64,000 nucleotides of DNA, taken from assembly GCF_900184245.1 (NCBI RefSeq), contig NZ_FXXB01000005.1, forward strand, positions 62,001-126,000, written 5' to 3'. Below the pieces are notes generated by a model. It made no database searches and was not told where the DNA came from. It was given only the letters and a program-made list of their open reading frames with translations. The first letter of the stretch is position 1. The number at the start of each line of letters is the position of its first letter. Shown here piece by piece: positions 1 to 64,000 of the stretch. Source of the DNA: Brachybacterium massiliense (lineage in GTDB: Bacteria; Actinomycetota; Actinomycetes; Actinomycetales; Dermabacteraceae). The translations under genes were made by a program, and so were the position numbers.

Positions 1-2739
1 GCCGCCGAGAACGTCGCGGCCGGCGCCGAGCCCGCGTGGATCGAGGTCGGATCGCCCAAGCGCCGCACCGGGCCGCCCGCGTGGTCGGATGAGATCCCGC
101 GCGATGCCTGGGGCGGCCGGGACTCCGCCGACCAGCCCGAGCAGTCGGACGCACCGGCCCGCTTCGAGGTGATGGAGGTCCAGGAATCGGCCGACGGCGG
201 CTCCGCGCAGGCGCCCGAGGGCGCCACTGCGGCCGACGGGGATGACGCCGACAGGGATGACGCGACGGCCGACGAGGTCGTCGATGCAGCCGACGAGGAC
301 GTGTCGGGTGGTGCGCAGGCCCCCGCGTCGGACTTCGACGTCTGGGTCCAGGAGGCCGCCGAGGCGGCCGAACCCGACGAGCCCGCCGAACCCGCGGAGC
401 ACACCGAGAACACTGCACCCGCCGAGCCCGCCGACCAGGCTCCGCCCGCCGCGCCCGGTGAGGACCCCGAGTCCGGGGACCGCTGGCAGGTCGTCTCCGA
501 GCAGGCACCCGCGCAGCCGTCGGACGAGACCGCGGTGTTCTCTCCCACCGCCGCCGCCGCGCAGAGCCCCCTGGATCTCGCCGAGGACTCGTCGGCACCG
601 GCGGAGACTGCGCCCACCGCGCCGATCCCGCTCGCCGACGATCCCGCATCCCGCTCCGAGCGCTCGCAGCCGCACGCCCCTCGCACCGAGCCCCGCACCA
701 AGGCGTTCCCGGTGCCGATCGATGATCTGAAGACGATGCCGAAGGCGTCGCCGACCATGCCGAACAACGCCGTGGTGGCCGATGCTCCGCAGGCCGACGC
801 GCAGGAGCCCCCGCACTCGCAGTCTCCCCCTGCGCAGGCTCCGCACTCGCCGGTGGCGCAGCCGCAGGTCGCGCCCGTCCGCGAGACCACCGTGAGCGAC
901 GAGACCGACGGAACCGACTCCGCAGCTCCCACCACCTCCGCCGAGGCCGCCGAGCCTCGCAAGGCCGGCACCCTCAGCGGCGCCCTGGACCTCGTGCTCC
1001 CGCACCTCGCGCCCTACCGCGGCTCGCTCATCGCGGGCCTGATCGCGCTGGTGCTCAGCGTGTGGTCCCTGGTCGCGCTGCCCTTCCCGCTGAAGTACTC
1101 GATCGATGCCGCGCTCGCCGCCGCCGGTGCGGGATCCACCGCGCCCGACGGCATCGGCGCCGACCCGAGCACCGCCCTGTTCCTCGCCGCCGGAGCGCTC
1201 GCCGTCCTGGTCGCGGCCCAGGCCGGGTTCCGTGCTCTGTCCGTCTCCGCTCTGAACCGCATGGGCGCTAGGGTGGCGACCGACCTGCGCGGCAGGCTCC
1301 TGAACCACCTCCACCGCCTCAGCCCCGGCCGCGACATCGACGACCTCGGCCGCAGCGCCTCCCCGCTCATCGAGGACGTCGCCCGCCTGCGCGACCTGGT
1401 CTCCCACACCGGCCCGCGGATCGTGACCGGGCTGCTTGCGCTCGCCTCGCTGCTGATCATGCTGCTCGTGATCGAGCCGCTCGCCGCCGCGATAGTGCTG
1501 GTCACCGCCGCGCTCACGGCGCTGGCGGCCCGCGCCGCGCTCGCCCACCAGCGCCGTCGCGAGGCCGCCGCCGCTGCGGACGAGCTGCTGCTGGCCGAGA
1601 CTGCCGACGAGCTGCTCTCCGCCACCCGCACCATCCAGTCCTACGGCCTCGAGGAGCGCGCCGCGCAGAGCCTCGGTGAGCTCGGCGCCCGCACCGGGGG
1701 CTCCCGCTCCGCGGCTCGGCGCAGCGCGGCCGTGGGCAGCTTCCTCACCGAGCTGATCACCGGCCTCGGCGTAGGAGCCGCACTGCTGTTGGGCGGCTGG
1801 CGGATGAACGCCGGCACCATGACCCCCGGCGAGCTGACCATGGTGGTCGCCGCCGTGCTGATCGCCGTGCTCCTCGCACGCGAGGTGGTGCGGCACTCCG
1901 TGGGCCTGCGTGCCACCATCGCCGCCGGCGACCGGGTGGGCGAGCTGCTCGAGCACCGCGCCGCGATCACCGAGCCCGGCCGCTCCCAGCAGATCGGCGC
2001 CCTGCGCGGCGAGGTCGTGTACTCGGCGCTGAGCGCCCAGGGCCGGCGCGGCCCGCTGTTCGACGGGGTGTCCCTGGTGATCCCCGCTGGCCAGCACGTG
2101 GCCCTGGTGGGCCGCGACGGGGACGAGGCCTCCGCCCTGCTGTCCTACCTGCTGCGCTTCGACCAGCCCGACTCCGGCCGCGTGCTGCTGGACCGCTACG
2201 ACACCCGCGAGCTCTCCCTCGCCGACCTGCGCCGCGGCCTCGCCGTGGTGCAGCGTGAATCGGCGCTGTTCAGCGAGAGCGTGCGCGAGAACATCCGAGT
2301 GGGTCGGCCGGGCGCCACCGACGACGAGATCGTCGAGGCCGCACGCCGCAGCGGAGCCGATGAGTTCATCACCCTGCTCCCCGACGGCTACGACACCCAC
2401 CTGTCCCGCCGCGGCGCCGCCCTGACCGATGGGCAGCGGCGTGCCATCGCGATCACCCGCGCCCTGCTGCGGGACGCCCCCGTGGTGCTGCTCGACGATG
2501 CCGACGCCGACCTCGCCCCCGCCGAGCGGGACCTCGTCCAGCGGGCGCTCGCGGCGCTGACCGACGGCCGCACCACGCTGCTCAGCAGCCAGGAGCCCGA
2601 GACGATCCTCGCCGCCGACAGGGTGCTGTGCTTCGAGTCCGGGGTGCTCGCGGAGGACGCCGCGCCTGCGCAGCTCGCCGAGGATCCCGACAGCTGGCTC
2701 TCCGTCTGGCTCCACACCGCAGCGGAGACCGCAGGCTGA
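1..2739 (+). CDS. ABC exporter half with disordered N-terminal region and degenerate ATPase domain (5' end outside window)
   Basis: The frame is open from base 1, so the start lies upstream; at least 912 residues are present. The first ~320 residues are acidic, Pro/Ala-rich and probably disordered. A membrane domain follows (about 330-620), with PFPLKYSIDAA matching the same spot in the exporter half at 7384-9315, then a nucleotide-binding domain. That domain is broken at every key site: Walker A reads GRDGDEAS (about 704-711, no Lys), the signature reads LTDGQ, the Walker B glutamate is Asp (LLDDA, about 833) and the switch His is Gln (SSQEPE, about 864). I infer a regulatory, non-hydrolysing half that pairs with the downstream exporter. 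It ends 860 bases before the glycosyltransferase genes. Family call is firm; the partner and cargo are inferred. Confidence 0.85.
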   Translation, partial: AAENVAAGAEPAWIEVGSPKRRTGPPAWSDEIPRDAWGGRDSADQPEQSDAPARFEVMEVQESADGGSAQAPEGATAADGDDADRDDATADEVVDAADEDVSGGAQAPASDFDVWVQEAAEAAEPDEPAEPAEHTENTAPAEPADQAPPAAPGEDPESGDRWQVVSEQAPAQPSDETAVFSPTAAAAQSPLDLAEDSSAPAETAPTAPIPLADDPASRSERSQPHAPRTEPRTKAFPVPIDDLKTMPKASPTMPNNAVVADAPQADAQEPPHSQSPPAQAPHSPVAQPQVAPVRETTVSDETDGTDSAAPTTSAEAAEPRKAGTLSGALDLVLPHLAPYRGSLIAGLIALVLSVWSLVALPFPLKYSIDAALAAAGAGSTAPDGIGADPSTALFLAAGALAVLVAAQAGFRALSVSALNRMGARVATDLRGRLLNHLHRLSPGRDIDDLGRSASPLIEDVARLRDLVSHTGPRIVTGLLALASLLIMLLVIEPLAAAIVLVTAALTALAARAALAHQRRREAAAAADELLLAETADELLSATRTIQSYGLEERAAQSLGELGARTGGSRSAARRSAAVGSFLTELITGLGVGAALLLGGWRMNAGTMTPGELTMVVAAVLIAVLLAREVVRHSVGLRATIAAGDRVGELLEHRAAITEPGRSQQIGALRGEVVYSALSAQGRRGPLFDGVSLVIPAGQHVALVGRDGDEASALLSYLLRFDQPDSGRVLLDRYDTRELSLADLRRGLAVVQRESALFSESVRENIRVGRPGATDDEIVEAARRSGADEFITLLPDGYDTHLSRRGAALTDGQRRAIAITRALLRDAPVVLLDDADADLAPAERDLVQRALAALTDGRTTLLSSQEPETILAADRVLCFESGVLAEDAAPAQLAEDPDSWLSVWLHTAAETAG

Positions 2740-2809
2740 GAAGGCCGGGGTGGACCGGCGTGGACCGGCGTGCCGGTTCGGTCGCGGTGACGCGGGCTGC
2801 CGGCTGCCG

Positions 2810-2888
2810 GGTGCCGGGTGCCGGGGCTGGCGTGCGGGCGCCGGGCGCCGGGGCTGGCGTGCGGGTGCCGGGGCTGGCGTGCGGGTGC
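2810..2888. repeat. GC-rich tandem repeat, about 20-26-base units
   Basis: The string GGGGCTGGCGTGCGGG occurs three times in direct orientation, separated by GTGCC or GCGCCGGGCGCC variants. It lies between the end of the first ABC gene and the first 74-base palindromic element. Repeat slippage is the simplest origin. Confidence 0.75.
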
Positions 2889-2988
2889 CGAAGTTCAGCC
2901 TGGGCGTTCGTCGGGTTCAGCATTGCCTGCCCAGCCTGGGCGTTTTCTGCGTCCCGCGCGGCCTCTGCGACCTTTGCGGCCTGTTGGT

Positions 2989-3062
2989 GGTCGAGTACTG
3001 GCGTATGGGCGATATGTATGCCGATATCTCCGCAGAGGTCGCCAGAGCGCCAGTACTCGTGA
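2989..3062 (+). repeat. 74-base palindromic element, copy A
   Basis: Starts GGTCGAGTACTGGCG, has TATGCCGATATCTCCG around the centre, and ends CAGTACTCGTGA. The GATATC centre (3023-3028) is exactly 36.5 bases from each end. The right outer arm is slightly decayed compared with the copy at 11808-11881. Confidence 0.85.
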
Positions 3063-3350
3063 GCACCTCTGACCTGCCCGGCCCAGATCGGTCCGGCCCG
3101 GTCTCGGCCCTGCTGAGCCCAGCCCGGCTGCGGCTTCGCTGAGCCCGGTCCAGCCTTTGCCCCGCTGAGCCCCAGCCCGGCGGCGGCCTCGCCGAGCCCG
3201 GCCCGGTCTCGGCCAGCCCCGGCACGGCCTCGGCCAGCGGGGACCTGACCGGGACGGCCGGGCTCAGGTGTCATCGTGGACTGCCAGGTGAGCTGCTTGA
3301 GGGTCGATCACTGGACTGAGCGGTCAGCACGCCCGTGGGGGCCTGTTGGT

Positions 3351-3424
3351 GGTCAGGTACTGGTGCATGGGCGATGGGTATGCCGATATCTCCGCAGAGG
3401 TCGCCAGGACGCCAGCACTCGTCA
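3351..3424 (+). repeat. 74-base palindromic element, copy B
   Basis: Same architecture as the copy at 2989-3062, with GATATC at 3385-3390 as the exact centre. Outer arms are more diverged (GGTCAGGTAC on the left, GCACTCGTC on the right). The inner string GCCGATATCTCCGCAGAGG is identical to copy A, so these two are closest relatives, perhaps a local duplication: both also follow CCTGTTGGT. Confidence 0.82.
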
Positions 3425-3510
3425 GCTCCTCAGGCCGGCCCCGATCAGCACACCCTGGCGCGCCCCGATCAGTCCTCCCCAGCCCGGTCCACCCCAGCCA
3501 CCCCTACCCG

Positions 3511-3537
3511 CGATGAGAGGCGTCTCATCGACGCCTC
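3511..3537 (+). promoter_or_regulatory. two overlapping, mutually exclusive inverted repeats in the leader of the glycosyltransferase operon
   Basis: CGATGAGA (3511-3518) pairs with TCTCATCG (3523-3530), and GAGGCGT (3517-3523) pairs with ACGCCTC (3531-3537). Both are perfect, and they share bases, so RNA could form only one at a time. They lie about 60 bases before the ATG at 3599. They could be a repressor operator or an attenuator; nothing in the sequence decides between these. Confidence 0.45.
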
Positions 3538-3598
3538 ATGGCCACCTCATCGCCACTTGGCACCCTTCTGATCGTCACCGAACGACCAGGAGGCCCCG

Positions 3599-4825
3599 AT
3601 GGACACTACGATCGCGCTGTACTCCCACGACTCCGTGGGTCTGGGCCACGCGCGGCGCAATCGCGCCCTCGCCTATGCGCTGGCGGAGCACCTTCCCGCC
3701 CTGACCGGTGGCAGCGTGGGCGGCCTGCTCATCGCCGGCCACGCCGATGCCAGCCGTGACCCGCTCCCCGAGGGCTGGGACTGGCTGGTGCTGCCGGGCA
3801 TGACCCGCGTGCGCGGCGGCTACGGCCCCCGCACCCTCGGCATGGACGCCGAGGCCCTGCGCGACCTGCGCAGCGCCACCATCGACGCGGCCCTCACCGC
3901 GCTGAACCCGGACCTGTTCATCGCCGATCGCCACCCCTTCGGCATCGACGGCGAGCTGCGCCCGGTGCTCGCGAACCTCCGCGCCCGCGGCACCGCCACC
4001 GTGTTGGGCCTGCGCGACGTGCTCGACACCCCGCGCGTCGCCGCCGCGGAATGGGACGCGCTGGGCGGGGCCGAGCACGTGGCCTCCTACCTCGACAAGG
4101 TGTGGATCTACGGCGACGACCGCGTCTACGACCTCCGCCTGACCGGCGAGCTGCCCCCGGCGCTGGCCCGCCTGGCCACTGCCACCGGGTTCCTCGCCCA
4201 CGGCCGCCCCGCGGCGCGCGTCTCCACGATGCCCCGCGCCTCCCTCAAGCCGCCGCCCCCTTACGTGCTGACCGTTCTCGGCGGCGGCTCCGACGGGGCG
4301 GACCTCGCCCGTCTCGCCGCGGTCTCCCATCTGCCCGGGGGGCACAGCCACCTGCTGATCACCGGCCCCCAGATGCCCGATCACCAGATCGACGAGATCC
4401 GTGAGCTGGCCGCCGCGACCAGCGAGGCGACCCGTGTGGTGCGCAGCGCCCCGGATGTTCCCGAGCTGATCGCCGAGGCCGCCTCGGTGGTGTGCATGGG
4501 CGGGTACAACACGATGGCCGAGGTCATGGCCACTGATACGCCCGCGCTCGTGGTGCCCCGCAGCCGTCGGCGCCAGGAGCAGCCCCGCCGCGCCCGCGCC
4601 CTCGCCGCCCTCGGTGCCGTCGAGACCCGTGACGCGGGAGAGGTCACCGCCGAGCAGATCACCGACTGGTGGGCCCGCTCGGTCACCGGCCGCACCTCCC
4701 GCAGCCACATCGACCTGGGCGGCCTGGGCGTGGTCGCCCACCTCGCCGCGCAGCTCCTGCCCGCCGCCGCCCCCGCCCCCGTGTCCGTCACCGCTCTCCA
4801 GGAGGTGTCACGCCATGTCGGCTGA
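3599..4825 (+). CDS. GT-B fold glycosyltransferase (COG4671-like)
   Basis: A 408-residue protein of the MurG-like GT-B class. The N-terminus carries YSHDSVGLGHARRNRALA (about 8-25), the glycine/His loop typical of predicted glycosyltransferases in this group, and the C-terminal half has MGGYNTMAEVMA (about 300-311), the donor-nucleotide-sugar binding turn. Start: ATG preceded by CAGGAGG at a good distance. It probably adds a sugar from a nucleotide donor to an envelope or secondary-metabolite acceptor in the cytoplasm. It is the first gene of a tight run: the next start lies inside its last codons (11-base overlap). Donor and acceptor cannot be read from sequence. Confidence 0.85.
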   Translation: MDTTIALYSHDSVGLGHARRNRALAYALAEHLPALTGGSVGGLLIAGHADASRDPLPEGWDWLVLPGMTRVRGGYGPRTLGMDAEALRDLRSATIDAALTALNPDLFIADRHPFGIDGELRPVLANLRARGTATVLGLRDVLDTPRVAAAEWDALGGAEHVASYLDKVWIYGDDRVYDLRLTGELPPALARLATATGFLAHGRPAARVSTMPRASLKPPPPYVLTVLGGGSDGADLARLAAVSHLPGGHSHLLITGPQMPDHQIDEIRELAAATSEATRVVRSAPDVPELIAEAASVVCMGGYNTMAEVMATDTPALVVPRSRRRQEQPRRARALAALGAVETRDAGEVTAEQITDWWARSVTGRTSRSHIDLGGLGVVAHLAAQLLPAAAPAPVSVTALQEVSRHVG

Positions 4826-6200
4826 CCGTCCCCACCGCATCGGCTACGTGCTGAAGATGTACCCCCGCTTCTCGGAGACGTTCATCGTCTCGGAGATCCT
4901 CGCCCGCGAGGCGGCGGGGGAGGAGATCGTGATCTTCTCGCTGCGCCCGCCGAATGATGCCCGCTTCCACCCGGAGCTGGCCAGGGTGCAGGCCCCCGTG
5001 ATCCAGGTGGGCCGCTCCTCGAGCCCGCGCCGCCTGTGGGAGGTGTGGGGTAGGGCGATGTCCGCCCCGGACCTGGCCCGCGGCCTGTCCGCGCAGCTCG
5101 ATGAGCTGGTGGGCGCCGGCGTGGACGATGCCGAGCAGGCGCTCGAGGTGGCGATGCTCGCCCGCGAGCACGGCGTCACCCACCTCCACGCCCACTTCGC
5201 CTCGATGGCCACCACCGTGGCGCGCCTCGCCGCGCTCGTGACCGGCCTGCCCTACTCCTTCACCGCGCACGCCAAGGACATCTTCCACCGCGACGTGGAG
5301 GATGCGGACCTGGCCCGCAAGCTGCGCGACGCCGACCACGCCGTCACCATCAGCGAGTACAACCGCCACCACCTGGTCGAGCGCTTCGGCGCCACCACCA
5401 CGGCCCGTCTCGAGCTGGTGCGCAACGGGCTCGAGCTCGAGCGCTTCCCCTTCCGCGGCCACGCCGAGATCGGCGAGGTGCCGCGCCTGCTCGGCGTGGG
5501 CCGCCTGGTCGAGAAGAAGGGCTTCGACCAGCTCATCGACACCGTCCACGCGCTGCGCGCCGAGGGCCGCGAGGTGCACGCCGACATCATCGGCGACGGA
5601 CCCCTGCGCGAGGACCTCGCCGCCCGCATCCAGCAGCTCGGGCTCACCGAGCACGTGCGCCTGCTGGGCCCCCGCACGCAGGAGGAGGTGCGCGGCCTGC
5701 TCACGCAGGCGGATCTGTTCGTCGCCCCCTTCGTGATCGGGGCCGACGGCAACGCCGACGGCCTGCCCACCGTGCTGCTCGAGGCGATGGCCACCGGCAT
5801 CCCGTGCGTGGCCGCCGCGGTCACCGCCGTCGGCGAGGTGATCATCGACGGCACCACCGGCTGGCTGGTCCCCACCGGCGACACCCCCGCCCTGATCGAC
5901 GCCGTGCGCGAGGCGCTCGACCCCGCCACCGACCGTCTCGCCCGCACCACCGCGGCCCGCGAGCTGGTCGCCGCGCACTACGACTCCCGCGGCCAGGCCC
6001 GAGCCCTGCGTGCGCTCGCCGAGCGCTCCGCCCACCGCAACATCCTCACCGAGCCGATCGCACTCGCCGACCTCGATGCGGCACAGGCCGTCACGGGCCA
6101 GGCCCCCAAGGGCCGGCGCCCCTCCGCGCCGACGCTCTCGCCGGCGGCATCCCCGTCGGCCGGCGTCGCCACCGCCCCCACCGGAAGGAGCCGCTCATGA
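4815..6200 (+). CDS. GT4-family glycosyltransferase (WcaL/colanic-acid type)
   Basis: Start chosen at ATG 4815, behind CAGGAGGTGTCACGCC; longer upstream frames run through the previous gene. The 461-residue product begins RIGYVLKMYPRFSETFIVSE, the N-terminus typical of WcaL/AmsK-like transferases. HAHFASMATTVARLA (about 124) and FTAHAKDIF follow. The GT4 donor-binding block GVGRLVEKKGFDQLI is near 228, and the EX7E region appears as EAMATGIPCVAA near 323. The last ~35 residues are a Pro/Ala/Ser tail. It overlaps the gene before by 11 bases and the gene after by 4 (ATGA), so translation is probably coupled. It likely extends a glycan in the cytoplasm; the sugar is unknown. Confidence 0.88.
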   Translation: MSADRPHRIGYVLKMYPRFSETFIVSEILAREAAGEEIVIFSLRPPNDARFHPELARVQAPVIQVGRSSSPRRLWEVWGRAMSAPDLARGLSAQLDELVGAGVDDAEQALEVAMLAREHGVTHLHAHFASMATTVARLAALVTGLPYSFTAHAKDIFHRDVEDADLARKLRDADHAVTISEYNRHHLVERFGATTTARLELVRNGLELERFPFRGHAEIGEVPRLLGVGRLVEKKGFDQLIDTVHALRAEGREVHADIIGDGPLREDLAARIQQLGLTEHVRLLGPRTQEEVRGLLTQADLFVAPFVIGADGNADGLPTVLLEAMATGIPCVAAAVTAVGEVIIDGTTGWLVPTGDTPALIDAVREALDPATDRLARTTAARELVAAHYDSRGQARALRALAERSAHRNILTEPIALADLDAAQAVTGQAPKGRRPSAPTLSPAASPSAGVATAPTGRSRS

Positions 6201-7384
6201 GGATCGCCTACGCACTGCTGGACCCCGGCATCGGCGTGTTCGGCACCAAGGGCGCCTCCGTGCACGTCCAGGAGGTCATCCGCGCACTGCGGGCCGACGG
6301 GCACGACGTGACCGTGTTCTGCGTGCGCACCGACGACGCCGTCCCCGCCGACCTCGCCGACCTCGACGTGCGCCGCCACCGCCTGCCGCGCGGGCTCGAC
6401 GCGGGCGAGCGCGAGCAGGCCGTCGCCGCGGCCTCCCGGGAGATCGCCGACGAGATCGCGCGCGGCGGCTTCGACCTCGTCTACGAGCGGTACTCCCTGT
6501 TCGCCGATGTCTCCGCACGCCTGTCCGTCCCGCAGGGGGCGGCCGACGGGACCACCCCGTTTTCGCCGATCCCCTCGATCCTCGAGGTCAACGCGCCGCT
6601 GATCGCCGAGCAGCGCCAACACCGCAGCCTGATCGACGAATCAGCGGCCCTCGCCGCGACCCTCCGCCAGCTGCACGGCGCGAGCCTCGTCTCCTGCGTG
6701 AGCCGGGCCGTGGCCGAATGGGTGCTCGACGAGGGCGCCGACCCCGCCCACGTGGTCGTCACCCCCAACGGCGTGAACCCCCGCCGCATCACCCCCGGCC
6801 GCAGGCCCGTGACCGCTCCAGGCCCGGAGGCGCCCGTGACCGTCGGCTTTGTGGGCACCCTGAAGCCCTGGCACGGCACCGACCTGCTGCTGCGTGCGCT
6901 GGCCCGTACCCGGGAGAACCTGCGCCTGGACATCTGCGGCACCGGCCCGCAGCAGGAGGAGCTCGAGCAGCTCGCCGCCGAGCTCGGCATCGCGCAACGG
7001 GTCCGCTTCCGCGGCGCCGTCGCGCCCGAGCAGGTGCCCGCCGTGCTGCACGAGATCGACATCGCCGCCGCCCCCTACCCGGCCGGCGAGCACTACTTCT
7101 CCCCGCTGAAGGTGTACGAGTACCTCGCCGCGGGCCTGCCCACCATCGCCTCCCGGATCGGCACCATCCCCGCGCTGCTCGAGGACGGGCAGCTCGGCGT
7201 GCTGGTCGCGCCCGGGGACGTGGTGGACCTCGCGCGCTCGCTCGACGAACTCGCCGCGGACACCGCCCACCGCGCCCGCCTCGGCGCGGCCGCCCGCGAG
7301 GCCGCCGTGCGCGAGCACGACTGGCGGATCCGCTGCCGCGAGCTGCTGCAGCGTCTGGAGGAACCGGCGGAGGTGCTGACCTGA
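6197..7384 (+). CDS. GT4-family glycosyltransferase
   Basis: The ATG at 6197 follows GGAAGGAG and overlaps the previous stop as ATGA. The 395-residue product has the GT4 glycine-rich acceptor loop GVFGTKGASVHVQEV (about 14-28), the mid-protein switch VGFVGTLKPWHGTDLL (about 215-230) and a C-terminal KVYEYLAAGLPTIAS (about 305-319), in which the EX7E motif is only partly kept. It is the third glycosyltransferase in succession, so the operon could build at least a short oligosaccharide or decorate an acceptor several times. The stop TGA shares one base with the ATG of the exporter gene. Confidence 0.87.
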   Translation: MRIAYALLDPGIGVFGTKGASVHVQEVIRALRADGHDVTVFCVRTDDAVPADLADLDVRRHRLPRGLDAGEREQAVAAASREIADEIARGGFDLVYERYSLFADVSARLSVPQGAADGTTPFSPIPSILEVNAPLIAEQRQHRSLIDESAALAATLRQLHGASLVSCVSRAVAEWVLDEGADPAHVVVTPNGVNPRRITPGRRPVTAPGPEAPVTVGFVGTLKPWHGTDLLLRALARTRENLRLDICGTGPQQEELEQLAAELGIAQRVRFRGAVAPEQVPAVLHEIDIAAAPYPAGEHYFSPLKVYEYLAAGLPTIASRIGTIPALLEDGQLGVLVAPGDVVDLARSLDELAADTAHRARLGAAAREAAVREHDWRIRCRELLQRLEEPAEVLT

Positions 7385-9315
7385 TGGCCGTCGGCACGTC
7401 CCGCACCGGCACCTCCTCCGACACCGACCGCCCCTCGCTGCTGCGCCGGCTCGTCGGCACCTCCGCCGTGCCGAAGAAGGAGCGCCTGGACCCGTCGGCC
7501 CTGCGCCGCACCCTCCAGGTGGCGCGCCCGCACCTGCCCCGCCACCTGCTGCTGTGCCTGGTGGGGATGGTGGGGCTGCTGCTCGACGTCGCCTTCCGGG
7601 TGCTCGAGCCGTGGCCGCTGAAGTACGCGGTGGACGCCGTGACCTCGGCGCTCGGCGCGGACCTCCCCGCCGACGCCTCGCCCTTCGGGCTGAACATCGA
7701 GCAGACCGTGATCGCGGCGGCGCTCGGCCTCGCGGTGATCATCGCGGGCCGCGCCGGCTCGAACTACCTGGCCACCGTATCCTTCGCGAAGGTCGGTGCG
7801 CGCATCGCCACCGAGCTGCGCACCCGCGTGTTCGACCACGTCCAGGCGCTCTCGCTGCGTTACCACTCGCGCGCCTCGATCGGCGACACCTCCCAGCGCC
7901 TGGTGGGCGACGTGGGCCGGCTGCAGGACGTCGCCGTCACCGCCGGGCTGCCGCTGATCGGCAACCTCATCACCCTCTCGGTGCTGCTGGTGGTGATGGT
8001 GATCCTGGACCCGATCCTCTCCGCGATCGTGATCGCCACGGGACTGGTCTACCTGCTCCTCTCACGCCGCTCCTCGCCGAAGATCGTGCGCGCCTCCCGC
8101 TCCACCCGCAAGGGCGAGGGCTCCCTCGTGGGCGCGGCCGCCGAGGCGCTCGGCGCGATCCGCGTGGTCCAGTCCTACGGCCTCGAGAAGACTGTCGCCC
8201 ACGAGTTCGCCGGCGGCAACGAGCGCGCCATGAAGGCCGGGGTGAAGGCCAAGAAGCTCGCCGCCGGCCTCGAGCGCGCCACCGACGTGCTCGTGGGCAT
8301 CGCCCAGGGCGCCGTGCTGGTCGCGGGCAGCCTCCAGGTGCTGCGCGGCGCGATGACCCCCGGCGACATGGTGCTGTTCCTGACCTACCTGAAGATCTCG
8401 ATGAAGCCGCTGCGCGACATGGCCAAGTACACCGGCCGCATCGCCCGCGCCTCCGCCTCCGGGGAGCGCATCGCCGACCTCCTCGATGAGGAGATCGAGA
8501 TCCGCGGCCCCGAGTCGCCGGTGCCGATGCGGAAGGTGCGCGGCACCGTCGAGTTCTGCGGCATCACCTCGCCTGACGGCCACGGCCGCCCCCTGTTCCA
8601 GGACCTGTCGCTGCGGATCCCCGCCGGTCAGCACCTGGGCATCCTCGGCCCCTCCGGCGGCGGCAAGTCCACGCTCGTGTCCTACCTGCTGCGCCTGAAC
8701 GAGCCGCAGCAGGGACGGATCCGAATCGGCGGGTACGACACCCGCTCGGTGAGCCTCGACGACCTGCGCCGCCACGTCGCGATCCTGCCCCAGGAATCGG
8801 TGCTGTTCACCGAATCGGTGCGGGACAACATCCGCTTCGGCCGGCGCGACGCCTCCGACGCCGAGATCGAGGAGGCCGCCCGCCGCGCCGGCGCGCACGA
8901 CTTCATCATGGGCCTGCCCGAGGGCTACGACACCGTGCTCGGCAACCGCGGCGACACCCTCTCGGGCGGGCAGCGCCAACGGATCGCGATCGCCCGCGCG
9001 ATGATCCGCCGCGCCCCCGTGGTCGTGCTCGACGAGGCCACCACCGGCCTCGACCCCTCGGCGAAGGCCCAGGTCAACGAGTCCCTCAGCGAGCTCGCCC
9101 GCGCCCGCACCACCATCTCGATCACCCACGACGCCACCACCGTGGCGGGCCTGGACCGGGTGCTGTGGCTCGAGGACGGCCAGATCCTCGAGGACGGCAG
9201 CCCCGCCGAGCTCGCCGCCGATCCCGACTCCCGCTACTCGCGCTGGATCATCGAGCAGCGCGCCGCAGAGCAGGACGACGACACCCCGCAGCCCCTCGAC
9301 CAGGAGGTCCGGTGA
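7384..9315 (+). CDS. ABC exporter half, catalytically competent
   Basis: The ATG at 7384 overlaps the previous TGA by one base; longer readings upstream are shadows of the glycosyltransferase. The 643-residue protein has a six-helix exporter domain (about 40-340; [10 protein letters not shown] aligns with the first gene of the window) and a complete ATPase domain: GPSGGGKST (422-430), [14 protein letters not shown] (from 526), VVVLDEA with catalytic Glu 551, and ITHD with His 582. Its paralogue at the front of the cluster lacks all of these catalytic residues, so an asymmetric heterodimer is likely. The cargo is probably the product of the three glycosyltransferases, moved across the cytoplasmic membrane. 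Confidence 0.9.
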
Positions 9316-11828
9316 TGGAGACGACCCCCACCGCCCTGCAGCTCCTCCACGACCACGCCCGCCTGCCGGGCGCCGGCGCCGTGCTGGAGGCCCAGCAGCT
9401 GTCCGCCCTGCTCGGCAGGGACGTCCACCTGGACCGGGTGCGGATCAAGCCCGGCGCCTCGGTGCTGGTCTCCCACCGCGCCCCCGCGCGTGAGCACGGG
9501 CCCGACGGCGCCGGCCGCGCGGTCGCCGACGTCGGCTGGGCCCAGCTGGTCGCCTCCGCCGACAAGCGCGAGAACGCGCTGCGACGCGCCGCCCGCAGCG
9601 GCGTGCGGATCGACGAGCACACGATCGCACCCGAGGGCCCGTACCTGCTCAGCGGCGGCCTGGACTCCGATCCGCAGCTGGGCCGCGAGATCCACCGCCT
9701 GCTCGGGCGCCTGCGCGGCGCCCCGCTGCGGGTGCTCAGCTACAACCCCGCCCGCCACGCCGTGCTGCTGCTGCCCGGCAGCCGCGAGGTGCTGCGGGTC
9801 TCCGCGCAGCCCCTGGACGACCTGCTGAGGGTGGAGGGCTGCTGGCGCGAGCTGGGCCTGCCCACCGTCCCTCAGCGCCGCTGGCGCGATCGCCCCGGCG
9901 TGCTGATCGGGGAGCAGTGGGGCCACGGCGACCTCGCCCGGCTCGCGCACCACCCCCTGTCCATGCCCGCTGCGACCCGGCTCGGCGGGATCATAGCCCG
10001 CCTCCACGCGGCCGACGTCACCGGCCGCGACCTGCCCGAGGCGCGAGTGGGCGAGCTGATCCCGGTGACCAGCCGGGCCGTCGCCGACCTTCTCCCCGCC
10101 AGCGCGCACCGCATCGAGCGGCTCTCGCAGCGACTGCGCGAGATGCTCGAGACGGGCGGTGACCGGGTGCTGATCCACGGAGACCTCTCACCCGACCAGG
10201 TGCTCGTCTCCGTCGACGAGACCGCCGTGCCCGGCGAGGGCCACCTGCCGCTGCGCGTGGTGGACCTGGACCGCTCGGGACTGGGGCCGCGCGGCGCCGA
10301 CCTCGGTACCTGGATCGCCTCCTGCCTGCTCGCCGGCGTGGAGGAGCAGGCCACCGCCTTCCTGCGCGGCTACGCCCGCCACCTCGACCTGCCGCCGCGC
10401 ACCGAGCTCGCCGCCTGGACCGCCCGCGCCCTGCTCTCCTCCGCCCTGGACCCTATGCGCCGCTACAGCGCGGACTGGCCCGAGAAGGTCGCCCGCCGCC
10501 TCGCGCTCGCCGAGATCGTGCTCGAGCGGCCCGGCCGCCTGCCCCTGCCCGCCCCGGATGCCGTCGAGGTGCGCCGCGGCGCGCAGATCCCGCTGGTCCC
10601 CGCCACGGTCGAGCATGCAGGACGCCTGCTCACCGTGGGCCGTGCCTGGGCGGACGACGGCCGCGGCCTGCCCCTCGAGCTCACCGACCCCGGCGCCGAG
10701 AGCGCCGGGCAGCGACTGCGCGCGGCCCGCCTCGACCCCGCCACCGGCGAGGTCACCGTGCTCGAGTCCGGCACCGATCCGCGCCTGCCGGGCCTGGCCC
10801 GCATGCTCGCCCAGCACCCGGGCGCCGCCGTGGTCTCCCACCGGCCCGGCAAACGCGCCGTGGTGCGGATCGACGCGGCCGCTGACGGCGAGCCGGGGGC
10901 GAGCGGCGAGAGGTTCGTGAAGATCGTCCGCCCCGGCCGCGCCGAGCGTCTGCTGCGCGCGATCGACCGCTCCAGCGCCTTCGACGGCCCCTTCCGCACC
11001 GCCGAGGTGCTCGCCGCCGACGAGGACACCGTCACCTTCGCCGCGCTCGAGGGCCGCCTCCTGCACGACGGGCTGAGCGTGCAGGACGGCACCTGGCGAC
11101 GCGCCTGGCGCGAGACGCTGAGCGCCTGGGCCGAGGCGGTGGACGCCTCCCGTCGGGACCTCAACGCCGCGCTGCCCGCCGGCGCCGAGATAGCGGACCT
11201 CCACGGCCCCTCCGCCGAGCTCGCCGTGCTCGGGGACTGGGCGGGCCGTGCCGCCGCCGTCGACCCCGCCGGCACCGCCGTGCGCGGGCGCGCGCTCCGC
11301 CTCGCCGACCGGGCTCTGCGCGGCCTCGGCGAGGTCGAGCGGCCCGCCCTGATCCACCGAGACCTGCACGACAAGCAGGTCCTGTGGTCTCCGGTGACAG
11401 GACCCGCGCTGCTGGACGTGGACACCGCGACCCTCGGCGATCCCGCCCTCGACGCCGCGAACCTCCGCGCCCATGCCACCTGGCGGGAGCTGCAGGGGAT
11501 CTGGACCGAGGAGCAGGCCGCGGTGGTGCGCGAGGAGGTGGACCGCGTCGCGGCCCTCGGCGGGATCCGCCCCGAGACCCTCGCCGCCTACGAGAGCGGG
11601 ACCATCGCCCGCCTTGCCTGCGTGTACGCCTTCCGGCCCCGTTGGCGCGGTGCGGCCCACGCCTTCGCCGCGACCCTTGACCCCACCGGCACCTCCGCTG
11701 CGGACGGCACGGCCGGCGGGGCCGGGCGTCCTGGCGGGGCCGGTGAGGCCTGCGTGGCCGGTGAGGTCTGCGTGTCCGGTGTGGACGGCACGGTGGGCGG
11801 GAGGGACGGTCGAGTACTGGCGCCATGA
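9315..11828 (+). CDS. protein with two kinase-like (APH/choline-kinase) domains
   Basis: The ATG at 9315 overlaps the exporter stop; an adjacent in-frame GTG at 9312 is possible. The 837-residue product holds two aminoglycoside-phosphotransferase-fold catalytic cores. The first has LIHGDLSPDQVLV (His 288, Asp 290) and VVDLDR (Asp 317). The second has LIHRDLHDKQVL (His 681, Asp 683) and LLDVDTATLGD (about 701-703). Both replace the usual Asn of the catalytic loop with Gln, and both keep the metal-binding Asp. It presumably phosphorylates a sugar or other small hydroxylated substrate in this pathway. The last ~40 residues are a Gly/Ala/Val tail made from degenerate repeats, and the final codons and TGA come from palindromic element C. 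Family is clear; substrate unknown. Confidence 0.82.
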   Translation: METTPTALQLLHDHARLPGAGAVLEAQQLSALLGRDVHLDRVRIKPGASVLVSHRAPAREHGPDGAGRAVADVGWAQLVASADKRENALRRAARSGVRIDEHTIAPEGPYLLSGGLDSDPQLGREIHRLLGRLRGAPLRVLSYNPARHAVLLLPGSREVLRVSAQPLDDLLRVEGCWRELGLPTVPQRRWRDRPGVLIGEQWGHGDLARLAHHPLSMPAATRLGGIIARLHAADVTGRDLPEARVGELIPVTSRAVADLLPASAHRIERLSQRLREMLETGGDRVLIHGDLSPDQVLVSVDETAVPGEGHLPLRVVDLDRSGLGPRGADLGTWIASCLLAGVEEQATAFLRGYARHLDLPPRTELAAWTARALLSSALDPMRRYSADWPEKVARRLALAEIVLERPGRLPLPAPDAVEVRRGAQIPLVPATVEHAGRLLTVGRAWADDGRGLPLELTDPGAESAGQRLRAARLDPATGEVTVLESGTDPRLPGLARMLAQHPGAAVVSHRPGKRAVVRIDAAADGEPGASGERFVKIVRPGRAERLLRAIDRSSAFDGPFRTAEVLAADEDTVTFAALEGRLLHDGLSVQDGTWRRAWRETLSAWAEAVDASRRDLNAALPAGAEIADLHGPSAELAVLGDWAGRAAAVDPAGTAVRGRALRLADRALRGLGEVERPALIHRDLHDKQVLWSPVTGPALLDVDTATLGDPALDAANLRAHATWRELQGIWTEEQAAVVREEVDRVAALGGIRPETLAAYESGTIARLACVYAFRPRWRGAAHAFAATLDPTGTSAADGTAGGAGRPGGAGEACVAGEVCVSGVDGTVGGRDGRVLAP

Positions 11829-11881
11829 CGAGGCGTATGCCGATATCTCCGTAGTCATCGCCCCTCGTCCCGTACTCGACC
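11808..11881 (+). repeat. 74-base palindromic element, copy C (best palindrome)
   Basis: Begins GGTCGAGTAC and ends with its exact reverse complement GTACTCGACC; GATATC at 11842-11847 is the exact centre. I count 23 of 37 arm positions pairing. It overlaps the end of the double-kinase gene, which reads GGT CGA GTA CTG GCG CCA TGA. Confidence 0.9.
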
Positions 11882-12008
11882 ACCGGTCCCGTACTCGGCG
11901 ACCCCGGACCGGGGTCTGAGCACCCGGACCTCTCCTCCCCGACCACGGTCCGTCCACAAAGCCGCTCCCTCACTCCCGCCCCGGCCCAGTTTCGCCTGTA
12001 CTGCTCGG

Positions 12009-12980
12009 ATGAAGATCCCGGGAGTCGCGCACAGGTCGGACCTCGCCGGGCTCGGCATCAGTGATGCCGATCGCCGGCGTCTGCTCCGCCGAGGACGAAT
12101 GTCGCGGACCGGTACCTGGTACGTCACCGATGAAGCGCCCGCGGACCTCGTCCGCCTGCTCGCTCGCGGGGTGCGCCCCACCTGTGTCTCCGCGGCTCAG
12201 CATCACGGACTCTGGGTGCCGCTGCACGAGGGTGACCACGTGTACCGCCCCCGCGGGCTCGCAGCCGTGGAGCCGCGCCGGGACGCCGAGGTGACCGGTG
12301 GCGGAGCAGCGATGACAGGCGGGGACGCCGTGGTGACCGGCGGCGGAGCAGTGATGACGGGCGCGCTCGCAGCGGCGAGCGGCGGGGGAGCCGCGGCGAT
12401 CGGTGGGGACGCCCTGGTGACAGGTGGGGACCTGGTCATGCACGGCTCCGCGATGAGGAGCTGGCCGGACCGCGATCCGATCGCCGACCTGCCTCTCGCT
12501 CTCGAGCACGCGATGCGCTGCCTGTCCGTCCGGGACGCCGCGATCCTGCTCGAATCCGCGCTGAACCGGCGGAAGATCTCGAGGAGCGAGGTGGTACGAC
12601 TCCTCGCGTCGCTGCCCGCGGCGCTTCGCGCGCAGCTCTCGAGGGTCACCCCGCTGTCCGAATCGGGAACCGAGACCGCGGTGAGGTGGTGGCTGGAGTC
12701 GCTGCACGTGCCGGTCACCCCGCAGGTGCGGATCCCCGGGGTGGGTCGTGTCGACCTCAAGCTCGGCACGAGCTGGATCATCGAGTGCGACAGCACCACC
12801 TATCACGACAATCCCGAGCAGTACCACCGGGACCGGGCCCGTGATCTGCGCCTCCAGGCTCGTCGCTACATGGTCACCCGACTCACCTGGGAGCAGGTCT
12901 TCCTCGACTGGGAGGAGACCAAGGCACAGCTCCTCACGATCCTCCGCCGCCGCGACCACCGGCGCCCCCTCGCCGGCTGA
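12009..12980 (+). CDS. DUF559-type endonuclease-fold protein with AbiEi-like N-terminus
   Basis: The 323-residue product starts with a basic helix-turn-helix-like stretch (SDADRRRLLRRGRM, about 18-31) like the N-terminus of AbiEi-type antitoxins, and ends with a Vsr-like/DUF559 domain: GRVDLKLG followed by IIECDSTTYHDN (about 244-270), the Asp...Glu acidic pair of that nuclease fold. Such proteins are common in Actinobacteria; their role is not established. Residues ~95-144 are a Gly/Ala/Thr run coded by imperfect tandem repeats (12288-12440), unlike the flanking sequence, which looks like a slippage insertion between the two domains. It stands alone between repeat elements. No partner toxin gene is seen. 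Confidence 0.75.
   Translation: MKIPGVAHRSDLAGLGISDADRRRLLRRGRMSRTGTWYVTDEAPADLVRLLARGVRPTCVSAAQHHGLWVPLHEGDHVYRPRGLAAVEPRRDAEVTGGGAAMTGGDAVVTGGGAVMTGALAAASGGGAAAIGGDALVTGGDLVMHGSAMRSWPDRDPIADLPLALEHAMRCLSVRDAAILLESALNRRKISRSEVVRLLASLPAALRAQLSRVTPLSESGTETAVRWWLESLHVPVTPQVRIPGVGRVDLKLGTSWIIECDSTTYHDNPEQYHRDRARDLRLQARRYMVTRLTWEQVFLDWEETKAQLLTILRRRDHRRPLAG
12288..12440 (+). repeat. imperfect in-frame tandem repeat inside the DUF559 gene
   Basis: Units such as GTGACCGGTGGCGGAGCAG and GTGACCGGCGGCGGAGCAG recur, coding TGGGA-type peptides. The repeat separates the N-terminal from the nuclease-like domain and probably varies in length between strains. Confidence 0.65.
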
Positions 12981-13026
12981 CGGCCGTGGCAGGTCGGGCC
13001 GGAGCCCTATCACCTTCCCGGTGGTT

Positions 13027-13100
13027 GGTCGAGTACTGGCGCTCTGGCGAGGCGTACGCCGATATCTCCGTACTCATCGCCCCAGGACCAGAAGGCGACC
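13027..13100 (+). repeat. 74-base palindromic element, copy D
   Basis: Left arm GGTCGAGTACTGGCG is perfect and GATATC (13061-13066) is central. The right outer arm is decayed, keeping only the terminal GCGACC. It lies 46 bases after the DUF559 stop and runs directly into a 7-base tandem array. Confidence 0.85.
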
Positions 13101-13210
13101 GTGGTCCGTGGTCCGTGGTCCGTGGTCCGTGGTCCGTGGTCCGTGGTCCGTGGTCCGTGTGCTGGGTGCTGGGTGCTGGGTGCTGGGTGCTGGGTGCCGG
13201 GTGCCGCGTG
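13101..13210. repeat. 7-base tandem array, (GTGGTCC)8 then (GCTGGGT)5
   Basis: Eight exact GTGGTCC units run from 13101 to 13156, then GTGT, then five exact GCTGGGT units (13161-13195) that decay into GCCGGGT. Seven is not a multiple of three, so this is not coding. It fills the gap between palindromic elements D and E exactly, starting at the base after D. Confidence 0.93.
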
Positions 13211-13243
13211 CCGGGCCGAAGCCGTGTCACCGCGAGGGCGGAT

Positions 13244-13317
13244 GGTCGAGTACTGGCGCTATGACGAGGCGTATGCCGATATCGCCGTAGTCATCGCTCC
13301 TGGTCCTGTACCCGATC
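13244..13317 (+). repeat. 74-base palindromic element, copy E
   Basis: GATATC (13278-13283) is central; left arm GGTCGAGTACTGGCG is intact and the right arm ends GTACCCGATC. The 3' end of the YhgE-like gene on the minus strand lies inside it: that gene reads GAT CGG GTA CAG from the element end and stops at TGA 25-27 bases in. Confidence 0.88.
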
Positions 13318-16300
13318 GGCGGTGAGGGCTCGGCGGCGCTGGACGACGGCGCCGGCCAGACCCAGGGCGAGGCCGAGCACGAGCCAGCCGCCCAGCCACA
13401 GCAGATCTCCGGTCGGGTCGATCCAACCTCCGCCTATCGCGCCGCGGAAGGCGTCCACGGCGTGAGTCATCGGCAGGAACGGGTGGATCACCTGGAAGAA
13501 CTGCGGCAGGGTCGGGACCGGATAGGTGCCGCCCGCCCCCGAGATCTGCATCGCGATCAGCACCAGCGCCACGAACTTCCCGACCGGTCCGAACAGGGCG
13601 CCGAAGCCATGGTTCAGGGCCACGAACACTGCGGAGGTGAGGGCGGCCAGGCCCATCATCAGCGGCAGATCGTCCACCGAGACCCCAACGAGCCAGTGGA
13701 GGGCGCTCACGGCGATGGCGGTCTGCACCAGCCCCAGCAGCTGTGCGGGCAGCAGACCGCCGGCCAGCAACCGCACCGGGCCCACGCCGCGGGCTGCGGC
13801 CGCGGCGGAGAACGGCGGCATCATCAGGAAGATCGCCATACCGCCCACCCACAGGCTGATCGCCAGGAACAGCGGCGCGAGGCCCTCCCCGAAGCGGCCG
13901 AGCTCGTGCTCGCGCTCGAAGCTCATCTTCACGGGCTCTGCGGCGGTCTCCGAGAGGGTGTCGCTCTCGTCGTCGTTGTAGGCGGGGATGTCGTCCTGGG
14001 ATTCGGCGAGCCCGTCGCGCAGCTCCTCCGCACCGTCCGCGAGCTCGCCGGCTCCGTCGTCGAGGCTGACCGCGCCTTCGGCCAGGTCGCCCGCACCGTC
14101 ATCGACGCGCTCAGCCCCGTCGTGCAGGCGCGTGGCGCCGTCCTCGAGCTGCCCGGCGCCGTCAGCAAGCCGCTGGGCACCCTCGCCCGCCTCTGCGGTG
14201 CCGTCGGCCAGCTGCCTGGCGCCGTCCTTGAGGGCACCGGTGCCTCCGGCGAGCTGCTCGGCGCCGCCGCGGGCGGTGCTCACGCCGTCCGTGTAGCGGG
14301 TGACGCCGCCGGAGAGGGTCTGTGCGCCCTCGCTCGCGGTGCCGCTCGCCTCGGCGAGACGGTCCGCGCCCGAGGCGACCTCCTGAGCGCCGGTGTTCAG
14401 GCGGCGCGCGTCCTGTGCACCCTGTTCGAGTGCACCGTAGGCCTCAGGCAGCGCCTCTGCGGCGGTGCGGGCCTGTTCGGCGAGATCAGCGGCGAGGTCG
14501 GAGGCGTTCGTGCTCGATTCGGGGGCGGGTGCGGCCGTGACGGCCTCATCGCGCAGGCCGGTGAGGTCCTGTTCGAGGGTCGAGGCGCTCTCGGCGAGGG
14601 TGCCGGTGCGCTCAGTGACGGAGGAGGTGGTGCCGGCGAGAGTCGAGGTGGTCTCCGAGAGTCCCTCGAGATAGGTGACCATCGAGTCCGCGGAGTCGCT
14701 CATGCCGGAGGCGGTCTCGGCGATCTCCGTCGACCGCTCGGACGCGGCACCCGTGGCCTCTGCGGTCGCGCGCGCGTCGGTGGAGGCCTGCGTGGCGTCC
14801 TCGCGCACCTGCGGCGAGGAATCCGCGATGCGCGTGAGCTCCTCGCAGAAGGCGGCGTCGGCGCCGGATTCCTCGCAGCGTGCGGCGAGGTCGTCGACCT
14901 GCCCGGTGTATTCGCGCACGCTCTCCTCGGCGGTGGCCGCGCTGCCGGAGGCGGTGGTGGCGGCCTCGTCCGCGGTCTGGATCTCCTCGTCCGATGCGGT
15001 GGCGTCCTCGCCGATCGTGGCGGCGCCGTCGCGCAGCGTACGAGCGTCCTCAGTGCGGTCGGCGGCGGACCTGTCGAGGTTCTGCGCGGTCTCGTCCAGC
15101 CCGGTCGCGGTCTCGTCGAGCGCGGTGGCGGTCTCGGAGAGGGTGCCGGCGGTGGTGACCGGGCCTTCGAGTCGCCCGGGGAGGTCCGTGGCGATCTCCT
15201 CGAGCGTATCGATCGCGGTGACGAGGTCCTCGCTCGTGCGCTGGACGCTCTGCGAGGTCACGCCCAGCTCCTCTGCGCGCTGCTGCGCGGCGGTGACGCT
15301 CTCGTCGAGCCGACGGGTGCCCTGGGCGACCTGCCCCGCGCCGTCGGCGAGGGTGCCCGCGCCGGTGGCCAGTTCCGATGTGCCGGTGGCGAGCTGTTGG
15401 GCGCCGCTGCGCAGCGGCTGTCCGTTCTCGTCGAGGGTCACCAGGCCCGTGCGCAGCTCCTGGGCACCGGCGTCGAGTCGCGCGGTGCCGTCACGCAGGG
15501 TCACCGCACCGGCGCTGAGCTGGTCCAGGCCCACCACGAGGTCGAGTCCGCCGGTGTGCAGGGCGCCGGCCCCGTCGGCCAGGTCCGCGCTGCCGTCCAC
15601 CAGCTGTCCCGTGCCGTCGGCGAGCTCGGCGCTGCCGTCGACGAGGTCCCCGGTGCCGTCGTGCAGGGTGGTGGCGCCGTCGGTGAGCTCGCCCGCTCCG
15701 TCCACGGCGTCGCCGAGGCCGTCGTGGATGGTCGTGAAGCCCACGTAGATCTGGCCCAGGTACTGCTCGAGCACGCTCGAGCGCAGTGAATCGGTCAGTG
15801 CCGTGCCCACCGACTTGGTGAAGTTGCCGCCCACATAGTTGATCGAGTCGTTGGTGGTCACGGTCAGCAGGGCGGGGGCGGCCTCCTCGGCGTCCCCGCC
15901 GAGGGAGGCGATGTTCGCGGAGAAGTCGGAGGGGATCTCGACGGTCGCACCGTAGGTGCCGTCGGCGAGCCCCCGTTGTGCCTCTCCGGGGGATACCTCG
16001 ACAAAGCGGTAGACGGTCTCCTTGTCCAGGTCAAGCAGCGTCTCCGTGAACTCCGCGCCCACCTCCAGCTCGGTCTCCTGGCCGTCCGGGGCGGTGGCGG
16101 TGGCGCCCTCGTCCTCGTTCACCACGGCGGCGGTGACCTGGTCGAGATTGTTGCTCGGGTCGAGGAACGACCAGGTCATGTTGCCAGAGTAGACCAGGGG
16201 GACCGTGGCGAGGCCTGCGACGAACAGGGCCGCGATCGGCTTCTTCCACTCTCCCGGCAGCAGCGCCACGAACCCGCGCCCGAGAGCGGAGAGTCCTTGA

Positions 16301-16389
16301 CCCGTCGCCTCGAGGCTGCGGGAGAGCACATCGAACGTGGCGCGTGCGGCCGAGGAGACGGTGGAGAGCAGTGCACGGAGGAGGGACAT
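13291..16389 (-). CDS. YhgE/Pip-type large membrane protein
   Basis: The product (1032 residues from ATG 16389; GTG 16401 is an alternative) has one transmembrane segment near the N-terminus followed by YSGNMTWSFLDPSNNLDQV and AVVNEDEGA, which mark the YhgE/Pip family. The central ~550 residues are periplasm-side coiled-coil-like repeats of DGAxxLxDGA type. The C-terminus has about five membrane helices of the ABC-2 permease fold (from ~815). Family members act as phage-infection receptors or help secretion and export in Gram-positives; the exact role here is unknown. It is monocistronic, its start sits beside a palindrome at 16401-16418, and its last codons and stop lie in repeat element E. 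Confidence 0.87.
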   Translation of the reverse strand: MSLLRALLSTVSSAARATFDVLSRSLEATGQGLSALGRGFVALLPGEWKKPIAALFVAGLATVPLVYSGNMTWSFLDPSNNLDQVTAAVVNEDEGATATAPDGQETELEVGAEFTETLLDLDKETVYRFVEVSPGEAQRGLADGTYGATVEIPSDFSANIASLGGDAEEAAPALLTVTTNDSINYVGGNFTKSVGTALTDSLRSSVLEQYLGQIYVGFTTIHDGLGDAVDGAGELTDGATTLHDGTGDLVDGSAELADGTGQLVDGSADLADGAGALHTGGLDLVVGLDQLSAGAVTLRDGTARLDAGAQELRTGLVTLDENGQPLRSGAQQLATGTSELATGAGTLADGAGQVAQGTRRLDESVTAAQQRAEELGVTSQSVQRTSEDLVTAIDTLEEIATDLPGRLEGPVTTAGTLSETATALDETATGLDETAQNLDRSAADRTEDARTLRDGAATIGEDATASDEEIQTADEAATTASGSAATAEESVREYTGQVDDLAARCEESGADAAFCEELTRIADSSPQVREDATQASTDARATAEATGAASERSTEIAETASGMSDSADSMVTYLEGLSETTSTLAGTTSSVTERTGTLAESASTLEQDLTGLRDEAVTAAPAPESSTNASDLAADLAEQARTAAEALPEAYGALEQGAQDARRLNTGAQEVASGADRLAEASGTASEGAQTLSGGVTRYTDGVSTARGGAEQLAGGTGALKDGARQLADGTAEAGEGAQRLADGAGQLEDGATRLHDGAERVDDGAGDLAEGAVSLDDGAGELADGAEELRDGLAESQDDIPAYNDDESDTLSETAAEPVKMSFEREHELGRFGEGLAPLFLAISLWVGGMAIFLMMPPFSAAAAARGVGPVRLLAGGLLPAQLLGLVQTAIAVSALHWLVGVSVDDLPLMMGLAALTSAVFVALNHGFGALFGPVGKFVALVLIAMQISGAGGTYPVPTLPQFFQVIHPFLPMTHAVDAFRGAIGGGWIDPTGDLLWLGGWLVLGLALGLAGAVVQRRRALTADRVQDQER

Positions 16390-16400
16390 CACAGCGCACA

Positions 16401-16418
16401 CGATACATTCGCGTATCG
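16401..16418. promoter_or_regulatory. perfect inverted repeat upstream of the YhgE-like gene
   Basis: CGATAC-ATTCGC-GTATCG: six-base arms with a six-base spacer, 12 bases before the preferred ATG. Size and position suit a TetR-type operator, and yhgE-like genes are often next to tetR genes, but none is adjacent here. If the GTG at 16401 is the real start, the site touches the start codon. Confidence 0.5.
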
Positions 16419-16481
16419 AGAGGCGTCAGAGGTTGGAGAGAAATGTGGTAAGACCGACGAGGCTGACGTTGCCCGTCGGTC

Positions 16482-17402
16482 TCAGTCCGGCAGATCGACC
16501 GTCCAGGGGTGCCTCGGCAACGTGGCCGGGTCCCAGCGGTCGAGCAGGTCGCGTGCGCTGCGAGCGCCGACGACCCCTAACGAACGCCCGATCCGCTCGA
16601 CGACCTCCTCCGCCGTCTCCCCGCGGTCACGTCGATCCCGCAGCGTGACCGCGCCGTCGCGCTTGGCCAGGCGCGTGCCGTGCGCGTTCACCGCGAGCGG
16701 CACGTGCGCGTAGCCCGGCTCGGGCAGGCCCAGCAGCTGCGCGAGGTGCGCCTGCCGCGGTGCGGAGCTGAGCAGATCATCGGCCCGCACCACCTGGTCC
16801 ACACCAGCGGCCGCGTCATCGACCACCACGGCCAGGTTGTAGGCGACCACGCCGTCGCCGCGCTGCAGCACCAGATCATCGACGGCCCCGGTCACCTCGC
16901 CGGCCCACAGGTCCTGCACCTGCCAGGACGTCACATCGGACCGCAGCCGCAGGGCAGGCTCCCGGCGCAGCTCCCGCATGCGAGCCCGGCCCTGCTCACG
17001 CTTCGCGGCGCTCAGGTCACGGCAGGTGCCGGGATAGGCGCCGGGTGGGGCGTGCGGGGCGCTGGGCGCCTCGAGGATCTCGCGCCGCGTGCAGTAGCAC
17101 TCGAACACCCGGTCCTGCGCCTCGAGCTTCGTGATCGCCTGCTGGTGGGCGGGGCCGCGCCCGCTCTGGCGCACCACCTCGCCGTCCCAGTCCAGGCCGA
17201 CGGCGGCGAGGTCCTCGAGCTGGCGCTGCTCGGAGCCCTCCTTCACCCGGTCCAGATCCTCGACGCGCAGGTGGAATGCGCGGCCGGTGCGTCGGGCGAG
17301 CACCCAGGCGAGGATCGCGGTGCGCAGGTTCCCCAGGTGCAGGTCGCCGCTGGGAGAGGGGGCGTAACGGCCTGCGCCGGGCGTGGTGGGAGCGGTGGAC
17401 AT
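16482..17402 (-). CDS. gluQ: glutamyl-Q tRNA(Asp) synthetase
   Basis: 306 residues from the ATG at 17402 (MSTAPTTPG); a longer reading adds 16 unlikely residues. It carries the class I signature RYAPSPSGDLHLGN (HLGN as the HIGH motif) and RLAKRDGAVTL as the KMSKS counterpart, and lacks an anticodon-binding domain, as expected for GluQRS. Cys residues in CYCTRREI and PGTC form the zinc-binding region. It glutamylates queuosine at the wobble position of tRNA(Asp) in the cytoplasm. It ends convergently to nothing close and shares its strand with the acetyltransferase gene 10 bases upstream, so they may be co-transcribed. Confidence 0.93.
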   Translation of the reverse strand: MSTAPTTPGAGRYAPSPSGDLHLGNLRTAILAWVLARRTGRAFHLRVEDLDRVKEGSEQRQLEDLAAVGLDWDGEVVRQSGRGPAHQQAITKLEAQDRVFECYCTRREILEAPSAPHAPPGAYPGTCRDLSAAKREQGRARMRELRREPALRLRSDVTSWQVQDLWAGEVTGAVDDLVLQRGDGVVAYNLAVVVDDAAAGVDQVVRADDLLSSAPRQAHLAQLLGLPEPGYAHVPLAVNAHGTRLAKRDGAVTLRDRRDRGETAEEVVERIGRSLGVVGARSARDLLDRWDPATLPRHPWTVDLPD

Positions 17403-17412
17403 GCTCGCCAGT

Positions 17413-18036
17413 CTAGGAATCGGAGGGAGCGGGACGCACCAGCAGCACATCGCCCGCTCGCCCGCCTGGAACGCTCCGTCGGGAGGGAGCGGGGCGGAAG
17501 CCGAGGCGGGCGGCGAGGGTGCGGGAGGACAGGTTGCGGGCGGCCGTCACCGCGATCACCTCGCGGCGCGGCGCCCCGCAGCGCGGGTCGGCGAGCACGG
17601 CCCGCATCGCCTCATAGGCGACGCCCCGGCCGGTGACCTCGGGCCGCAGCCGCCAGTACGCGCTCAGCGGCGCACCCTCCTCGGCGGGCAGCGCGGTGAG
17701 GCCGACCACCCCCAGCAGGCCCGCCGGCAGCGGAGTCTCCAGAGCGAGATCCTCGCGGGCCCGCACCGTGAAGTACCCCTGCCCGTGCTCCACCCAGGCC
17801 CGGCACCACTGCACCAGCACGTGCCGCATCTGGGCGCGCTGACGCAGCGGCGGGGTGGAGTCCCGTTCGAAGGCCCGGGGATCGGAGTGCAGCGCGAACA
17901 GCGCGTCGAGGTCGTCGCCGCGCACCGGGGTCAGCACCAGACGGGCGGTGCGGATCCGCGGCAGGGTCCTGCGCGGCGGCACGACGTCAGCGCGGCGGTC
18001 ACCGTCCGGGGACGGGACCGCCGCGCTGTACGGCAC
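17413..18036 (-). CDS. GNAT-family acetyltransferase (RimJ/RimL type)
   Basis: A 207-residue cytoplasmic acetyltransferase. IRTARLVLTPVRGDDLDAL (about 28-46) is the standard RimJ/RimL-type beginning. YWRLRPEVTGRGVAYEAMRA (about 126-145) is the acetyl-CoA loop, with the usual Q/RxxGxG altered to TGRGVA. ARNLSSRTLAARLGF (about 166-180) is the N-x-x-S-xx-xx-x-k-l-GF motif. It lies 10 bases upstream of gluQ on the same strand. The acetyl acceptor (protein N-terminus or small molecule) is not evident. Confidence 0.85.
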   Translation of the reverse strand: MPYSAAVPSPDGDRRADVVPPRRTLPRIRTARLVLTPVRGDDLDALFALHSDPRAFERDSTPPLRQRAQMRHVLVQWCRAWVEHGQGYFTVRAREDLALETPLPAGLLGVVGLTALPAEEGAPLSAYWRLRPEVTGRGVAYEAMRAVLADPRCGAPRREVIAVTAARNLSSRTLAARLGFRPAPSRRSVPGGRAGDVLLVRPAPSDS

Positions 18037-18068
18037 GGGCTCCTCCGTGCGGCGCCGAGGGCGCTGGG

Positions 18069-18839
18069 TCAGGAGTCGTTGCGGTGGGTGCCGCGCTTCT
18101 CGTCGTCGGCCGAGGCCTCCGGATCGGAATCGACCTTGACCTCCTTGGGCTCCACGTCGGAGGCGCGGTCCTCGCCCTTCAGGGCGGAGGCCACGTCACC
18201 GGCGTCGGCCGAACCGACGGTGTCTGAGACGGTCGAGGAGTCGGACTCGTTCGCAGCAGACGCGGGGTAGTGCGCACGGGCGAAGTCGGCGGGCGGAGCC
18301 CACGGATCCTCGACCGGACGGGTCTTCTGCCAGACCACGTAGCCGGCGGCGGCACCCGCTGCGGCCAGGCCCAGGATCAGCAGCACCTTGCCGGCGCGGC
18401 CCTTCTTGGGCTGCGGGGTGGGCTCGAGGACGGCCGAGCGGATGTCGCCCTGGCCCTTGTCGAGCTCCTTGCGGGCGGCGTCCACGGCCGCCTTCAGGAC
18501 GGTGCCGGTGGTCTCGGCGGTCTTGCGGGCGCGCGGGAGGTAGTCGTCCTGCACGTCGTGGCGGAGCTTGTCCGCGCGGGGGCCGAGGTTCTGGGTGAGC
18601 TTGTCGGACTGCTCGCGAAGCTTCGCCTGGGCCTCGGGGGCGTACTGGTCGTAGAGCTCAGTGGCCTTGGTGCGGGCTTCGCGTGCACCCTCGGACACCA
18701 CAGGACCCACCTGCGCGGCGAGCTTCTGCAGCTCCTCGACGGCCTTCTCGGCCTTCTGCGCGGTCGAGCCGGCGGCGTCGGTGACCTTCTCCGCCTGCTT
18801 CGCGGCCTTCTTGGCCTTCCGCTTGGTGGACAGCGCCAT
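18069..18839 (-). CDS. actinobacterial one-helix membrane protein with long helical N-terminus
   Basis: 256 residues. The N-terminus is Lys/Ala-rich (STKRKAKKAAKQAEKV) and the first ~145 residues are predicted amphipathic coiled coil with apolipoprotein-like spacing. One transmembrane helix follows (VLLILGLAAAGAAAGYVVW, about 151-169), then an acidic, Asp/Ser-rich tail. No enzymatic motif is seen. Similar proteins are encoded next to cyclophilin genes in other Actinobacteria, as here, where it is divergent from the cyclophilin gene with a 192-base shared upstream region. Function unknown; a structural role at the membrane is a guess. Confidence 0.75.
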   Translation of the reverse strand: MALSTKRKAKKAAKQAEKVTDAAGSTAQKAEKAVEELQKLAAQVGPVVSEGAREARTKATELYDQYAPEAQAKLREQSDKLTQNLGPRADKLRHDVQDDYLPRARKTAETTGTVLKAAVDAARKELDKGQGDIRSAVLEPTPQPKKGRAGKVLLILGLAAAGAAAGYVVWQKTRPVEDPWAPPADFARAHYPASAANESDSSTVSDTVGSADAGDVASALKGEDRASDVEPKEVKVDSDPEASADDEKRGTHRNDS

Positions 18840-19031
18840 GGGGTTCCCCTCTCGGTCGAATCCGTCGGGTCGGGCCGACGGTGGTCCCTGGGCCGACGCA
18901 GCCGTGGCTGCGCGGACCCGTGTGTCTCAACTCTAACGCGATCGGGCCCACCCGCTCACAGGCGATGTGAAGAAGGTGGGCACGGACTGGCCCGTCCGTT
19001 CGGTCAGGTCGCCGTATGCGAGGATGACGCC

Positions 19032-19568
19032 ATGTTCGCAACTCTTCACACCAACCACGGGGACATCCGTCTCGAGCTGTTCCCCCACCACGCCCCCAAG
19101 ACCGTCGAGAACTTCGTGGGCCTCGCCGAGGGCTCCAAGGAGTTCTCGGACCCGGAGACCGGCGAGAAGGTCACCCGTCCGTTCTACGACGGCGTCATCT
19201 TCCACCGCATCATCGCGGGCTTCATGCTGCAGGGCGGTGACCCGCTGGGCACCGGCACCGGCGGCCCCGGCTACACCTTCGACGACGAGATCTCGGAGAA
19301 GAACTTCAACGAGCCCTACGTGCTGGCGATGGCCAATGCGGGCAAGCGCCGCAACGCGCTGACCGGCCGCCCCTCGGGCACCAACGGCTCGCAGTTCTTC
19401 ATCACCGTGGGCCCCACCCCGCACCTGCAGGGCAAGCACACCGTGTTCGGTCAGGTCGCCGACGAGGACTCCAAGAAGGTCGTCGACGCGATCGAGCAGG
19501 TCAAGACCGATATGCGCGACCGTCCCCTCGAGGACGTCGTCATCAACTCGGTGACCATCGAGAAGTGA
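19032..19568 (+). CDS. ppiA: cyclophilin-type peptidyl-prolyl cis-trans isomerase
   Basis: Start at ATG 19032 (MFATLHTNHGDIRLELF), a standard short cytoplasmic cyclophilin; longer upstream readings cross a divergent gene. The 178 residues contain FYDGVIFHRIIAGFMLQGGD with the catalytic His-Arg, GTNGSQFFITVGPTPHLQ with the Gln-Phe-Phe active-site strand, and HTVFGQV. It catalyses proline isomerisation in protein folding. The pairing with a downstream rhomboid protease gene resembles the origin-proximal gene order of many Actinobacteria. A strong hairpin follows at 19615-19649. Confidence 0.95.
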   Translation: MFATLHTNHGDIRLELFPHHAPKTVENFVGLAEGSKEFSDPETGEKVTRPFYDGVIFHRIIAGFMLQGGDPLGTGTGGPGYTFDDEISEKNFNEPYVLAMANAGKRRNALTGRPSGTNGSQFFITVGPTPHLQGKHTVFGQVADEDSKKVVDAIEQVKTDMRDRPLEDVVINSVTIEK

Positions 19569-19614
19569 TCCCACACGGGCCGTCGCCGCGCTGAGTGGCC
19601 GGTCCGACGCGACG

Positions 19615-19649
19615 AGCAGCCCGTCCCCGGTTCCCGGGGGCGGGCTGCT
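19615..19649. terminator. strong hairpin between convergent genes
   Basis: AGCAGCCCG (19615-19623) pairs perfectly with CGGGCTGCT (19641-19649), with further CCCC/GGGG pairing inside and an apical TTCC. It sits 46 bases after the cyclophilin stop and 52 before the end of the convergent lipoprotein gene, so it could serve both. No U-run follows. Confidence 0.7.
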
Positions 19650-19700
19650 TCGCTGTGCGTCGACGCAGTGCGGGGCGCGGCGGGGCCCCGGCGTCCCCGG

Positions 19701-20903
19701 TCAGGGGAAGGTCAGCGTCGCAGTGACCGGGTCCTCGACCTGCTCGAAGTCCTCGTCCAGCACCTGGCCGAAGCGGGGCATGACCTTCACCGTCGCCGTG
19801 TCCAGATCGGCGGGGATGGTGAAGGTCGCGATCGGCTGGCTGTGAGCGCTCCGGAACATCGTCCTCTGGTCCTGAGCGGGGCGCAGCTCAGTGCCGTCGG
19901 GCAGCACCAGCACGACCTCGGTGAGCTCCTTGACGTTGGAGGAGAAATCACGGTCCCAGGTCAGCGGGATCACCAGGTGGATCTCGTCCTCGCTCGCCCA
20001 GCCCAGGCTGCCTCCGTAATCGAGACCGGCGCTCACGTACGGGGAGAGGTAGGCCTCCTCGACCGTGCCGTGGAGGGTCATGAAGTCCTGACCGAGACCG
20101 TCGGGGACCTTCGTATCGAGCGTCGTCGCCTCGGAGATCTCCACCTCGAGGCCGCGGTCGTACATCCGCGGGGCTGGGGTGGTGAGGATCGTGCCGTCGA
20201 CCAGGGACAGCTCCTGCACGCCGTTCCCCATCTCGGCGCGCAGCGCGACGGTGCCGGCATCGGGTGTGGCATCGACGATCGCGAGCACGGTGCCGCTGCG
20301 CTCGGCGTCCCCGTCGCTGGTGGAGTCCAGGCGGATGCTCTGGTTCCCCGCGTAGGTGATGTGCAGCTCGGTGTAGGTGGGGTCCACCGCGGGGGCCCAC
20401 TCAGGATCGGTCGATTCCCACGCCGTGAGCAGGAACTTCTTCATCTCCCCGGGCAGGATCACGGTGGCGAGCTGCTCTTCGTCGACGTCCGGGTCCGGGC
20501 TGTCCACCTCGGGGACCTCCTCGCCGGTCAGGGCGGTGAACTGCTCGGCGGTGAGGCTGTCGAGCAGGGTCGTGGCGATCACGGTGGCCTGGGCGTAGGG
20601 GTGGATCATGGTCTCGGAGTCCTCGACACGGGACATGAGTCGTCCCGCGGCGGTCTCGTCCTCCACCTCGAGCACGTCGAAGTCGGCGGTGGCGACGGTG
20701 TCGGCCGGAGGCGCGGACTCCTCCTGCGGCGCCTCCTCGGCCTCGGCCGCGTCGTCTGCGCCGTCAGCCGCGCTGCCGTCCTCCTCGCCGCCGGGGAGCA
20801 TCCCGCACCCGGCCAGCAGCAGTGCCGGGCCAGCGACCAGCACGCCGCGACGCGCGATCTCGGAGGTGGTCGAGGAACGGTGGGCGGGGCGTCGGGACGT
20901 CAT
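19701..20903 (-). CDS. putative secreted lipoprotein of unknown function
   Basis: 400 residues from the ATG at 20903. The signal has a twin-arginine-like ARRGVLVAG core and the lipobox LLLAGC, so the mature protein should be lipid-anchored outside the membrane, perhaps via Tat. An acidic Glu/Ala linker follows (about 40-75), then beta-rich sequence with no catalytic motif that I recognise; phrases such as VTATLTFP at the end and TFTIPADLDTATVKVMPRF suggest Ig-like or DUF-type sandwich folds. It is convergent with the cyclophilin gene and divergent from the rhomboid gene. Function unknown. Confidence 0.75.
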   Translation of the reverse strand: MTSRRPAHRSSTTSEIARRGVLVAGPALLLAGCGMLPGGEEDGSAADGADDAAEAEEAPQEESAPPADTVATADFDVLEVEDETAAGRLMSRVEDSETMIHPYAQATVIATTLLDSLTAEQFTALTGEEVPEVDSPDPDVDEEQLATVILPGEMKKFLLTAWESTDPEWAPAVDPTYTELHITYAGNQSIRLDSTSDGDAERSGTVLAIVDATPDAGTVALRAEMGNGVQELSLVDGTILTTPAPRMYDRGLEVEISEATTLDTKVPDGLGQDFMTLHGTVEEAYLSPYVSAGLDYGGSLGWASEDEIHLVIPLTWDRDFSSNVKELTEVVLVLPDGTELRPAQDQRTMFRSAHSQPIATFTIPADLDTATVKVMPRFGQVLDEDFEQVEDPVTATLTFP

Positions 20904-21075
20904 GGGGTGCTTTCTGCGAGGAGGGGATTGCCTGGCCACGCTAGCTATTCGGCGGGGATCGGAGAAAGCGGCCGGGAAGAGTGCCGGGGAGATCACACCC
21001 CGCACCGCGCCACGTGCGCAGAAGGGGCATCGCCTGCTCGGGTCGGGCACAGCTGTGCGTGGTGGAATGGACTCC

Positions 21076-21993
21076 ATGGATCGACCCAGCTACGGCTACA
21101 GCGCCGAGAACTCCCCGGAGCCGCAGGCACAGCCCGTCTGCCCCCGCCACACGGACCGGGTGAGCTATGTGCGCTGCAAGCGCTGTGAGCGTCCGGCGTG
21201 CCCCGACTGCCAGCGCCCCACCCCGGTGGGCGTGCTGTGCGCGGACTGCGAGCGCGAGGTGATGCGTCAGCAGGCCTCCACCCGCCCCCGCAACGCGATG
21301 GGCGGCCGCATGGGGCAGAGCACCCCGTACGTGACCTATGCGCTGATCGCGCTGAGCGTCGTGACGTACGTGGGCCAGATGCTGGTGCCCCAGATCGTCG
21401 AGCAGCTGGGACTGTTCGTCCCGATCCGCGCGGTGATGATGCCGTGGACCTTCTTCAGCGCCGGCTTCCTGCACGGCAGCCTCGTGCACCTCGCGCTGAA
21501 CATGATCGCGCTGTGGCTGGTGGGTCAGCATCTCGAGCGCGTGCTCGGTCACATCCGCTACGCCGCGCTGTTCCTGGTCTCCGTGCTCGGCGGTCACACG
21601 GCCATCTACCTCCTGGCCGATCCGTTCGGCATGGCATGGGTCTCCGGCACGCTCGGCGCCAGCGGCGGTGTGTTCGGCCTGTTCGCCGCGATGCTCATCG
21701 TGACCCGCCAGCTGGGCGGGCAGACCGCCAGCATCCTGGTGCTCATCGGCCTGAATCTCGTCATCACCTTCACCGTCCCCGGCATCTCCTGGCAGGGGCA
21801 CCTGGGCGGCCTGGTGCTGGGAGGGATCGTCACCGCGGCGATGTTCGCGCTGCGGCCCAAGGCCTCGCCCGGTGCGGACCGTCAGGCTCTCGCGCGGCGC
21901 TCCGCGCTCGTGCACACGGGAGTCTTCGTCGGTGCGACGGTGCTGTGCGTGGTGCTGATCGTCGTCAAGACGATGATGGTGCTGGCCCTCTGA
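21076..21993 (+). CDS. rhomboid intramembrane serine protease with N-terminal zinc finger
   Basis: Start taken at ATG 21076 (MDRPSYGYS), nine bases after GGTGGA; ATG 21067 is also in frame. The 305-residue product begins with a B-box-like zinc finger (Cys 22, 34, 37, 42, 45, 55, 58 and His 25). Six or seven membrane helices follow, with the rhomboid active site: HGSLVHLALNMIALW, catalytic Ser 196 in GASGGVFG and catalytic His 242 in WQGHLGG. It cleaves membrane proteins within the bilayer; substrates are unknown. Position downstream of ppiA matches many Actinobacteria, where crgA usually follows; here crgA is missing and a DnaA-box region follows instead. Confidence 0.93.
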   Translation: MDRPSYGYSAENSPEPQAQPVCPRHTDRVSYVRCKRCERPACPDCQRPTPVGVLCADCEREVMRQQASTRPRNAMGGRMGQSTPYVTYALIALSVVTYVGQMLVPQIVEQLGLFVPIRAVMMPWTFFSAGFLHGSLVHLALNMIALWLVGQHLERVLGHIRYAALFLVSVLGGHTAIYLLADPFGMAWVSGTLGASGGVFGLFAAMLIVTRQLGGQTASILVLIGLNLVITFTVPGISWQGHLGGLVLGGIVTAAMFALRPKASPGADRQALARRSALVHTGVFVGATVLCVVLIVVKTMMVLAL

Positions 21994-22709
21994 GGGCCCT
22001 CCTCGCGCCCGCGCGGGCCTGGCTCGCGCGGGCCTGGCTCGCGCGGTCCCGCATCGCGAGGGCCTGAGTCGCACGGACTCGAAGCCCGCAGACCTGAGTC
22101 GCCGCGCCGCCCCCTACACCTCGTCCCTATACCTCCCCGCGCGCCCGTTCGCGGACGTCCCGGCGAACTACATGCGTGTGGTTTTCCCCAGCTGTGGACG
22201 AAAATGGGGATAACTCGTGGCGTCGATGGGGATTGCAGGCACTTGCTGTGGATAACCACAGATCTGTTGTGGACGGACGGTGGGGAGAACTTGGCGGCCC
22301 CGAGGAGGAGACGCCGCTGCTGTCGGTCATCCCACAGTCCCGCAGTCTGCGGCGATGCCGCGCGAGCTCGCGCGTGAGACTCGCACTCCACCCGGCAGCA
22401 TCGATCTGACCTGCAGAAATAGCGTCGTCGTCGTGAGAGGACGTCTCAGGCGGCGGAGGGAGGGGCGTCAGGGCGCCATGGCACCGCCCCGGGCGCGACA
22501 CGCCCGACGTCCTCGCGGGACCTGCGGAACTACACGAATGTCATTCGTCCACGCCTGTGGACAACGATGTGGATAACTGGTCCTGTGGTGTGGAGAACCG
22601 GTCCGAGAATGGGGATGACAGCCTCGACGCACCGGTTGTGCACAGCGACCGAGCCGCCAGGAGCGCAGGCCTGTCCACGCCTCCCTCTCAGGGTGGACAG
22701 CAGTGCTCC
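21994..22709. other. 716-base intergenic region with a DnaA-box cluster
   Basis: Exact TGTGGATAA or TGTGGACAA boxes (reverse complement of TTATCCACA/TTGTCCACA) lie at 22247-22255, 22556-22564 and 22568-22576. One-mismatch boxes lie at 22193-22201, 22205-22213, 22589-22597 and, in the other orientation, 22636-22644. All but the last point the same way. The region also has 15-base CGCGCGGGCCTGGCT-type repeats near 22013-22045 and more A/T than its surroundings around 22180-22280. It could be part of a replication origin, a DnaA-titrating site, or a DnaA-controlled regulatory region. No dnaA or dnaN gene is adjacent. I see no credible gene in it. Confidence 0.65.
22013..22045. repeat. short direct repeat after the rhomboid gene
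   Basis: GCGCGGGCCTGGCTC occurs twice in tandem, followed by a diverged third unit (GCGCGGTCCCGCATC). It begins about 20 bases after the rhomboid stop. Confidence 0.6.
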
Positions 22710-23339
22710 TCAGTGCTCCGCGCCGCCTGCGAGCGGGGCATCCGCCTGGGTGCGCAGGGCGACCTCGACCAGCCGCACCAGGGCTCGGGCGGCACTGCGG
22801 GCGTCGACCACATCGGCTGACGGCACGTGGACGAACCCGCCCCGGATCCCACCGAGCGCCGCATCCGTGGCCAGCCGATGCTGCAGCTGGAAGAACACGT
22901 CGTTGCACACGTAGGTCCCTGCGGTCTGGGAGACCGAGCCCGGCGTCCCGTCGGTCGCGAGCGCGGCGACCATCGCCTTGATCGGCAGAGTGGAGAAGTA
23001 GCCGACCGGCGCGCCGGGCACCACGGGCTCGTCGATCGGGCTCGCGCCGGCGTTGTCGGGGATGCGCGCGTCGCGCACGTTGATCGCGACCCGCTCGGGG
23101 GTGATGGCGGTGCGCCCTGCGGCGAGGCCCGTCGCGATCACCACGCGCGGGCGATGTGCGCTCAGCGCCTCCAGCAGCAGCGCACCCGCGCGGCCGAACT
23201 CGACCGGGAGCTCGACCTCCACCACATCCAGGCCCTGCTCGCGCAGCATGGGCGAGGCGAGCACGACGGCGTCCCACGACTCGTTACGCGCCGCTCCGGC
23301 GAAGGGGGAGAAGCCGGTCAGCAGCACGTCGATCGTCAT
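22710..23339 (-). CDS. pcp: pyroglutamyl-peptidase I (pyrrolidone carboxyl peptidase)
   Basis: 209 residues, normal family length. The three catalytic residues are visible: Glu 82 in GRTAITPERVAINVRDARIP, Cys 145 in GTYVCNDVF and His 171 in GGFVHVPSA. It removes N-terminal pyroglutamate from peptides in the cytoplasm. The start TTGFSPF-type N-terminus (MTIDVLLTGFSPFAG) is standard. It is transcribed toward the DnaA-box region; its upstream side is a 127-base gap with short GCAGGC and AGTCGGGGAGCG repeats before a small membrane-protein gene on the same strand, so it may be in that transcript's path or separate. Confidence 0.93.
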   Translation of the reverse strand: MTIDVLLTGFSPFAGAARNESWDAVVLASPMLREQGLDVVEVELPVEFGRAGALLLEALSAHRPRVVIATGLAAGRTAITPERVAINVRDARIPDNAGASPIDEPVVPGAPVGYFSTLPIKAMVAALATDGTPGSVSQTAGTYVCNDVFFQLQHRLATDAALGGIRGGFVHVPSADVVDARSAARALVRLVEVALRTQADAPLAGGAEH

Positions 23340-23466
23340 GGTCCCAGCGTAAGTGGGGAGCTGCGGGTGCTGGCCGACGCAGGCGCAGGCGCAGGCGCTC
23401 GCGCGCGCGGCGGGCTCAGTCGGGGAGCGGGCTCAGGCGGGCACCGAGATCAGTCGGGGAGCGAGA

Positions 23467-23814
23467 TCACCAGAGGACGGCGATCGCCATGTTGATCAGG
23501 GCGAGGCCGCCGACGGCGTGGGCGAGGCCCTTGGAGACCTCCTCGCCGCGGGCGATCTTGCGGCGACCGATCACCGCGGCCACCACGATGCCGATCACGA
23601 TCAGCAGCTTGATGCCGATCTTCATGTGGTTCACGGTGCCGTCGCCCATCTCGAGCAGACCGACCAGCAGCAGCCCGGTGACCAGCTGGATCCAGGCGCC
23701 GTAGTGCTGCCAGACACCGACCGTAGGGGTGCGGAAGGTGGCCAGCCAGCCGCCGACCAGAGCGGCGGTGCCGAAGATGTGGGCGAGCAGGATGACGGTG
23801 TGCAGGACGCTCAT
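23467..23814 (-). CDS. small four-helix membrane protein
   Basis: 115 residues with four predicted transmembrane segments (about 5-25, 38-57, 64-84, 95-114). Conserved-looking points are HIFGTAALVGGW, the TGLLLVGLLE segment, HMKIGIKLL and a cytoplasmic GRRKIARGEE loop. Small proteins of this type are widespread in Actinobacteria with no assigned role. It is alone on its strand, 127 bases upstream of pcp. Nothing in the context indicates function. Confidence 0.7.
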   Translation of the reverse strand: MSVLHTVILLAHIFGTAALVGGWLATFRTPTVGVWQHYGAWIQLVTGLLLVGLLEMGDGTVNHMKIGIKLLIVIGIVVAAVIGRRKIARGEEVSKGLAHAVGGLALINMAIAVLW

Positions 23815-23971
23815 GAGGCGGAGCCTACAAGATTCTGACAGGGTGTCGTCTGGGAGCCGGCTGTGTCTCGGCTGGTCATGGCGAAGTGCGTGGCACGCGT
23901 CTCCTCCGCGGTGGAGGTGGCCGGTCGTCCGGCGCCCTCGGCACCCGAGTGCCGCGGTCTATCCTGTGGCG

Positions 23972-24628
23972 ATGACCGAACGCCCGGACCTCGCGCTCCT
24001 GCACCCGCCCTTCGGTCTCGTCCTGCGCGCCGGGGACCTGACCCTGCGCACGCTGAGGGATGCGGACCTGCCCGAGTACGCCGAGCTCCTGCGTCGGCCG
24101 ATCTTCGAGGACCCGCAGTCCCCGGCGGTGTTCCACTGGTATCGCGCCGAGCCCGAGGAAAGGGTGCGCAATGCGCTGAGCTTCCAGTGGCAGCTGCGCA
24201 GCGCGGTCGGCCCCGAGAAGTGGACGCTCCCCTTCGGGATCTGGGCGCAGGGCCGGCTGATCGGCTGCCAGGACGTCTCCGCGGAGCGATTCGCCGAGCG
24301 CCGCACCGTCAGCTCCGGCTCCTGGCTCACCCTCGAGGCGCACGGCAGGGGCTACGGCACCCTGATGCGCCAGGCGATGCTGGTGCTCGCCTTCGACCAC
24401 CTCGGCGCCGAGCGCGCGGAATCCTCCGCGGTGCTCGGGAACGACGCCTCGTTCGGGGTCTCCCGTGCCTGCGGCTACGTCGAGAACGGCACCCAGATCT
24501 CCGCTCTGCCCGGCCGCGTCGAGCCCGAGCAGCGCTTCCTGGTCACGCCCGAGTCGTTCCGACGGCCGAGCGTGGGTGTCGAGGTCGAGGGGCTCACGCC
24601 GCAGCTGCGCGCCATGCTCGGCGCCTGA
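23972..24628 (+). CDS. GNAT-family acetyltransferase (RimJ/RimL type)
   Basis: Start at ATG 23972 (MTERPDLALLHPPFGLVL); earlier in-frame starts lie in unrelated low-complexity sequence. The 218-residue product has LTLRTLRDADLPEYAELL (about 26-43), a typical N-terminal strand/helix, and the acetyl-CoA loop LEAHGRGYGTLMRQAMLVLA (about 123-142). ESSAVLGNDASFGVSRACGY follows the same pattern as N-x-x-S-x-x-x-x-x-x-GF/Y. It acetylates an unknown amine acceptor in the cytoplasm. It ends 24 bases from a convergent secreted-protein gene. Confidence 0.85.
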   Translation: MTERPDLALLHPPFGLVLRAGDLTLRTLRDADLPEYAELLRRPIFEDPQSPAVFHWYRAEPEERVRNALSFQWQLRSAVGPEKWTLPFGIWAQGRLIGCQDVSAERFAERRTVSSGSWLTLEAHGRGYGTLMRQAMLVLAFDHLGAERAESSAVLGNDASFGVSRACGYVENGTQISALPGRVEPEQRFLVTPESFRRPSVGVEVEGLTPQLRAMLGA

Positions 24629-24652
24629 GCGGTCCCCGTCAGGGCCGCGGCC

Positions 24653-25168
24653 TCAGCAGAACGCCGTGGTCGTGGTGGTGCGCACCGACTTCTTCGTCGC
24701 CTTCTTGTGGGTGCCGCCCTTGTAGGCGCAGGACTCCAGCAGCTTGCCCTTGTTCGAGTACAGCCGGGCGGTGTCGCCGGTGTTGTTCCAGATGTAGCTC
24801 GACTTGCCCCAGTACAGCGTGCTCGAGCTGCTCTTGCCCTTGCCGGAGCGGAGGGTGAGAGTCTTGCCGGGTTTGAGCTTCGTCCCCTTGGGGAAGGTGA
24901 ACTTCTGCGGACCGTTGTCGCGGATCGTGTATCCGGTCAGCGTCAACGTCTTCTTCCCCGTGTTCTTCACCTGGATGTACTCCTTGGTGTAGTCGGAGTT
25001 CTTCGAGTGGTCCTTGCCGGGCGGATCGTAGTAGACCTTCACGATGTCCAGCGGCTTCTTCACTGCGGCGTCCGCAGCGGGCGGAGCGATCGCCAGGAGA
25101 GAGGCCACCAGGACGGCGGCGAGCAGGGCGACCAGGAACCGGGCGCGCGGGGCGAGGGCGAGGGACAT
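24653..25168 (-). CDS. secreted lamin-tail-domain protein
   Basis: 171 residues. An N-terminal Sec signal peptide ends near ADAAVKK (about residue 35). The mature part is a single lamin tail (LTD) beta-sandwich: YIQVKNTGKKTLTLTGYTI, a central GPQKFTFPKGTKLKPGKTLT, and WNNTGDTARLYSNKGKLLES. It is unusually rich in Lys/Ser/Thr for this window. Bacterial LTD domains occur in extracellular nucleases and surface proteins and are thought to mediate binding; here the domain is alone. A C-terminal Cys (last residue) and one in ESCAYK could form a disulfide. Role unknown beyond extracellular binding. Confidence 0.82.
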   Translation of the reverse strand: MSLALAPRARFLVALLAAVLVASLLAIAPPAADAAVKKPLDIVKVYYDPPGKDHSKNSDYTKEYIQVKNTGKKTLTLTGYTIRDNGPQKFTFPKGTKLKPGKTLTLRSGKGKSSSSTLYWGKSSYIWNNTGDTARLYSNKGKLLESCAYKGGTHKKATKKSVRTTTTTAFC

Positions 25169-25373
25169 GGTGATCCTGAGGGTGTGAGAGGGATCCGCGG
25201 GTGGCCGGCCGCAGGAGCGGCAGCGCTCCTCTGGCTCCTCAGGATCGAGGTGGGTGGTTCTGAGAGGAATGTAGCGCGGGATCCGCTCCGGCAGAAGGGA
25301 CTTCCGGCCCCGGCTGCGACGGCTCGCTCACACCGCCCGCGCCGCCCACCGCTGACCGCATGCGGCCCTCAGC

Positions 25374-27200
25374 TCACATCGAGTCCTGCCACGCCTGGTA
25401 CAGCGCGGCGAAACGCCCCCCGGCGGCGACCAGCTCGGTGGGGGAGCCGTCCTCGACCACCTCGCCGCCGTGCACCACCAGCACCCGATCCGCGATCATC
25501 ACCGTGGTCAGACGGTGCGCGATGATCAGCGAGGTGCGCTGGCCGAGCAGCTTCGTCAGGCCCTCCTGGACCATCCGCTCGGAGGGGATGTCCAGGGAGC
25601 TGGTGGCCTCGTCGAGGATCAGCACCCGCGGATCGGCGAGGAAGGCGCGCGCGAAGGAGATCAGCTGGCGCTGCCCTGCGCTGACCCTCCCGCCGCGCTT
25701 GCTCACGTCGGTGTCGTAGCCGTAGGGGAGCTTCTCGATGAACTCATCCGCACCGATCGCGCGGGCCGCCGCTTCGATCTCCTCCCGGCTCGCACCGGGC
25801 TTGCCGAGCGCGATGTTGTCCGCGACGGTGCCGGAGAAAAGGTACGCCTCCTGGGTGACCATCACGATGTTGCGGGTCAGATCGGTCATCGAGATGTCCC
25901 GCAGGTCCACGCCGTCGAGCGTCACCGCTCCCTCGGTCGCGTCGTAGAAGCGGGCGATGAGCTTCGCGACCGTGGACTTCCCGGCGCCCGTCTGCCCCAC
26001 CAGGGCGACGGTCTGACCGGCGGGGATGTGCAGATCCAGTGGTTTGAGGACGAGCGGACCGTCCTCGGTGTACCGGAAGGACACGTTCTCGAAGTCAACC
26101 TGCCCATCGGAGCTGGGCAGCGGGGTGGGGGTGCGGGACTCCTTGACGTGCGGCTGGACCGCGAGGAGGTTCGCGATCTTCTCGAGCGCCGCCACCGCGG
26201 ACTGGAAGGCGTTGTAGAAGTTCGCGATCTCATCGACGGGTTGGAAGAAGCGCCGCGAGTAGAGCACGAGCGCGACCAGCACGCCCACCTGCAGGTTCCC
26301 CTCGAGCACGCGGAAGCCGCCCACCACCAGCACGGCGGCGATGGTGATGTTGGCGAGCACGCGCAGCGCCGGCTGGTAGATGCCGAAGACGTTGATCGAG
26401 CGCATCGAGGCGTCGCGGTAGTCCTGGGCGAGGGTGTCGAACTCCGCCTGGTTGCGCTCCTCCTTGCGGAACGCCTTGACGGCGCGGATCCCGGCCATCG
26501 CCTCGACGAAGTGGACGATCAGCCGTGCGGAGTGGGTGCGGATCGCGCGGTACTCGATGCGAGAGCGCTTCTGGAACCACACGGTGAGCATCACACAGGG
26601 GATCAGCATCAGCAGCATGACCAGGCCTGTCACCGGGTCCATGGTCACGATCAGCACGATCGTGAACACCATCGACAGCGAGGCGCCGACCATCACGTTC
26701 ACGCCCGAGTCCAGCAGCTCGCGCAGCGCCTCCATGTCGGAGGTCTGGCGGGAGACGATCCGGCCCGAGGTGTAGGACTCGTGGAACTCGAGGTCCTGCT
26801 TCTGGGTGAAGCGGAAGACCTTCCGGCGCAGCGCCAGCAGCATCCGCTGCCCCACCACCACCGACTGGCGCACGTACCCGTAGGTGAGCACGCCGCCGAT
26901 GATCGCGGCGCCGACGGCGAGGCCCGCGGCCTGGTAGGCCGGGACGGGATCGCCGGCCATCAGCGAGGGCAGTCCGTGGTCGATGCCCCAGGCGATGATC
27001 GCGGGGCCGGCCACCACGGCGAGCTGCGCGATGACGACCATGATCGCCATCAGCACGAACTGGCCCTTGACCGGGGAGATCAGCTCTCCGAGCAGCGCGA
27101 AGGAGCGCTTGCGGGAGGCCTTGTTCTCGGCGGCGGTGAAGGTCTGGTGCTCCGGATCGTTCTGATCCGGCTGCTGGTTCGTGGCGGGAGCGGTGCTCAT
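25374..27200 (-). CDS. ABC exporter half (second gene of heterodimer)
   Basis: 608 residues: a six-helix exporter domain (about 35-320) followed by an ATPase domain with LVGQTGAGKSTVAKL, signature VSAGQRQLISFARAF (LSGGQ weakened to VSAGQ), VLILDEATSSLD with an intact catalytic Glu, and IIAHRLTTV with the switch His. Its ATG overlaps the stop of the upstream exporter gene (ATGA, 27197-27200). With the upstream partner's LSGGQ this half makes the consensus ATP site; its own weak signature belongs to the other, degenerate site. Proteins of this pair are usually multidrug or lipid-linked exporters; cargo here unknown. Confidence 0.93.
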   Translation of the reverse strand: MSTAPATNQQPDQNDPEHQTFTAAENKASRKRSFALLGELISPVKGQFVLMAIMVVIAQLAVVAGPAIIAWGIDHGLPSLMAGDPVPAYQAAGLAVGAAIIGGVLTYGYVRQSVVVGQRMLLALRRKVFRFTQKQDLEFHESYTSGRIVSRQTSDMEALRELLDSGVNVMVGASLSMVFTIVLIVTMDPVTGLVMLLMLIPCVMLTVWFQKRSRIEYRAIRTHSARLIVHFVEAMAGIRAVKAFRKEERNQAEFDTLAQDYRDASMRSINVFGIYQPALRVLANITIAAVLVVGGFRVLEGNLQVGVLVALVLYSRRFFQPVDEIANFYNAFQSAVAALEKIANLLAVQPHVKESRTPTPLPSSDGQVDFENVSFRYTEDGPLVLKPLDLHIPAGQTVALVGQTGAGKSTVAKLIARFYDATEGAVTLDGVDLRDISMTDLTRNIVMVTQEAYLFSGTVADNIALGKPGASREEIEAAARAIGADEFIEKLPYGYDTDVSKRGGRVSAGQRQLISFARAFLADPRVLILDEATSSLDIPSERMVQEGLTKLLGQRTSLIIAHRLTTVMIADRVLVVHGGEVVEDGSPTELVAAGGRFAALYQAWQDSM

Positions 27201-29023
27201 CGGCCCTCCTCCTGGATCGCACGAAGCTCGAGCTCACCGGTGAGGGTCTCGATGTCCTGGTCGCGGCGTCTCTCCTCGGCCTGGTGGGCGATCACCCACC
27301 GGTACCGGGCGGAGCTCTCCATGAGCTCCGCGTGGGTGCCGACGGCGACGACGCGGCCGCCCTCGAGCAGGGCGACGCGGTCCGCGAGGGCGACGGTCGA
27401 GGTGCGGTGGGCGACGATCAGCGTGGTGGTGCCCTCGAGCACCTCGCGCAGACGCCCCGTGACGGTCTCCTCGGTCTTGGTGTCCAGCGCCGAGAGCGGA
27501 TCATCCAGCAGCAGCACCGCGGGCTTCGCGGCGATCGAACGGGCCAGGGCCAGGCGCTGGCGCTGGCCGCCGGAGAGGCTCATGCCCTCCTCGCCGATGC
27601 GGGTGTCCACTCCCTCGGGCAGCTCGAGGGCGAAGCTCGCATCGGCGGTGCGCAGCGCGAGGTGCAGCAGCTCCTCGGCCTCCGCGTCGCTGAGCGAGGG
27701 GTCCGCACCCAGCAACACGTTGTCGCGCACCGAGTCGGAGAACAGGGTCGCGTCCTCGAAGGCGACCGCGGTGAGGGAGCGCAGGTCCAGCAGGCTCATC
27801 TCGCGGATGTCCACGCCGTCGATGGTGATGGCGCCGGAGGTGACGTCGTACAGACGCGGCACCAGCTGCAGCAGGGTGGACTTGCCGCTGCCGGTCACGC
27901 CCACCAGGGCCATGGTCTCGCCGGGGCGGATCTCGAGGTTCACCCCGTCGATGACGTCCAGGACGTGGTCCGGCGCATCCTGGTAGCGGAAGTGGACGCC
28001 CTCGAAGCGCACGGCGCCCTTCGCGGCCGCGCGGTCGATCGGGGCGGCGTCCTCGAGGGAGGTGATCTCGTTGGCGGTGTCCATCACCTCGTAGTGGCGG
28101 TCAAGGGCGGTGGTGGCGTTGACGGCCTGGCCCAGCAGCATCCCGAGCATGCGCACCGGCCCCACCACCAGGGTGGCGGTCGCGAAGTAGGAGGCGAGCT
28201 GGCCGGTGGTGATCTGGCCCGAGGCGGTCAGGTGCAGGCCCACCAGCAGCGCCACGCCGAGCGCGAGCTCGGGCAGCATGAACATGAACATGTCGAAACG
28301 CGCGATCGCTGTGGCCTTGCGCACCTCGGTGCGGCGCAGCTCCTCGGCCTGCTCGGTGAACCCCTCGAGGGCCGACGGGCCGCGGCCGAAGGCCTTGAGC
28401 ACGCGGATGCCCTGCACGGACTGCTCGATGGTGGTGGCCAGATCGCCGTTCTGGTCCTGGGAGAGGCGCGAGAGCACGGAGAAGCTGCGGTTGAAGCGGT
28501 AGGCGATGATCGTCACCGGCACGGCGGCCAGGAAGAAGATCAGCGCCAGGGCCGCGGAGGAGCGGATCAGCAGCACCATGCCCACCGAGATGGTGACCAC
28601 GTTGGTGACCGCCATGATCATGCCGAAGGCGATCCAGCGGCGGATCTGGTTGATGTCGCTCATCATGCGCGAGAGCAGCTGGCCGGAGCCCCACCCGTCG
28701 TGGAAGGAGACGGGGAGGTTCTGGACCTTCTCGTAGAAGTTCACCCGGATCTGCTTCTCGACGGTGGTCGAGGGCGCGACCGCGAAGGTGCGGCGCAGCC
28801 AGATCAGGGAGGCCTCGACGATGCCGAGGGCGAGCACGATCGCGCCCCCGGTCCAGATGGTGGCGGCGGTGGCGTCGGTGCCGAGGCGGTTGACGATGAA
28901 CTCGAGGACCTGCGGGATCATCAGCGCGACGATCGAGGCCGTCATGGCGCTCAGCAGGCCGAGGTAGAGACGGAAGCGAATCGGACGGACCGTCTGCCAG
29001 AGACGGCGCATGGTGCCGAGCAT
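27197..29023 (-). CDS. ABC exporter half with Asp-type degenerate Walker B (first gene of heterodimer)
   Basis: 608 residues from ATG 29023 (a second ATG at 29011 is possible). Exporter membrane domain about 15-320. ATPase domain: [30 protein letters not shown], then LLLDDPLSALD, in which the catalytic Glu is Asp, and IVAHRTSTV. An Asp there is typical of the degenerate site in heterodimeric exporters such as LmrCD or TM287/288. It is co-transcribed with the gene at 25374-27200. A perfect palindrome (29055-29069) lies 32 bases upstream of the start and may be the operator. Confidence 0.93.
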   Translation of the reverse strand: MLGTMRRLWQTVRPIRFRLYLGLLSAMTASIVALMIPQVLEFIVNRLGTDATAATIWTGGAIVLALGIVEASLIWLRRTFAVAPSTTVEKQIRVNFYEKVQNLPVSFHDGWGSGQLLSRMMSDINQIRRWIAFGMIMAVTNVVTISVGMVLLIRSSAALALIFFLAAVPVTIIAYRFNRSFSVLSRLSQDQNGDLATTIEQSVQGIRVLKAFGRGPSALEGFTEQAEELRRTEVRKATAIARFDMFMFMLPELALGVALLVGLHLTASGQITTGQLASYFATATLVVGPVRMLGMLLGQAVNATTALDRHYEVMDTANEITSLEDAAPIDRAAAKGAVRFEGVHFRYQDAPDHVLDVIDGVNLEIRPGETMALVGVTGSGKSTLLQLVPRLYDVTSGAITIDGVDIREMSLLDLRSLTAVAFEDATLFSDSVRDNVLLGADPSLSDAEAEELLHLALRTADASFALELPEGVDTRIGEEGMSLSGGQRQRLALARSIAAKPAVLLLDDPLSALDTKTEETVTGRLREVLEGTTTLIVAHRTSTVALADRVALLEGGRVVAVGTHAELMESSARYRWVIAHQAEERRRDQDIETLTGELELRAIQEEGR

Positions 29024-29054
29024 GGGGAGAGTGAACCTCGGGGGGACTGGGAGG

Positions 29055-29069
29055 CTCCGACGATCGGAG
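29055..29069. promoter_or_regulatory. palindrome upstream of the heterodimeric exporter operon
   Basis: CTCCGA-CGA-TCGGAG, perfect arms of six with a three-base spacer, followed on the plus strand by an A/T-richer TTTAGCCTAGTCAACTA. Position between promoter-like sequence and start suits a repressor operator. No regulator gene is adjacent. Confidence 0.45.
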
Positions 29070-29211
29070 TCAGAGGTTTAGCCTAGTCAACTATCCGGAC
29101 GATCGAAAGTGGATAAGCGCATTCCGGGCCGGTTGAGTGAACGTGCCCGGCACGCGGTTCCGCGGCGACAGGGGTGCCGCCCAGGCGTGGGCGTGGCCCG
29201 CCGCGCGAGCG

Positions 29212-29565
29212 TCAGCCTTCGCCGTCGGCGGGGGACCAGTCGCTGTAGGCGGCGTCGGAGAGCACAGCGGCGGCACCGGCCGCCGCGGCGGTGACCGTGA
29301 GCACCGCGGGCCAGGCACCGATCTTCTTCGCGAGCGGGTGGGAGAGCCCGAAGCCCACCACGTAGGTCGCGCCGAGCACGGCGGTGGTGGCGGGGCCTCG
29401 GCGCGCGAGCCAGGTGCGGCCCGCGTAGAGCCCGGCCGCGGCGAGCACCACGCCGCCGAGCGGGCGGATCCCCGTCTCGCGGGCGGTCAGCCAGCCGCCG
29501 ACCAGGCCGAGGGCCACGACGGGGGCGGTGTTCACAGACGCTGCAGGCTTGATCGCGGTACTCAT
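29212..29565 (-). CDS. small membrane protein
   Basis: 117 residues with about four hydrophobic helices (for example VVALGLVGGWLTA, GVVLAAAGLYAG, TTAVLGATYVVGFGLSHPL, AVLTVTAAAAGAAAVL) and an acidic C-terminus. SHPLAKKIGAWPAV looks like a conserved loop. No known family recognised. It is isolated: 188 bases from the exporter operon start and 162 bases from the glycosidase end, the latter gap containing a 13-base tandem repeat. Confidence 0.65.
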   Translation of the reverse strand: MSTAIKPAASVNTAPVVALGLVGGWLTARETGIRPLGGVVLAAAGLYAGRTWLARRGPATTAVLGATYVVGFGLSHPLAKKIGAWPAVLTVTAAAAGAAAVLSDAAYSDWSPADGEG

Positions 29566-29613
29566 GGTCCAGAGCCTACGACGTGCTCGCCGGGGGCGGA
29601 TGGTCGGTGGGCC

Positions 29614-29665
29614 CGGTCCGCGAGCCCGGTCCGCGAGCCCGGTCCGCGAGCACGGTCCGCGCGCA
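29614..29665. repeat. 13-base tandem repeat, four units
   Basis: CGGTCCGCGAGCC (29614 and 29627), CGGTCCGCGAGCA (29640) and CGGTCCGCGCGCA (29653) run head to tail in the gap before the end of the GH13 gene. Noncoding. Confidence 0.88.
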
Positions 29666-29727
29666 CGGCCCCGCGCGGGCGCTCTCGCGGGAACATGTGC
29701 GGCGGGGTCAGTGGTCGACTCTGCCGC

Positions 29728-31218
29728 TCACCGCAGCACGGCGATGCCGTGCGCGGGCACCAGGCCCGCCTCGGAAGGGCCGACGCCGTCGAGCATGTCC
29801 GCGCCGCTGACCGCCTCGAGCACCTCGCCCGGCGCCGGGCGAGCCTCGTCCCCGAGGTTCAGGACCAGGGTGAGCGGCGCGGGCGCTGCGTCGTCGCCCC
29901 CGTCGGCGCCGTCGCCCCCGTCGGCGCCGTCGGCCCCGTCGGCCCCACCGCCGCCCGCCCGCGGGGTGAGCACGATCTGCGCCCAGGTGTTCTCGAGCGA
30001 GTCCTCGTCCACCCGCACCGAGGCGGTCGCGAGCCACCGCTCGCGCCTGCGCAGCGAGAACAGCCGCTGGTGCACCTCGAGGATGCGGCCGGCGGCCTCG
30101 GGCTTCAGCAGCTCGAGAGGATGCGGGCCGCCCGGAGCGCTCTGGCCTGCAGAGGCCGCGGCGACCACCTCGTCGGGGCTGTCGGGGAACCAGGGCCGGA
30201 TCGCATCGTCCCCGCCCGCACGCTCCTCCTTGAGCGCCGCGGCACCGAACTCATCCCCGGCGTAGATCGCGGGGATGCCGGGCAGCAGGGCCAGCAGCGC
30301 GTAGGCCGCTGCGAGATCCCGCCCGTCGGGCAGCTGGGTGGCGATGCGCGTGGTGTCGTGATTGCCGAGGAAGGTGAGCGGATGCGCCCCGCCCGCGGCG
30401 TCGAGGAACTCCTGGTGCCGGCCCAGCGCGTGGGCGAGCTCGAAGAGGTTGTGGTCGTGCAGGCTCGACCAGATCGCCTTCCACAGCTCGTACTGGGTGA
30501 TCGAATCCGCCCCGGAGCCCTCGGCGATACCGGGATAGTCGCCGTGGATGACCTCCCCGAGGATCCACGCCTCCGGATGCGCGGCGCGCACCCTCTGCAG
30601 GATCGGCGCCCAGGCGTCGGTGCCCGCGGCGTACATCGCATCCAGCCGCCACCCGTCGGCCCCGCGCTCGAGCCAGCGCCCCATGATCTCCACGATCCGG
30701 TCCTGCACCACCAAGTCGGTCAGATCCAGCTCGATCAGGTCCGCGTTGCCCTCGAAACCGTACGGACTGCCCTCCGACCAACGGATCCGGGCGCCGTCCT
30801 GACTGTCAGGACCGGCGGCGATCGCGGCGCGCGCCACCGGGTGACGGTCCGAGACGTGGTTGAACACCCCGTCCAGCACCACCCGGATGCCCCGCGCGTG
30901 GCAGGCGGCGATGAGGGCGTCGACGTCCCGATCATCGCCGAGCCGTGGGTCGAGGCGGCGATGCTCGAGGGTGTCATAGCCGTGGGAGACGGAGTCGAAG
31001 ATCGGGTTCAGCAGCAGCACGTTCGCACCCAGGCCCAGCAGATGGTCGAGCCAGCCGTGCAGGCGTCCCAGGCGGTGCACCACATTCTCCCCGGCGGCCC
31101 CGCCGTAGCCCTGACCGGTCAGGTCCTCGCGCCGCTGCGGCGCCCCGCAGAAGCCCAGCGGATAGACCTGCCAGCAGATCGCATCGCGGATCCAGGACGG
31201 CGTCGTCACGGTGTTCAT
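29728..31218 (-). CDS. GH13 alpha-amylase-family glycosidase
   Basis: 496 residues from ATG 31218 (MNTVTTPSWIRDAICWQVYP). No signal peptide, so cytoplasmic. GH13 conserved regions are all present: GIRVVLDGVFNHVS (Asn 120, His 121), DGWRLDAMYA (nucleophile Asp 193), AWILGEVIHG (acid/base Glu 222) and FLGNHDTTRIA (His 287, Asp 288). It should hydrolyse or transfer alpha-glucosidic bonds in intracellular malto-oligosaccharides, trehalose-related sugars or branched glucans. Near the C-terminus a GADGADGADGGDGADGGD run, coded by small tandem repeats, interrupts the C-terminal beta domain. Divergent from the esterase gene, 68 bases away. Confidence 0.9.
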   Translation of the reverse strand: MNTVTTPSWIRDAICWQVYPLGFCGAPQRREDLTGQGYGGAAGENVVHRLGRLHGWLDHLLGLGANVLLLNPIFDSVSHGYDTLEHRRLDPRLGDDRDVDALIAACHARGIRVVLDGVFNHVSDRHPVARAAIAAGPDSQDGARIRWSEGSPYGFEGNADLIELDLTDLVVQDRIVEIMGRWLERGADGWRLDAMYAAGTDAWAPILQRVRAAHPEAWILGEVIHGDYPGIAEGSGADSITQYELWKAIWSSLHDHNLFELAHALGRHQEFLDAAGGAHPLTFLGNHDTTRIATQLPDGRDLAAAYALLALLPGIPAIYAGDEFGAAALKEERAGGDDAIRPWFPDSPDEVVAAASAGQSAPGGPHPLELLKPEAAGRILEVHQRLFSLRRRERWLATASVRVDEDSLENTWAQIVLTPRAGGGGADGADGADGGDGADGGDDAAPAPLTLVLNLGDEARPAPGEVLEAVSGADMLDGVGPSEAGLVPAHGIAVLR

Positions 31219-31286
31219 CCCGCCATCGTAGGCGCGGCGGTGTTCAATGGACACGACCCCCGCAGCCCCGCCACCAGGAGCCACCG

Positions 31287-32066
31287 ATGATCCGTATGCG
31301 CACCGACTTCTTCGCCGAGTCCCTCGGGATGGGCACCTCGATGGTGGTGCTGATGCCGCAGGCCGCTGCCGGGATCGGGATGGAGGGCACAGACGCTGCC
31401 GCCGGCGCGGCGCCGGAGCGCGGTGTGCCGGTGCTCTACCTGCTGCACGGGCTCAGCGATGACTGCACCATCTGGGAGCGCCGCACCTCGATCGAGCGCT
31501 ACGCCAGCGAGAAGGGCATCGCGGTGGTGATGCCCGAGGTGCGCCGCTCCTTCTACACCGACGAGGCGGTGGGGGAGCAGTACTGGACATTCGTCGCCGA
31601 GGAGCTGCCGCAGCTGATCGCCCGCACCTTCCGCGTCTCCACCGCCCGCGAGGACACCTTCGTGGCGGGGCTGTCGATGGGCGGCTTCGGCGCGTTCAAG
31701 CTCGCGCTGAACCACCCGGAGCGCTTCGCCGCCGCCGCGAGCCTCTCCGGGGCGCTGGACGTCGCGGCGCTCGATCTGGACTGGGCCGGCACCCTCGGGC
31801 AGCGCGTGTGGGACGGTCGCGACACCGCCGGTACCGCCGACGACCTGCTGGGCCTGCTCGCCGCCTCCGATCCAGCCGCACTGCCTGCCCTGTTCCTGGA
31901 CTGCGGCACCGAGGACCAGCTGCTGGACCACAACCGCCGCTTCCTCGCCGTCGCCGATGAGCGGGGCGTGGAGCTCGCCTCGCGGCTGCGACCCGGCGCG
32001 CACACCTGGGAGTTCTGGGACCAGGGCATCCAGGACGTGCTGGACTGGCTGCCGCTGCGCGGCTGA
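31287..32066 (+). CDS. esterase D / S-formylglutathione-hydrolase-like serine esterase
   Basis: ATG 31287 follows CCAGGAG; 259 residues. Alpha/beta-hydrolase of the esterase (EstA/antigen 85-like) family: VLYLLHGLSDDCTIWERR holds the oxyanion strand, VAGLSMGGFGAFKLAL carries the nucleophile Ser in GLSMG, LDCGTEDQLLDHN the Asp, and GAHTWEFWD the His. No signal peptide, so cytoplasmic. It probably cleaves small acyl esters. It is divergent from the GH13 gene, which might hint at deacylation of sugars, but this is a guess. Confidence 0.87.
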   Translation: MIRMRTDFFAESLGMGTSMVVLMPQAAAGIGMEGTDAAAGAAPERGVPVLYLLHGLSDDCTIWERRTSIERYASEKGIAVVMPEVRRSFYTDEAVGEQYWTFVAEELPQLIARTFRVSTAREDTFVAGLSMGGFGAFKLALNHPERFAAAASLSGALDVAALDLDWAGTLGQRVWDGRDTAGTADDLLGLLAASDPAALPALFLDCGTEDQLLDHNRRFLAVADERGVELASRLRPGAHTWEFWDQGIQDVLDWLPLRG

Positions 32067-32085
32067 GGCGCGCGGGCCGCACGGG

Positions 32086-32454
32086 TCAGCCGGCGACCAG
32101 GGCGATCCCCAGCAGCAGGAGGAAGCCGGCCGCCTCGCCTCCCATGCTGAGCTTCCCGGGCGGCTGCATCCGGGCGGCCTCGCGCTCCGTCGGCCCCGCG
32201 GGCGCCTCGCTCACCAGCAGCCGCCGGCAGGCGACCACGACGCCGGCCACGAGCGCCCCGGCCATCAGCCAGGGAGCCCACCACAGGACTGCCGGGACCG
32301 CCCCGACCAGGCTCATCAGCGCCAGGACGGTCGCTGCGCTCAGCGCCTGGGTGAGGATCCGCCACGGGTGCTGGCGGTGCCGGAAGAGACCGGACGCCGT
32401 GATCGCCAGCCCGATCGTCAGAACGGCGCCGACGATCCAGGGCAGCCACTGCAT
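32086..32454 (-). CDS. small membrane protein coupled to the serine hydrolase
   Basis: 122 residues from ATG 32454, which shares one base with the stop of the serine-hydrolase gene (TGATG). Four hydrophobic helices are predicted (about 3-20, 34-54, 56-77, 106-121), with a short charged segment EAPAGPTEREAARM between the last two. Family not recognised. The tight coupling and same strand make it the last gene of a regulator/hydrolase/membrane-protein operon; it may be the hydrolase's membrane partner, but no motif supports that. Confidence 0.7.
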   Translation of the reverse strand: MQWLPWIVGAVLTIGLAITASGLFRHRQHPWRILTQALSAATVLALMSLVGAVPAVLWWAPWLMAGALVAGVVVACRRLLVSEAPAGPTEREAARMQPPGKLSMGGEAAGFLLLLGIALVAG

Positions 32455-33623
32455 CACAGCGCCACCTCTCCGGTGAGGATCCCGATCGCGAGAGCGTCGA
32501 CGCTGCGGGCGGTGTCGGTGAGGATCACGATCCCCCGGCCCGTCTCGGGCACGAATCCCGCGAACGCGGCATAACCGCCGGTCATCCCGTTGTGGAAGGT
32601 GCTCCAGACGCCGTCCCCGATGTCCTGCTGGAACCAGTTCATCGCGTGGCGACTCTCGGCGCCGTCCTCGAACAGCACCTCGCTCGCGGCGGCCGCACCG
32701 GGTGCCGTGCCGCTCGCCGTGCCGGCGATGTAGGCGGCCATGTCGGCGGCGGTCGAGCGGATCCCGCCCGCCGGGGCGCTGCCGTTCATCGCCCACGCCG
32801 CCTGGGACAGGCCGTTGGTGCCCTGCCCCGTGCGGGCGCTCTCGCGCAGGTTCTCCGCCGTGATCGGGGCGTAGGTGCTGCTCAGGCCGAGCGGCTCGAG
32901 GATCCGCTGGTTCAGCAGCGAGGCGTAGTCGGTGCCGGCCGCTCGGGCGAGCAGCTGGCCCTGCAGGGCCACGGCGAGGTTCGAGTACGCGTAGCTGCCG
33001 CGGCCTGAAAGGCTGCTGCCCAGCGCATCGGCGATCACCTGCTCCGCATCACGGCCCGCGTAGGGATCCTTGCGCAGGAAGCCTGCCACGAGGGAGCCGC
33101 CGAGGCCCTTGAGGGAGAGACGCGGCAGCCCCGAGGTGTGCGTGGCGAGCTCGGCGAGGGTGATCTCCGCGGCCTCGCTGCCGCTGGCCTGCTCGCCGAG
33201 CACCTCGGCGACGGTGGTCTCGAGCGTGACCTCACCGCGCTCGACCGCCTCGGCCAGCAGCGCGCCGGTGAAGGTCTTCGAGACCGAGCCGATCTCGAAC
33301 TCGGTGCTCTCATCCGCCCCGAAGCCGGCGAAGCGCGGGGCGCCCTGACCGTCGAGAAGGGCGACGGCTACGCGGCGGTGGCGCGTCAGATGCGGGGCGA
33401 GAGCGTCGGTGAGCTGCTGATCTCCCATGGGATCTCCCAGGATCGCGGGGCGGGGGCTGGTCGCGGCGGCCATGCCGAGCAGGGCCGCCGCGGCGGGCAC
33501 ACCGGCGGCGAGCACGGTGCGCCGGGTGAACGGCGGGGGCGGGGTCTGCTGGTCGGGATCGGGCAGGGCGTCAGCGTCGAGAGCTGTGGGCTGGTCGGGA
33601 TCGTCGGCCGGGTTCATTGTCAT
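32454..33623 (-). CDS. Tat-exported beta-lactamase-family serine hydrolase
   Basis: 389 residues from ATG 33623 (overlapping the regulator's TGA as ATGA; ATG 33617 is equally placed for the GAAGGG ribosome site). Residues 33-55 form a twin-arginine signal (FTRRTVLAAGVPAAAAL). Class C beta-lactamase/DD-peptidase-like motifs: SVSK (Ser 113, Lys 116) and YSN (Tyr 212, Asn 214), and HNGMTGGY near the C-terminus as the KTG-box equivalent (HxG type). It likely acts outside the membrane as an esterase, D-aminopeptidase or peptidoglycan hydrolase; true beta-lactamase activity cannot be claimed. Confidence 0.88.
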   Translation of the reverse strand: MTMNPADDPDQPTALDADALPDPDQQTPPPPFTRRTVLAAGVPAAAALLGMAAATSPRPAILGDPMGDQQLTDALAPHLTRHRRVAVALLDGQGAPRFAGFGADESTEFEIGSVSKTFTGALLAEAVERGEVTLETTVAEVLGEQASGSEAAEITLAELATHTSGLPRLSLKGLGGSLVAGFLRKDPYAGRDAEQVIADALGSSLSGRGSYAYSNLAVALQGQLLARAAGTDYASLLNQRILEPLGLSSTYAPITAENLRESARTGQGTNGLSQAAWAMNGSAPAGGIRSTAADMAAYIAGTASGTAPGAAAASEVLFEDGAESRHAMNWFQQDIGDGVWSTFHNGMTGGYAAFAGFVPETGRGIVILTDTARSVDALAIGILTGEVAL

Positions 33624-34201
33624 CCCTTCTCGAGGGCGATGAGGATGGTCAGCAGCGGGATCACGCGGGGGGCGGGCAGCTCCCAGGTGCCGCGGCGGGG
33701 GGAGTGGACCCAGCCGCCCGTCTGGAGGGCGGCGAGGTGGTGATAGGCGACGCCGGTGGAGCCGAGCTCGAGCTCCTCGACCAGCTCGGCGACGGTGTGC
33801 CCTCCGTCCAGCAGCCGGCGCAGCATCGCCATCCGCAGCGGATGGCCGAGCGCGGCGATCGAGTCCGCATGCTGCTGCCAGTCCACCTCCAGCAGGTGCT
33901 CGGTGGGACGCGCCCACTGGTACTCGAGGTGCCCGGCGCCGACGTCGACCGCTCCGGCCAGCAGCACTCCGCCGGGCGCCGGGATGCGCTCCTTGAGGGA
34001 GGTCAGCGCCCAGAACGGGTCATCTGGGTCGCTCGGCGACGGGGCCTGCGAGGCAGCGGGTCCTGTGGTCGAGGGGATGGCCGGTGCGGGGGTCGCCTCG
34101 AGGTCCGCGATGCGCGCCTCGAGGGCATCGAGACGCGCCAGCAGCTCGGCAGGCGCGGGGTCCGTGGATGCGGGATCGGCGTGTGCGGGATCGGTGGGCA
34201 A
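33620..34201 (-). CDS. winged-helix (ArsR-like) transcriptional regulator
   Basis: 193 residues. An N-terminal Ala/Pro-rich part includes a short coiled coil (ELLARLDALEARIADLEA). The C-terminal half is a winged helix: HADSIAALGHPLRMAMLRRL, then VAELVEELELGSTGVAYHHL as helix-turn-helix, then GGWVHSPRRGTWELP as the wing. No cysteine metal site is visible, so it is not a metal-type ArsR. It is first in an operon with the serine hydrolase and membrane protein (4-base overlap) and probably controls them. An A/T-rich possible minus-strand -10 (34248-34260) is upstream. Confidence 0.83.
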   Translation of the reverse strand: MPTDPAHADPASTDPAPAELLARLDALEARIADLEATPAPAIPSTTGPAASQAPSPSDPDDPFWALTSLKERIPAPGGVLLAGAVDVGAGHLEYQWARPTEHLLEVDWQQHADSIAALGHPLRMAMLRRLLDGGHTVAELVEELELGSTGVAYHHLAALQTGGWVHSPRRGTWELPAPRVIPLLTILIALEKG

Positions 34202-34247
34202 CGCGGGTCTCCTCTCGGCCGACGGGCGCTCCGGGTCGGCCCGAGGA

Positions 34248-34260
34248 TCATATTATCCGT
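34248..34260 (-). promoter_or_regulatory. possible promoter -10 and operator for the regulator/hydrolase operon
   Basis: Minus strand reads ACGGATAATATGA, the most A/T-rich spot for hundreds of bases, about 50 bases before the regulator's ATG. A TTCCGGAA palindrome (34263-34270) is directly upstream, where a repressor could block polymerase. No convincing -35 is visible. Confidence 0.35.
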
Positions 34261-34383
34261 AATTCCGGAAGGGCGGAAGAGTGGATCCGACGGACGTCCC
34301 GCCCTCGGCGCGACCGATGCGGCACGATGGGCGCAGACCAGAGGGCCGCGCCGACGTCGGCCCCACGCATTCAGGGAGACACC

Positions 34384-34668
34384 GTGGCCACCTACGCCGT
34401 CCAGTACACCTACACCGATGACGCCGCACGGGTCGCGACCTTCCGGCCCGAGCATCGCGAGCACCTCGCCGAGCTGCACCGCGAGGGCACGCTGCTGCTG
34501 TCCGGGCCGCTCGGCGGCGCACCGGGCGCGCTGCTGATCGTCGAGGCGGAGTCCGAGGACGCGGCGCTCGCCGCGCTCGACGGCGACCCCTTCCAGCGCG
34601 AGCGCGTGATCGTGGACCGCAGCGTGCGGGAGTGGACCGTCGTGATCGGGCAGCTGCCCGGCGCCTGA
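34384..34668 (+). CDS. YciI-family protein
   Basis: 94 residues from GTG 34384, preceded by CAGGGAG. The start is decided by that site and by family alignment: VATYAVQYTY is the expected first strand of the YciI ferredoxin-like fold. HREHLAELHREGTLLLSGPL contains the family's conserved His and the SGP turn, and GDPFQRERVIVDRSVREW the conserved D-P-F. YciI-like proteins are small cytoplasmic dimers, possibly enzymes on chlorinated or muconate-like compounds; their role is mostly unknown. It stands alone, divergent from the winged-helix regulator. Confidence 0.88.
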   Translation: MATYAVQYTYTDDAARVATFRPEHREHLAELHREGTLLLSGPLGGAPGALLIVEAESEDAALAALDGDPFQRERVIVDRSVREWTVVIGQLPGA

Positions 34669-34690
34669 GCGGTGCGGTCTCGCGCGGGGC

Positions 34691-35185
34691 TCAGCGCTCG
34701 GTGTCGGTCCCGTCGTCGGCCTGCCCCTGATCGCGCCGCACGGACGCCTGCAGATCCAGCAGCTGACCGGCGGTGGCGTTCACCATCGTCTGCTCGCCCA
34801 CCATCACCAGCGGCAGGGCACCCTTGCCGCCGTGGGAGGTCAGCACCTCCTGGGCGTGCGGGTCACGGAACACGTTCACCCACACCACGTCCTCACGAGG
34901 GCCGCGGATCGCCGCCTGCAGCCGGGCCGAGAGCGGATCGCCCGGTGCCCAGAGGATGATCGCGGTGTCCGCACCGCGGGTGCGCGCCTGGGCGAGCGGT
35001 GTGTGCGGGCCCGAGCGCAGAGGGCTCGTCCAGTACGCCATGAACAGGGAGAAGAGCGAGACCGCGATCGCGGCGATCAGCTGATCGGCCAGGAACAGCA
35101 GCACGGCCAGCAGCCCTCCGCCCACCAGCAGCAGGACGGGACGCACCCAGGCGCTCGCAGGGACACCGCTCCGGGAGGCGCTCAC
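34691..35185 (-). CDS. membrane protein with thioredoxin/glutaredoxin-like domain lacking the CxxC
   Basis: 164 residues from GTG 35185, which overlaps the LysR stop as GTGA. Two hydrophobic helices (about 17-35 and 37-55) precede a domain that reads like a glutaredoxin: strand AIILWAPGDPLSARLQAAI where CPYC would sit, VVWVNVFRDPHAQEVL, and the cis-Pro strand ALPLVMVGEQTMVNAT. There is no cysteine in the protein, so disulfide chemistry is impossible; a binding or scaffold role is more likely. Coupling to the LysR gene places it at the end of the scavenging locus. Fold assignment is by eye. Confidence 0.7.
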   Translation of the reverse strand: MSASRSGVPASAWVRPVLLLVGGGLLAVLLFLADQLIAAIAVSLFSLFMAYWTSPLRSGPHTPLAQARTRGADTAIILWAPGDPLSARLQAAIRGPREDVVWVNVFRDPHAQEVLTSHGGKGALPLVMVGEQTMVNATAGQLLDLQASVRRDQGQADDGTDTER

Positions 35186-36096
35186 ATCATCACCGCGGTC
35201 GCGAGGCGAGCAGTGGTCTCGGCCACGAGCGCATCGCGCAGCGCGCCCACGGCCGGGATCGCGAGAGCGCCGCGACGGTTCAGCAGGCCGATCATGCGGT
35301 TGTCGAGATCGGGCAGCGCGCGCACCACCAGATCGGCCGGCGGGGCGGCCTCGAGCGCGATCTCCGGGATCAGCGCGACGCCGCCGCCGTGCATGATCAG
35401 CTGCTGCACCACGATCGTGTCGTCGGTCGAGTGGCGCACCGTGGGGGAGAAGCCTGCCGTACGGGCGCTCGAGATGAGGTTCGCCCGGCACCGCTCGCAG
35501 CCCGCGATCCACGGATCGGTGGCGAGGTCGGCGAGGGTGAGATTCGGGTCCTGGGCGCGAGGATGGTCATGCGGCAGCACCGCCATCACCCGGTCCTCCA
35601 TCAGCGGGGTCCACTCCAGGGTGCCCTCGTCGCCGATGTCGCTGCAGGGGTAGCGGAACACCAGGGCGAGGTCGAGATCGCCCTCGCGCAGCGCCGTCAC
35701 GGCATCCGGCGGCTCGAGCTCGGCGAAGGTGACGTCCAGCTCCGGCGCGGACTCCGAGAGCCGCTTGAGCATCGGCGGCAGCAGCACCGCGGCCGCCGAC
35801 GGGAAGGTTCCGAACTTCACCGTGCCGCGGCGCAGAGCCGTGATGTCCGCGAGCTCCTCCTCGGCCGCGTGCAGCTGCGCCGCGATCGCCTCGGCGTGCG
35901 CGGCGAGCCGACCGCCCGCCTCGGTGGGCGTGACACCGGAGGAGGAGCGCAACAGCAGCTGGGTGCCCACCTCCTTCTCGAGCGCCGCGAGGTGCTGGGA
36001 GACGGCGGGCTGCGTCCAGCCCAGCTCACGGGCGCCGGCGCCGATCGAGCCGTTGCGCACCACCGTGCGGAAGATGAGAAGCCTGCGAGGATCCAT
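35182..36096 (-). CDS. LysR-family transcriptional regulator
   Basis: 304 residues, standard LysR length. The winged HTH (IGAGARELGWTQPAVSQHLA, about 18-37) is followed by LEKEVGTQLLLRSSSGVTPT and an inducer-binding domain (about 90-300). It lies directly downstream of the monooxygenase/ABC importer operon on the same strand and 93 bases away. A site at 36117-36139 upstream of its start closely resembles a site at 41797-41820 upstream of the operon, so it probably regulates both itself and the operon. By analogy with CysB-type or YtlI-type regulators of sulfur-source genes, the inducer might be a sulfur metabolite. Confidence 0.92.
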   Translation of the reverse strand: MDPRRLLIFRTVVRNGSIGAGARELGWTQPAVSQHLAALEKEVGTQLLLRSSSGVTPTEAGGRLAAHAEAIAAQLHAAEEELADITALRRGTVKFGTFPSAAAVLLPPMLKRLSESAPELDVTFAELEPPDAVTALREGDLDLALVFRYPCSDIGDEGTLEWTPLMEDRVMAVLPHDHPRAQDPNLTLADLATDPWIAGCERCRANLISSARTAGFSPTVRHSTDDTIVVQQLIMHGGGVALIPEIALEAAPPADLVVRALPDLDNRMIGLLNRRGALAIPAVGALRDALVAETTARLATAVMM

Positions 36097-36116
36097 GTCT
36101 CCATCCTAGGCGCGCG

Positions 36117-36139
36117 TTGCAAGCCAGGCTTATGGGTCG
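36117..36139. promoter_or_regulatory. candidate LysR operator, site 1
   Basis: TTGCAAGCCAGGCTTATGGG, then TCG, 20 bases upstream of the LysR start. It contains the inverted repeat AAGCC-A-GGCTT and closely matches TGCAAGGCGGCGACTATGGG at 41798 (one-base indel), including the following TCG. Confidence 0.55.
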
Positions 36140-36189
36140 GGCTCGGGCACCCACCCCCACACCCTGGGCCGACCCCTCCTCCGAGTCCC

Positions 36190-37548
36190 CTAGAGCCCCA
36201 GGTTCTCCCGCAGTGTCTCTCCCGCGTACTCGTCCGGATACACACCCCGCTCCTGCAGGCGGGGGATCAGCTCGTCCACGATGTCGTCCAGCCCCGAAGG
36301 GATCAGCCAGGGCGTGATGTTCAGCCCGTCGATCGCACCGAGTCGTGCGTACTCGGCGAGACGGTCGGCGACCGTCTCGTAGCTGCCGGAGAAGCTGCCG
36401 CGCCGAGCACCGGCCTTGACCCGTGCGAACTCGAGGATCGTCTGTCCCTTCTCCGCGGCCTCCTCCCGCCAGCTGCGGGTGAGCTCCTCCGCCTTGGCGA
36501 ACTGGAAGCCGGCACCGCGGGTCACCCCGGACTCGGACACCTCCGGCGGGACGTCCGGCAGGGGCCCGTCGGGGTCGAACTCCGACAGATCCCGGCCCCA
36601 GTACTGCTCGAGCAGCGCGATCGCCTGCTCGGGCCCGATCTGCAGGTCCCGCACCCAGCGGATCTTCTCCTCCGCCTCGGCCTCGGTGGGGGCCAGCACG
36701 ATCTCGGCGCCCGGCAGGATCTTCACCGCGTTCGCATCGCGGCCCGCGGCGATCGTGCGCTCGACCACGCTGCGTCGGAACTCGACCGCCGCCTCGAGAC
36801 CGCCGTGCGGGGAGAAGATGACATCCGCGGTACGGGCGGCGAAGTCCTGCCCTGCGGGGGAGGCCCCGGCCTGGAACAGCACGGGACGGCCCTGCGCGGA
36901 GCGGGGCAGATCCCCCTGGGCGCGCACGCTGTAGTGGGCGCCGTCGTGGTGGATCTGCTCCCCGGCCCAGAACTGCTCGGCCACGCGCACGAACGCCTCG
37001 GCGTGGATGTAGCGATCCGCGTGATCGAGGTAGCCGCCGCGGCGGAAGTTCTCCCCGGTCCAGGCGTTGTCGGTGGTCACGATGTTCCACCCGGCGCGCC
37101 CGCCGGAGAGCAGGTCGAGGGTCTGCAGGCGCCGCGCCAGGTCCACCGGGTCGTTGTAGGTGGTGTTCTGGGTGGCGACCAGCCCGATCTTCTCCGTGAC
37201 CGCGGCCAGCGCCGCGAGCAGGGTCTGCGCGTCGGGGCGCCCGGCCACATCGAGCTCGAAGGGCACCCCGCGATGCTCCCGCAGCCGCAGCCCCTCCCCG
37301 AGGAAGAAAGCCGCGAACTTCCCGCGCTCCGCAGTGCGGATCAGGGACTCGAAGGACTCCCACGCCACCTGGTCGCCACTCTCGGGCAGGCGCCAGATGG
37401 TCGAGGAGTTCACACCCTGGAAGAACACCCCGAAGGAGAGCTGCCCGGTGGGGGCGTGCGCAGGATGCAGGGGGTGCTCGGCGGGGCCGGTCGCGAGTGC
37501 CGCCGCCTCGGCCGAGAGCGGGGTGGGGGAGGTGCCGGTGCTGGTCAC
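36190..37548 (-). CDS. NtaA/SnaA/DszA-type flavin-dependent monooxygenase (LLM class)
   Basis: 452 residues from GTG 37548, overlapping the previous gene as GTGA. The signature of the NtaA/SnaA/DszA group is present: GRAGWNIVTTDN (about 145-156), with GLVATQNTTYNDPVDLARRL before it and VLFQAGASPAGQDFAA after it. These FMNH2-dependent enzymes oxidise sulfur compounds, chelators or similar small molecules, and need a separate flavin reductase. It is the last enzyme gene of the five-gene operon that starts with the permease at 41714. Substrate is not readable, but a sulfur- or nitrogen-containing nutrient taken up by the ABC importer is likely. Confidence 0.93.
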   Translation of the reverse strand: MTSTGTSPTPLSAEAAALATGPAEHPLHPAHAPTGQLSFGVFFQGVNSSTIWRLPESGDQVAWESFESLIRTAERGKFAAFFLGEGLRLREHRGVPFELDVAGRPDAQTLLAALAAVTEKIGLVATQNTTYNDPVDLARRLQTLDLLSGGRAGWNIVTTDNAWTGENFRRGGYLDHADRYIHAEAFVRVAEQFWAGEQIHHDGAHYSVRAQGDLPRSAQGRPVLFQAGASPAGQDFAARTADVIFSPHGGLEAAVEFRRSVVERTIAAGRDANAVKILPGAEIVLAPTEAEAEEKIRWVRDLQIGPEQAIALLEQYWGRDLSEFDPDGPLPDVPPEVSESGVTRGAGFQFAKAEELTRSWREEAAEKGQTILEFARVKAGARRGSFSGSYETVADRLAEYARLGAIDGLNITPWLIPSGLDDIVDELIPRLQERGVYPDEYAGETLRENLGL

Positions 37549-38510
37549 GAGTGGTCCTCACGGGTCAGGCGGGCGCGGTCGGCGCGGCGCACGGGATCGA
37601 GATGATGGGGCGCGGGCGGCAGGCCCAGCTGCTCGCGCAGGCTGGTCCCGACCACCGGTGCGGGGGCGATCAGGCCCTGCTCCCGCAGGGCGTCGATGAG
37701 CTCGGGGACCGGCCCCAGGGGATCGGCTCCGAGGTCGAGGCCCACCACGCGCACCAGGCGCACGACGGGCCCGTCGGCCTCTTCACGTGCCGCCGCGACC
37801 GCCTCGAGCGCGCCGTCGGCGCCGGAGCGGAGATCGAGATCCAGCACCCGCCCGTCGGCCAGCTCCGAGGCGACGCGCTCACCGGCTGCGGCACGATCCG
37901 CGTCCGCGACCAGCACCGGCAACAGCCCCTGCGGAGAGCGCGGGGTGATCGCGGGGCCGCGCACCGAGAACGTCTCCGCCTCGACGTCGGCGTACTGCAG
38001 GCGCGAGGCGTCGAGATACTTCCCGCCGGCGGTGTCGCGCACCACCGCGTCGGGCGCCCAGGAGTCCCAGATCAGGCGGGACGTCTCGAGCACGTCGGCC
38101 GCCTCGCGGGCGGTGGCTGCGCGGTCCAGCGGCGAGCGGCCCACGGTCGCGGGGACCGACGGATCGGTCTGCGCATGCACCAGCCAGCCGGCGCGGCCGT
38201 GGCTGATGTGATCCAGGCTCATCAGCTGCGTGGCCAGATGGAACGGTTCGACGTAGACCGCGTCGGTGCGCGGCAGCAGACCCACCGCACGCGTGACGGG
38301 CGCGAGGTGCGCGGCGACGTGGATCGGGTGCAGACCGCCGTCGCTCAGGGTCAGCGCCCCGGCGCCGGCCTCCTCGAGGCGGCGGGCGAGCGCCGCGAAC
38401 CGTCCCACGAACGCGGGATCGGTGACGAGGTCGACCGCGAGCACGGGCCGCGTCGGGCCGGGGGCTGCGGTCTCGGCGCGGGTGACGGTCTGTGGGGTGG
38501 TGGTGCTCAC
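37545..38510 (-). CDS. LLM-class flavin-dependent oxidoreductase
   Basis: 321 residues from GTG 38510 (GTGA overlap with the substrate-binding protein gene). A luciferase-like TIM barrel: GALTLSDGGLHPIHVAAHLA near residue 52, PRTDAVYVEPFHLATQL, and HISHGRAGWLVHAQ (about 100-113), a shorter version of the NtaA-type signature. Sequence after ~185 matches the family weakly. It probably acts with the next gene's product on an imported substrate. Having two LLM enzymes next to an amino-acid-type importer resembles B. subtilis ytmI-type and related sulfur-source operons. Confidence 0.87.
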   Translation of the reverse strand: MSTTTPQTVTRAETAAPGPTRPVLAVDLVTDPAFVGRFAALARRLEEAGAGALTLSDGGLHPIHVAAHLAPVTRAVGLLPRTDAVYVEPFHLATQLMSLDHISHGRAGWLVHAQTDPSVPATVGRSPLDRAATAREAADVLETSRLIWDSWAPDAVVRDTAGGKYLDASRLQYADVEAETFSVRGPAITPRSPQGLLPVLVADADRAAAGERVASELADGRVLDLDLRSGADGALEAVAAAREEADGPVVRLVRVVGLDLGADPLGPVPELIDALREQGLIAPAPVVGTSLREQLGLPPAPHHLDPVRRADRARLTREDHS

Positions 38511-39604
38511 GGGTTCTCCTGGGTGTGGGCGCGGGATTCGGCGAGTGCCTCGTCGGAGATCTGCCAGCGCTCGAGCACCTGCGCGTAGGTGCCGTCAGCG
38601 ATCAGGGCGTTCAGTGCCGCGGCGTAGGGCTCGGCCAGCCCGCTGCCCGCGGCGAAGGTGCCCGCGACCAGGGTCTCGTCCGGCCAGCCGGCGTTGATCC
38701 GCCCCTGCAGCTCGAAGTCGTCGCGGCGGGCGGCGATGAAGCTCAGCGAGGCGTAGGGGGAGAGGTAGCCGTCCACGCGTCCCGCGCCGAGGGCGAGCAG
38801 GGTGTCGGCATCGCTCGAGTAGTGCTTGAGCTCGGCGGGCTCCTTGCCCGCGGCCTCGAGCTCGGCGTTCCAGTCGGTGAGGATCCGCTCCTGGTTGGTC
38901 GCAGCGCCCACAGCGATGATCCTGCCGCTGAGGGAGTCGGGATCCTCGAGCCAGCCCTCCGCGCCCTTCTTCACGAGGAAGGACATGTAGGCGGCGCGGT
39001 AGGAGGCGAAGTCGAACTTCTGCAGCCGCTCGGCGTTGATGCCGACGTTCGCGTGGACCACGTCGAACTCCCCGGCCTCGAGCTTGAGCGGCCAGTTCTC
39101 CCAGGTGGTCAGCTTCAGCTCGAACTCGAGGCCGAGCTTGTCCGCCACGATCCGGGCGATGTCGATCTCGGAGCCGATGTAGGTCTGGTTGTCGTCGGCG
39201 AGGAAGGACAGCGGGGCGGCGCTGGTGCCGTTGATGCCCACGCGCAGCACGCCGGAGTCGGCGATCTCCGCAGGCAGCTGCGCGGCGATCTCCGGATCGG
39301 ACTCGGCACGGATCAGCTCCTGGGTGCCGGAGGTGTCGATCCCCGAGGCAGGCGCGCCGCCTCCGTCGGACGCCCCGGAGCCGGAGGTCCCGCTTCCTGT
39401 GCCCCCGCCCGGGGCCGCACTCGCCGAGGGGGCGGGGTCGGAGCAGGCGGCGAGCAGCCCGACGGGCAGCAGCAGACCGGCGGCCGCGAGGGTGCGGCGG
39501 CTCAGGAGGTGGCGGCTCGGGGAGCGAAGGTGGGGTGGGCGGTGGAGGCCCGTGGTCGGGTGGTGGCGCAGGGGCGATGGGTACGGAGATATCGGCATAC
39601 TCAT
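38507..39604 (-). CDS. substrate-binding lipoprotein of a polar amino-acid-type ABC importer
   Basis: 365 residues from ATG 39604. The signal is a twin-arginine lipoprotein type: SRRTLAAAGLLLPVGLLAAC, lipid-anchored Cys 54. The mature part is a family 3 (SBP_bac_3) receptor: GVLRVGINGTSAAPLSFLAD, GSEIDIARIVADKLGLEFEL, FDVVHANVGINAERLQKFDF. It should capture a small polar substrate such as a sulfur-containing amino acid. The first ~20 residues come from palindromic element F and its flank, and the start codon overlaps the ATPase gene's stop (ATGA) within that element. Unusually long pre-signal region; no other start codon is available. Confidence 0.9.
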   Translation of the reverse strand: MSMPISPYPSPLRHHPTTGLHRPPHLRSPSRHLLSRRTLAAAGLLLPVGLLAACSDPAPSASAAPGGGTGSGTSGSGASDGGGAPASGIDTSGTQELIRAESDPEIAAQLPAEIADSGVLRVGINGTSAAPLSFLADDNQTYIGSEIDIARIVADKLGLEFELKLTTWENWPLKLEAGEFDVVHANVGINAERLQKFDFASYRAAYMSFLVKKGAEGWLEDPDSLSGRIIAVGAATNQERILTDWNAELEAAGKEPAELKHYSSDADTLLALGAGRVDGYLSPYASLSFIAARRDDFELQGRINAGWPDETLVAGTFAAGSGLAEPYAAALNALIADGTYAQVLERWQISDEALAESRAHTQENP

Positions 39605-39627
39605 CGCTCAGCCGCCAGTACCCGACC
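39554..39627 (-). repeat. 74-base palindromic element, copy F (inverted)
   Basis: Reverse orientation of copies A-E: plus strand reads TACGGAGATATCGGCATA around the exact centre (GATATC 39588-39593), ends GGTCGGG and GTACCCGACC. On the minus strand the ATPase gene ends in it (GGT CGG GTA CTG GCG GCT GAG CGA TGA) and the substrate-binding protein gene begins in it, so the element forms the gene junction. Confidence 0.88.
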
Positions 39628-40680
39628 ATCGGGCGGCGGGCCGGCAGGTCCGGCGGAGCCGGGAGCGGTGGCAGGTCCGGCGGAGCCGACAGGGCTGGCA
39701 GGGCCGGCAGGGCCGGCGGAGCCGGGAGCGACGGCAGGGCTGGCAGGGCCGGCAGAGTCGATAGGGCTGCCAGGGCCGGCAGCCGCCGACCCCGGCTCCG
39801 TGCCCGTGCGCACCCGCTGCAGGAAGGCCTGGGTGCGCTCATGGGAGGGACGGTCGAGGACCTCGGCGGGCGGGCCCTGCTCGACGATCCGGCCGCGGTC
39901 CATGAACACGACCGTGTCCGCCACGTCCCGGGCGAAGGAGATCTCGTGGGTGACGATCACCAGTGTGGTGCCGGCCCGCGCCAGGGAGCGGATCACCGTG
40001 AGCACCTCTTCGACCAGCTCGGGGTCCAGCGCGCTGGTGGGCTCGTCGAACAGCAGCACCTTCGGCCGCAGGGCCAGGGCTCGGGCGATCGCGACGCGCT
40101 GCTGCTGACCGCCCGAGAGCTGCCGCGGGTACACCGAGGCCTTCTCGGACAGGCCCACGAGGCCCAGCTGCTCGCGCGCATGCTCCTCGGCCTCCCGCCG
40201 CGGCACACCGAGGGCCCGCCGGGGTGCTTCGGCGACGTTCGCGAGGGCCGTCATGTGGGCGAAGAGGTTGAAGCTCTGGAACACCATGCCGATCGCGGTG
40301 CGCTGGCGCAGTACCTCGCGCTCGTGCAGCTCGTGCAGCAGGTCCCCCTCGCGGCGGTATCCGATCACCTCGCCGTCCACGCTGATCAGCCCCTGGGTGA
40401 CCGGTTCGAGGTGGTTGATCGCGCGCAGCAGCGTGGACTTGCCCGAGCCCGAGGGGCCCAGGATCACGGTGACCGAGCCCGGTGCGATGGTCAGGTCGAT
40501 GCCGCGCAGCACCTCGAGGTCCCCGAAAGACTTGTGCACGCCGCGGATCTCGACCAGTCCGTCGGACTTTGCGTCGGCGGCGGGGGTCGAGGCGCTCCGG
40601 GCGGTGTCAGGGCGCCGCGCGGCGGGGTGCTCGATGCTCGCCTCGCGGGAGGGGCGGGTCAGTCGGTTCAGCAGGCTCAT
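39601..40680 (-). CDS. polar amino-acid-type ABC importer ATPase
   Basis: 359 residues from ATG 40680 (ATGA overlap with the permease). Core residues 40-285 are a complete ATPase: GPSGSGKSTLLRAINHLE, MVFQSFNLFAHMTAL (the Q-loop wording typical of amino-acid importers), LSGGQQQRVAIARAL, LLFDEPTSALDP and VTHE. The last ~65 residues are an abnormal Gly/Pro/Ala/Ser tail, coded by tandem repeats and ending in palindromic element F (DGRVLAAER). The enzyme powers import with the permease and the binding protein. The tail is extra to the family and probably tolerated rather than functional. Confidence 0.93.
   Translation of the reverse strand: MSLLNRLTRPSREASIEHPAARRPDTARSASTPAADAKSDGLVEIRGVHKSFGDLEVLRGIDLTIAPGSVTVILGPSGSGKSTLLRAINHLEPVTQGLISVDGEVIGYRREGDLLHELHEREVLRQRTAIGMVFQSFNLFAHMTALANVAEAPRRALGVPRREAEEHAREQLGLVGLSEKASVYPRQLSGGQQQRVAIARALALRPKVLLFDEPTSALDPELVEEVLTVIRSLARAGTTLVIVTHEISFARDVADTVVFMDRGRIVEQGPPAEVLDRPSHERTQAFLQRVRTGTEPGSAAAGPGSPIDSAGPASPAVAPGSAGPAGPASPVGSAGPATAPGSAGPAGPPPDGRVLAAER
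39640..39790. repeat. GC-rich tandem repeats coding the tail of the ATPase
   Basis: Units such as GGCAGGGCCGGC, CGGCGGAGCCGGGAGCG and GGCAGGGCTGGCAG recur in direct orientation over about 150 bases next to element F. On the minus strand they code a Gly/Pro/Ser/Ala tail (SAGPASP, PGSAGPAGP). Confidence 0.8.
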
Positions 40681-41714
40681 GCGGTGGCTCCTGTCGGGGT
40701 GGGGCGCAGTCGGGCCAGGCGCGCCCGGAGCTTCTGCAGCGGGGTGGGCGGCAGGGTGCGCAGCGCCCCCTTGGAGTAGTGGCGTTCGATGTAGTACTGC
40801 CCGATGGACAGTGCCGAGGTGATCACCACGTACCAGAGCGTCGCGACCAGCAGCATCGGCAGCACCTGCTGGGTGCGGCCGTAGATCAGCTGGATGGTGA
40901 AGAACAGCTCCGCGTGGGCGAGGACGTACACGATCGAGGTGCCCTTGACCAGGCCGATGATCTCGTTGAAGGCGGGCGGGAGGATCGCCCGCATCGCCTG
41001 CGGCAGCACGATCCGCAGCGAGCGGTCCCGGGCCGGGATGCCCAGGGCGCTGGCCGCCTCGAGCTGTCCCTGATCCACCGAGAGGATGCCGCCGCGGATC
41101 AGCTCGGCGGCGTAGGCGGCCTGGTGCAGACCCAGGCCCAGCACGGCCGCGAGCATCGGGGTCATCAGATCGCTCGTGCGCGCATCGAGGAAGGTCACCT
41201 CGGTCAGCGGGATGCCGAGGGTGATGCGCTCGTAAAGATAGCCGAGGTTGTACCAGAGCAATAGCTGCACCAGCAGCGGCGTGGAGCGGAAGATCCAGGA
41301 GAACGTCCAGCTCACACCGCTGATGAGGGGTGACTTCGACAGTCGCATCAGGGCGAGCACGAGGCCTAGGCCGAAGCCGACGGCCCCGGCCGTCACCGTG
41401 AGCTTCAGCGTCTCCCACAGGCCGCGCAGGATCGATTCGGCGAGGAACCACTGCGCCACGACGCCCCACTCCCAGCGCGGGTTGGTGACGAAGGAGTACA
41501 GCACCGCCGCGACCACGAGGCCCGCGGCGACGGCGAGCACCACGCGTCCGGGATGGCGGGCCGGGACCACACGAAGGTGGGAGAGGTCCTCCGGCGGTGC
41601 GGGTGCGGTGCGGCACGCGGTCCGCTGCGCTTCCGGCACGGGGGTGTGCCCGGCGGCCGTGGCGGCGGCGGGCAGGCGGCGGTCGGTCTCGGGGGAGACG
41701 ACGGAGGAGGTCAT
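40677..41714 (-). CDS. polar amino-acid-type ABC importer permease
   Basis: 345 residues from ATG 41714, preceded on the minus strand by GGAAGG; an earlier ATG at 41786 would add 24 implausible residues and overlap the operator. An extended N-terminus with one helix (VVLAVAAGLVVAAVLYSFV) precedes the HisM/GlnP-type domain: WETLKLTVTAGAVGFGLGL, STPLLVQLLLWYNLGYL, and the ATPase-docking EAA loop SALGIPARDRSLRIVLPQAM. First gene of a five-gene chain with 4-base overlaps throughout. Upstream is the shared control region with the divergent FAD gene. Confidence 0.92.
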   Translation of the reverse strand: MTSSVVSPETDRRLPAAATAAGHTPVPEAQRTACRTAPAPPEDLSHLRVVPARHPGRVVLAVAAGLVVAAVLYSFVTNPRWEWGVVAQWFLAESILRGLWETLKLTVTAGAVGFGLGLVLALMRLSKSPLISGVSWTFSWIFRSTPLLVQLLLWYNLGYLYERITLGIPLTEVTFLDARTSDLMTPMLAAVLGLGLHQAAYAAELIRGGILSVDQGQLEAASALGIPARDRSLRIVLPQAMRAILPPAFNEIIGLVKGTSIVYVLAHAELFFTIQLIYGRTQQVLPMLLVATLWYVVITSALSIGQYYIERHYSKGALRTLPPTPLQKLRARLARLRPTPTGATA

Positions 41715-41796
41715 GGGAGTGCCTTCCGTGACGGGGCGTGAACCGCGATGCGGTCCCGGCTTGCAGGACCAGACGGTATAAGCCATTCTAATGAAG

Positions 41797-41820
41797 ATGC
41801 AAGGCGGCGACTATGGGTCG
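41797..41820. promoter_or_regulatory. candidate LysR operator, site 2, in the divergent control region
   Basis: TGCAAGGCGGCGACTATGGG plus TCG resembles site 1 at 36117-36139. It lies 83 bases upstream of the permease start and 41 upstream of the FAD-protein start. A nearby ATAAGCC (41779-41785) is the reverse complement of the GGCTTAT in site 1, as expected for LysR proteins that bind two sites. The region is A/T-rich for this window. Confidence 0.55.
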
Positions 41821-41860
41821 TCATGATGCGACACAGAGGCACCTCGGAAGGGACACCTCG

Positions 41861-44473
41861 ATGAACTCCTCGGATGTGACACCTCGTGCACAGCTGGTGA
41901 TCGTCGGCGGCGGGCCGCGCGCGATCGGCGTGCTCGAGCGCCTCGGCGCACACGCCTCACTGCCCGGCAACCAGGCCGCCCTGCGCCAGGTGCCGCTCGA
42001 GGTGCACGTCGTGGATCCGCACATGCCGGGCGCGGGCCGGATCTGGCGCGCCGAGGAGAGCCCGCTGCTGCTGATGAACTCCCGCGCCGCGGACGTCTCG
42101 ATCTTCACCGACGAGACCGTCGAGGCCGAGGGGCCCGTCGTCGCCGGCCCGTCGCTGGCCGAATGGGCCGACGGGATCCGACGCGGCACCATCGCCGCGC
42201 CCACCGCGGGCACCGTTCGCCTCGCCGAGATCCACGCGCTGCAGCCCACCGATTTCGCCTCCCGCCGTGTCCAGGCCCTCTACCTCGAGTGGTTCTTCGG
42301 CCAGGTCCTCGCGGCCCTGCCCGCCACGGTCACGGTGACCGTGCACCGCACCACGGCGACCGCGGTGCGTGCGCTCGGCGCGGACACCTGGCAGATCGAG
42401 CTCGAGGACCGCGCCCCGCTCACCGCCGACCTGCTCCTGCTCGCCGCCGGCCACACCGACGCCCGCCCCTCCGCGGCCCGTCACGAGCTGGCCGCCTTCG
42501 CCCGCCGTCACGGCGCCGCCTACCTCGGCCCCTCGCAGGCCTCCGACGCGCAGCTCGACCTGCTCGGCGGCGGCCAGGACGTGATCGTGCGCGGCATGGG
42601 GCTCGCCTTCGTGGACCTCATGGCGCTGCTGACCGAGGGGCGCGGCGGCCGCTTCGTCCCCGCCGACGGGGACCGCGGGACCGCGACGCCCGGGCGCCTG
42701 ACCTACCTGCCCTCCGGGCGCGAGCCCCGGCTCTGGGTGGGATCCCGCCGCGGCGTGCCGTACCACTCGAAGGTGCGCGACGAGGGTGCCCCGACCGGCC
42801 TGGGCGAGCTCGTGCACGTCACCGCCGAGAACCTCCGCGCCCGCGAGGACGAGCACGGACTGCTCGACTTCCGCACCGACGTGGTGCCGCTGATCGCCGC
42901 CGAGATCGCCCACCAGGTCCCCGGAGCCCCCTCGCCGCAGCCCGGGGAGGAGCCGCTGGCCTGGCTCGACGAGCCGCTCGCCGGACTCGGTGCGACGGTC
43001 CTGCCGCAGTACGCCGAGCAGGCGACCCGCGACGCCGTCGTCGGCCACATCGAGGCGGATCTGCGCGAGCGCACCCAGGGCGACGTCACCGCCGCCCGCA
43101 CCCTGTTCCAGCTGCTGCTGCGGGTGCACGGCGTGCTCGTGGACCAGCTGCCCGCCGCACGTCTCCGCGGCGGTGCGACCAGCGGCTACCCCCGCTGGTG
43201 GCACTCGCTGTTCAGCTTCGTCGACTCCGGCCCGCCGCCCCACCGCCTGCACCAGCTGCTGGCTCTCGAGCGCGCCGGCGTGGTCCGCTTCCTCGGTCCC
43301 GGAGTCTCGATCACGGCCGACGAGGGGGCCGGATGCTTCCGTGCGCGCGGCGCCACCGGGATCGAGGTGGCCGCCGACGCCCTCGTCGATGCCTTCCTGC
43401 CCGAGCCGTCCCTGGCCGAGTCGACCAATCCTCTGCTGCGCGACCTCATCGCCGCCGATGCGGAGCCCGCAGGCCGGGAGCCCGTGGGCCGGGAGTCGGC
43501 CTCCTCACCCGGGACCCTCGACGTCGACGCCCGCCATCGGGTGCTCGGTCCCGACGGGACCCCGCGCGGAAGGCTGTGGGCCGTTGGCCCCTGGACCTCC
43601 GAGCTGCCCATCGGTGCCTTCGCCCGCCCGCACACCAACGCGCCCTGCCACCGCCGCAACGACGCCCTCGCTCGCGACCTGCTCGCGGCGGCGCGGGATC
43701 GCCGCGCGCCCCGGCCCAGGAGCGGGGACGCCGCTGGCGCGCCGGCCCACACCCTGCCTGTCGCGGAGGTCGGTGCCCTGCCCGCGCGCCGCCCCGTGGA
43801 TCTCGCCGTGCGCGCGACGCGCAGCCTGCGGCTCGGCCTGCTCGGCCCGGGCAAGATCGGCTCCGCCCTCACCCGCGCGGCGCTGCGGCGCGGGCTCGAG
43901 GTCTCCGTGACCGGCCGCGCCGCCCCGAGCGAGCTCGCCGCAAGGCTCCCGGGCGCTCGCCCCGTCGGGCTCCCCGATCTCGTCGCGACCAGCGATGTCA
44001 TTGCCGTGACCGTGCCGCTGCACGTGGCGCTCTGCCTCGATCCGAGCACCCTGCACGGCGCCGTCGTGATCGATGCGACCAACCCCTGGGGCGAGGCCGA
44101 CGCCGCGGCGGTCGACGCCGTCCGCGCCGAGCTCGGCAACCGCGCCGGTGAGCTGTCCACGAGCGAACTGCTCGCCGCACGCCTGCCCGGCGCGCACGTG
44201 GTGAAGACCCTGAACCACATCGGCTACCACGACGTCGAGGAGCACGGTCGCGACCAGAGCGACCCGTCCCGTCGGGCGATCGCGCTCGCCGCCGACGACG
44301 ACCGGGCCGCGGAGCTCGTGGGCGCGCTGCTGCATCGCCTCGGCTACGAGCCCGTGCACCTCGGCGCCCTCGCCGCAGGCCGCGACCTCGAGCCCGGGGA
44401 GGTGCTGTTCAGCGGATGGAGCACGAGCGAGGAGCTCGGCCTGCGCCGCGCCTCCCAGGTCCGCGCTGCCTGA
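41861..44473 (+). CDS. FAD/NAD(P)-binding protein fused to an F420/NADP-reductase-like domain
   Basis: 870 residues from ATG 41861, behind GGAAGGG; ATG 41813 lies in the operator and is less likely. Residues ~1-640 are an NAD_binding_9-type FAD/NAD(P) domain (QLVIVGGGPRAIGVLERL at the start; PRLWVGSRRGVPYHSK midway; SELPIGAFARPHTNAP at the end). Residues ~665-870 are a Rossmann domain of the F420-dependent NADP reductase family (LRLGLLGPGKIGSALTRAAL; AHVVKTLNHIGYHDVEE). It is divergent from the importer/monooxygenase operon, so it may reduce flavin for, or act beside, the two LLM oxygenases. A free-standing homologue of the second domain lies at 57411-58097. Confidence 0.87.
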   Translation: MNSSDVTPRAQLVIVGGGPRAIGVLERLGAHASLPGNQAALRQVPLEVHVVDPHMPGAGRIWRAEESPLLLMNSRAADVSIFTDETVEAEGPVVAGPSLAEWADGIRRGTIAAPTAGTVRLAEIHALQPTDFASRRVQALYLEWFFGQVLAALPATVTVTVHRTTATAVRALGADTWQIELEDRAPLTADLLLLAAGHTDARPSAARHELAAFARRHGAAYLGPSQASDAQLDLLGGGQDVIVRGMGLAFVDLMALLTEGRGGRFVPADGDRGTATPGRLTYLPSGREPRLWVGSRRGVPYHSKVRDEGAPTGLGELVHVTAENLRAREDEHGLLDFRTDVVPLIAAEIAHQVPGAPSPQPGEEPLAWLDEPLAGLGATVLPQYAEQATRDAVVGHIEADLRERTQGDVTAARTLFQLLLRVHGVLVDQLPAARLRGGATSGYPRWWHSLFSFVDSGPPPHRLHQLLALERAGVVRFLGPGVSITADEGAGCFRARGATGIEVAADALVDAFLPEPSLAESTNPLLRDLIAADAEPAGREPVGRESASSPGTLDVDARHRVLGPDGTPRGRLWAVGPWTSELPIGAFARPHTNAPCHRRNDALARDLLAAARDRRAPRPRSGDAAGAPAHTLPVAEVGALPARRPVDLAVRATRSLRLGLLGPGKIGSALTRAALRRGLEVSVTGRAAPSELAARLPGARPVGLPDLVATSDVIAVTVPLHVALCLDPSTLHGAVVIDATNPWGEADAAAVDAVRAELGNRAGELSTSELLAARLPGAHVVKTLNHIGYHDVEEHGRDQSDPSRRAIALAADDDRAAELVGALLHRLGYEPVHLGALAAGRDLEPGEVLFSGWSTSEELGLRRASQVRAA

Positions 44474-44515
44474 GGGGCGGTTCGGCGCCGGCGGGTGCGG
44501 TGGGATGATGCCGTG

Positions 44516-44713
44516 ATGAGCGGCGCCTGCCTCGACCGGATCCTGCCCCTGCTCGGCGAGGACGGCTGGCGGATCGACACCTCGCTGTTCGAGGATCCGG
44601 ACGCGGTGCGCGCGACCTTCGAGGTGCCCAGGCACAGCAGCGACTTCGAGGCGCTCGTGATGCTTCCGGACTCCACCGCCGACGTCACCGCAGAGCTCTC
44701 GGTCGCTCGCTGA
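44516..44713 (+). pseudogene. internally deleted erythromycin-esterase-like remnant
   Basis: 65 codons from ATG 44516. Residues 1-17 (CLDRILPLLGEDG) match residues 1-17 of the full gene at 46921 (LIDQVMPSLGENG). Residues 18-56 (WRIDTSLFEDPDAVRATFEV and SSDFEALVMLPDSTADV) match that protein's C-terminus from about residue 310 (WQVDTSLF; SSDFAALAFLPESTADI). The middle ~290 residues, including all catalytic residues, are missing without any frame break. It may still be translated, but it cannot be an esterase. Confidence 0.8.
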
Positions 44714-44758
44714 GCAGCGCCTCGGTCCCCTCGTCGAGTGGGACGGTGCGCAGGTGGA

Positions 44759-46483
44759 TCACGCCTCGACGCCGTGCCGTGCCCGCTCCACGTGGGAGCG
44801 GGCATGCTCGAGCGCGCTGTCGAAGTCGACGAAGAGATGCTTGTGGTGGCGCAGCGCGGCGAGCACCCCGACGCGTCGGAACAGCGGCTCGTGCACGCTC
44901 TGCACCCCCTTGATCAGCACCGTCACGCCGCGTCGTTCGAGGCCGCGAACGATTTCGGCGAGGACCTGCGCGCCGCTTGCGTCGACCCGTTCGAGGCGGG
45001 CGAGCCGCAGGATCACCACCGTCGGCCGGCCCACGTCCATCACGGTCTCGAACACCCGCTCGGCCGAGACGAAGAACAGCGGCCCCTGGAAGCGGACCGC
45101 GACGATCGCGTCGTCGAGCTCGCTGGGCTCGGCGGCCTCGATCCGCTCGAGGCTCACGCCGGTCGAGCGGGAGGCGGCGCGCAGCGCGACCACCGCGGCG
45201 AGCACCACCCCGATCAGCACCGCCCAGATCAGGTCGAAGGACACCGTGATCAGCGCAGTGATCGCGAAGATCCAGGCGTCCGAGCGGGTCGAGGCCATGA
45301 TCGAGCGGACGGTCGCCACCCTCACCATCCGGATCGCGGTCATGAACAGCACCCCGGCGAGCGCCGCGAGCGGGATCATCCCGACCACCCCTGCCGCGAC
45401 GTAGACGACGGCGAGCAGCACCAGCGCGTGCACGATCGAGGCCAGGCGCGTGCGGGCCCCGGCCCGGATCGAGACAGAGGTGCGGGCGATCGCGCCGGTC
45501 GCGGGCATGCCGCCGAACATCGATGCGCCGATCGAGGCGATGCCCTGGCCCACCAGCTCCCGGTCCGGATCGAAGGCGCCGGTGTCGGCCATGGAGCCGG
45601 CCACGCGCGCGGAGAGCAGCGACTCGATCGCCGCGAGCGCCGCGACGGTCGCCGCAGCCGGCAGCAGCACGGTCAGCAGCTCCGGGTCGATCGTGGGCAG
45701 GGACGGCGCCGGCAGCGAGGCGGGGATCGCGCCGATCGTGGCCAGCGGCGTCGGCAGCAGCACGGCGAGCACCGCGACGACGCCGATCCCGATCAGCGAG
45801 CCGGGGACGGAGGGATGGATCCGCGGGGCGAGCACCATCACCGCGGCGACGATCAGCACCGCGCCGATCGCCCACGCCAGGTGTGCGGCATCGGCGCGAG
45901 CCAGCGACTGCCCCGCTGCGATCAGCGCGTTCGAGCTCAGCTCGCCCGGGGCAGCCGGCGAGGCGGAGGTGATCTGGGGGATCTGCTGCAGGAAGATGAT
46001 GCAGGCGATTCCGAGGGTGAACCCCTCGATCACCGGCCAGGGGATGATCGAGACGACCTTCCCCAGTCGCAGCAGCCCGGTGACCAGCACGATCAGTCCG
46101 GCGAGCAGGGTCACAGCGGCGATCGCGCCCACGCCGTAGTTCGCGACGATCGGTACGAGCACCACGACCATCGCGCCGGTGGGCCCGGAGACCTGCACGT
46201 TCGAGCCGCCGAACACGGCCGCGAGCAGCCCGGCGACGATCGCGGTGATCAGGCCCTGCTCAGCGGTGAGCCCGGAGCTGACGCCGAAGCCGAGGGCGAG
46301 CGGCAGCGCGACGATGCCGACGGTCGAGCCCGCGACGAGGTCCTTCCGCCAGGTCCTCGGCAGCAGGCGGTAGTCCTCGCGCGTGGGCCACAGATCCCGT
46401 GAGCGCATGAGCGCGCCGCGCAGTCTCTGCGCAGCGGACGGGGCGGCCGACGGGGAAGTGTGGGACGTGCGACTCGTGATCAC
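44759..46483 (-). CDS. SulP/SLC26-family anion transporter with STAS domain
   Basis: 574 residues from GTG 46483, overlapping the ArsR stop as GTGA. About 11-12 membrane helices (residues 45-430) include GIVALPLALGFGVSSGLTAE, the SulP signature, and VQVSGPTGAMVVVLVPIV. The C-terminal ~120 residues are a cytoplasmic STAS domain (VVILRLARLERVDASGAQVL). Such proteins import sulfate, bicarbonate or other anions, by proton or sodium symport. Control by the coupled ArsR-type regulator is likely. It lies between the full esterase-like gene and its deleted copy. Confidence 0.93.
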   Translation of the reverse strand: MITSRTSHTSPSAAPSAAQRLRGALMRSRDLWPTREDYRLLPRTWRKDLVAGSTVGIVALPLALGFGVSSGLTAEQGLITAIVAGLLAAVFGGSNVQVSGPTGAMVVVLVPIVANYGVGAIAAVTLLAGLIVLVTGLLRLGKVVSIIPWPVIEGFTLGIACIIFLQQIPQITSASPAAPGELSSNALIAAGQSLARADAAHLAWAIGAVLIVAAVMVLAPRIHPSVPGSLIGIGVVAVLAVLLPTPLATIGAIPASLPAPSLPTIDPELLTVLLPAAATVAALAAIESLLSARVAGSMADTGAFDPDRELVGQGIASIGASMFGGMPATGAIARTSVSIRAGARTRLASIVHALVLLAVVYVAAGVVGMIPLAALAGVLFMTAIRMVRVATVRSIMASTRSDAWIFAITALITVSFDLIWAVLIGVVLAAVVALRAASRSTGVSLERIEAAEPSELDDAIVAVRFQGPLFFVSAERVFETVMDVGRPTVVILRLARLERVDASGAQVLAEIVRGLERRGVTVLIKGVQSVHEPLFRRVGVLAALRHHKHLFVDFDSALEHARSHVERARHGVEA

Positions 46484-46848
46484 CGGCTCCCTCCCGCGAT
46501 CGCGGGGAGGCTCTGGGCGGCGTCGAGCCGGGTGCGGTCCTCGCTCAGCATCCCCAGCAGGAGGGCGCGTGCCACGGCCAGCAGCTCGCGGATCCGCGGA
46601 TCGGCCAGGCGGTAGTAGACGTGGCTCGCCCGCCGCTGGGAGACCACCAGGTGATGGCGGCGCAGCACGGACAGGTGCTGGGAGAGATGGGAGGCCTCGA
46701 GCTCCGTCTCGGCCTGGAGCGCGGCGACGGAGACCTCCTCGGCGTCGGCCAGGAGCTCGAGCAGCCGGATGCGGTACGGGTGGGCGAGGCCTTTGAACAG
46801 ATTGGCCTTGACCTCGTAGAGGGGACGCTGACTCTGAGATAGTGGCAT
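46480..46848 (-). CDS. ArsR-family transcriptional regulator
   Basis: 122 residues from ATG 46848. A winged-helix ArsR: KANLFKGLAHPYRIRLLELL, VAALQAETELEASHLSQHLS as helix-turn-helix, VSQRRASHVYYRLADPRI as the wing. There is no Cys in the DNA-binding helix, so it is not a classic ELCVCDL metal sensor; similar proteins regulate SulP transporters and sense redox or other signals. It is first in an operon with the SulP gene (GTGA overlap). Its start codon lies inside a perfect inverted repeat (46847-46862), suggesting autoregulation. Confidence 0.92.
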   Translation of the reverse strand: MPLSQSQRPLYEVKANLFKGLAHPYRIRLLELLADAEEVSVAALQAETELEASHLSQHLSVLRRHHLVVSQRRASHVYYRLADPRIRELLAVARALLLGMLSEDRTRLDAAQSLPAIAGGSR

Positions 46849-46862
46849 GATGAAAACATCAT
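46847..46862. promoter_or_regulatory. perfect inverted repeat over the ArsR start codon
   Basis: ATGATG-AAAA-CATCAT: six-base arms, four-base spacer, unusually A/T-rich for this DNA. It covers the ArsR ATG and is in the 72-base space shared with the divergent erythromycin-esterase-like gene, so binding could control both genes. Confidence 0.6.
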
Positions 46863-46920
46863 ATCGAGAAGATGTGCAGGTCGCACGGGAATGTGTCCGA
46901 GATGCTGGCACGATGTCACC

Positions 46921-47985
46921 GTGACTGACGCCCTCATCGACCAGGTGATGCCCTCGCTCGGCGAGAACGGGGTGCTCGGACTGGGCGAGCCCACGCACGG
47001 CAGCGCGAACGCCTTCGCCTGGAAGCTCGAGCTGATCTGCGAGCTGGCCCGACGGGGCGTGCTCGCGGCCCTCGCGTTCGAGGAGTCCTTCACCGTCGGC
47101 CTCGAGGTGGATGCGGTGCTGCGCGAGGGCGGTGACCTCGGCCGGGCCTGGGCGAAGGGCAGCTCGATCTGGCGCACGGCGACGATCCTCGAGGGGCTGC
47201 GCACCCTGCAGCGGATCAGCGCGACCCTCTCGCCCGAGCGGCGGCCCCGCTTCCTGGGCGTCGATGTCTCCAAGCCCTATCGCACGGCACGGGCCCTGCT
47301 CGAGCGCGGGCATGACGCCTCGCTGCTGCGAGCGGTCGCCGATCGAGCACACCTCTCGATCGCCGACGCCGCAGACCTCGAACTGCTCTGCCGGTCCCTC
47401 GAGGACGAGGCGGACCCGACCGCCTCCGCCCTGGCGCGGAACCTCCGCCGCTGGGCCGACGCCTACCCGGCGGCCCCTGATCTCTCCCGTCTGCACCTCC
47501 GGGACAGCCATATGGCGCACACGCTGCTCGAGAACCTTCCCGATCGCGGGATCACCGTGCTCTGGGCGCACAACGAGCACCTCGCTCGGAACCCGGAGGG
47601 CTGGGGCGGGCCGACGATGGGGCACGTGCTCCGCGCATCGCTCGGCTCGCGCTACTACCCCGTCGGCATGCTCTGCGGAGACGGGGAGTGCCGGGCCGTG
47701 GACCCCTCCACCGGCGGCGATGACCACACCGCCGTGCCCCTGCCGCCGCTGCGCCTCGGCACCACCGATGCGGCGCTGCGCGAGCTCGGCCGCACCTTCG
47801 TGACCGGCGAGGAGTTCGATCATCCCGGACCGCGCCGCTTCATCGGCTGGCAGGTGGACACCTCCCTGTTCGGCGACGCCCGGGAAGTCGCCGACACCTT
47901 CGAGGTGGCACGTCCGTCCTCGGACTTCGCGGCGCTCGCCTTCCTGCCCGAGAGTACCGCCGACATCGGGTACGAGCCCGCCTAG
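46921..47985 (+). CDS. erythromycin-esterase-family protein
   Basis: 354 residues from GTG 46921; the choice is supported by the deleted copy at 44516, which starts at the matching point. ATG 46891 upstream is an alternative. EreA/EreB-like features: GLGEPTHGSANAFAWKLEL (Glu 23, His 26), LAFEESFTVG (Glu 54/55) and VLWAHNEHLAR, the histidines and glutamates of the lactone-hydrolase centre. Proteins of this family hydrolyse macrolide lactones, or in the case of succinoglycan-related members unknown esters. Whether this one confers macrolide resistance is untested. Divergent from the ArsR/SulP pair. Confidence 0.87.
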   Translation: MTDALIDQVMPSLGENGVLGLGEPTHGSANAFAWKLELICELARRGVLAALAFEESFTVGLEVDAVLREGGDLGRAWAKGSSIWRTATILEGLRTLQRISATLSPERRPRFLGVDVSKPYRTARALLERGHDASLLRAVADRAHLSIADAADLELLCRSLEDEADPTASALARNLRRWADAYPAAPDLSRLHLRDSHMAHTLLENLPDRGITVLWAHNEHLARNPEGWGGPTMGHVLRASLGSRYYPVGMLCGDGECRAVDPSTGGDDHTAVPLPPLRLGTTDAALRELGRTFVTGEEFDHPGPRRFIGWQVDTSLFGDAREVADTFEVARPSSDFAALAFLPESTADIGYEPA

Positions 47986-47994
47986 GATGGGTGC

Positions 47995-48480
47995 ATGGCA
48001 CGTCACTGGGGGAACAGAAACGACCATGAACCAGGCGGGGACCCGTCCTGGCTGGGCGGGAAGGACCGAGGCCCGGACCCGCGGAGTTCGAGCGGCTGGT
48101 CCTCGGACTTCGCGCCGCAGCGGCCGTCCTCGGACTTCGACGACCAGCCTGCTCCGTCCGCCGATTCTCCTGCGCAGGATGCCGACAGCATGGCCCCGCG
48201 CTTCGGGGAGAGCGGGGGCAGGAGCGTGAGCCGTCAGGACTCCGCACAATGGACCTCGGACTTCAGCAGCTCGAGGCGGGGCGGGCGCAACGGCGGCGGT
48301 CGCTCCTCACGCTCGGTCAAAGCCCAGGTGACCGGTCTGCTCGGCTCGGTCGTCGGACTGATCGTGTTCGCGGTCTTCGCGTACCGGGCGGGGATGGACA
48401 TGTGGTGGGCGCTGCTGGTGGTCGGCGTGCCGCTGATCAACCGGGGTGCACGGATCCTGCGGCGCAGCATGCATGGGTGA
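47995..48480 (+). CDS. membrane protein with disordered N-terminus
   Basis: 161 residues from ATG 47995, nine bases after the esterase-like stop, so probably co-transcribed. Residues 1-107 are Ser/Gly/Asp/Arg-rich and disordered, with repeated W(S/T)SDF and (S/P)SDF words (SGWSSDF, RPSSDF, QWTSDF). Two membrane helices follow (TGLLGSVVGLIVFAVFAY and WWALLVVGVPLI), ending in a basic tail. The SSDF words echo the C-terminal phrase PSSDF of the gene before, perhaps by chance. Family not recognised. Confidence 0.65.
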   Translation: MARHWGNRNDHEPGGDPSWLGGKDRGPDPRSSSGWSSDFAPQRPSSDFDDQPAPSADSPAQDADSMAPRFGESGGRSVSRQDSAQWTSDFSSSRRGGRNGGGRSSRSVKAQVTGLLGSVVGLIVFAVFAYRAGMDMWWALLVVGVPLINRGARILRRSMHG

Positions 48481-48749
48481 CGCCGCTGTCACGCCGTGAG
48501 GGGATCGTGCCGGCCATCAAGGTGCATGGACGGATGCACGACGGGCCCAACGGGGCCGGTCTCTCCCGCGAGGCGCTCCTGGCCGAGGTCGAGCTGCTCG
48601 CCAAGGACCCGGTGGTCTCACCGATCGTCGGTGCGACCAGCACCGGCCATATCGATCGGGCCCTCGGCGCGCTCGATCTCGAGCTCAGCGCCGAGGAGAT
48701 CGCCGCGCTCGAGGCGCCGTACGTCCCGCATCGCGTCGTCGGCGCGCAG
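48477..48749 (+). pseudogene. aldo/keto reductase C-terminal remnant
   Basis: In the frame of 48477, codons read LLAKDPVVSPIVGATSTGHI, then LGALDLELSAEEIAALEAPY and VPHRVVGAQ. This is the C-terminal helix-loop of an aldo/keto reductase (family motif PIVGAT...LELT.EEI..LE.PY.PH). The catalytic barrel (~240 residues) is absent, there is no stop at the natural end, and the frame runs on antisense through the next genes. I read it as the decayed 3' end of a lost gene. Confidence 0.7.
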
Positions 48750-48797
48750 TGGCCGCTCCGTCCACGGTGGGTGGGCTCTGAGACAGCTCCGGCCGGG

Positions 48798-49289
48798 TCA
48801 GGCGGGCCGCGCGAGCCGGTAGACGGCACCGTCGGCCGAGCGCGTCAGCACCCCCGCGTCCACGGCATCGCGCCGCACCAGCGCCACGTCGGCGGCGAAC
48901 ATCGCGATCGCCGCGTTCAGCTCGGATTCGGTCAGGGCCCGATCCTCGCCGAGCCGCTCGAACACGATCCGCGCGATCCGTGCGCTGACCTCGCGGGACT
49001 CCTCGGTCTTCACCGGCATCCCGTCCAGGCGGCCCACCTCGAGGATCGCCTGATCCGAGCGCATCAGGCTCAGCGCCGCGGTGGTCTCGCGCAGGGACTC
49101 GAGCTGTACCTCGCCATTGTCCTGCAGCCAGTCCAGCTGGGAGAGCGGCCCGCGCACCGAGGGCTCTGCCGGAGCGCCCTCGCCGAGCAGCATCCGCGCC
49201 ACGCCCTCGCGCAGCGCTGGAGCGGAGAGCATCGCGAACAGCATCCGGGCGCGGCCCAGCGGCTGGGCGAGATCGGAGGAGGAAGGCAT
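48798..49289 (-). CDS. DUF2087-domain protein
   Basis: 163 residues. The N-terminal part (FAMLSAPALREGVARMLL) resembles a regulatory helix bundle and includes LSQLDWLQDNGEVQLESLRE. The C-terminal ~60 residues match DUF2087: RIVFERLGEDRALTESELNA then FAADVALVRRDAVDAGVLTR and GAVYRLARP, a winged-helix-like module common at the end of small regulators. A DNA-binding role is plausible but unproven. It ends 49 bases from the aldo/keto reductase remnant, on the opposite strand, and starts 67 bases from the end of the methyltransferase gene. Confidence 0.78.
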   Translation of the reverse strand: MPSSSDLAQPLGRARMLFAMLSAPALREGVARMLLGEGAPAEPSVRGPLSQLDWLQDNGEVQLESLRETTAALSLMRSDQAILEVGRLDGMPVKTEESREVSARIARIVFERLGEDRALTESELNAAIAMFAADVALVRRDAVDAGVLTRSADGAVYRLARPA

Positions 49290-49355
49290 CGTTCATCCTG
49301 CTTTCGTCGGGCGGGACTGCACCCAGCCTGGCATGCCGTCACCGGGTGCGAGACC

Positions 49356-50120
49356 TCAGCGCCGCCGGGCGCGCATCAGGTGGCGTGTGGAATGGGCGAC
49401 GAAGACTCCCTCACTTCGCAGGATCTCATCCATCTCCAGCAGGCGTTCGCTGTAGCGGTTCACGTCGAAGTCCGGCACCCACCACACGCACTTGCGCAGG
49501 ATCCACACCACGGCGCCGACGTCGAAGAACTCCATCCGCAGCCGTGCGGTGCGCAGCTCGACCACCTCCAGCCCGGCCGCCTCCGCAGCGGCGACCTCGA
49601 TGTCCGGGTGTCGGCCCCGTCGCTGCTGCGCGGTGGTGGGGCCGATGAAATGCTCGATCAGCTCGAAGGCGGAGGCCGGGCCGACGTGCTGGGCGAGGTA
49701 CTCACCGCCCGGCACGAGCACGCGCGCGATCTCCGACCAGTCGGGGGCGACCGGGTGGCGGGAGGTGACCAGGTCAGCGGAGCCGTCGGCGAGCGGCATC
49801 GGCGCGCCCGGGGACGTCTCATGGACCTGCACCCCGCGCGGACCCAGCAGCTCCCGGGCTCTCTCGGCGTTCGGCGGCCACGACTCCGTGGCGTGCTGCT
49901 GTGCCGCGAACACCGGGCACTCGGCGAGCACCTCGCCGCCTCCGGTGTCGAGATCCACCGCGACCTGCGCCTCCGCCACCGCGCGGGCGAGCAGGTGCGC
50001 GTAGCCCCACGGAGGGCGCTCCTCGGTGGCCCGGCCCTCGAGGGCGTCGAAGCCCCAGCCGGTGACATCCGCCGCAGCGGCCTGGGCGATCAGCTGTTCA
50101 GCGGAATGCATGGAGACCAT
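49356..50120 (-). CDS. SAM-dependent methyltransferase
   Basis: 254 residues from ATG 50120 (ATG 50111 three codons in is an alternative). Class I methyltransferase: AVDLDTGGGEVLAECPVFA (about 54-72) is the SAM-binding motif I, with VHETSPGAPMPLADGSADLV as motif II and IARVLVPGGEYLAQHVGP as motif III. It methylates a small molecule, to judge from the divergent C-terminal half (WWVPDFDVNRYSERLLEMDE). It lies 88 bases downstream of the histidine kinase gene on the same strand. Confidence 0.88.
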   Translation of the reverse strand: MVSMHSAEQLIAQAAAADVTGWGFDALEGRATEERPPWGYAHLLARAVAEAQVAVDLDTGGGEVLAECPVFAAQQHATESWPPNAERARELLGPRGVQVHETSPGAPMPLADGSADLVTSRHPVAPDWSEIARVLVPGGEYLAQHVGPASAFELIEHFIGPTTAQQRRGRHPDIEVAAAEAAGLEVVELRTARLRMEFFDVGAVVWILRKCVWWVPDFDVNRYSERLLEMDEILRSEGVFVAHSTRHLMRARRR

Positions 50121-50208
50121 AGTGCCGGGCTGCGGGCCTCCGGGACCAGCGGAGAATGCGCGGCTTCGACGACAGCCGCGGGCAGGGACTTGGCAGGATC
50201 TTTCATGG

Positions 50209-51132
50209 TCATGACATCGCTCCGTGGTTCTCCGTGGGGTGCGGCACCCGCACCGCGATCGTCACCGGCCCGCCGGCGGCGTCCTGCCGGGCGGTGGCCT
50301 CTCCGCCGAGCTGTTCGGCCAGGACGCGCACGATCGACAGGCCGAGCCCGCTGGTGCGGGCGGTGCGAGAGGAGTCCGCGGTGTAGAAACGGTCGAACAT
50401 CCTCGCGGCCTCGAGCCGATGCTCGCCCTCCACACCGTTGGTGACCTGCAGCAGCGCCTCCCCGTCGTTCATCGAGAGAGCGATGTGGAGCCGGTCCTGT
50501 CCGTGCTGGACGGCGTTGCGCAGCAGGTTCTGGACGATCCGGGTGAGCTTCTCGCGATCGGTTGCGATGACCAGCTGCGTCGGCGGATCGAACTCCACCT
50601 CGAGCCCGGCCGCCTCGATCGGCCCCGCCATCCCCAGCAGACATTCGCCGGTCAGCACTCCGAGATCGACCTGCTCCACCTCGAGCTCCGCCTGCGCATC
50701 CAGCAAGTAGGCGTACTCGTACAGTCGGTCCACGAGGGCTCCGAGCTCGACCGTCTGCCGGTGCGCGACCGCGAGGCGTTCCCGCTGGAGCTCATCGAGG
50801 TCGGTGCGCTCCAGCAGCTGCAGGTAACCGCGCACCGTGGTCAGCGGAGTGCGAAGGTCATGGGAGATGTCCGCGATGAAGGAGCGGATCCGCCGCTCCT
50901 CCTGCCGGGTGCGGGTCGAGGCCTCCCGAGCCTGACGCACCGTGTCGTTGACCCTCGAGGCGAGCCGCTCGAGCTGCGGCGTCACCAGAGACAGCGTGAC
51001 GACAGCCTGGGAATCCTCCGCCAGGCGCCGCTCGAGCTGCCGGCGCACCTGCACGATCTGCCGGAGCACGATCAGCAGGTAGGCGAGCGTGGCCAGCCAC
51101 AGCACAGCCAGCACCACGAGGAGGACGATCAC
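50209..51132 (-). CDS. sensor histidine kinase
   Basis: 307 residues from GTG 51132. One N-terminal membrane helix (VLLVVLAVLWLATLAYLLIV) and no extracellular sensor domain, so it is an intramembrane-sensing type. HisKA: FIADISHDLRTPLTTVRGYL with phosphoacceptor His 91. ATPase: N-box LTRIVQNLLRNAVQHG and G2 box RTSGLGLSIVRVL. The matching response regulator is probably the one at 54197-54904, across the ABC-2 exporter genes. Such kinases usually detect peptide antibiotics or envelope stress through a neighbouring ABC transporter. The gene is separated from the exporter genes by the low-GC cassette. Confidence 0.93.
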   Translation of the reverse strand: MIVLLVVLAVLWLATLAYLLIVLRQIVQVRRQLERRLAEDSQAVVTLSLVTPQLERLASRVNDTVRQAREASTRTRQEERRIRSFIADISHDLRTPLTTVRGYLQLLERTDLDELQRERLAVAHRQTVELGALVDRLYEYAYLLDAQAELEVEQVDLGVLTGECLLGMAGPIEAAGLEVEFDPPTQLVIATDREKLTRIVQNLLRNAVQHGQDRLHIALSMNDGEALLQVTNGVEGEHRLEAARMFDRFYTADSSRTARTSGLGLSIVRVLAEQLGGEATARQDAAGGPVTIAVRVPHPTENHGAMS

Positions 51133-51465
51133 CCTGGTGAGCCTACGTCCAGGATGCCAGCACTGACGTGACGGAGTATTGCTGGGTGGGTGGAAAGGCG
51201 CCTCCAGCGTCCACCTAGAGAGCTAGTTGAGGAGCCTCGTCAGGGCCTTCACTCCGGCTCCGACGAACTGGACCTCGAGTCGTACCCAGCACCTGTTGCC
51301 TATGGATGCCGACCATGAAATGTAGCGCACCCAACTGGCGGAGGGTGGTCCTCGTAGGTTGACGTCTATCGCAACCTGTGCCTAACGTGAGAGTTGTCAT
51401 AGCCGAAACGTTGGCCTCGGGGCGACAGCCGATTCGCGGCGACGGCGTATTTTGAGGAGGATATT
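51133..51465. other. 333-base leader and promoter region of the low-GC cassette
   Basis: No credible gene. Base composition drops from the surrounding level, and stops are frequent in all frames. A promoter-like TTGACG/TAACGT pair lies near its end. It probably marks the left edge of imported DNA, starting soon after the kinase gene's start at 51132. Confidence 0.6.
51359..51388 (+). promoter_or_regulatory. candidate promoter of the secreted-peptide cassette
   Basis: TTGACG (51359-51364) and TAACGT (51383-51388), 18-base spacer, about 77 bases before the GTG start. The -35 is a near-consensus housekeeping hexamer; the -10 is weak but usual for Actinobacteria. Confidence 0.35.
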
Positions 51466-52017
51466 GTGCGCCGCAGGAATTTTGGTCGCGTTGCTCTGCT
51501 GGGGGCGGTAGCCGTCACCGCATCGATCGCGGGTGGTTCGAGTGCACTTGCTGAGCCTGGGCGGTCGAAGGTGCTTGAGGAAGTGTTTGGCGCCGACGAT
51601 CTCGAGTATCTCGACTCTCGCCCTGAATTGAGGTCGATTGTTGAAGAAGACATGGAGGGCGCCTCTAATGAGAGTCTACGAGGCGCATTGGCCGAGTTGA
51701 GACGACTTGAGGATGCGGGAGACGCCGCTCCTTCAGGCGGAACTAGGGGCTCCAGGGATGGTGGTGACATTCGTCCCGCAGGTGGAGTCTGCGTGACCGT
51801 CTACAAGTGGATGATCATTGCGTTGAGCTGGGAGATGAGGCTCAGGGGCGCGGTCATGGGTGTCGGGGCTGGCCTCGTTGCTTTCACCGTTGCTGGGCTT
51901 CCTGCCGCCGCAGTCCTTGGGTCGCTGGGTGTCGGCGTTGGAATGACCGGCGAAGGTCTCAAGAACTGGGCGAATGAACGGACTTGGCCAAAGAACGTTT
52001 GTCTCACCGTGAGCTAA
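51466..52017 (+). CDS. secreted glycine-rich two-cysteine protein, candidate antimicrobial precursor
   Basis: 183 residues from GTG 51466, behind a near-perfect GAGGAGG at five bases. A Sec (or twin-Arg-like MRRRNFGR) signal peptide ends at SSALA-EPG (about residue 29). Then comes an acidic, helical pro-region (about 30-105) and a hydrophobic Gly/Ala/Val domain (about 107-183): GGVCVTVYKWMIIALSWEM, GAVMGVGAGLVAFTVAGLP, ending TWPKNVCLTVS. Only two cysteines exist, near the two ends of this domain, so a disulfide could close it. Codon use is A/T-richer than the neighbours (31 G/C of 60 in 51601-51660). It sits within a two-component/ABC-2 locus, as bacteriocins often do. No family recognised; toxicity is a hypothesis. 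Confidence 0.75.
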   Translation: MRRRNFGRVALLGAVAVTASIAGGSSALAEPGRSKVLEEVFGADDLEYLDSRPELRSIVEEDMEGASNESLRGALAELRRLEDAGDAAPSGGTRGSRDGGDIRPAGGVCVTVYKWMIIALSWEMRLRGAVMGVGAGLVAFTVAGLPAAAVLGSLGVGVGMTGEGLKNWANERTWPKNVCLTVS

Positions 52018-52030
52018 GTTTGGGAGGTTG

Positions 52031-52168
52031 ATGGATATGCTTGCTGATGTATTCGGAAGTGTAGTAGTTGCCATTCCTTTTCTGGCAATGGCGTTCATAG
52101 GTGGTGTTGCTGCAGAGCGCCATCGCGCTCAAGGTCGCAAAGGCTCTCGGGAGTTATCCGATCTGTAG
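52031..52168 (+). CDS. 45-residue one-helix membrane protein, candidate immunity peptide
   Basis: ATG 52031 with GGGAGG seven bases upstream, only 13 bases after the secreted-protein stop, so the two genes form a unit. The 45-residue product starts MDMLADVFGSVVVAIPFLAM, continues as one transmembrane helix to AFIGGVAAE, and ends with a basic cytoplasmic tail (RHRAQGRKGSRELSDL). DNA is very A/T-rich for this genome (26 G/C of 60 in 52021-52080). Size, topology and pairing suit a bacteriocin immunity or processing-helper peptide. No family recognised. Confidence 0.65.
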   Translation: MDMLADVFGSVVVAIPFLAMAFIGGVAAERHRAQGRKGSRELSDL

Positions 52169-52385
52169 TGCACATATCACTGGGCATGAGCGCCGGGCAC
52201 TTGGGCAGGATATGGCGCGTGTCTTGAATGTGCTCCGGCCGAATGCGAAACGAAGTGACGCGAAGAGGCGATGTGAAGCCTTTGCGCATAGTGCCAGTCA
52301 GGGACCCGTTCCTTCGTCGCCGCTCCGGGACTACAACGTCGTGACCCGCAACAGATAGAACCGTAGCTCGGAGTGGATCCCGCCC

Positions 52386-53168
52386 TCACTTCACGTCGGC
52401 CCGGCGGAAGATCAGCCAGGACACCAGCCCCATCACTGCGATGAATACCGCAGAGACCGCGAGGGTCCCCAGCAGCTCCCCGCCGCTGGAATCCACCGTG
52501 GGCAGGTGCTCGAGCGCGAAGGGGGTCAGCCTCACCAGCGCGTCGAGGCCCTGGATCTCGGAGAGCTCGCCGGCCAGCAGATCCGCGAGGAAGGACCACA
52601 CGAATCCGGCCGCCATCACCACCAGCGGGCGCTTGAGCCAGATCGCGAGCGGTAGGCACACGGAGAGCTTCGCCGCGGTCAGCAGTCCGCTGGTCAGCGT
52701 GATCGCCAGGATCGACCGGACCTCCCCGGCATCCAGTGCCCCTCCCTCGGCGAGCAGCAGCGAGAAGGCGGTGGGGATCGCCGGGGCGAACTCAGCCTCG
52801 GTCGCCCGACCCACCAGCACGGCCAGGCCGTAGGGAAGCGACAACGCTGTGACCAGGCCTGCCGCGATCACCGTCTTCGAGGCGACAAAGGCGCCGCGCC
52901 CCGAGGCGAGCAGTGCATTGTGCACCGACTTCGTCTCGAACGGCTGGGAGACCACCACGCCGAACAGCAGCGGGCCCAGCAGCGAGACGAGCAGGATGTC
53001 GCTCAACCCCTGCACCCCGCTCGCGGCCTCCGGACCCAGGGAGCCCTGGGCCAGGACGTGCTGCAGCCAGGTGTACAGCACGGCCGCGACCGTGCAGGCC
53101 AGCAGGCACAGGACGGCCGGGCCGCTGTGTCGCAGCACGTACAGATCAGCACGCAGCTGGTTGATCAT
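52386..53168 (-). CDS. ABC-2-type transporter permease (peptide-antibiotic resistance type)
   Basis: 260 residues with six membrane helices of the ABC-2/LanE-like fold: AVLCLLACTVAAVLYTWLQH, ILLVSLLGPLLFGVVVSQPF, FVASKTVIAAGLVTALSLPY, and AVFIAVMGLVSWLIF at the end. ETKSVHNALLASGRGAFVAS is the expected coupling-region wording (many such permeases have a G-x-G-R near it). Its ATG overlaps the ATPase stop (4 bases). Together they should export or expel a peptide antibiotic or lipid-active compound, as in LanFEG or BcrAB systems. The minus-strand gene ends next to the low-GC cassette. Confidence 0.87.
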   Translation of the reverse strand: MINQLRADLYVLRHSGPAVLCLLACTVAAVLYTWLQHVLAQGSLGPEAASGVQGLSDILLVSLLGPLLFGVVVSQPFETKSVHNALLASGRGAFVASKTVIAAGLVTALSLPYGLAVLVGRATEAEFAPAIPTAFSLLLAEGGALDAGEVRSILAITLTSGLLTAAKLSVCLPLAIWLKRPLVVMAAGFVWSFLADLLAGELSEIQGLDALVRLTPFALEHLPTVDSSGGELLGTLAVSAVFIAVMGLVSWLIFRRADVK

Positions 53169-54082
53169 GACTCACCTCCGACGACGGACAGGAAGAACGA
53201 TTCGAGGCTCTCGCCCTCACGGGCCAGCCGCGTGGGCCAGACATCTGCGGCGATCAGGTGGCGCAGCACCTGCTCGGCCTGATCGGCGTGATGGGGCAGG
53301 CGCACCGTGCCGCTCGGCATCACCCGCGCGTCCGAGCCGGGCAGTGCCTGCTCGAGCGCGGTGACCAGGGCTTCGGTGTCCCCTGCGGCAACCTCGAGGT
53401 ACTGCTGGGTCTGCGCCTCGAGCTCCTCGAGGGTGAGGGTCATGCGCACCTCGCCGGCTTCGACGATCAGGTAGTCGGTGGCGGTCTGGAACAGCTCGGG
53501 CAGGTTGTGGCTCGAGATCAGCACCGTCATCCCGCGTTCCGCGGCGAGGTGCTGCACCAGGCGCCGCACCTCGACCACACCGAGCGGGTCCAGGCCGTTG
53601 ACCGGCTCGTCGAGGATCAGCAGCTCCGGATCCGCGATCAGGGCGAGCGCGATCCCGAGCCGCTGCCGCATGCCGAGGGAGAAGTCCTTGACCTTCTTCC
53701 GGCCGGTGTCGGGCAGGCCCACCAGCTCGAGCAGCTGCTGCTCGATCGCCGCATCGGGCACGCCCCGCTGGAGGCGGTGCAGGTGCATGTTCTGGGCCGC
53801 GGTCATCCCGCCGTGCAGGCTGGGGGACTCGATCAGCGTGCCGATGCGGGCCAGGTCCCGTTGGCGGGGCGCGTCCGCGCCCGAGCCGAACAGCTCGATG
53901 CTGCCCGAGGTGGGGGTGCTCATCCCGGAGACCAGCCTCATCAGGCTCGTCTTGCCGGCGCCGTTGCGGCCGATCAGTCCATAGATCCGCCCGCGCCGCA
54001 GCCGGATGCTCATCGAGCTCACCGCTGTGTGCTCGCCGTAGCGCTTGGTGAGATCACGCGTCACCAGGACGTCCTCGTTCAC
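53165..54082 (-). CDS. ABC-2-type transporter ATPase
   Basis: 305 residues from GTG 54082, chosen because AGGAGG is eight bases upstream; GTG 54091 is too close to that site. ATPase motifs: LIGRNGAGKTSLMRLVSGM, LSLGMRQRLGIALAL (an LSxGM signature usual for this drug-export subfamily), LLILDEPVNGLDPLGVVEVR and ISSHNLPEL. A C-terminal ~75-residue accessory region is typical of BcrA/LanF-like ATPases. Couples to the permease that follows. The response regulator gene is 114 bases upstream on the same strand. Confidence 0.9.
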   Translation of the reverse strand: MNEDVLVTRDLTKRYGEHTAVSSMSIRLRRGRIYGLIGRNGAGKTSLMRLVSGMSTPTSGSIELFGSGADAPRQRDLARIGTLIESPSLHGGMTAAQNMHLHRLQRGVPDAAIEQQLLELVGLPDTGRKKVKDFSLGMRQRLGIALALIADPELLILDEPVNGLDPLGVVEVRRLVQHLAAERGMTVLISSHNLPELFQTATDYLIVEAGEVRMTLTLEELEAQTQQYLEVAAGDTEALVTALEQALPGSDARVMPSGTVRLPHHADQAEQVLRHLIAADVWPTRLAREGESLESFFLSVVGGES

Positions 54083-54196
54083 GTCCCGCACCTCCTCCAG
54101 GTTGCCGTCGATGCTGTGACGCTACGGGCCGGGAGTGGGGCAAAGGTCAGGAGGTGGCCGCAGAAGGTCAGGAAAAGGTGAGGATCTCCGGGACGC

Positions 54197-54904
54197 TCAG
54201 GTCTCGGGCAGGGCGCGCAGTCGGTAGCCGAGCCCCCACACGGTCTCGATCGGATCGAGCGCCGGTGCGGCCTCACGCAGCTTCGCCCGAAGGTTGGAGA
54301 CGTGGGTCTTCACTGCGGCGTCATCGCCCACGAACGGCTCCTGCCACACCGCCTCGTAGATCCGCGGCCGCGAGAACACCTGGCCGGGGGACTCCAGCAG
54401 CAGCTGGAGCAGGCGCAGTTCGGTCGCGGTCAGCGAGAGCGATGTGCCGTCCAGGGTCGCGCGGGCATTGGCGGGGTCGAGTTCGAGCGGGCCGTGGACC
54501 AGCGGTCCGGGCGCCGAGGCGGCGGGGGAGGCGCGGCGCAGCAGCGCCTCGATCCGGGCGGTGAGCTCGGTGAGGTCGAAGGGTTTGGTCACGTAGTCGT
54601 CGGCCCCCAGGCGCAGCATGTCCACCTTCGTGAACACGGCGTCCTTGGCCGAGAGCACGAGCACCGGCACCTCGCCGGCCCGGCGGATCTCAGCCAGCAG
54701 CACCGAGCCGTCCACGTGCGGGAGCATCAGGTCCAGCACCACCAGGTCGGGGCCCGACGCCGCCCCGGGCGGGTCCGCGGCGAGCAGGGCGCGGGCCTCC
54801 AGCCCGTCGCGGGCGCCGCGCACCTCATGCCCCTCGGCCTGGAGGGTCTCGGTCAGCAGGGCGTGCACCTCCGGGGTGTCCTCGACGATGAGGATGCGGG
54901 CCAT
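54197..54904 (-). CDS. OmpR/PhoB-family response regulator
   Basis: 235 residues from ATG 54904 (MARILIVEDTPEVHALL). Receiver: phosphoacceptor Asp 58 in DLVVLDLMLP, conserved Lys in VLSAKDAVF. Effector: winged helix with LTATELRLLQLLLESPGQVF and FVGDDAAVKTHVSNLRAKLR. It lies upstream of the ABC-2 exporter genes and most likely drives them, with the kinase at 50209-51132 as partner. It is divergent from a tiny membrane-protein gene at 55093. Confidence 0.93.
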   Translation of the reverse strand: MARILIVEDTPEVHALLTETLQAEGHEVRGARDGLEARALLAADPPGAASGPDLVVLDLMLPHVDGSVLLAEIRRAGEVPVLVLSAKDAVFTKVDMLRLGADDYVTKPFDLTELTARIEALLRRASPAASAPGPLVHGPLELDPANARATLDGTSLSLTATELRLLQLLLESPGQVFSRPRIYEAVWQEPFVGDDAAVKTHVSNLRAKLREAAPALDPIETVWGLGYRLRALPET

Positions 54905-55092
54905 CTGGTCCTCCGGGGACGGTGCGGTCGGTGCGGTGCCAGTATGCCGTGCGGAGCGGCGTATCGTTGAGCCTGCTGGCGGCGCGGTCGCGCGCACGGC
55001 CTGCCGAGGACGAGACGATCCGGCGCCTCCGTGAGCGCCGTCGAGAGAGGACCGAGGATGATGCGCCGGCAGAGCGGAGCGGGGGAGGCGTC

Positions 55093-55272
55093 GTGACCAC
55101 GCTGACCTTCGTGCTGGTCCTGCTCACAGGGATCCTGTTCTTCGCCTCGATCATCGGCATCTACATCACCAACGTCACCGCGAAGCCGGGCGGGATCCCG
55201 CACTGGGTGCTGGGCCTGGGCCTGGCCACGCTCCTGGTGGGGGCCGCGGCGATGATCTCCGCGGTGGTGTAG
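55093..55272 (+). CDS. 59-residue two-helix membrane protein
   Basis: GTG 55093 directly behind GGGGGAGG, which decides this start over longer in-frame readings. The product is VTTLTFVLVLLTGILFFASI, a loop TNVTAKPGGIPHW, then LGLGLATLLVGAAAMISAVV: two membrane helices and a short glycine/proline turn. Family not recognised. It is divergent from the response regulator (54904) and convergent with the second response regulator (end at 55289). Confidence 0.6.
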   Translation: MTTLTFVLVLLTGILFFASIIGIYITNVTAKPGGIPHWVLGLGLATLLVGAAAMISAVV

Positions 55273-55288
55273 GGCGCGGTGGTGCGGC

Positions 55289-56053
55289 TCAGCCGCCCAG
55301 CTCGAGCACCCGGATCGCGAGCTGCACCCGGTTGGTGACCTGCAGCTTGTGATAGAGCCTGCCCAGGTGGGTCTTCACCGTCGCGATCGACATGAACAGC
55401 CGCTCACCGATCTCCTGATTGGCGAGCCCCTCCGCGACCAGCCGCGCGACCTCCCATTCCCGGCCTGTCACACCCTCGGGAGCACGGGAGCGCGCCGTCG
55501 AGTCGGCCGACGGCGACCCGTCGGCCCCGCCGGGACCGGGACCCGCGGCGGCCGCTTCGCCGTCGGCGGCGAGGCGCACCAGGCGGGAGAGCACGTCGGG
55601 GGAGAAGCGGGGACGGTCGGCGGCGGCATCGAGCACCGCCTGGACCACCTCGGCGGGCGGGGAGTCCTTCAGCAGGAAGGACACGGCCCCTGCGCGCAGC
55701 GCCTCGAGCAGGAAGTCATCGGTGTCGAAGGCGGTCAGCATCACCACCCGCGCCGCGTCGCCCTCGGCCTGCAGGGCGCGCAGCGCCTCGAGGCCGGTCA
55801 TGCGCGGCATGCGGATGTCCATGAGCACCACGTCAGGGGCCAGGGCGCGCACCTGCTCGAGGGCCGCGGCGCCGTCGGCCGCCTCGCCGATCACCTCGAT
55901 GCCGTGGGCGCCGTCGATCATCAGCCGCAGGCCAGCGCGCATCAGCGCCTCATCATCGACCAGCAGCACCCGCACGCCGCCGCAGGAGCCGGCGTCGGAC
56001 TGCCCAGACGGTTCCGACTGCCCGGGCCGCTCGGGCTGCGTGCTGTTCACCAT
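55289..56053 (-). CDS. NarL/LuxR-family response regulator
   Basis: 254 residues from ATG 56053, seven bases inside the kinase gene's end; ATG 56062 is possible. Receiver: LLVDDEALMRAGLRLMIDG, phosphoacceptor Asp 79 in DVVLMDIRMPRMTG, Lys in FLLKDSPP. C-terminal LuxR-type HTH: LTGRE-like VTGREWEVARLVAEGLANQE, with MSIATVKTHLGRLYHKLQV. The linker is Gly/Ala/Pro-rich. Works with the kinase gene just upstream, and is near the MacAB-like exporter genes (59334-62526), which could be its target. Confidence 0.93.
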   Translation of the reverse strand: MVNSTQPERPGQSEPSGQSDAGSCGGVRVLLVDDEALMRAGLRLMIDGAHGIEVIGEAADGAAALEQVRALAPDVVLMDIRMPRMTGLEALRALQAEGDAARVVMLTAFDTDDFLLEALRAGAVSFLLKDSPPAEVVQAVLDAAADRPRFSPDVLSRLVRLAADGEAAAAGPGPGGADGSPSADSTARSRAPEGVTGREWEVARLVAEGLANQEIGERLFMSIATVKTHLGRLYHKLQVTNRVQLAIRVLELGG

Positions 56054-57327
56054 GGCATCCATGCTTCCATCTCGAAGTCGTCCCCGCGCACGCCGTGGCG
56101 GGCGTCCCCGCCCAGCAGCCGGGCCCGCTCCTGCACGCCCAGCAGCCCGTGCCCCGTCGACGGTGCGGCCGACGGCGCCGCGGGAAGCGGGTTGCGGGCC
56201 CGCAGATGCACCTGCTCTCCCTTCCGGGAGATCGTGACCCGCAGCGCCGAGCCCGGGGCGTGCTTGGCGGCGTTCAGCGTCACCTCGCCGAGGATCCGCG
56301 CGAGCGCCACCACGGTGCTGCGATCCCGGCACTCGAGCTCCTCTGCGGCAAGACTCTCCCAGGTCAGGGAGACGTCCTGGCCGTCCACGCGGGCGCGCTC
56401 GATGATCCCCTCGAGGGTGGGGGCGGTAGCCAGCGGGGCATCGTCCTCGGCGGTGCGCAGACCGGACAGCACCGTGCGCAGCTCCCGATTGGCCTGCTGC
56501 GCGGCATCCCGCACAGTGCCCGCGGCGGCGCGCAGCGCCTGCGGCGAGAGGTCCTCGCGATAGGCCATCGCCCCCGCGTGCATCGCGATCGCGGCGAGGT
56601 GGTGGGAGATGCTGTCGTGCATGTCGCGGGCCAGCGCCGCCCGCTCCTCGGCCCGTACCCGAGCAGCCTCGGCGTCCCTTTCGCGCACGAGCGCCGCGGC
56701 CTCGCTCTCCGCGGCGGCGGCCTCGCGCCGCGCGGTCTCCCGCTCCCGCTCCGCGGAGGCGGCCCGCTCCCGCAGCGAGGCGAGCAGCTCGTGCCGGGTG
56801 CCCACCACATGCCCGATCAGCAGCGGGATCAGCGCGAGCACCATCATGATCCCCGCCGCGACCAGCACCTCGGCCTCCGGCTCCGCGCGCCGGAACCGGG
56901 AATCGAGGCTCATCGCCGTCATCGAGGTGCCTGCGACCAGCAGGATCACCGCGACATCGAGCACAGTGCGGCGTCGCAGCCCGATCCGATACAGGGCGAT
57001 CCCGGCGGCCGGCGCCGCCCAGCTGCTCAGCCCCACGGAGGCGGCGATCAGCAGGTGCAGCGCGCTGTGCACGCGGCCGGGAGGCAGGAACCGCAGCGGC
57101 CCGATCAGCAAGGTCGCGCCCACGCCGATCAGCGCGTCCAGGACGTACATCCCCACCAGCCCCTGCGGCGGCTGATCGGAGAACTCCGTCAGCAGTGTGC
57201 CGAAGCTGATCAGGATCACCAGCAGTCCCAGCGCCGCGCTGACCAGGCTCTGCGCGAGCGCGATCACCCACTGGCCACGGCTGCGCACCGAGGGCGGCGC
57301 CGGGGCGCGGGGCACGAGACGGGTCAT
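56047..57327 (-). CDS. NarL-type sensor histidine kinase (HisKA_3)
   Basis: 426 residues from ATG 57327. Five or so membrane helices in the first ~175 residues (an intramembrane sensor), a coiled coil (ERAASAERERETARREAAAA), then HisKA_3: LARDMHDSISHHLAAIAMHA with phosphoacceptor His 237. The ATPase has VTLNAAKHAPGSALRV as N-box and STGHGLLGVQERARLLGG as G-box. Overlaps its response regulator gene. Typical of kinases that control exporters or envelope-stress genes in Actinobacteria. Confidence 0.92.
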   Translation of the reverse strand: MTRLVPRAPAPPSVRSRGQWVIALAQSLVSAALGLLVILISFGTLLTEFSDQPPQGLVGMYVLDALIGVGATLLIGPLRFLPPGRVHSALHLLIAASVGLSSWAAPAAGIALYRIGLRRRTVLDVAVILLVAGTSMTAMSLDSRFRRAEPEAEVLVAAGIMMVLALIPLLIGHVVGTRHELLASLRERAASAERERETARREAAAAESEAAALVRERDAEAARVRAEERAALARDMHDSISHHLAAIAMHAGAMAYREDLSPQALRAAAGTVRDAAQQANRELRTVLSGLRTAEDDAPLATAPTLEGIIERARVDGQDVSLTWESLAAEELECRDRSTVVALARILGEVTLNAAKHAPGSALRVTISRKGEQVHLRARNPLPAAPSAAPSTGHGLLGVQERARLLGGDARHGVRGDDFEMEAWMPW

Positions 57328-57395
57328 GGCACCAGCGTAGGGAGCAGGCTCGACCGACGGATCAGCCGCTCGGCCGATCCTGTGACGTCCGCCCT

Positions 57396-57409
57396 CCGCC
57401 GATCGGCGG
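57396..57409. terminator. perfect 14-base palindrome after the reductase gene
   Basis: CCGCC-GATC-GGCGG lies directly beyond the end of the minus-strand reductase gene at 57411, and upstream of the kinase start at 57327. It may terminate the former transcript; there is no U-run, so it could equally be an operator for the kinase gene. Confidence 0.4.
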
Positions 57410-57410
57410 G

Positions 57411-58097
57411 TCAGACCCCCTCGCCGAGCGCCGCCATCACCTCGCGGCCCCGCTCCGTCTGCTCGAAGCGCTCCACGATCTCGCGCAGCCCCGCCACATC
57501 GGCGCTGCTGCCGAACGCCTCGGTGTACGGCTGCAGCCGCACCCCCTCGGCGAGCGGCCCGATCAGCAGTGGGTCGAAGCCCAGCTCGTCCACCAGCTGC
57601 GCGACCTCGTCCGCGGCGGGCGTGGGCCCGGCGATCGCGATCGCGGCGCGGGGAGCGGGGCGGTGGGCGAGGTCCTCGAGGTCGTGATAGCCCATGTGGT
57701 TGAAGGCCTTCACCACGGTCGCGCCGGGCAGCTGCTCCTGGATGAACTCGCTGGTGGAGGCACCGGCGCGGGAGAACTGCTCGAGGATCCCGTCGGTCTC
57801 CCACCAATAGTTCATCGCATCGACCACAGTCCTTCCCGCGAGGGCCTCCGCCGGGATCGTGGCGTGCTTGCCCAGCGGCAGCGCAAGGATCACCAGGTCC
57901 GCGCGCTCGGCCGCCTCACGGGCGGTGACGGCGCGGGCGCCGGGAGCGAGGATCTGGGCGATCAGCTCGATCCGGGACGGATCCCCGGAGCCGGAGAGCA
58001 GCACGTCATGCCCGGCGGCGAGGGCGAGGCGCGCCAGCACGGTGCCGACCTTGCCGGCGCCGAGGATCCCGAGGGTGCGAGGAGTCGTGGTGGTCAT
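57411..58097 (-). CDS. NADP-binding reductase of the F420-dependent NADP oxidoreductase family
   Basis: 228 residues from ATG 58097. Rossmann motif [20 protein letters not shown] (about 9-28), then [30 protein letters not shown] and [18 protein letters not shown] (about 134-151), the same phrase as in the fused C-terminal domain of the protein at 41861-44473. Reduces or oxidises NADP(H) with a deazaflavin or other acceptor in the cytoplasm; the true acceptor is unknown. Divergent from the membrane-protein gene at 58251. Possibly regulated with it through the palindrome at 58211-58220. Confidence 0.87.
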
Positions 58098-58210
58098 GCC
58101 CGTCCCAACGCCCGCCGCGGGCGGGAGCTTCCGGGCAGTGACCGCTCTCGCTCCCGCCGGATCCCGCGAGCTGCTCGAACAGCGCACAGCTCTGCCCGAC
58201 CCACTTTGCA

Positions 58211-58220
58211 GAACCGGTTC
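58211..58220. promoter_or_regulatory. 10-base palindrome in the divergent region
   Basis: GAACCGGTTC, perfect, 31 bases upstream of the ATG at 58251 and 114 bases upstream of the reductase start. A TAGAGT (58236-58241) after it could be a -10. Short, so chance is possible. Confidence 0.3.
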
Positions 58221-58250
58221 CCAGCACCGGCGCTCTAGAGTTGGTACGCC

Positions 58251-59312
58251 ATGCGCCGACACACCGACACCCCCGAGGACCAGCTCGCTCCCGCCGAGCG
58301 GCCTGCCCCCTTCCACCGCCTCGCGACACTGCGACCCGCCTGGGGGAGGTGGCACAAGCCGCTGCTGACCCTCGGTGCGGCATTCCTCGCCTACATCGTG
58401 CTGATCTCCGTGGTGCTGGTGCTGGCGATCCTGGTGCTCGCCCTGGTGCCCGGCGAGAACGTCACCCTCGGTGTGGCCAGCGGCGATCCCGCCAGCCCCC
58501 TCGACGTCACGCTCGCGCTCGCGATGGGGGCGACATGGGTGCCCGCCGGGATGATCGGGGTGCGCTTCGGCGGCTGGCGCCCGCTGGGCACGATCTGGTC
58601 GGTCGCTGCACGGGTGCGCCGGGGGCTGCTGCGCGGCTACGGGGCCTGGGGTGCGGCGATGGGCACGGTGGTGGTCGCGGTCGCCGCGGCCGCCGGGGCG
58701 ATCGCGGGAACAGGCGACGGTGCCGCCGCAGCGGGGGCCTCTGCGCCGCAGCTGCTGCTGGTGGCCCTGGTGGTGCTGGTCCTCGCCCCGGTGCAGGCGA
58801 TCGGGGTCGAGATGACCCTGCGCGGCGCGGTGATGCAGGCCGTCGGCACCTGGCTGCGCTCTCCCGTGCTGCCGATCCTCGCCGCCACCGGTGTGGTGCT
58901 GATCGGCCGGGAGCTCACCGCGGCCGTGGTGGTGCCCGCCCTCGCGCTCGCCCTCGCCGCTGCGGTGCTGGCCTGGAAGACCGGCGGCCTGGAGCTGCCG
59001 ATCGTGCTGAGCGGGAGCGTCATGATCGGCTCCCACCTGGTCTCCGCCGTCGGCGTCGGAACCGGCGCGGGAGCAGGCGCGGCCGCGCTCAACGCGGCGG
59101 CCGCCGCCCCGGGCACCTCCTCCGCCGCCCTCACCGACAGCGCCGCCCGGGCCGGGGACGCGGCGCTCGCCGGCGGCATCGGCGCGGCGATCACGCTGCT
59201 GGTGCTGACCGGCGCGAGCCTGCACTGGATCAGCTCCCGTGAGCGCATCGGGCTGCTGCAGCCCGTCACCCGCGCCGCCGGCGAGCCCGTTCCGGAGGCC
59301 GTGCCCTTCTGA
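58251..59312 (+). CDS. polytopic membrane protein, possibly CPBP-like
   Basis: 353 residues, about eight hydrophobic helices after a ~35-residue cytoplasmic N-terminus. The segment [20 protein letters not shown] (about 179-198) reads like the first CPBP/Abi motif (EExxxR...G), but with Val-Glu in place of the Glu-Glu pair and without clear second-motif histidines, apart from [15 protein letters not shown]. It is thus a weak or inactive member at best. A C-terminal Ala/Gly-rich loop (about 262-305) is low in complexity. Stands alone; ends 22 bases from the convergent exporter permease gene. Confidence 0.65.
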
Positions 59313-59333
59313 GGTCTCCGAGGCGGTGCCGCG

Positions 59334-60599
59334 TCAGCTGCGGATCGCGTCGATCACCCGGATGCGGGTGGCGATCAGCGCGGGCAGTGCGCCGGCCAGC
59401 ACACCCACTGCGGTCGCCGCGGCGAGGCCCGTGATCACCGCGCCCACCGGGAACGGCGGCAGATCCACCAGGCCGGCCCGGGCGAAGACGTCGGTCACGA
59501 ACGGTGCCTTCACCAGCGCCACCGCCGCCGCCACGCCCACCGCGCCAGCGATCACCGTCGCGACCACGGACTCCATCAGCCCCCCCATGAAGACCCTCCC
59601 GCCGGTGGCGCCGTAGGAGCGGCGGATCCCGATCTCCCGCACCCGGTAGCGCACGGTCACCAGGGAGATGTTCACCAGGCCCATCGCGCCCAGCAGCAGG
59701 ATCACCACGGCCACCCCCGCGATGGCGTAGCCGAACATCGAGAACACCTGCATCTGCTCCATGCCGAAGGAGCTCGGGTACACCTCGAAGTATCCGGCCG
59801 GCGTGTCCGAGAGGCGCTGGGCGAGGTGCTCGCGCACCTCCTCGCCCTGCTCGGGCGGGACCCAGGCGAGGTACTGCGAGGCCGCCGCGCCCTCCGGCCC
59901 CACGCCCGGCAGCGCGGCGATCCCGCCCATCGCGAGGTACGCCTGCGGGGCCCAGTCCGTGGAGGGATCTGCGGCCATCACCCCCACCACGGTCGCGATC
60001 TCCTTCTCGCTGGTGCCGCTCGGGCCGTACAGCGTGATGGTCTCGGTGCCGAGGTCAGGGCGGCCCAGCTGCTCGTACAGCGGCTGGTTCACCACGAGCG
60101 CGGGCGCCAGGCGCCGGTGATCGGAATCGGCCAGCCAGCGCCCCTCGGCGAGCTGGACGCGGTACATCGCGCCGTAGGCGGGATCCACCCCGGTCAGCTC
60201 GGCGCTCACCACCCCCTGCGGCGTCTGGATGCGGGTGCTCATATACGCCTGGCGGCTGCGCTGGGTGATGCCGAGGCGGTCCAGCTGCTCGAGCACGATC
60301 GCATCCTGCTCCGCGGGGGTGATCTCCTTCGCCGAGCTCGAGGACTGCTCGATGATGTCGCCCGCCTCGTCGAAGGTGAGGTGCTGGTCGCCGAGCGGCT
60401 GGATGGACAGCAGCGTGTCCCGCCCGCTGCTCTTCTCCATGGACTGCTGCAGCGCTCCGCCGAGCATGCCGCCTCCGCCCATCACGACGGTCAGCGCGAA
60501 CACGGAGAACGCGACACCGATCAGGGACAGCAGGATGCGGCCCTTGTGCACCCGCAGCTCGCCGTAGGCCTCGACGATCGAGGCGAGGAATCCGGTCAT
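59334..60599 (-). CDS. MacB-like ABC transporter permease
   Basis: 421 residues. One N-terminal helix (ILLSLIGVAFSVFALTVVMG), a ~230-residue extracellular MacB_PCD domain, then three C-terminal helices (YAIAGVAVVILLLGAMGLVN; VVATVIAGAVGVAAAVALV; VITGLAAATAVGVLAGALPA) with REIGIRRSYGATGGRVF between, which is the conserved FtsX/MacB loop. ATG overlaps the ATPase stop. With the ATPase and adaptor it forms a MacAB/YknXYZ-type exporter for peptides or envelope stress agents. Confidence 0.93.
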   Translation of the reverse strand: MTGFLASIVEAYGELRVHKGRILLSLIGVAFSVFALTVVMGGGGMLGGALQQSMEKSSGRDTLLSIQPLGDQHLTFDEAGDIIEQSSSSAKEITPAEQDAIVLEQLDRLGITQRSRQAYMSTRIQTPQGVVSAELTGVDPAYGAMYRVQLAEGRWLADSDHRRLAPALVVNQPLYEQLGRPDLGTETITLYGPSGTSEKEIATVVGVMAADPSTDWAPQAYLAMGGIAALPGVGPEGAAASQYLAWVPPEQGEEVREHLAQRLSDTPAGYFEVYPSSFGMEQMQVFSMFGYAIAGVAVVILLLGAMGLVNISLVTVRYRVREIGIRRSYGATGGRVFMGGLMESVVATVIAGAVGVAAAVALVKAPFVTDVFARAGLVDLPPFPVGAVITGLAAATAVGVLAGALPALIATRIRVIDAIRS

Positions 60600-61456
60600 G
60601 CCTGGGTCTCCTGGAGGGGTGCGGTCCGTGCGGCGTCGGCCGGTGGGGAGGTGCGGGCCGACGGGGCAGTGCTGACTGGCGGGGCGGTGCCGGCCGACGG
60701 GGCGCCGACGGCCTCGCGGCCCGCGCGGATCCCGACGGTCGCCGAGAGCGCCTCGCGCGCGCCGTCGGTGCGGACGTCGTGGAGGGTGCCCTCATCGAGC
60801 AGGAACGAACGCCGGGAGAGCGCCGCGACCTGCAGATCATGGGTGATGGTCACCAGCGCCGCCGAAGAGTCGCGGGCGATCTCGTCCAACAGAGCCATCA
60901 CGGCCTCGCCGGTGGTGACGTCGAGGGCACCGGTGGGCTCGTCGGCCAGGATCAGGCGTGGCCTGCGCACCAGGGCGCGGGCCACCGCCACCCGCTGCTG
61001 CTCCCCGCCGGAGAGGCGGGAGGGCAGCTGCTGGGCCCGATCGGCCAGACCCACCCGCTCGAGCATCTCCAGGGCGAGCTTCTCGCGCCGCCAGAACTGA
61101 CCGGCGCTGCCGTACATCAGCGGCATCATCACGTTCTCGAGCGCGGTGCGCCCCTCGAGCAGGTTGAACTGCTGGAACACGAAGCCGATCGAGGCGCCGC
61201 GCAGGCGGGCGCGCCGACGATCGCCGAGGCGGGAGACGTCCAGCCCGTCGAACAGCAGCTCGCCGCCGGTCTGGTGATCGATCAGGCCCAGCAGGTTCAG
61301 CAGGGTCGTCTTACCGGAGCCGGAGCGGCCGACGATCGCGACATGGTCACCGGCCTCGACGCTCAGGTCGATGCCGCGCAGGATGTGCAGCTCCTCGTGG
61401 CTGGGCAGCCGCACGGAGCGGCGCAGGTCGCGCAGCTCGAGCAGGGGCGCGCTCAC
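60596..61456 (-). CDS. MacB/LolD-like ABC transporter ATPase
   Basis: 286 residues from GTG 61456 (GTGA overlap with the adaptor gene). IVGRSGSGKTTLLNLLGLID, IGFVFQQFNLLEGRTALENV, LPSRLSGGEQQRVAVARALV, LILADEPTGALDVTTGEAV and ITHDLQVAALSRRSF: all motifs are intact, with the LSGGEQQR and FQQFNLL wording of the LolD/MacB subfamily. The last ~50 residues are an Ala/Pro-rich tail (TAPPVSTAPSARTSPPADAA) not needed for the family fold. Supplies energy to the permease next downstream. Confidence 0.93.
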   Translation of the reverse strand: MSAPLLELRDLRRSVRLPSHEELHILRGIDLSVEAGDHVAIVGRSGSGKTTLLNLLGLIDHQTGGELLFDGLDVSRLGDRRRARLRGASIGFVFQQFNLLEGRTALENVMMPLMYGSAGQFWRREKLALEMLERVGLADRAQQLPSRLSGGEQQRVAVARALVRRPRLILADEPTGALDVTTGEAVMALLDEIARDSSAALVTITHDLQVAALSRRSFLLDEGTLHDVRTDGAREALSATVGIRAGREAVGAPSAGTAPPVSTAPSARTSPPADAARTAPLQETQA

Positions 61457-62526
61457 CAGGCGTCCACGCTGTGCATGTCGTCCTCGGCGTCCACACCGGG
61501 AGCGAACTGGAGGACCTCCTGGCCCTCCTCGAGCCCCTCGGTGACCTCCACGGTGCCTTCGCCGCGCATGCCGAGGGTGACCTCGAGGGGCATCGGCTCG
61601 CCGGTCTCCTCGTCCATCGCGTACACGGTGCCGGAGGTGCCCTCGCCCTCCACCGCGGTGGTGGGCACGGTGAGCACGCCGGTGCGGGAGCCGAGATCCA
61701 CGGTCACCTGGACGCCGAGCCCCGGGACCACGCGTGCGTCGGCCGGGACGGGGCAGGTCAGCTGCGCGGCGGAGACCTCACCGCCGGAGGAGAGCGGCTC
61801 ACCGGTGAAGGGATCGACCTCGCCCTGCGGCGCCTCGGGCTGCTCCACCTCCGAGTCCTCGGTGATGGCGGGGGAGCCGCAGGTGACGGGGTCCTGGGAG
61901 GTGGGCAGCGCGGCGGTCGCCTTCAGGTCCACGTCCAGCAGGGACAGCTGCTGCTCGGGCGTGAGGTCCGCGATGATCGAGTAGGTGCCCGGGGAGATGG
62001 TGGCCACGGCATCGCCCTTGGCGAGCACGTCCCATTCGGCGACCTCCATCCCGCGGAGGGTGCCGGTCGCGGTGGCGACGAGGTTCAGATACCGGTACTC
62101 GGTCGCGGGTGCCTGCGGTGCCGGCGCCCGGGCGGCCTCCTCGCCCTCGCCCAGCTCCTCGGGTGCCATGGGCATCTCGATGATCTCGGGCTCGACCACC
62201 TGACGCACCTGCAGGATCCGCTGCCCCTGCTCCACGTGATCGCCGTTGTGCAGCCAGATCTTGGTGATCTCCCCGTCGGCCGTGGCCTTCAGCGGGGTGC
62301 CTGCGTCGGGCTGGACCATTGCTGCCAGCACCAGCTCGGAGGAGAGGTCGCCGGTCTCGACGGGGACCAGGGCGTACTGGTCGAACTCGGCGGTGGGGAA
62401 CTGCGGATCCTCCTCCGCCGCATCCGCGCCGGAGGGGAAGAAGGCCATCTTCACCAGTGCCAGGGCGATCAGGCTGAGGATCAGCATCCAGATCACGGGG
62501 AAGACATAGCGGCGCAGGGCGTCCAT
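61453..62526 (-). CDS. MacA/YknX-like membrane-fusion (HlyD) protein
   Basis: 357 residues from ATG 62526 (MDALRRYVFPVIWMLILSLI), one N-terminal membrane helix, remainder outside. AMVQPDAGTPLKATADGEI and KIWLHNGDHVEQGQRILQV are the lipoyl (biotinyl)-like half motif, with a matching second half (LNLVATATGTLRGMEVAEWD, VLAKGDAVATI). The usual long coiled-coil hairpin is replaced by a short Pro/Glu-rich segment (PEELGEGEEAARAPAPQA). C-terminal beta-barrel and membrane-proximal domains follow. First gene of the exporter operon. Confidence 0.9.
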   Translation of the reverse strand: MDALRRYVFPVIWMLILSLIALALVKMAFFPSGADAAEEDPQFPTAEFDQYALVPVETGDLSSELVLAAMVQPDAGTPLKATADGEITKIWLHNGDHVEQGQRILQVRQVVEPEIIEMPMAPEELGEGEEAARAPAPQAPATEYRYLNLVATATGTLRGMEVAEWDVLAKGDAVATISPGTYSIIADLTPEQQLSLLDVDLKATAALPTSQDPVTCGSPAITEDSEVEQPEAPQGEVDPFTGEPLSSGGEVSAAQLTCPVPADARVVPGLGVQVTVDLGSRTGVLTVPTTAVEGEGTSGTVYAMDEETGEPMPLEVTLGMRGEGTVEVTEGLEEGQEVLQFAPGVDAEDDMHSVDAW

Positions 62527-62732
62527 GGGCGCCTTTCGTTCAGGTCGACGACGGTGCCGACGGGGAAGGGGGACTGTGGATCCGCGACCGCTCGACGGGG
62601 GATGATGAGGAGGGCGGAGCGGTGCGCGAGCTTCCCAGTGTGTCTCGTACGGTGCGCCGTGACCACCGACTTCGGTGGAGATTCTGCGCAGAAGGATGGT
62701 CCCGTGGTCTGATGCGGGCGTACCGTGACGCA

Positions 62733-63668
62733 ATGACCGTCGACGCCGCCAGCCCCGCCGTGCCCGACCCGCTCCTGCTGCTGCCGCTGCGCCAGCGGTT
62801 CCTTGAGCAGCGTCTCGGCGTTCGCGCGGTGCACCTGCACCGCACCGGCCGCCCAGAGCTCAGCCACCGCTTCAGCGAGGACACCGCCGAGAACATCTAC
62901 TCGATCTCTAAGACGGTGACCGCGCTCGCCGTGGGCATCGCCGCCGCGGAGGGCCTGCTGGATATCGAGGACCTGCTCATCGACCACCTCGACGCCCCAC
63001 AGGGCGGATACGGTGCCGGCCTCGAGCAGGTGCGACTGCGCCACCTGCTGACCATGACCTCCGGGTCCCCGATCCTCGGCTTCCTCGACGAGCAGCGCGA
63101 CCACCCCGACCTCACCTCCCTCCTGCTGGGCACGGGACTGATCGCCGAGCCCGGGCAGCGCTGGGAGTACTCCAACGGCTCGATCTTCCTGCTCTCGCGC
63201 GTGCTCAGCGAGCGCACCGGGCAGAGCCTGCGCGACTGGCTGATGCCGCGCCTGTTCGAGCCGCTGGGGATCCTCAACCCGCAGTGGCACACCACCCGCG
63301 ACGGCCACAGCTGGGGCGCCACCGGCCTGCATCTGAAGAGCGGCCAGCTCGCCCGCATCGGTCGGCTCCTGCTGCAGGACGGGATGTACGACGGCGCACA
63401 GCTCGTGCCTGCCGCCTGGCTCGAGACGATGCGCTCGGACGATGCGTGGGTGGCCACCGGCGACCCCGAGCCCGAGAGCGCGCAGTACGGCTACGGGATC
63501 TGGAGATGCACGCCCGAGGGCGCCTGGCGGGCGGACGGCGCCTACGGGCAGCTGATCATCGTGCTGCCCGAGCAGGACGCCGCCGTCACGATCACCTCCC
63601 GGCTCGAGGGGCGCGGCGCGGCGGAGATCCTGCGGGCGGTGTGGGAGGAGCTGCTGCCGCTGCTGTGA
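62733..63668 (+). CDS. beta-lactamase-family serine hydrolase, cytoplasmic
   Basis: 311 residues from ATG 62733 (ATG 62712 is also in frame; no decisive ribosome site). Motifs of the class C/DD-peptidase fold: IYSISKTVTALAVG (SxxK), EYSNGSIFLLSRV (YSN, with DWLMPRLFEPLGI after) and a C-terminal ADGAYGQLIIVLPEQ in the KTG region (here GAYGQ, usual for esterase-like members). There is no signal peptide. Likely an esterase or amidase. Divergent from the exporter operon and 61 bases upstream of the CNNM gene. Confidence 0.88.
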   Translation: MTVDAASPAVPDPLLLLPLRQRFLEQRLGVRAVHLHRTGRPELSHRFSEDTAENIYSISKTVTALAVGIAAAEGLLDIEDLLIDHLDAPQGGYGAGLEQVRLRHLLTMTSGSPILGFLDEQRDHPDLTSLLLGTGLIAEPGQRWEYSNGSIFLLSRVLSERTGQSLRDWLMPRLFEPLGILNPQWHTTRDGHSWGATGLHLKSGQLARIGRLLLQDGMYDGAQLVPAAWLETMRSDDAWVATGDPEPESAQYGYGIWRCTPEGAWRADGAYGQLIIVLPEQDAAVTITSRLEGRGAAEILRAVWEELLPLL

Positions 63669-63729
63669 GCGGCCGCGGGCGAGAAGAGCTCTCAGCGGAG
63701 CACCCACGAGCACCCGGTAGCGTTGCGCC

Positions 63730-64000
63730 ATGGATTGGACAGCGCTCCTGAACCTCGGCCTGGTGTTCCTCTTCGTGCTCATCGGCGGCGTGTTCGCCGG
63801 CACGGAGATGGCGATCGTCAATCTCCGCGAATCGCAGATCAAGCAGCTCGAGGAGAGCGGCGGCAGCGGTGAGAGCACCGCGAAGCTGGTGCGCAATCCC
63901 AATCTGTTCCTCTCCGCCGTGCAGATCGGCGTGACCGTCGCCGGGTTCTTCTCCTCCGCCTACGGCGCCTCCACCATCGCGCCCTCCCTGGTGCCGGTGC
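63730..64000 (+). CDS. CNNM/CorC (hemolysin-type) transporter, N-terminal part (cut by window end)
   Basis: ATG 63730; the frame is open to the end of the window (90 codons). MDWTALLNLGLVFLFVLIGG, FAGTEMAIVNLRESQIKQLE and NPNLFLSAVQIGVTVAGFF are the beginning of a CNNM (DUF21) membrane domain, including the FxGTEMA and NLRE..I..L signature of this family. Complete members carry CBS and CorC_HlyC domains and move or sense magnesium or cobalt. Only the first ~90 residues can be judged. Confidence 0.88.
   Translation, partial: MDWTALLNLGLVFLFVLIGGVFAGTEMAIVNLRESQIKQLEESGGSGESTAKLVRNPNLFLSAVQIGVTVAGFFSSAYGASTIAPSLVPV

What the first reader, a model, noticed from the sequence alone, without database searches (positions are those of the whole stretch)
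51133..52385. Low-GC cassette coding a secreted two-cysteine protein plus a tiny membrane protein inside a two-component/ABC-2 locus
The cassette is on the opposite strand to its neighbours and visibly A/T-rich (31 of 60 and 26 of 60 G/C in two sampled lines). It has strong ribosome sites and codes a signal peptide-acidic pro-region-Gly/Ala-rich hydrophobic domain closed by two Cys, then a 45-residue one-helix protein with a basic tail. Around it lie a histidine kinase, a LanFEG/BcrAB-like ABC-2 exporter and an OmpR regulator, which is the usual company of peptide antibiotics and their self-resistance. I propose a horizontally gained, undescribed bacteriocin-like system.
Basis: partly seen in the sequence, partly recalled or inferred. 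Interest (0 to 1): 0.82.

Follow-up and report, generated by a model that had tools for sequence, protein, structure and literature searches.

The report
Mobile bacteriocin-like toxin with immunity gene
A small imported DNA cassette in a Brachybacterium-type bacterium carries a secreted two-cysteine protein and a tiny membrane protein that together look like an undescribed weapon-and-antidote pair, dropped by chance into a regulatory operon.

Summary
A 1,253-bp stretch (59% G+C, in a 72% G+C window) lies between a permease and a histidine kinase gene, on the opposite strand. It encodes a 183-aa secreted-type protein and a 45-aa one-helix protein.

In all six other genus genomes with this permease, the kinase follows after 9-189 bp, so the cassette is an insertion. 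Credible relatives of the secreted protein turned up in only two other Brachybacterium genomes, in other settings: a tandem pair in an island bounded by a 108-nt repeat, and a 5'-truncated copy near a tRNA gene. Two subtypes occur. The second has a convergent two-helix protein downstream (2 of 2). The first has, in the window, the 45-aa protein, whose only credible genus relative sits 23 nt behind the tail of an IS-broken first-subtype gene. Twice, then, the secreted gene is broken and the small membrane gene intact, as expected for toxin and immunity.

No sequence library, PDB sequence or fold search gave a significant match. Best reading (0.6): an undescribed bacteriocin-like toxin-immunity family, membrane-acting by inference. 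The link to the kinase/transporter is not supported. Against: one first-subtype copy lacks the 45-aa partner; no activity data.

The parts
51133..52385 (.). inserted low-G+C cassette between permease and histidine kinase genes
   Evidence: 58.9% G+C vs 72.0%; in 6 of 6 other genus genomes with the permease the kinase follows after 9-189 bp
51466..52017 (+). putative secreted toxin precursor, 183 aa: signal peptide (about 1-29), acidic pro-region (30-90, net charge -10), linker (91-108), two-Cys hydrophobic domain (109-183, net +3)
   Evidence: ORF and translation; relatives at 43% and 26% identity in tandem in G025; region charges; region limits set by eye
51790..52014 (+). putative mature domain, Cys109 to Ser183; Cys109 and Cys179 are the only two Cys and fall in the first and last predicted strands
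   Evidence: 36 of 75 residues identical to G025 copy 1; Cys positions; AlphaFold2 model of residues 105-183, pLDDT 76.4, pTM 0.65
52031..52168 (+). putative immunity protein, 45 aa (43 aa if ATG 52037 is the start), one transmembrane helix and basic tail
   Evidence: best 19-residue hydropathy 2.26; relative in G035 at E 1.5e-6, 23 nt behind the tail of a broken first-subtype gene
50209..51132 (-). histidine kinase of the interrupted operon (native, not part of the cassette)
   Evidence: HisKA and HATPase_c; follows the permease in 6 of 6 other genomes
52386..53168 (-). permease of the interrupted operon (native; ABC-2 type inferred from neighbourhood)
   Evidence: 65-78% identical relatives in 6 of 37 other genus genomes; no Pfam match

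Best explanation
The cassette is a self-contained, horizontally exchanged toxin-immunity unit of a bacteriocin-like kind. The 183-aa precursor is exported by its signal peptide; the acidic pro-region (net -10) probably keeps the basic, hydrophobic C-terminal domain harmless until it is cut off. The released domain of about 75 residues is probably closed by a Cys109-Cys179 disulfide that ties its first and last strands together, and inserts its Gly/Ala-rich hydrophobic stretch into the membrane of related competitors. The 45-aa one-helix protein, encoded 13 nt downstream, sits in the producer's membrane and blocks the domain. Shown here: the gene pair, the family, the insertion, different membrane partners for the two subtypes, and two cases of a broken secreted gene with an intact partner. 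Inferred: export, cleavage, disulfide, membrane killing, immunity.
For: Precursor layout is conserved in three full-length proteins. Tandem divergent copies occur in G025. The second subtype has a convergent two-helix protein downstream, found in exactly the 2 of 38 genus genomes in which that subtype was found. The only other credible 45-aa relative (G035; 1 of 37 other genus genomes) starts 23 nt behind a truncated first-subtype tail, WPQRVCVSVN-stop; that tail pattern occurs at three distinct places in 536,264 translated residues of held loci (overlapping loci counted more than once), all in this family. In G028 the gene has lost its first 68 of 174 codons, in G035 nearly all, and in both the small membrane gene is intact. 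Different genomic settings: permease/kinase junction, island behind a SRAP gene with a 108-nt repeat (81%), neighbourhood of tRNA-Arg. No credible hit outside the genus in samples of 396 genomes of the order and 396 of the phylum.
Against: The first-subtype copy of G025 has no 45-aa partner: the second toxin gene starts 36 nt after it, the 45-aa query finds nothing in G025, and a scan of the surrounding 1.9 kb (thresholds on hydropathy and ribosome site) finds only the two-helix gene. So the 45-aa protein is not an invariant partner. Two broken/intact cases are few. No match to a bacteriocin family model. No processing or export gene in the cassette. The alignment behind the model is four sequences deep. 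No activity data.
Confidence: 0.6

Rival explanations
1. A secreted signalling or surface protein (pheromone, adhesin, matrix or cell-wall protein) whose small membrane partner helps its export or anchoring, with no killing role.
For: Signal peptide, conserved two-Cys domain and a short membrane partner fit this as well; no toxicity data; no bacteriocin-family match; one copy lacks the 45-aa partner.
Against: Patchy presence (3 of 47 family genomes, plus a remnant in G035), divergent tandem paralogues, different membrane partners per subtype, and loss of the secreted gene with retention of the partner twice are expected for toxin-immunity pairs and not for an export helper.
Confidence: 0.2
2. 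A distant offshoot of the SDP (SdpC) cannibalism-toxin family that lost its SdpA/SdpB partners.
For: Similar layout (signal peptide, helical pro-region, hydrophobic segment); profile comparison with 11 actinobacterial SdpC-like proteins gives a weak match in the pro-region only (probability 14%, score 27.7; 0 of 200 region-wise column shuffles reached it, best 22.4).
Against: TIGR04032 does not match the window protein; no SdpB match in the genome at E up to 10; with a revised SdpC alignment probability fell to 9.3% (score 25.8; reversed control 13.1), and single members score 19.3 (in the signal peptide), 18.9 and 16.1 against a best of 18.6 among 127 control ORFs; the hydrophobic domains do not align, and the SdpC-like proteins read here continue beyond the hydrophobic segment.
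Confidence: 0.1
3. An accessory part of the kinase/ABC module, e.g. a secreted ligand or sensor peptide for that system.
For: Position between permease and kinase genes; the ABC ATPase resembles lantibiotic-protection ATPases (TIGR03740, 219.6 bits, cut-off 309.75).
Against: Permease and kinase are adjacent without the cassette in all 6 other genomes with the permease, the cassette splits the operon in the opposite direction, and relatives of the secreted protein lie on other contigs than the operon in G025 and G028.
Confidence: 0.08

Closest known systems
SDP/SdpC sporulation-delaying toxins (TIGR04032), as in sdpABC
   Same: Secreted precursor with signal peptide, helical pro-region and hydrophobic segment; faint profile similarity in the pro-region.
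   Different: No TIGR04032 match and no SdpB match in the genome; toxin-like domain at the very C-terminus; hydrophobic domains do not align; different candidate immunity proteins.
Lactococcin 972-like bacteriocins of Gram-positive bacteria
   Same: Small bacteriocin with linked membrane-protein genes; in Brevibacterium such a cluster sits in a genomic island at a tRNA gene (PMC5719810, passages seen).
   Different: No match in Pfam or NCBIfam at E up to 1 for the window proteins; no ABC ATPase gene in the cassette itself; acidic pro-region here.
Circular bacteriocins such as AS-48 (comparison from recall)
   Same: About 70-residue hydrophobic, net positive domain whose ends are brought together, with a small membrane immunity protein.
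   Different: Here the ends would be joined by a disulfide and not by a peptide bond; signal peptide and long pro-region present; fold relation not established.
LanFEG/BcrAB-type ABC transporters with two-component systems
   Same: The interrupted native operon (regulator, ATPase, permease, kinase) resembles these.
   Different: It is not part of the cassette, and the ATPase scores below the curated cut-off of TIGR03740.

Membership tests
SDP/SdpC toxin family | match to TIGR04032 (toxin_SdpC) | tested here: not met
   Own-genome search at E up to 10 gave one match below the cut-off, on another contig, and none at the window locus; no such NCBIfam match either
SDP/SdpC toxin family | SdpB maturation partner in the genome | tested here: not met
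   TIGR04033: 0 matches at E up to 10; of 14 control genomes one passes the cut-off, B. subtilis heading the list
SDP/SdpC toxin family | related pro-region | tested here: inconclusive
   hhalign probability 14%, then 9.3% with a revised alignment; above shuffles and the reversed control, single sequences barely above or below the best control ORF
described bacteriocin families with Pfam/NCBIfam models (lactococcin 972, circular and class II types; recalled as present there) | sequence-model match | tested here: not met
   No bacteriocin model at E up to 1 for the window proteins; none for the relatives in Pfam at E up to 1 or NCBIfam at E up to 0.1
bacteriocin-like toxin-immunity systems (functional kind) | linked immunity gene specific to the toxin subtype | tested here: inconclusive
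   Two subtypes with different membrane partners, but G025 copy 1 lacks the 45-aa partner
bacteriocin-like toxin-immunity systems (functional kind) | killing of sensitive cells and protection of the producer | not testable with these tools
   needs a bench assay
lantibiotic-protection LanF ATPase (TIGR03740), for the flanking operon | score above curated cut-off | tested here: not met
   219.6 bits against 309.75
circular bacteriocin (saposin-like) fold | fold match | tested here: inconclusive
   Foldseek: 6 PDB matches at E<=10, none at E<=0.001; VIA-align: one row at Z 2.1 of 14 chains

The most novel reading that the evidence does not exclude
An undescribed class of actinobacterial bacteriocin: a propeptide-guarded domain of 70-75 residues closed by a terminal disulfide, whose subtypes are each tied to an unrelated one- or two-helix membrane immunity protein, and which moves as a minimal two-gene cassette without its own transporter, regulator or modifying enzyme.
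Probability: 0.45. Interest if true: 0.65.

Novelty: new variant of a known kind. Interest (0 to 1): 0.5.

Why it matters
If active, it is a minimal two-gene weapon that the bacteriocin models in Pfam and NCBIfam miss, and it offers a clean natural experiment: occupied and empty sites, two toxin subtypes with different partners, and strains that keep only the presumed antidote. It would also show how immunity genes can be exchanged while a toxin scaffold is kept.

Tried and rejected
Sequence libraries: Pfam, NCBIfam, PHROGs and PADLOC gave nothing useful for either window protein. The 45-aa protein's Tad match (E 0.062, below cut-off) was judged a chance membrane-helix match; phrog_20984 on G025 copy 1 (E 0.0042, residues 8-76, signal and pro-region) was not followed. 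PDB by sequence: 0 matches at E up to 10 for the 183-aa protein. Plasmids and phages by tblastn, and plasmids by blastn with the whole cassette: none. IMG/VR with the alignment: none of 28 candidate stretches. Genome contigs with the single protein: none of 98 candidate stretches; with the alignment: 2 loci of 83.

Dropped rows. (47 genomes; 7 with E<=0.01; 8 rows): G004, G006, G023 and G026 (E 0.0046-0.0076) were dropped as chance by frame length and score; not read one by one. (396 genomes; 11 with E<=0.01): the nine other than G000 and G025 (E 0.003-0.01) were dropped; their frames, read, look like other proteins or shadow frames. G028 is not among the hits; whether it was drawn is not shown. 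(38 genomes): G012 (E 0.05, inside a 430-aa frame) dropped. (356 genomes; 4 with E<=0.01): G306 and G372 (E 0.002 and 0.006; frames of 370 and 127 aa, read) dropped. (396 genomes): only the query. For SdpC, 13 matches in 11 of 296 genomes; 11 proteins were aligned, L046 and L048 left out; none passes the curated cut-off.

Structure: the full-length model is poor (pLDDT 59.8) with no PDB match at E<=0.001; the domain model likewise has none, and its single VIA-align row (Z 2.1) was taken as chance. No viral fold library was searched.

SdpC: see rivals; not adopted. The 127 control ORFs are any-frame ORFs of 150-260 aa, many of them shadow frames. Promoter/terminator scan: nothing beyond chance. 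Repeats around the cassette: no convincing target-site duplication.

Papers: Brachybacterium with bacteriocin (108 papers, 15 listings seen) and with antimicrobial peptide plus immunity protein (1 listing) showed no such system in what was listed; other searches were (listings only). PMC5719810 was seen as passages. No paper was read whole.

Full report
Observation. The window belongs to a Brachybacterium-type genome: genus-mates G025 and G028 share contig lengths with Brachybacterium sp. EE-P12 and FME24, and for G025 also identical sequence over 3,507 bases. Between a permease gene and a histidine kinase gene, both on the - strand, lies a 1,253-bp stretch with 58.9% G+C in a 72.0% window; of 628 stretches of its length only two, both overlapping it, are as low. 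It carries two + strand genes with ribosome sites: 51466-52017 (183 aa) and 52031-52168 (45 aa, or 43 aa from ATG 52037, which is better spaced from the ribosome site).

Anatomy. The 183-aa protein has a basic signal peptide (about 1-29), an acidic pro-region (30-90, net -10), a Gly-rich linker (91-108) and a C-terminal hydrophobic domain (109-183, net +3) with one Cys near each end, the only two in the protein (limits set by eye). The 45-aa protein has one hydrophobic helix and a basic tail. Neither has a useful match in Pfam, NCBIfam, PHROGs or PADLOC; the 183-aa protein matches no PDB chain at E up to 10.

The cassette is an insertion. The permease has relatives (65-78% identical) in 6 of 37 other genomes of the genus; in all six a kinase relative follows, 9, 28, 69, 77, 141 and 189 bp after the permease stop. 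In the window the gap is 1,253 bp, and the extra DNA starts right after the permease stop and ends just before the kinase start. No clear target duplication was found. Several relatives have a GGGAG-type site before the kinase start that the window lacks, so kinase expression may have suffered (sequences; inference).

Relatives of the secreted protein. Searching 47 genomes of the family gave seven with E<=0.01, of which three are credible: G000 (self), G025 (43% and 26%, in tandem) and G028 (31%, C-terminal part). A sample of 396 genomes of the order gave 11 with E<=0.01, of which only G000 and G025 are credible; the frames of the other nine were read and are other proteins or shadow frames. 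A sample of 396 of the phylum gave only G000 at E<=0.001. Named genome contigs gave EE-P12 and FME24 with the alignment and nothing with the single protein. Plasmids, phages and IMG/VR gave none. The family is narrow in the collections searched.

Two subtypes. The window protein and G025 copy 1 (first subtype) have 71 residues from first to last Cys; G025 copy 2 and the G028 copy (second subtype) have 64 and differ in the middle of the domain. The G028 copy has a third Cys. Shared by all four: C-x2-V-[YH]-x-W near the start of the domain and W-x5-[WFL]-P-x2-[VF]-C near the end. Region by region, window against G025 copy 1: signal peptide 9 of 25, pro-region 19 of 53, linker 8 of 18, domain 36 of 75 identical; nucleotide differences at codon positions 1-3 are 77, 66, 124.

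Small membrane partners differ by subtype, with an exception. Downstream and convergent to the second subtype lies a two-helix protein of about 70 aa, 42% identical between G025 and G028, found in exactly these 2 of 38 genus genomes. The window's 45-aa protein has one credible relative in the 37 other genus genomes (G035, E 1.5e-6): 43 aa, 18 of 40 aligned residues identical, with AAGGAG before its ATG. Its ATG lies 23 nt behind the stop of a first-subtype tail, WPQRVCVSVN-stop (window: WPKNVCLTVS-stop; G025 copy 1: WPRNVCVTVK-stop), whose remainder is missing next to a transposase fragment (HTH_Tnp_1, E 3.4e-7). The tail pattern WPxxVCx[ST]Vx-stop occurs at three distinct places in 536,264 translated residues of the loci held (overlapping loci counted more than once), all in this family. 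The exception: G025 copy 1 has no 45-aa partner. The second gene starts 36 nt behind it, the 45-aa query finds nothing in G025, and a scan of 1.9 kb for short hydrophobic ORFs with a ribosome site finds only the two-helix gene.

Broken secreted gene, intact partner. G028's gene lacks the part matching the first 68 of 174 codons of G025 copy 2; the homology starts directly behind a 14-nt tandem repeat (L003:1374-1443). Its two-helix partner is intact, with AGGAGG upstream. G035's gene is reduced to its tail while the 43-aa partner is intact. Two such cases, with different partners, are what selection for immunity predicts; the number is small.

Mobility. In G025 the tandem pair lies in a stretch of about 7.4 kb bounded by 108-nt direct repeats (81%) of the 3' end of a SRAP gene (PF02586, E 1.4e-53); the stretch also holds a transposase/resolvase-type HTH protein. 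In G028 the gene is 188 bp behind tRNA-Arg. In G025 and G028 the kinase/permease operon lies on other contigs. The neighbourhood of the window cassette is therefore best read as an insertion site and not as a dedicated regulatory or resistance module.

Fold. Modelled alone with four sequences, the domain gives strand (with Cys109), helix, poorly predicted middle, two helices, strand (with Cys179); pLDDT 76.4, pTM 0.65. That the two strands pair and the two Cys form a disulfide is inferred; coordinates were not examined. Foldseek: 6 PDB matches at E<=10, none at E<=0.001; VIA-align: one row at Z 2.1, rmsd 2.8, 50 residues.

Compared with known systems. SdpC was the strongest lead by layout. TIGR04032 does not match at this locus and SdpB not in this genome. 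Profile comparison with 11 actinobacterial SdpC-like proteins (all below the curated cut-off) gave a weak match confined to the pro-region: score 27.7, above all 200 shuffles (best 22.4). With a revised SdpC alignment including a Niallia protein annotated as an SDP-family toxin the score was 25.8 (reversed control 13.1), while single members score 19.3, 18.9 and 16.1 against a best of 18.6 among 127 control ORFs. So it may work like SDP, but is not a member on present tests. Brevibacterium strains, several from cheese, carry genes weakly homologous to sdpABC and lactococcin 972-like clusters, one of the latter in an island at a tRNA gene (PMC5719810, passages).

Verdict. The most likely reading is an undescribed small bacteriocin-like toxin-immunity family moving between Brachybacterium genomes (0.6). 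Secretion, cleavage, disulfide, membrane action and immunity are inferred and need the bench.

Noticed in passing
L021:7750-15314: In EE-P12 the island with the tandem genes also holds a cysteine-peptidase-like protein with a signal-like start (10986-12065; NCBIfam NF045837, 38.4 bits, below cut-off 45) followed by a membrane-type protein (12066-12572), and another small secreted-type two-Cys protein (14067-14483) followed by a membrane-type protein (14530-14997): possibly further toxin-immunity pairs; no family names found.
   Followed up: partly
window 51080-51180: The insertion ends just before the kinase start codon; the kinase lacks the GGGAG-type ribosome site seen in several congeners, so the two-component system may be poorly expressed here.
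   Followed up: partly
L036-L048: SdpC-like matches to TIGR04032 at E<=0.001 occur in 11 of 296 sampled genomes of the class, none above the curated cut-off, so SDP-like toxins of actinobacteria may be under-reported.
   Followed up: partly
window 46891-47985: ORF matching the erythromycin esterase family (PF05139, E 5.2e-23).
   Followed up: partly
L003:1374-1443: Short 14-nt tandem repeat exactly where homology of the truncated G028 gene begins.
   Followed up: partly
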